A stretch of 14,552 nucleotides of DNA from NCBI GenBank assembly GCA_903922745.1, contig CAIXVA010000047.1, forward strand, positions 1-14,552. Direction: 5' to 3'. The notes beneath the pieces were generated by a model. That model made no database searches. It saw only the letters and a list, made by a program, of their open reading frames with translations, and had not been told where the DNA came from. Source of the DNA: an uncultured Actinomycetes bacterium. Lineage in GTDB: Bacteria; Actinomycetota; Actinomycetes; Nanopelagicales; Nanopelagicaceae. Position numbers and translations under genes: made by a program. This document shows positions 1 through 14,552 of the stretch, one piece after another; the stretch's first letter is position 1; the number at the start of each line of letters is the position of its first letter.

Positions 1-1712
1 ATCTTGAGCGCGAAAAGGGAATTACGATTCTTGCCAAGAACACAGCTGTTAAGCGCGGCGCAACAATCGTTAACATCATTGATACGCCAGGCCACGCAGA
101 CTTCGGTGGCGAAGTAGAGCGCGGACTTGAAATGGTTGACGGAGTTATTTTGTTAGTTGATGCTTCAGAAGGTCCATTGCCACAGACACGTTTCGTATTA
201 CGTAAAGCGTTAGAAAAGAATTTGCCAGTAATTTTGTTGATCAACAAGGTTGACCGTCCAGACTCACGTATCGCAGAAGTTGTTGACGAGGCATACGAAC
301 TATTCCTTGATCTTGGTGCAAATGAAGAGCAGATCGAATTTCCAGTTGTGTACGCATCAGCAAAAGCTGGTCGCGCATCACTCAAGCGTCCTTCAGATGG
401 TGGAATGCCAGAAGAAGAAAACCTTGACGTTTTGTTTGACACAATCTTTAGTGCAATTCCAGCTCCTGAGTATCACGAAGGCGCGCCATTGCAAGCACAC
501 GTTACAAACCTTGACTCATCTCCATTCTTAGGTCGTCTTGCACTATGTCGCGTGCGCGAAGGTGTTATTAAAAAGGGTCAGAATGTCACGTGGATTAAGA
601 CAGATGGCACAACAGAGCGCGTAAAGATTTCAGAGCTACTTATTACTGAAGCGCTAGAGCGCGTACCAACCCTTGAAGCCCATCCTGGCGACATCATCGC
701 CGTAGCAGGTATCGACACAATTACTCTAGGCGAGACACTGGCTGATAATGAAAATCCACACGCACTTCCTTTGATCATTGTTGATGAACCATCAATTTCG
801 ATGACAATTGGTATTAATACATCTCCGCTAGCGGGCAAGAGCGGCAAGCTGCTTACTGCGCGCCAGGTAAAGGGACGTTTGGATGCAGAACTAGTTGGTA
901 ACGTTTCATTGCGTGTTCTCAATACTGATCGTCCAGACACATGGGAAGTACAAGGTCGCGGAGAGCTACAGCTAGCTGTGCTTGTTGAAATCATGAAGCG
1001 CGAAGGTTTCGAACTAACTGTTGGTAAGCCACAGGTAGTAATCAAGAAGATTGATGGAAAGATTCACGAACCGATGGAGCGCTTAACAATTGATGCACCA
1101 GAAGAATATCTTGGTGTTTTGACTCAGTTGATGGCACTTCGTAAGGGTCGCATGGAGCAAATGGTTAATCACGGAACCGGTTGGATCCGTCTTGATTACA
1201 AGGTTCCATCTCGTGGACTTATTGGTTTCCGTACCGAGTTCTTAACTGAAACTCGCGGAACTGGTTTGCTACACCACGTATTTGATGGTTACGAGCCTTG
1301 GTTCGGAGATATTCGTACTCGCGCAACTGGATCACTTGTTTCAGACCGCTTGGGAACAGTTACTTCATACGCCCTATACGGAACACAAGATCGCGGAACT
1401 ATTTTCGTAGAGCCAGGCGATGAAGTGTATGAAGGTATGGTTATTGGCGAGAACTCTCGTAACGATGACATGGACGTTAACTGTGTTCGCGAAAAGAAGC
1501 TAACTAACATGCGTGCTTCAGGAACTGATGAATCAGAGCGTTTGATTCCACCTAAGAAGCTCAACATGGAAGGTGCTCTTGAGTTCTGTCGCGAAGATGA
1601 ATGCGTAGAAGTCACACCTGCTGTTGTTCGAATTCGTAAGGTTGTTCTAAATGGCGACGAGCGCGCACGTGCGACTTCTCGTCAAAAGAAGGCAAATCTC
1701 AACGTTAATTAA
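1..1712 (+). CDS. typA: Ribosome-associated translational GTPase TypA/BipA, 5'-truncated by the window edge
   Basis: TypA/BipA is an EF-G-like GTPase that binds the ribosome and is linked to 50S assembly and stress or cold adaptation. The open frame is read from base 3 and gives 569 residues before TAA at 1710-1712. The family is usually about 610-640 residues, so roughly the first 45, including the P-loop, lie outside the window. The visible start is the switch I region (LEREKGITI, where the T is the G2 threonine), followed by G3 DTPGHADFGGEVER, G4 NKVD (near 244-255) and G5 SAKAG (near 357-371). The C-terminal part has the TypA-specific stretch NMRASGTDE...IPPKKLNMEGALEF and the usual ending near VRIRKVVLNGDERAR. 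These features separate it from LepA and EF-G. No frameshift is seen. The ATG at 132 is internal and not a start. The next gene begins 92 bases after the stop, past a terminator, so typA ends its own transcript. Confidence 0.97.
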   Translation, partial: LEREKGITILAKNTAVKRGATIVNIIDTPGHADFGGEVERGLEMVDGVILLVDASEGPLPQTRFVLRKALEKNLPVILLINKVDRPDSRIAEVVDEAYELFLDLGANEEQIEFPVVYASAKAGRASLKRPSDGGMPEEENLDVLFDTIFSAIPAPEYHEGAPLQAHVTNLDSSPFLGRLALCRVREGVIKKGQNVTWIKTDGTTERVKISELLITEALERVPTLEAHPGDIIAVAGIDTITLGETLADNENPHALPLIIVDEPSISMTIGINTSPLAGKSGKLLTARQVKGRLDAELVGNVSLRVLNTDRPDTWEVQGRGELQLAVLVEIMKREGFELTVGKPQVVIKKIDGKIHEPMERLTIDAPEEYLGVLTQLMALRKGRMEQMVNHGTGWIRLDYKVPSRGLIGFRTEFLTETRGTGLLHHVFDGYEPWFGDIRTRATGSLVSDRLGTVTSYALYGTQDRGTIFVEPGDEVYEGMVIGENSRNDDMDVNCVREKKLTNMRASGTDESERLIPPKKLNMEGALEFCREDECVEVTPAVVRIRKVVLNGDERARATSRQKKANLNVN

Positions 1713-1719
1713 TTTGATC

Positions 1720-1757
1720 AAAAAAGCCCGTACCAAACACTTGGTGCGGGCTTTTTT
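1720..1757 (+). terminator. Strong intrinsic terminator after typA
   Basis: The inverted repeat runs AAAAAAGCCCGTACCAA (1720-1736), loop ACAC, then TTGGTGCGGGCTTTTTT (1741-1757). This gives 17 paired positions with one G-U wobble (T1731/G1746) and ends in six T. It begins 7 nt after the typA stop. The A-tract on the 5' side means the same hairpin could also work on the minus strand, though no minus-strand gene is seen next to it. Confidence 0.93.
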
Positions 1758-1804
1758 ATGCTCGCATCCCTGATTCGTCAGTCCATTACGGTTGAATTAC
1801 GACT

Positions 1805-4800
1805 GTGAGTAAGCAGCCCTTCAGCCTTGTACGACAGGTACTTCAGGCTGCCCCGCTTACCTTGGATGCTGATCAGCAAGCGGTTGTTGCACACCGCGGA
1901 TCACCAATAGTCGTTCAAGGTGGACCCGGTACAGGAAAGACAACTGTTTTAGTTGAAGCAGCCCTTGCCCGTATTCAAGAAGGACAAAATCCAGATTCAA
2001 TTTTGTTACTAACCTATGGTCGCGAGCGTGCATCCGAACTTCGTGATGCGATTGCACTTCGCACGACCAAGTCAATGTTTGAGCCACTTGCTAGAACATT
2101 CCATTCTTTAGCATTTTCAATCTTAAAGATGAAGGCAAAGGGCGATCCTGATCCGATTTTGCTCAGTGGACCAGAACAAGAAAGTTACATCCGCGAATTA
2201 CTGCAAGGTGATATCGAAGATGGTTTTAAGGAATGGCCCGAAGATCTACATAAGGCGTTAACTACTAATGGCTTTGCTCGCGAACTACGAGATTTGATTT
2301 TGCGTGCATCAGAACGTGGCATCGATGCAGATGAGTTAGCAAAGCTCGGTAAACAAGAGGGCGAAAAGTATTGGGAAGCAGCCGCTGCTTTCTGGAAGAG
2401 ATATACCAATTCCATGATCATGCGAGAGTTCAGCGCTCAAGATGCAAAACTGCGTATTGATCCATCTGAGTTAGTCTCCCGCGCATCTATCCATCTTCGT
2501 AACAACCCAGATTTACTAGATCAACTACGCAATCGATTCACAACGATCATGGTTGATGAGTTTCAGGAAAGTGATCCAGCACAGCGCGAACTATTGGCGT
2601 TGCTTGCTGGTAACGATGTAATCATCTGCGCCGATGCAGATAGTGCAGTCGGACGATTCCGTGGGGCAGATCCAGATGGGTTAGCTGCCGCGTTAGATCC
2701 TTATCGCGCAAAAGAAGTTGTTCTAAACCGTGTGTATCGAAATGCACCGGCAATCTTTGAAGTTGGGCATCAATATGTTCAGGGATTCCGAGGATCACCT
2801 GTAACCCGCAAGCGCTCGTGTGCCTCAGAAAACGGCGGTTTTGTTGGGGTTCATCGCTTTAGAAGTGGGGCAGAAGAAGCAGCATTTATCGCTCATCAAT
2901 TCCGCAGTGCTCATTTGCGCCAAGGGATTTCTTATAGTGACATGGCAGTTGTTTTGCGTACTCCTGGTGTTCAAGCAGCTGCGCTGCGCCGCGCATTTTC
3001 ACAAGTAGGCATCCCTGTTGCATCCGAACTACAAGCACTTGGTGGCAACCCTGCAATCACGCCGTTCTTATTGTTGGCACGTGTTGCAATTGGGGCACAA
3101 CCTCTTAATTTAGATACTGCAGAGCGCTTGCTGCTCTCAGAATTTGGTGGGGCAGATTCAATTTCTTTGCGACGCATCCGTCGGGCAATGATCACTGCTC
3201 GTCCTGAAGGTGATGAGCGCTCAGGCACGCAGTTGTTGCTTGATGCAATCAAAGATGGTGAATTGTTTATTGAAGGTGCCGATAGTGTGCTACGAGTTCA
3301 TGCATTACTAAAAGGTGCAAAGGCAATTGCTCGCAACAAGAGTGCGCTAGCAGATGATCTGTTGTGGTTTATTTGGGATAATGCACTGACTTCAGATCAA
3401 AATAAACTGTCCACAGCTTGGCGCAATCAAGCGTTACGTCCAGGAGTTCGCGGGGCAGCAGCTGATCGAGATCTTGATGCCATGATGCAATTGTTTGAAT
3501 CTGCTGCGCGTTATTCCGAACGCTTTCCGTTATCTGGTCCTGCAGCCTTTATCAACGAAGTTGCACATGAGGACATTGCAGGAGATGTTATTACCGCTAA
3601 AGGTGTACGCCCAGATTTTGTGGAGATCCTTACCGTGCATAGCGCAAAGGGTCGTCAATGGCAGGTTGTTGCAATTGCAGGTTTACAAGAGGGCACCTGG
3701 CCTAACCTGAAGCAACGCTCATCATTGTTAGGTGCAGAGCGATTAGTTGAAAGAAAGCGCAACCCTGATATTCCACGTGATCAGCTAGATGTCATTGCTG
3801 CAAATGGCTTGATGCAGGATGAGCAGCGCTTATTCCATGTGGCTCTAACCCGCGCCCAGCAATCACTTTTCGTCACCGCTGTTCAGCGCGACGATGAAGA
3901 ACCTTCACAGTTCTTTGAGGCGATCGAAGTTTTGGTCAACAAAACCGATGATGAGGAACATGTATTGACCGATGTTCCTCGTCCTATTACTGCACCTGCA
4001 TTGGTGGCAGAACTTCGTGCACAGTTAGCTGGACCAAAGGCAAAAGAGGCGGCCGCGTTATTAAAGGCGATGAGCGCCGAAGGTATCTATTTAGCAAACC
4101 CAAATAGTTGGATTGGTTCTGTGCCCTTGAGTACTGATGCACCTGTCATTGATCCTGATAAAGAGGTCATTGTTTCTCCATCAGGGGCCGAATCCTTTGT
4201 GGAATGTGGTGTGAAGTGGTTCTTGCAAAGCAATGGTGGCTCAGATGGCGACAGTACCGCACAGGTTTTAGGTTCTGCTATTCACGCATTTGCAGCAAAG
4301 ATGGTGCAGGAGCCCGGCACAAGCCGTGAACAATTAATCGAATCTTTGGAAAAGTCATGGAAGTTAATTGATCCAGACAGCGGATGGGTGAGCGCATCCC
4401 ATCTGGAATCTGCAGTGACAATGCTGGAAAAGTTTGTGGAGTACCACAAGGAAACCAAGCGTGAAGTAAAAGGCGCCGAATTACGTTTTGATGTGAAGTT
4501 AGGACGTGCTCGCATTATCGGAACTGTGGACCGACTTGAAGTAGAAGCCGATGGTTCGCTATTTATCATTGACTTTAAAACGGGCAATACCGCTATCAGC
4601 AAAGAGGATGCAAAGAAAAATCTGCAGCTTGCTAGTTATCAGTTAGGTGTTGTAGAAGGTGGATTTACTGATGGGAATAAATCAGCAGGTGCCGAACTTG
4701 TATATCTGGGCACAAGTAGTGCAGGAGCATCGATTCGACAGCAGTATGCGATTGATATCGAAGAAACAAAGGCCACTATTGAAACAATTGGCGAAGGTAT

Positions 4801-4903
4801 GGGAGCTGCCACCTTCTTTGCCACAGTTAATAAGCGCTGTAAAGGCTGCCCAGTAAGGAAATCCTGCCCTGTTCAAAGTGATGGACGGGCGGTGATTGAG
4901 TGA
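1805..4903 (+). CDS. adnA: AdnA: helicase-nuclease subunit with Fe-S nuclease domain (DNA break resection)
   Basis: This is the first subunit of the heterodimeric AdnAB motor-nuclease, which unwinds and resects double-strand breaks in actinobacteria (functional counterpart of RecBCD/AddAB). It has 1032 residues, similar to mycobacterial AdnA. The N-terminal UvrD-like motor shows a Q motif (LDADQQAVV), Walker A GGPGTGKT (39-46), motif II DEFQ (D251, E252), motif V ILTVHSAKG and motif VI ALTRA. The C-terminal RecB-like nuclease has D909 (GTVDR), D923 and K925 (IDFKTG) and a QLASYQLG helix. Cysteines C801, C1012, C1015 and C1021 (lone C, then C-x2-C-x5-C) match the iron-sulfur staple of AddB/AdnA nucleases. 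Motif III is atypical: ADADSAVGRFRGA, without the usual GDPxQ. The GTG start at 1805 has no clear Shine-Dalgarno; a TACGGT at 1787-1792 could be a -10 for a nearly leaderless mRNA, but this is weak. The stop overlaps adnB by 1 nt. Confidence 0.93.
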   Translation: MSKQPFSLVRQVLQAAPLTLDADQQAVVAHRGSPIVVQGGPGTGKTTVLVEAALARIQEGQNPDSILLLTYGRERASELRDAIALRTTKSMFEPLARTFHSLAFSILKMKAKGDPDPILLSGPEQESYIRELLQGDIEDGFKEWPEDLHKALTTNGFARELRDLILRASERGIDADELAKLGKQEGEKYWEAAAAFWKRYTNSMIMREFSAQDAKLRIDPSELVSRASIHLRNNPDLLDQLRNRFTTIMVDEFQESDPAQRELLALLAGNDVIICADADSAVGRFRGADPDGLAAALDPYRAKEVVLNRVYRNAPAIFEVGHQYVQGFRGSPVTRKRSCASENGGFVGVHRFRSGAEEAAFIAHQFRSAHLRQGISYSDMAVVLRTPGVQAAALRRAFSQVGIPVASELQALGGNPAITPFLLLARVAIGAQPLNLDTAERLLLSEFGGADSISLRRIRRAMITARPEGDERSGTQLLLDAIKDGELFIEGADSVLRVHALLKGAKAIARNKSALADDLLWFIWDNALTSDQNKLSTAWRNQALRPGVRGAAADRDLDAMMQLFESAARYSERFPLSGPAAFINEVAHEDIAGDVITAKGVRPDFVEILTVHSAKGRQWQVVAIAGLQEGTWPNLKQRSSLLGAERLVERKRNPDIPRDQLDVIAANGLMQDEQRLFHVALTRAQQSLFVTAVQRDDEEPSQFFEAIEVLVNKTDDEEHVLTDVPRPITAPALVAELRAQLAGPKAKEAAALLKAMSAEGIYLANPNSWIGSVPLSTDAPVIDPDKEVIVSPSGAESFVECGVKWFLQSNGGSDGDSTAQVLGSAIHAFAAKMVQEPGTSREQLIESLEKSWKLIDPDSGWVSASHLESAVTMLEKFVEYHKETKREVKGAELRFDVKLGRARIIGTVDRLEVEADGSLFIIDFKTGNTAISKEDAKKNLQLASYQLGVVEGGFTDGNKSAGAELVYLGTSSAGASIRQQYAIDIEETKATIETIGEGMGAATFFATVNKRCKGCPVRKSCPVQSDGRAVIE

Positions 4904-7900
4904 TGAGTACTGAAGCCACGTATACACCTGAAGAGATCATCGCCAAACTTCAGTCACATCCCAAGTTTGGCTCACAGATCAAACCGATTACCAAGCATCA
5001 ATCAGCAATTATCAGTAGCGGTCTAGAACCTGCTGTTGTTATCGCAGGTGCTGGTTCTGGTAAGACAGAGACAATGAGCAACCGTGTTTTGTATTTAGTT
5101 GCTAACGGTTTTGCCACACCTGATCAAATCTTGGGTCTCACTTTCACCCGTAAAGCTGCTGGTGAATTATCTGTTCGTATCCGCAAGCGTTTGCGTCAAC
5201 TATCGCAATTACCAGAGTTCAAGCACATCACATCAAACAGCACGGCTGTTACGACTTATCACTCATATGCAGGCAAGTTGCTCAGCGAACATGCGATCCG
5301 ATATGGAATAGATGCAGATGCTGATCCTCTGGGCGAGGCAGCAATCTGGCAGATTGCATCTGATGTTGTGCGCAACTGGTCAGACGATTCCTATCGCAAT
5401 GACAGTGCCGTAAGTACTGTGATTAAGGATTTGCTGGGGCTTTCAAAGTTAATGCTTGAACATCAAGTAAAGGCTGCAGATATCGAAGCGATCGGCAACG
5501 AAATGCTTGAGAAGTTGCAGTTGCTTGGTGGCAGCACCAATGAAGATACACGCGCAGTTGCCCGTGCCATGCAGCAACGTAATTCTTTGTTACCTATGGT
5601 TGAAACCTTTATGGAACGCCGCAAAGCTGCCGGCGAGTTATCGTTTGATGATCAGATGTCGTTGGCCGCAGATATTGCACAAAACTTTGAAGATGCCGGT
5701 GCCTTAGAGCGCGGCAAGTACACCGTTGTTTTACTTGATGAGTATCAAGATACTTCTCAATCTCAGGTGCGCATGCTCTCTTCATTGTATGGGGCAGGCC
5801 ATCCAGTTATGGCTGTGGGAGACCCATCGCAGGCTATTTACACTTGGCGAGGAGCATCTGCCGGCACTATGGCCTCATTCCATAAGTACTTCCCAAAGGT
5901 GCAAGGTCAAACAGGTACCCAGCAATTTTCTCTGCCAACAACTTTCCGTAACGACACAATCATCTTGAATGCTGCAAATGCAATTAGCGCACAAATCAAA
6001 GCTGATGGTGGTCAACAAGTTATTGAACTTGAGGCACGAAATGGCGCAGGTGTAGGTGAGCTTGCCTACGGTATTTATGAAACCGTCGTAACAGAATCTC
6101 AAGCAATTGGTGAATACTTCAAAGCGCTCTGGAATCCAGCTGACAATAAGTCTTTTGCTGTCTTGGTACGAAAACGGAGTCAAATAGCAAGTATTGAAAA
6201 TGCACTATGCGAACAAGGTTTGCCGGTCGAAGTCATCGGTATTGGTGGCTTGATCCATATTCCAGAGGTTGCAGATGTTGTGACCTTGATGAAGATCATT
6301 ACCGACCCTGATGCTGGATCTTCGTTGATGCGCCACTTAACAGGACCACGAATTAATCTGGGACCTAGAGATATTGCAGCACTCGGTGGCTTTAGTCGAG
6401 AGCGCGCAAAGGCAATGCACTCAGATTCCAAGAGCTTTATTAAAAAGATTGCTGCTGGAAATCCTGATCAATTAGAAGCAGATGATCAATTCTCTGGCTC
6501 TATCATCGATGCACTAGATGAAATCACTTCTGCCAAAAAGAGTGGTTTTAGTGATCTTGGATATCAGCGCCTAGTTACCTTTGCGCAAGATCTTCGTCGC
6601 TTACGCTCACGTGCCGGTGGACAAATCACCGATTTAGTAACAGAGATTGAGAACTATCTAACACTTGAATCAGAAATTACCTTGCGCGAAGGTTCACAGA
6701 CAGGTCGTCGTCATCTAGATCGTTTCTTGGATGAGGCATCAAAGTTTGAACGAAGCGGTGGATCTGTTTCAGCCTTCTTAGATTGGTTAGATGTCGCATC
6801 AGATGAAGAGGGCGGCTTAAAGGTTGGAGCCCCTGAAGTACGCACTGATGTGGTTCAAATCCTTACAGTTCACATGGCAAAGGGCGCCGAATGGGATGTT
6901 GTGGCAGTGCCTGGATTATCTGAAGGAACCTTCCCTGGAGTCAACAGAAGCGACCCAGATAACTGGTTAAAGAATGAAAAGCACGTGCCATTTGCTTTAC
7001 GCGGTGATGCCCATGAGCTTCCTTATTTCACTCTAGATGGCATTACTAAGAACAGTGATGCAAGTAAGGCGATTAAAGCTTTTGCATCTGAGTGCGTGGA
7101 TACAATTAAAATGCGTGAGGAAATGCGATTGGCATATGTTGCAGTTACCCGTGCTCGCACGCACTTGATCTGCACAACCTCCTGGTGGCGAGATGGATCA
7201 AAATCTGTTTCACCTTCCAACATCTTCACACTTATTGCAGGGGCTGCAAGTGCACACGGCGGACGATTAATTTCAGATATTGCAGCACCTGAAGATGGAG
7301 TTGAAAACCCAACTCTTGAAAATCCTTTGACCGCTGTGTGGCCTAGAGATTACCTAGGAGATAAGCGGGCTCAGTTTGATGCAGCGATTAAATTAGTAAA
7401 TGCCTCCGAGGTTCATCCACTGATTGATTCAGAAGATTCCGAAGTTAATTCCTGGATCATGGATGCTCATAGTTTGATTACCGAGCAACGAAAGCGCGCT
7501 ATAGATGTGGTTGAGGTCGCATTACCAACTCGTCTTTCTACTTCCACTCTGGTTTCCTTACATGAAAACCCACAAGAGCTTGCACTTAACATTCGCCGTC
7601 CAATGCCACGAGGGCAAGATCAATACTCTCGCCGCGGTACCGCCTTCCACTTATGGGTCGAACGCCAGTTCACAGATGCCGCTACCTTGTTTGGCGACGA
7701 GTACCTAGATTATTTAGATCCACTAGATGATGATTCAAAGTTAGAAGATCTAAAGGCTGCATGGTTAAAGAGCACCTTTGCCAATCGCACACCAGCCCGC
7801 GTTGAAGTTCCCTTTGAAACAACCATTGCTGGGGTGTTAATTAGAGGTCGAATTGATGCCATTTATAGTGATGGAGATGGCTTCCAAGTGGTGGATTGGA

Positions 7901-8106
7901 AGACAGGTTCAAAGCAGTTAGGTAAGTCGGCGCAGGTGCAATTGGCGATGTATCGCTTGGCGTGGGCGAAGCTATCTGGCTGCGATATTTCCAAGATCTC
8001 TGCGGCGTTTCACTATGTGCCAACAGGAGTAACTGATCAACCAGCAGATTTATTGGATGAGGCTGCCTTGGTTACTTTGATTTCTTCCATTGAAAAATCA
8101 GAATAA
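4903..8106 (+). CDS. adnB: AdnB: helicase-nuclease subunit (DNA break resection)
   Basis: This is the partner subunit of AdnA. The chosen start is ATG 4903, whose A is the last base of the adnA stop (TGATG). GGTGA at 4891-4895 lies 7 nt upstream as a ribosome site. A GTG at 4900 is in frame but less likely. The product is 1067 residues. The motor motifs look complete: GAGSGKT (49-55), LTFTRKAAGEL (Ia), DEYQDTS (D279, E280), VGDPSQAIYTWRGAS (III), FRND (IV), ILTVHMAKGAEWD (V) and YVAVTRAR (VI). The C-terminal nuclease has H in RGTAFHLWVE, D985 (GRIDAIY), D998 and K1000 (VVDWKTG) and QLAMYR. Unlike AdnA it has no cysteine cluster. An intact motor here beside a degenerate motif III in AdnA fits the mycobacterial picture of AdnB as the leading motor. 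Both nuclease sites appear intact, so the complex should be able to cut both strands. Confidence 0.94.
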   Translation: MSTEATYTPEEIIAKLQSHPKFGSQIKPITKHQSAIISSGLEPAVVIAGAGSGKTETMSNRVLYLVANGFATPDQILGLTFTRKAAGELSVRIRKRLRQLSQLPEFKHITSNSTAVTTYHSYAGKLLSEHAIRYGIDADADPLGEAAIWQIASDVVRNWSDDSYRNDSAVSTVIKDLLGLSKLMLEHQVKAADIEAIGNEMLEKLQLLGGSTNEDTRAVARAMQQRNSLLPMVETFMERRKAAGELSFDDQMSLAADIAQNFEDAGALERGKYTVVLLDEYQDTSQSQVRMLSSLYGAGHPVMAVGDPSQAIYTWRGASAGTMASFHKYFPKVQGQTGTQQFSLPTTFRNDTIILNAANAISAQIKADGGQQVIELEARNGAGVGELAYGIYETVVTESQAIGEYFKALWNPADNKSFAVLVRKRSQIASIENALCEQGLPVEVIGIGGLIHIPEVADVVTLMKIITDPDAGSSLMRHLTGPRINLGPRDIAALGGFSRERAKAMHSDSKSFIKKIAAGNPDQLEADDQFSGSIIDALDEITSAKKSGFSDLGYQRLVTFAQDLRRLRSRAGGQITDLVTEIENYLTLESEITLREGSQTGRRHLDRFLDEASKFERSGGSVSAFLDWLDVASDEEGGLKVGAPEVRTDVVQILTVHMAKGAEWDVVAVPGLSEGTFPGVNRSDPDNWLKNEKHVPFALRGDAHELPYFTLDGITKNSDASKAIKAFASECVDTIKMREEMRLAYVAVTRARTHLICTTSWWRDGSKSVSPSNIFTLIAGAASAHGGRLISDIAAPEDGVENPTLENPLTAVWPRDYLGDKRAQFDAAIKLVNASEVHPLIDSEDSEVNSWIMDAHSLITEQRKRAIDVVEVALPTRLSTSTLVSLHENPQELALNIRRPMPRGQDQYSRRGTAFHLWVERQFTDAATLFGDEYLDYLDPLDDDSKLEDLKAAWLKSTFANRTPARVEVPFETTIAGVLIRGRIDAIYSDGDGFQVVDWKTGSKQLGKSAQVQLAMYRLAWAKLSGCDISKISAAFHYVPTGVTDQPADLLDEAALVTLISSIEKSE

Positions 8107-8126
8107 AAACAACTACAAACTAGTTG
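8105..8126 (-). terminator. Weak terminator-like hairpin for the minus-strand EEP gene
   Basis: Read on the minus strand, CAACTA / loop GTTTG / TAGTTG is followed at once by TTTTT (8109-8105), starting 8 nt past the stop of the EEP gene. The stem is only 6 bp and AT-rich, so it is weak, but the U-tract and position suit an intrinsic terminator. On the plus strand the same hairpin has no T-tract, so it is unlikely to end adnB transcription. Confidence 0.4.
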
Positions 8127-8134
8127 ACCCGAGA

Positions 8135-8941
8135 TTACTTAGTTGAAATCTCTATCTGCAACGGTAGGTGATCACTCATGCCTGCATGGGCGTAAGGAAT
8201 GTGCCGAACATCTTGTGCCGTCAAGCTTTGTGACACCATAAAGTCGATTTGCACCTTAGGACCCCAGCTAGGAAAAGTCTTTCCACTTGTTAATGAGTTC
8301 CACTTAAGCCCTGCGACTACTTTCGTAAAGGGAATATTCATATCGCCCATAAGAATTATCTTCTTTGGGTCAGCCCCTAACTTGTGTGACCATCGCTTGA
8401 TTTGAACTAATTGCCTGTAGTTAAAAAAAGGAACAAAAGAAAGATGAGTGTTGATGATCAACCAGCCATTTTCTAAATGTGCAGCAAGGGCGCTTCTTGG
8501 ATGATCGCGTACATAGAAACGTTTCAACTTTCCATCAACAGGAAACATCATAAATACACCGATTGGAGAACCTTTGAGGTCTAAGCGATGCCAGGATTTA
8601 ACTGGCAACTGTGAAACCATTCCGATTCCATAGCCAGCTTCACCTTCTTGGCTTTTGCTTGTCACTATCTTTAAATCTGTTGTTTCAAGTTTACGCCACT
8701 TCTCATCTGGATTACCAAACAGTGATGGCGCAAAAGCCCAATCAGCAGCCCCCATGACAGTTGCAATATTTCCAACTTGGTTGTGATTTCCAGATCTCTC
8801 TAGAAAGTAATCAACTTCTTGGACACCAATAACATCACTCTTTAAATTCAGTATTTCAGCCTCTAAAAGGGCGGCAGCATCAACTGCTGGATCAGGCGGA
8901 ATGGCCATTCCATGCAGCAAATTCCAAGAGGTTACGCGCAT
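8135..8941 (-). CDS. Endonuclease/exonuclease/phosphatase (EEP) family protein
   Basis: A 268-residue protein covering almost exactly one EEP fold (the DNase I / ExoIII / sphingomyelinase / inositol phosphatase superfamily). These are Mg-dependent phosphodiester or phosphomonoester hydrolases. All signature residues are visible: N7 (SWNLLHG), E42 (GVQEVD), H166 (INTHLSF), D200 and N202 (MGDMNI), D233 (QIDFM) and the SDH triad end at D257-H258. There is no signal peptide or membrane segment, so it is probably cytoplasmic. The ATG at 8941 is supported by an in-frame TAG four codons upstream and by the first beta-strand beginning at once. It is convergent with adnB (28-nt gap) and divergent from nudC (27-nt gap). 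The repair neighbourhood makes a DNA substrate tempting, but EEP substrates cannot be read from these motifs; phospholipid or nucleotide substrates are also possible. Confidence 0.87.
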   Translation of the reverse strand: MRVTSWNLLHGMAIPPDPAVDAAALLEAEILNLKSDVIGVQEVDYFLERSGNHNQVGNIATVMGAADWAFAPSLFGNPDEKWRKLETTDLKIVTSKSQEGEAGYGIGMVSQLPVKSWHRLDLKGSPIGVFMMFPVDGKLKRFYVRDHPRSALAAHLENGWLIINTHLSFVPFFNYRQLVQIKRWSHKLGADPKKIILMGDMNIPFTKVVAGLKWNSLTSGKTFPSWGPKVQIDFMVSQSLTAQDVRHIPYAHAGMSDHLPLQIEISTK

Positions 8942-8968
8942 AGCCCAAGGCTAGTAGCGTTCACCCCT
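8932..8968. promoter_or_regulatory. Compact divergent promoter region between the EEP gene and nudC
   Basis: Only 27 nt separate the two divergent start codons. On the plus strand TAGCGT (8955-8960) sits 8 nt before the nudC ATG, the spacing expected for a leaderless transcript. A poor -35 match, TTACGC (8932-8937), lies 17 nt upstream inside the EEP coding region. On the minus strand TACTAG (8957-8952) could be the EEP -10, so the two hexamers would overlap. No Shine-Dalgarno precedes nudC. The hexamers are short and this is read by eye only. Confidence 0.38.
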
Positions 8969-9925
8969 ATGAGCGCGCTGTCACCAATTAATCGCGAAAG
9001 CGAGCTGCGCACCGATGCCGCAAAGTTGGCCCAACTCTGGAAATCGGCTCACATTATTCATTTAGTCGATGCACGTTTAAGTGCAGGTGATGACTCGTTG
9101 ACCTTTATTGATGCTACTGCAGTCAAAGCGCTTCAAGAAAGCTTCGTCGAAGGTGATCGCTTCTTCTTAGGTGTGGGGCGTGATGATAAGCAGGCATATT
9201 TTGCGTGGCACACCACATGGATTAACCCGCCAGAAGATGATGGAACCGAAGAGTTTGAACAACGTAAGTATGAAGGATTTAAATCTTTGCGCGAGGTCGG
9301 TGGCAATCTAGATGCTGATGAATTAGCACTTGGAATGCACGCTGTTGGTTTAGCTAACTGGCATGCAACCCACACGCATTGCGCCAGATGTGGTGCAAAG
9401 ACTGTGAGTGATCTTGGTGGCAGCGTGCGAGTGTGTCCCGAGGATGCAACACAACACCATCCACGCACCGATCCTGCTGTCATTGTTTTAGTAAAAGACA
9501 AAGATGATCGTATTCTTTTGGGACATCAACCAGTCTGGCCTGATAAGCGCTTTTCAACATTTGCAGGCTTTGTTGAAACCGGTGAATCATTTGAAGAGTG
9601 CGTTTCACGTGAAGTATTTGAAGAAGCTGGTGTGTATGCCTCAGAGATCAAATACTTAACCTCACAACCTTGGCCATTTCCGGCATCGATCATGATTGCA
9701 TTTGAAGCGATTACTCATCGTCCAGAAGAGGCTCGTCCTGATGGCACTGAAATTACTGAAGTGCGCTGGCTTTCACGTGATGAAATGAAGGCAGCTGTTG
9801 CTGCTCAAGATATTTTGTTGCCACCTAAAATTTCAGTTGCCCGGCGCATGATTGAAGCTTGGTACACACGTGTTGATGGATACACCCGCGATCAACTCTT
9901 CGGCGGTGAATCGTGGAGGCCGTAG
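8969..9925 (+). CDS. nudC: NADH pyrophosphatase / NAD-cap hydrolase NudC (Nudix)
   Basis: NudC cleaves NAD(H) to NMN(H) and AMP and, in characterised bacteria, removes NAD caps from RNA. The 318-residue protein has an N-terminal NudC domain, a zinc ribbon (C138, C141, C156), then PRTDPAVIVLV, a perfect Nudix box at residues 200-222 (GX5EX7REVFEEAGV, catalytic E215, E218, E219) and the NudC-specific SQPWPFP array (232-238). The fourth zinc ligand expected at 159 is Asp, in CPED. ATG 8969 is preferred over an in-frame ATG at 8912: the longer form would overlap the divergent EEP gene, and the shorter begins next to a plausible leaderless promoter. Its 3' end overlaps uvrD2 by 13 nt, so the two are co-transcribed. 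The same nudC-uvrD2 pairing occurs downstream of adnAB in mycobacteria. Confidence 0.94.
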   Translation: MSALSPINRESELRTDAAKLAQLWKSAHIIHLVDARLSAGDDSLTFIDATAVKALQESFVEGDRFFLGVGRDDKQAYFAWHTTWINPPEDDGTEEFEQRKYEGFKSLREVGGNLDADELALGMHAVGLANWHATHTHCARCGAKTVSDLGGSVRVCPEDATQHHPRTDPAVIVLVKDKDDRILLGHQPVWPDKRFSTFAGFVETGESFEECVSREVFEEAGVYASEIKYLTSQPWPFPASIMIAFEAITHRPEEARPDGTEITEVRWLSRDEMKAAVAAQDILLPPKISVARRMIEAWYTRVDGYTRDQLFGGESWRP

Positions 9926-11592
9926 GAAATCTACGCGCAGAAGAGATTCTTGAAGCTCTAGATAACGAACAGCGCGCAGTCGCACTTGCTACACGTGGAC
10001 CAGTTTGCGTGATTGCTGGTGCTGGAACAGGCAAAACCCGCGCAATCACACACCGCATCGCATATGCCGCAGCTATTGGAACTATGGATCCGCACAAAGT
10101 TTTAGCTCTTACCTTTACCGCCCGTGCTGCAGGAGAAATGCGTACACGACTTCGTTCCCTAGGCGTTCCAGCTGTTGCAGCCCGCACCATCCACGCAGCA
10201 GCACTCAAGCAACTCACCTTCTTTTGGCCGCAAGTTTTTGGTGGTCGCACACCTGATTTGCTCACAACTAAGAGCGGATTTCTCACGGAAGCGATCAAGC
10301 GCGCACAACTTCAGGGCGAGCTATCAATTACCTCCCGTGATTTACTGCGCGATATCGCAACAGAGATTGAATGGGCCAAGGTTTCACAGATTTCTCCTTC
10401 TGATTATTTAAGCGAATCTCTCAAGCGCACAGTTAAGCCACGTATTAATCCTGAGCAATTAGCCAAGGTCTATACCGCCTATGAAAGCGTCAAGCACCAA
10501 GAGCGCGCCATTGATTTTGAAGACGTACTACTTTTAACCACAGCGATGATTGAAGAAGAGCGAGAAGTTAGAGAGCGCGTGCAAGATCAGTACCGATTCT
10601 TCACAGTTGATGAGTATCAGGATATTTCACCGCTACAGCAGCGATTAATCAACGCCTGGCTTGGTTCACGGCAAGAGCTCTGTGTTGTTGGTGACCCTGC
10701 CCAAACTATTTACTCATTTGCTGGTGCAACCCCAGTGTTTCTTAATTCTTTCACCCAACGCTTTCCAGAGGCTGAGGTTGTGCGGTTAACAACTGGCTAT
10801 CGCTCAACCCCTGAAATCATCTTCACCGCCAACAGCATTCTGAGAAAAGGCGCAATGGGCAATGAGTTGGTTGCAATCAATGATCACGGTAGCAAGCCAA
10901 CGATTACTGCCTATAACGATGAGTCTGCAGAAATAGCCGGAATCGTTCGAGCCATTACGCAGTTGATCTCTGAAGGAACGCCTGCTCAAGAGATTGCAGT
11001 TCTTGCCCGCACCAATAATCAATTAAATGGTTTAGAAAGAGCAATGAACACGGCAAACCTTCCCTATCAAGTTCGAAACTCTGAACGTTTCTTTGAACGT
11101 AAAGAGGTTCGAGATTTCTTGAAGCAAGTTCGAACTGCCTCAGTTATTCCAACTGAAGGTGTTTCATGGCTCGATGAACTTCGAACTCTTGCTCAACCAT
11201 TTTTAACTGGGGGAGCAATTGACGGCATCGCAGCGTTACTTCACCTTGCTCGCGAACTAGATAGTGACACTGGATTTACGCCAAAGAATTTACGTGCCTA
11301 CCTGCGTGAAGTTGAAGATCGAGTTCAGCAAAACAATCCTCCAACCATGCCTGTTACGACACTCGCAACGCTGCACGCAGCAAAGGGTCTTGAATGGGAA
11401 CGCGTATTTTTAATTGGGGTTAGTGATGGAATTTTGCCGCTTGAAAACAACAGCACAACAGGTGATCAAGCATCAATTGATGAAGAACGTCGCTTGTTCT
11501 ATGTTGGTATTACACGCGCAAAGTCTGACCTTCGCCTTAGCTATCGAGGCAAAGCCTCACGATTCTTGGCCGAGGCTGGCCTGGCTAACTAG
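9913..11592 (+). CDS. uvrD2: UvrD2-type SF1A DNA helicase, short form
   Basis: An ATP-dependent 3'-5' DNA helicase of the UvrD/PcrA/Rep family, identified as UvrD2 from its place between nudC and whiB7. It starts at GTG 9913 inside nudC; GGTGA at 9905-9909 is a close-spaced ribosome site. Motifs: LDNEQRAV (Q), GAGTGKT (36-42), LTFTARAAGEM (Ia), DEYQDIS (D233, E234), VGDPAQTIYSFAGA (III), GYRSTPEI (IV), TLHAAKGLEWE (V) and FYVGITRAK (VI, R535). At 559 residues it stops only 24 residues after the motif VI arginine. Mycobacterial UvrD2 is about 700 residues and carries a C-terminal HRDC domain and a tetracysteine module. Both are absent here. No frameshifted remnant is obvious in the 3' sequence, which becomes the whiB7 promoter within about 50 bases. 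The core motor looks functional. Confidence 0.9.
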   Translation: MEAVGNLRAEEILEALDNEQRAVALATRGPVCVIAGAGTGKTRAITHRIAYAAAIGTMDPHKVLALTFTARAAGEMRTRLRSLGVPAVAARTIHAAALKQLTFFWPQVFGGRTPDLLTTKSGFLTEAIKRAQLQGELSITSRDLLRDIATEIEWAKVSQISPSDYLSESLKRTVKPRINPEQLAKVYTAYESVKHQERAIDFEDVLLLTTAMIEEEREVRERVQDQYRFFTVDEYQDISPLQQRLINAWLGSRQELCVVGDPAQTIYSFAGATPVFLNSFTQRFPEAEVVRLTTGYRSTPEIIFTANSILRKGAMGNELVAINDHGSKPTITAYNDESAEIAGIVRAITQLISEGTPAQEIAVLARTNNQLNGLERAMNTANLPYQVRNSERFFERKEVRDFLKQVRTASVIPTEGVSWLDELRTLAQPFLTGGAIDGIAALLHLARELDSDTGFTPKNLRAYLREVEDRVQQNNPPTMPVTTLATLHAAKGLEWERVFLIGVSDGILPLENNSTTGDQASIDEERRLFYVGITRAKSDLRLSYRGKASRFLAEAGLAN

Positions 11593-11637
11593 CTCTATCC
11601 CTTCATAAAGACCCTATGTACGCTCATTTAGGCGGAG

Positions 11638-11678
11638 AATTAATTACCTTGCCAGTACCTCAACCCATGGTTTATAGT
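11638..11678 (+). promoter_or_regulatory. whiB7 leader promoter with AT-rich putative WhiB7 site
   Basis: TTGCCA (11649-11654, five of six consensus) and TATAGT (11673-11678, five of six) are separated by 18 nt, a good sigma-70/SigA-type promoter. The predicted start is near 11685, about 40 nt before the leader ORF. AATTAATTA (11638-11646) ends 2 nt before the -35. In mycobacteria WhiB7 bound to the main sigma factor activates promoters, including its own, through AT-hook contacts to an AT-rich patch just upstream of -35, so this tract is a good autoregulation candidate. No terminator for uvrD2 is seen between 11593 and 11637. Confidence 0.68.
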
Positions 11679-11726
11679 TACAACTTCATTCCCATGGCGG
11701 GGATGTGCATGACGGAAGGAACGAAT

Positions 11727-11885
11727 ATGTCTAACGCATCATTCGTATCAGCAAACGCATTGCGTTCTGCTGTGATTCCTTCTGCTCATACAACCAATAA
11801 GCCTTCTACTTGGCATGCAACGAAGCCAGCGTTTTACGCAGCTTTTTATGCCGGATACGAGGCCAATGGTGGTTCGATCGAATAA
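11727..11885 (+). CDS. whiB7 upstream ORF, putative regulatory leader peptide
   Basis: A 52-codon ORF with an excellent ribosome site (GGAAGGA, 11714-11720, 6 nt before ATG). The frame is open from 11616, but those earlier ATGs lie in or before the promoter. The peptide is rich in Ser, Ala and aromatics, with no recognisable domain. A tandem AFYA-AFYA (residues 35-42) is encoded by different codons in each copy (GCG TTT TAC GCA versus GCT TTT TAT GCC). Codons 43-46 (G-Y-E-A) form the 5' arm of the antiterminator described below. The stop TAA (11883-11885) lies in the loop of a small hairpin (ATCGA 11877-11881 / TCGAT 11887-11891) and 21 nt before the terminator stem. Upstream ORFs controlling whiB7/wblC by attenuation are known in mycobacteria and Streptomyces. 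The peptide is therefore more likely a translation sensor than a protein with its own job, although a small functional protein is possible. Confidence 0.8.
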   Translation: MSNASFVSANALRSAVIPSAHTTNKPSTWHATKPAFYAAFYAGYEANGGSIE

Positions 11886-11921
11886 CTCGATTTAGAACTA
11901 AAAGCCAAGGGCCTCGAATCC
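11853..11921 (+). promoter_or_regulatory. Predicted antiterminator pairing in the whiB7 leader
   Basis: GGATACGAGGCC (11853-11864) is complementary to GGCCTCGAATCC (11910-11921) at 11 of 12 positions; the single mismatch is A11857 against A11917. The 3' segment is 12 of the 15 bases of the terminator's 5' arm, so the two folds are mutually exclusive. The 5' arm lies in codons 43-46 of the leader ORF. A ribosome held at or before about codon 38 would leave it free to form the antiterminator. A ribosome moving to the stop would keep it melted while the terminator forms. The complementarity is seen directly; the mechanism is inferred. Confidence 0.7.
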
Positions 11922-11943
11922 ACAAGGATTCGGAGCCCTTTTT
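11907..11943 (+). terminator. Intrinsic terminator/attenuator between the leader ORF and whiB7
   Basis: AAGGGCCTCGAATCC (11907-11921), loop ACAA, GGATTCGGAGCCCTT (11926-11940), running into TTTTT (11939-11943). The 15-position stem has one C-A mismatch (11913/11934) and one G-U wobble (11914/11933). It lies 53 nt before the whiB7 start with no second promoter evident in between, so whiB7 transcripts must pass it. This makes it an attenuator rather than a simple end-of-gene terminator. Confidence 0.88.
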
Positions 11944-11996
11944 CCATTCCCCGGAAAAAATGTCTACAAACAACTACAGGAAGAAGAGGTGAGAAC

Positions 11997-12395
11997 ATGA
12001 GCGTTCTCTTCAGTGAACTACTAGTACCAGGCTGGGCAGATGACAAGATCGGTTTGGACGCCGTAACAGGCACGTATTCAGACGGGTCATCATTTAATTT
12101 GCCATGCCACACAGCAGATCCTGAGCTCTACTTCTCTGAAGATGAGTTGCAAGTTGCCGAGGCTAAGTCACTGTGTGGCGGATGTCCGGTGCGTGCGCAG
12201 TGCTTAGAAGGTGCTCTATCGCGCCAAGAGCCGGCAGGTGTGTGGGGCGGAGAATTATTTGAAGAAGGTCGCATCATTGCAAAGAAGCGCAAAGCTGGAC
12301 GACCAACGTTGAAAGAGATCGCTGCACGCACTGCAGAAGGCGAACTGATCGAACTCAATGTTAAGAGCAAAGAGCGAGAGGAAAGTGCTGCTTAA
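11997..12395 (+). CDS. whiB7: WhiB7 (WblC) Fe-S transcription factor, antibiotic-response regulator
   Basis: WhiB proteins are actinobacterial [4Fe-4S] regulators that bind the main sigma factor; WhiB7 controls intrinsic antibiotic resistance and redox genes. This 132-residue protein has the four cluster cysteines C37, C60, C63 and C69 (C-x22-C-x2-C-x5-C), the beta-turn GVWGG (81-85) and the WhiB7-type continuation ELFEEGRIIAKKR leading to a basic AT-hook-like KAGRP (99-103). That AT-hook is what separates WhiB7 from other Wbl proteins. The C-terminal tail after it is longer than strictly needed and charged. ATG 11997 follows a strong GAGGTGAG (11986-11993). Expression is probably set by the leader promoter, the attenuator and autoactivation. 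Position next to uvrD2 matches mycobacteria. The stop overlaps the tadC stop on the other strand. Confidence 0.94.
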   Translation: MSVLFSELLVPGWADDKIGLDAVTGTYSDGSSFNLPCHTADPELYFSEDELQVAEAKSLCGGCPVRAQCLEGALSRQEPAGVWGGELFEEGRIIAKKRKAGRPTLKEIAARTAEGELIELNVKSKEREESAA

Positions 12396-13204
12396 TTCGC
12401 GAACATATTTAAGTTTGTTAATGAAGGCCATAGTGCAAAGAGGATGGAGATCGGCAGGATAAGAAATACAACTGGAATCATCATTGATATTTCAGCCTTA
12501 CCAGCCGCTCCCATAACTCGATTGCGTTGATTGCCACGAGCTTCTACAGCATGGCGAGAGAGAACTTCAACTAGTGGTGCACCACGCAATGTTGCAGTCA
12601 CTAATGCATCAACAAAGCGACGGATCATTACAGACTTAACGCGACGGCCCATTGCATCCAACGTTTCATTTAAGGGCATTCCAGAACGTACGCCAGCAAC
12701 AACTATTTGGAACTCTTTAGCCAATTGTCCATCTGCAGAATTAGCAATACGTAGTATTGCGCTCATTGGTGTTTCACCAGCTGCAATAGCCAAAGTAAGC
12801 ATTTCTATGACTGCCGGAAATTCAGATTCGATAAATTCTCTGCGCTTCTTAATATCTTTTGTTAGCTCGCGGTCCATCAAAACGTAAGCTAAAACACCCA
12901 ATAATGCCGCGCTAAATACTGCTAATAAAGCGTTGTGCATGAGAATTAGTACAACAGTAAATGAAAGCCCTGATGAAGCTGCACCATAGCCATACTGCTT
13001 AATTCTAAAATCAACATAGTCTCGTTCAGAACCTCGGCCCAACTCTTCCAACCGTGATCTCAATTGTGTGCGATCACCACTCTTTTTTGCATTCTTTCTG
13101 ATAACACGTTGTGCCTCTTCAATTGCATCAATTTCATCGCCTATAACAATTAGGAACCCCGCTGGGATGACCAATAAAGCGGTAACCAAAAGAATTGCAT
13201 TCAT
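12392..13204 (-). CDS. tadC: TadC-like inner-membrane platform protein (T2SSF domain)
   Basis: The second GspF/T2SSF-domain membrane protein of a Tad (Flp pilus) assembly system, expected to form the inner-membrane platform with TadB above the TadA ATPase. The ATG at 13204 overlaps the tadB stop as ATGA and has a strong AGGAGG (13216-13211) 6 nt upstream; an in-frame extension to 13378 merely overlaps tadB. The 270-residue product has an N-terminal hydrophobic helix (MNAILLVTALLVIPAGFLIV), a central hydrophobic pair around residues 80-110, the T2SSF helical domain (about 125-240, with AIAAGETPMSAI and GMPLNETLDAM) and a C-terminal membrane helix (MIPVVFLILPISILFALWP). Its stop shares TTAA with the whiB7 stop. 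The tadB/tadC labels rest on gene order. Confidence 0.87.
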   Translation of the reverse strand: MNAILLVTALLVIPAGFLIVIGDEIDAIEEAQRVIRKNAKKSGDRTQLRSRLEELGRGSERDYVDFRIKQYGYGAASSGLSFTVVLILMHNALLAVFSAALLGVLAYVLMDRELTKDIKKRREFIESEFPAVIEMLTLAIAAGETPMSAILRIANSADGQLAKEFQIVVAGVRSGMPLNETLDAMGRRVKSVMIRRFVDALVTATLRGAPLVEVLSRHAVEARGNQRNRVMGAAGKAEISMMIPVVFLILPISILFALWPSLTNLNMFAN

Positions 13205-13917
13205 CGTGTGCCTCCTACAAAAACACGGGGAGTTTGCGGCAAGCGACCCAAACGATTCATCCAAATATAAGCAATACCTGTCATCACGAGCCCTGCGATC
13301 AAAATCATTGCGCCAGTGGTTGTGGAATATGCAGCGGCGGTACTTGGCTGGGTTGAAAGCAATAGAAGCAGAATCCAAGGAGCAGCAGCCGACAGGTGTG
13401 CAGAGTTTTTAATCCACCCATGTTTAACTTCAATCTCTCGACGCAGTGCCAAATCTTGACGCAGAAAATCACCTAAAGATCTAAGTATTTGTAGTAACTC
13501 ACTGCCACCTAGAGCTTTAGAAATGATAAGTGCTTCAAATATTTGATCGCTCCCATGATGTGCAAACAACGCTTTGAGCTCTTCAATTGCTTGTGTTAAG
13601 TCTCCACTGCCATACAAAGTTGCCTTGAATTGAGCGAATGCAGGACGCAACACTTCTGGTCCTCTAGTAGATAGCCCAGCTAACGACTCGGTAAGTGAAA
13701 GTCCAGATTGAATTCCTGACATCAAATGATCAATTACTTCGGGCCAGGCAGCAATCAATGCCGCCTCGTTTAGATTGTTTTTTGCCCGCACGGTTACAAA
13801 AGCTATTCCGGCTGCCAATGTTCCAAAAGCTAGCGAAATAACAACCGAACGTGTCATTAATAAAACAGCGGCGGTGGAAATTGATGCTGAAATCCCAATG
13901 CGCAAGGAAAGTCTCAT
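13201..13917 (-). CDS. tadB: TadB-like inner-membrane platform protein (T2SSF domain)
   Basis: The first T2SSF-domain protein of the Tad operon. ATG 13917 is chosen because it makes the same 4-nt ATGA overlap with the upstream ATPase gene as the next junction does, and GGTGG (13927-13923) lies 5 nt before it. An in-frame ATG at 13929 is the alternative. The 238 residues begin with a hydrophobic N-terminal segment (about residues 8-40), followed by the soluble T2SSF helical bundle (EVIDHLMSGIQSGLSLTESL through LRQDLALRREIEVK) and two C-terminal membrane helices (PWILLLLLST and MILIAGLVMTGIAYIW). It is shorter than many proteobacterial TadB proteins, with little before the T2SSF domain, as is common in actinobacteria. 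It should partner TadC and the TadA ATPase. Confidence 0.86.
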   Translation of the reverse strand: MRLSLRIGISASISTAAVLLMTRSVVISLAFGTLAAGIAFVTVRAKNNLNEAALIAAWPEVIDHLMSGIQSGLSLTESLAGLSTRGPEVLRPAFAQFKATLYGSGDLTQAIEELKALFAHHGSDQIFEALIISKALGGSELLQILRSLGDFLRQDLALRREIEVKHGWIKNSAHLSAAAPWILLLLLSTQPSTAAAYSTTTGAMILIAGLVMTGIAYIWMNRLGRLPQTPRVFVGGTR

Positions 13918-14552
13918 AGGTGCCACCATTGTGAAAGAGGTGCCCCAATTGCAGTAAATCGTTCTGGATTTGGCAGTGAGCCAACTCCACGTTGATATTG
14001 GTTGCCATCCCACTTCCAGAGCATTTCGATTTCAGCACGATCATTTTCATATCGACCAGTTACTGAAGCAACTTCACTAATCCGTCGAGTACCTTGTGCA
14101 TCCAAAGTCGTATGAACAATGACATCAATTGCTGAGGCAACGGTAGGTGCAATAAATTTATGGGAAATGTTTTCTCCTGCCAGCAGCGGCAAAGTTTGTA
14201 GTTTTACAATTGCATCTCGCGGTGAATTAGCATGCAAAGTGCCCATTCCAGGCAAACCTGAATTTAGTGCGATCAGTAAATCAAGTGCTTCGGCCTCGCG
14301 AACTTCACCCACGATGATCCTAGAGGGACGCATGCGCAGCGACTCTTTGATCAGCCGTCGCAAGGGAATCTCACCTTCGCCTTGCAGGTTTGCACTTCGA
14401 GTTTGCATCTGTACAACATCGGGTAACTGAGGAGTCAATTCAAAAACTTCTTCAATTGTCACAACTCTTTCACTGCGTGGAACTGCGCCGGCTAAGGCAT
14501 TCAATACAGTTGTCTTTCCGGCTTGCGTACCTCCGCTTACTAAAATATTTAG
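13914..14552 (-). CDS. tadA: TadA/CpaF secretion ATPase, N-terminus outside the window
   Basis: A hexameric type II/IV secretion ATPase that powers Flp/Tad pilus assembly. The frame is open to the window edge: 212 residues plus stop are visible, about the C-terminal half of the family. It starts directly before Walker A, GGTQAGKTT (from about 14534), continues with the Asp-box region VTIEEVFEL, the arginine-rich LRMRPSRIIVGEVR (Walker B, catalytic Glu) and the His-box GTLHANSPRDA (near 14234). The TTG at 14504 is internal, because it follows the Walker A motif. CpaF proteins usually have GTGSGKTT at the P-loop; the Q-A here is a mild variant that keeps GKT. The stop overlaps tadB by 4 nt, implying translational coupling. 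The promoter and any pilin genes are outside the window. Confidence 0.92.
   Translation of the reverse strand, partial: LNILVSGGTQAGKTTVLNALAGAVPRSERVVTIEEVFELTPQLPDVVQMQTRSANLQGEGEIPLRRLIKESLRMRPSRIIVGEVREAEALDLLIALNSGLPGMGTLHANSPRDAIVKLQTLPLLAGENISHKFIAPTVASAIDVIVHTTLDAQGTRRISEVASVTGRYENDRAEIEMLWKWDGNQYQRGVGSLPNPERFTAIGAPLSQWWHL

Follow-up and report, generated by a model that had tools for sequence, protein, structure and literature searches.

The leader of whiB7 in the window, by which is meant the whole stretch of 14,552 nucleotides analysed here, is most probably a transcription attenuator of whiB7 coupled to translation of an upstream open reading frame (uORF). The probability of this reading is put at roughly 0.87. 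An attenuator had been proposed in an earlier note made from the sequence alone; its parts, their conservation and the mutually exclusive pairings are borne out, and the switching itself we infer. The device appears to be of a known kind, the whiB7/wblC attenuator, present in a lineage for which no description was found and carrying what looks like a lineage-specific sensor block. The features are listed in Table 1.

Table 1. Features of the whiB7 leader and its surroundings, in window coordinates
Feature	Position	Strand	Description
AT-rich element	11638–11646	+	AATTAATTA; putative WhiB7 (AT-hook) site, immediately 5′ of the −35 box
Promoter	11649–11678	+	TTGCCA 11649–11654, 18-nt spacer, TATAGT 11673–11678; by scan
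uORF Shine-Dalgarno	11716–11721	+	AAGGAA; by sequence
uORF	11727–11885	+	52 codons, MSNASFVSANALRSAVIPSAHTTNKPSTWHATKPAFYAAFYAGYEANGGSIE; ATG 11727, TAA 11883–11885
Proposed ribosome-stall (sensor) zone	11823–11852	+	KPAFYAAFYA, uORF codons 33–42; strictly conserved peptide
Antiterminator 5′ outer arm	11853–11864	+	within the uORF; pairs with 11910–11921
Antiterminator hairpin	11853–11921	+	26 pairs; −35.0 kcal/mol, z = −7.5
Intrinsic terminator and T-run	11907–11943	+	arms 11907–11921/11926–11940, T-run 11939–11943
whiB7	11997–12395	+	WhiB-family regulator; GVWGGE and GRP AT-hook-like end

The window is derived from a MAG of 1.16 Mb, 79% complete, in which it lies on contig C47. The named-genome relatives of the window WhiB7 include a Ca. 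Planktophila MAG with 95% identity, and by these relatives the window belongs within or close to Ca. Planktophila of the Nanopelagicales, an order within the Actinomycetes. A streamlined aquatic actinobacterium, as had been guessed from the sequence, fits such relatives. The genes are, in order, typA/bipA (truncated by the window edge), two UvrD-type helicases, an endonuclease/exonuclease-family gene on the opposite strand, a NUDIX gene of the nudC type, a uvrD-like gene and whiB7. The two helicases are adjacent (window 1805–8106), carry PD-(D/E)XK nuclease domains and lie near the NUDIX gene, the uvrD-like gene and whiB7; they resemble an AdnAB-type pair. A similar gene order is found around whiB7 in mycobacteria. 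The uvrD-like gene ends 134 nt upstream of the uORF, and a uvrD-like flank is present at 143 of 167 family loci (duplicates counted) and at 10 of 52 class-level loci, where often little flank is available.

From its sequence the gene downstream of the leader is identified as whiB7. The product matches Pfam PF02467 (Whib) with an E-value = 3.1e-17, and the best solved-structure match is WhiB7 7kif (E-value = 9e-23), with which it has the GVWGGE and GRP end in common; an NCBIfam search of the product gave no match. whiB7-like genes (E-value of 1e-25 or better) are found in 244 of 296 family genomes and in 103 of 108 near-complete ones, which fits the claim of a system kept despite genome reduction. 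Three genomes show two whiB7-like matches each: G007 (L003, L066), G035 (L012, L067) and G102 (L101, L102). These could be either MAG mixing or real duplication; in G007 each copy has its own uORF plus terminator leader.

The promoter that had been read from the sequence was recovered by scan, and its place is kept in relatives, which usually show TTGC and TACCCT there. Transcription would be expected to start near 11685 from the promoter position. An AT-rich element upstream of the −35 box, a feature that the earlier note passed over, is known from WhiB7 promoters; a similar element occupies the same place in most relatives compared and in the promoter-box scan. The complete box (AT-rich element, TTG[CA] and TANNNT) is present in 119 of 143 leaders versus 11 of 429 mononucleotide shuffles. 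It fits WhiB7 autoregulation, and the promoter is probably autoactivated by WhiB7. A strict form of the promoter pattern occurs once in each of seven complete genomes, just 5′ of the listed whiB7, with one control match overall; the genome of the window, with TATAGT as its −10, lacks the pattern. A looser pattern, TTAATTNNNTTGC, gives 89 sites in the seven complete genus genomes versus 45 in the reversed control, and the excess is a possible WhiB7 regulon. Between 11944 and 11996, where a strong separate promoter would bear against attenuation, the plus-strand promoter scan listed no promoter-like site.

The uORF is well initiated, as the earlier note stated, and appears translatable by its Shine-Dalgarno site, its ATG and its substitution pattern. 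With the in-frame ATGs at 11709–11711 and 11616–11618 the open frame reaches 89 codons; where the window has ATG 11709, an in-frame stop is found in L003. A relative of the uORF peptide is found in 90 of 131 genus genomes (E-value of 0.01 or better). The uORF starts 3–9 nt after the −10 box in 17 of 42 diverse leaders from the family, e.g. L023, L068, L108, L127–L130, L144 and L146, and by eye the start in L022 adjoins the −10 box likewise. These 17 uORFs may be leaderless, which the window uORF is not; other relatives, the window included, display a Shine-Dalgarno-like site before the uORF. The mode of uORF initiation seems to have changed more than once. No convincing orphan copy of the uORF away from whiB7 was found among 12 followed regions with second or displaced peptide matches. 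Two of these (L287, L289) lie directly 5′ of whiB7, two (L294, L295) hold the whiB7 start at a contig end, and in six (L286, L288, L290, L291, L296, L297) a uORF sits close to a contig end and whiB7 is missing. Of the remaining two, L292 matches weakly (E-value = 0.0066) and comes from a complete genome, and L293 gave no match on follow-up.

The terminator has the 15 positions previously described, 14 pairs and one mismatch with a delta G = −21.8 kcal/mol, and its T-run is followed by 53 nt before the whiB7 ATG. The 13-pair core at 11908–11942 has a delta G = −20.4 kcal/mol (z = −5.2), and none of 200 dinucleotide shuffles is as good. The pairing of the 12-nt uORF segment with the 5′ arm of the terminator, at 11 of 12 positions, is exactly as the earlier note claimed. 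This segment is the outer part of a 26-pair hairpin, whose inner stems, unmentioned in that note, extend across the uORF stop (11867–11870/11904–11907, 11871–11875/11895–11899 and 11876–11881/11887–11892). None of 200 shuffles matches the whole antiterminator, so that in thermodynamic folding both hairpins exceed their shuffled controls. Conflict with the terminator is limited to the outer antiterminator stem, and the inner stems are compatible with most of the terminator. When the uORF part of the window is recoded synonymously, 1 of 100 randomisations folds as well. Synonymous recoding of 50 diverse leaders gives a median z of −2.1, with no more than 5 of 100 as low in 31 of them; dinucleotide shuffles of 52 leaders give a median z of −3.3, with 32 leaders below −3. 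Rfam at the gathering threshold shows no family in the window, and at relaxed settings the leader matches lie only far below gathering scores.

The spacer between terminator and whiB7 ATG, 11944–11996 in the window, has a scanned length of 38 to 230 nt across 148 leaders. In some genomes it contains short repeats (examples of the spacer region are L088, L131 and L142), as if it were hypervariable between strains. Several MAG contigs break off in or near the whiB7 leader.

In the proposed working of the switch, transcription would begin at the AT-rich, probably WhiB7-autoactivated promoter and ribosomes would then translate the 52-codon uORF. A ribosome at the stop codon would cover the inner antiterminator stems, the terminator would form and transcription would end near 11943. 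A ribosome slowed or stalled with its A-site at about codon 40 or earlier would allow the antiterminator to form once 11921 has been transcribed; this would capture the 5′ arm of the terminator, and RNA polymerase would read through into whiB7. The antiterminator, once made, would have to last long enough. The cue would be slowed translation, from ribosome-targeting drugs or from a shortage of charged tRNA.

A ribosome scan, in which the RNA was masked codon by codon and left free from the first base of the A-site +13 (an assumed footprint), places the switch point at the end of the sensor zone. With RNA up to 11922, the probability of the outer antiterminator stem is 0.99–1.0 for A-site codons 2–40, 0.68 at codon 41, 0.21 at codon 42 and 0 from codon 43. 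Once the full terminator has been transcribed (to 11944), equilibrium favours the terminator (P > 0.5) at 27 of the 39 A-site positions from codon 2 to codon 40; at codons 33–40 the terminator P lies between 0.34 and 0.94, and in the ribosome-free leader it is 0.97. Thus antitermination must be kinetic, with the antiterminator made first and persisting. In this model an untranslated leader might end in termination. Against the model, a ribosome at the stop covers approximately 11865–11895 under the assumed footprint, which leaves the outer antiterminator arm just uncovered.

The leader set covers a part of the 244 genomes, with up to 30 loci per search by rank plus chosen places. The 167 family loci were reduced to 150 (7 with short upstream sequence and 10 with an identical tail omitted). 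Removing two leaders with weak terminators (L067, L131) and collapsing identical regions left 135. A hairpin score of at least 20 is found in 148 of the 150 leaders scored. In 131 of the 135 distinct leaders the 5′ arm of the terminator pairs at least 6 nt with the uORF side, a count that has no null. The exceptions are L020 with 5 nt and L142 with 4 nt (the cut being 6), L090 with a score of 0, where the hairpin was probably cut short by the scan (by eye it is like L091), and L150, which is truncated and off-leader.

The uORF arms and the post-stop/terminator arms pair better within a genome than when swapped between genomes, with a mean of −27.8 kcal/mol versus −21.6 kcal/mol (z = −12.2, 0 of 5000 permutations; 50 leaders sharing less than 88% identity). 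When each of 16 genera is represented by a single leader, z = −6.3, with 0 of 20000. The same test on the terminator's own two arms (z = −12.3 and −6.6) is partly built in, since these arms were found by a best-hairpin scan, and is not used as evidence. Column covariation of the antiterminator in a MAFFT alignment is weak: 54.2% of cells are paired versus 52.6% when shuffled, with 6 of 500 shuffles reaching the observed value. For the four further measures 16 to 66 of 500 shuffles do so, and a +1 slide comes close, at 52.7%. RNAalifold on the alignment returned terminator pairs only and no antiterminator pairs. Some single pairs do change on both sides, e.g. A-U, G-C, U-A and C-G at columns 47/106. 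Pairing registers that shift between genera may be the cause of the weak column signal, though this does not turn it into support. The column-wise test was replaced by the register-free comparison of same-genome and swapped arms, in which the uORF side co-varies with the terminator side.

Outside the family, every one of the 48 class-level loci examined shows a candidate uORF and a strong terminator whose 5′ arm is paired upstream over 8–15 nt, again a count with no null. Forty of these loci were hand-picked for family spread and 8 were returned by searches; the uORF was picked mechanically, and there is no shuffled control for the uORF or for the pairing. The attenuator looks general in the families sampled.

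A uORF-mediated attenuator of whiB7/wblC was reportedly described in mycobacteria and Streptomyces by Burian & Thompson in 2018 and by Lee, Lee & Roe in 2022. In the accessible parts of PMC11550727 and PMC13393426, complete translation of the uORF leads to termination and disturbed translation to read-through, and the accessible parts of PMC4128351 (Dinan et al. 2014) and PMC13236596 also give the attenuation pattern for whiB7. The scheme of the window leader matches the published one, apart from the equilibrium favouring the terminator. WhiB7 downstream, a translatable uORF, an intrinsic terminator between them and an antiterminator formed by the uORF 3′ end and the terminator 5′ arm are shared with the mycobacterial and Streptomyces attenuators and are all found in the window. 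The window differs from them in belonging to the low-GC Nanopelagicales, in a uORF body unlike that of other families and in an aromatic-rich block before the antiterminator arm; among its relatives, the uORF starts that adjoin the −10 box are a further difference. No description of a whiB7 attenuator in Nanopelagicales or Planktophila was found in the open-access literature, and two papers that link Nanopelagicales with WhiB are, in their accessible parts, on phage WhiB.

The trp, his and ilvB leaders also have a coding block just 5′ of the antiterminator arm and a competition between terminator and antiterminator (for ilvB1, in the accessible part of PMC13236596). The window differs from these leaders in having no single-amino-acid run and in controlling a regulator, whiB7, rather than a biosynthetic enzyme. 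Membership among the amino-acid biosynthesis attenuators was not adopted, the block being a mixed one of Ala, Phe and Tyr with whiB7 downstream. In the drug-inducible attenuators of ARE-ABCF genes (are5sc, tiaA and others), translation of a uORF likewise couples ribosome inhibition to antitermination, but the uORFs of are5sc and tiaA are 3 and 9 codons long, and stalling there takes place at the start codon (PMC12421871, accessible part).

The proposed stall zone shows no amino acid change in 28 distinct 52-codon genus uORFs (pN = 0.000, pS = 0.337), which were chosen by the motif FYA[AN]FYA, a choice that lowers pN in seven of the ten codons. In these 28 uORFs pN/pS is 0.45 over codons 2–52, 0.55 over codons 2–31 and 0.91 over codons 43–52, where pS is 0.15; for comparison, whiB7 has a pN/pS of 0.12 (0.122). 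When loci are counted irrespective of the motif (not deduplicated), 79 of 84 in the genus carry FYA[AN]FYA, as opposed to none of the 76 from the rest of the family; its codons show synonymous, third-position variation. The low pS of codons 43–52, together with their pN/pS, is expected for an RNA arm, and codons 33–42 are constrained as peptide. Thus the peptide-constrained zone of the uORF, which the earlier note did not mention, gives way to an RNA-constrained zone at the predicted switch point.

Phe, Tyr and Trp make up 24% of codons −9 to −20 from the stop (48 leaders of 16 genera) versus 16% when permuted within peptides, with p = 0.0005, which is optimistic because the stretch was picked after inspection of the profile. 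The proportion is approximately 5% in 48 uORFs of other families and 7% in the genes of the window. The positional profile left out L025 and L130, for which the wrong frame had been taken. The order of residues in the aromatic block varies between genera but the composition stays. In the window uORF alone the aromatics are not significant (p = 0.077), and Ala, at 11 of 52 codons versus an 11% background, is modestly enriched (p = 0.026, uncorrected); uORFs of the family are generally rich in Ser, Thr and Ala. Estimated leader by leader, the stall boundary was noisy, with values of 0 to 15 codons upstream of the stop, and the fixed positional profile took its place; genus-level tests based on the estimate were not significant (aromatics, p = 0.09; Ala, p = 0.11 and in the opposite direction). 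At the uORF end, 11 of the 48 class-level loci from other families show WSPP plus one residue; genera of Nanopelagicaceae other than that of the window have comparable ends, TWSxIG. The aromatic-rich block and the constraint on KPAFYAAFYA are new here, and suggest a lineage-tuned stall site.

The hairpin might be a mere terminator of the uvrD-like gene, given how close this gene ends to the uORF and how often it flanks family loci, and the pairing with the uORF would then be incidental. This is barely credible: a conserved promoter and the uORF lie in between, the pairing arms of uORF and terminator co-vary, and in the window leader most synonymous recodings abolish the stable pairing. It is also very improbable that the leader controls translation of whiB7 or stability of its RNA rather than termination. 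The Shine-Dalgarno region of whiB7 in the window is outside both hairpins, and a spacer as variable in length as that between terminator and ATG fits no fixed pairing with a ribosome-binding site.

Within the attenuator reading, the main cue may be that charged tRNAs for Phe, Tyr and Ala run short, which would be sensed at codons 35–42, and whiB7 would here be mainly a regulator of amino-acid starvation. Alanine starvation is reportedly named in the title of a 2024 paper. The surplus of aromatic residues, its location at the switch point and a composition that is kept while the order differs between genera all favour this cue, as does the response of whiB7/wblC to amino-acid starvation given in the accessible parts of PMC11550727 and PMC12421871. 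However, the stretch was chosen post hoc, there is no repeated control codon of the trp or his leader kind, Ser, Thr and Ala are common family-wide, and the window uORF taken alone shows no significant aromatic excess; starvation as the main cue is possible, on the doubtful side. KPAFYAAFYA could instead be a nascent-chain arrest motif, slowing the ribosome from within the exit tunnel, alone or with a drug, while the antiterminator is still free. The peptide of codons 33–42 is invariant despite synonymous change, whereas whiB7 itself admits some amino acid change, and the motif is kept in most genus loci with synonymous change. Selection of the 28 uORFs by the motif lowers pN in its seven codons, and other genera lack the motif, having a similar composition in another order, so that arrest by the peptide is rather unlikely.

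Taken together as one tentative reading, to which we give somewhat less than even odds, the whiB7 attenuator of the Nanopelagicaceae would carry a retuned sensor, in which an aromatic/alanine block just 5′ of the antiterminator arm (KPAFYAAFYA in Planktophila), under strict amino acid selection, causes stalling by shortage of Phe-, Tyr- or Ala-tRNA or by nascent-peptide arrest. The block at codons 33–42, situated on the predicted switch point, names the codons for a stalling search and makes the question of the signal directly testable. If this retuning is true, whiB7 in these abundant freshwater bacteria would be a regulator tied to nutrient supply, and antibiotic resistance would not be its main role.
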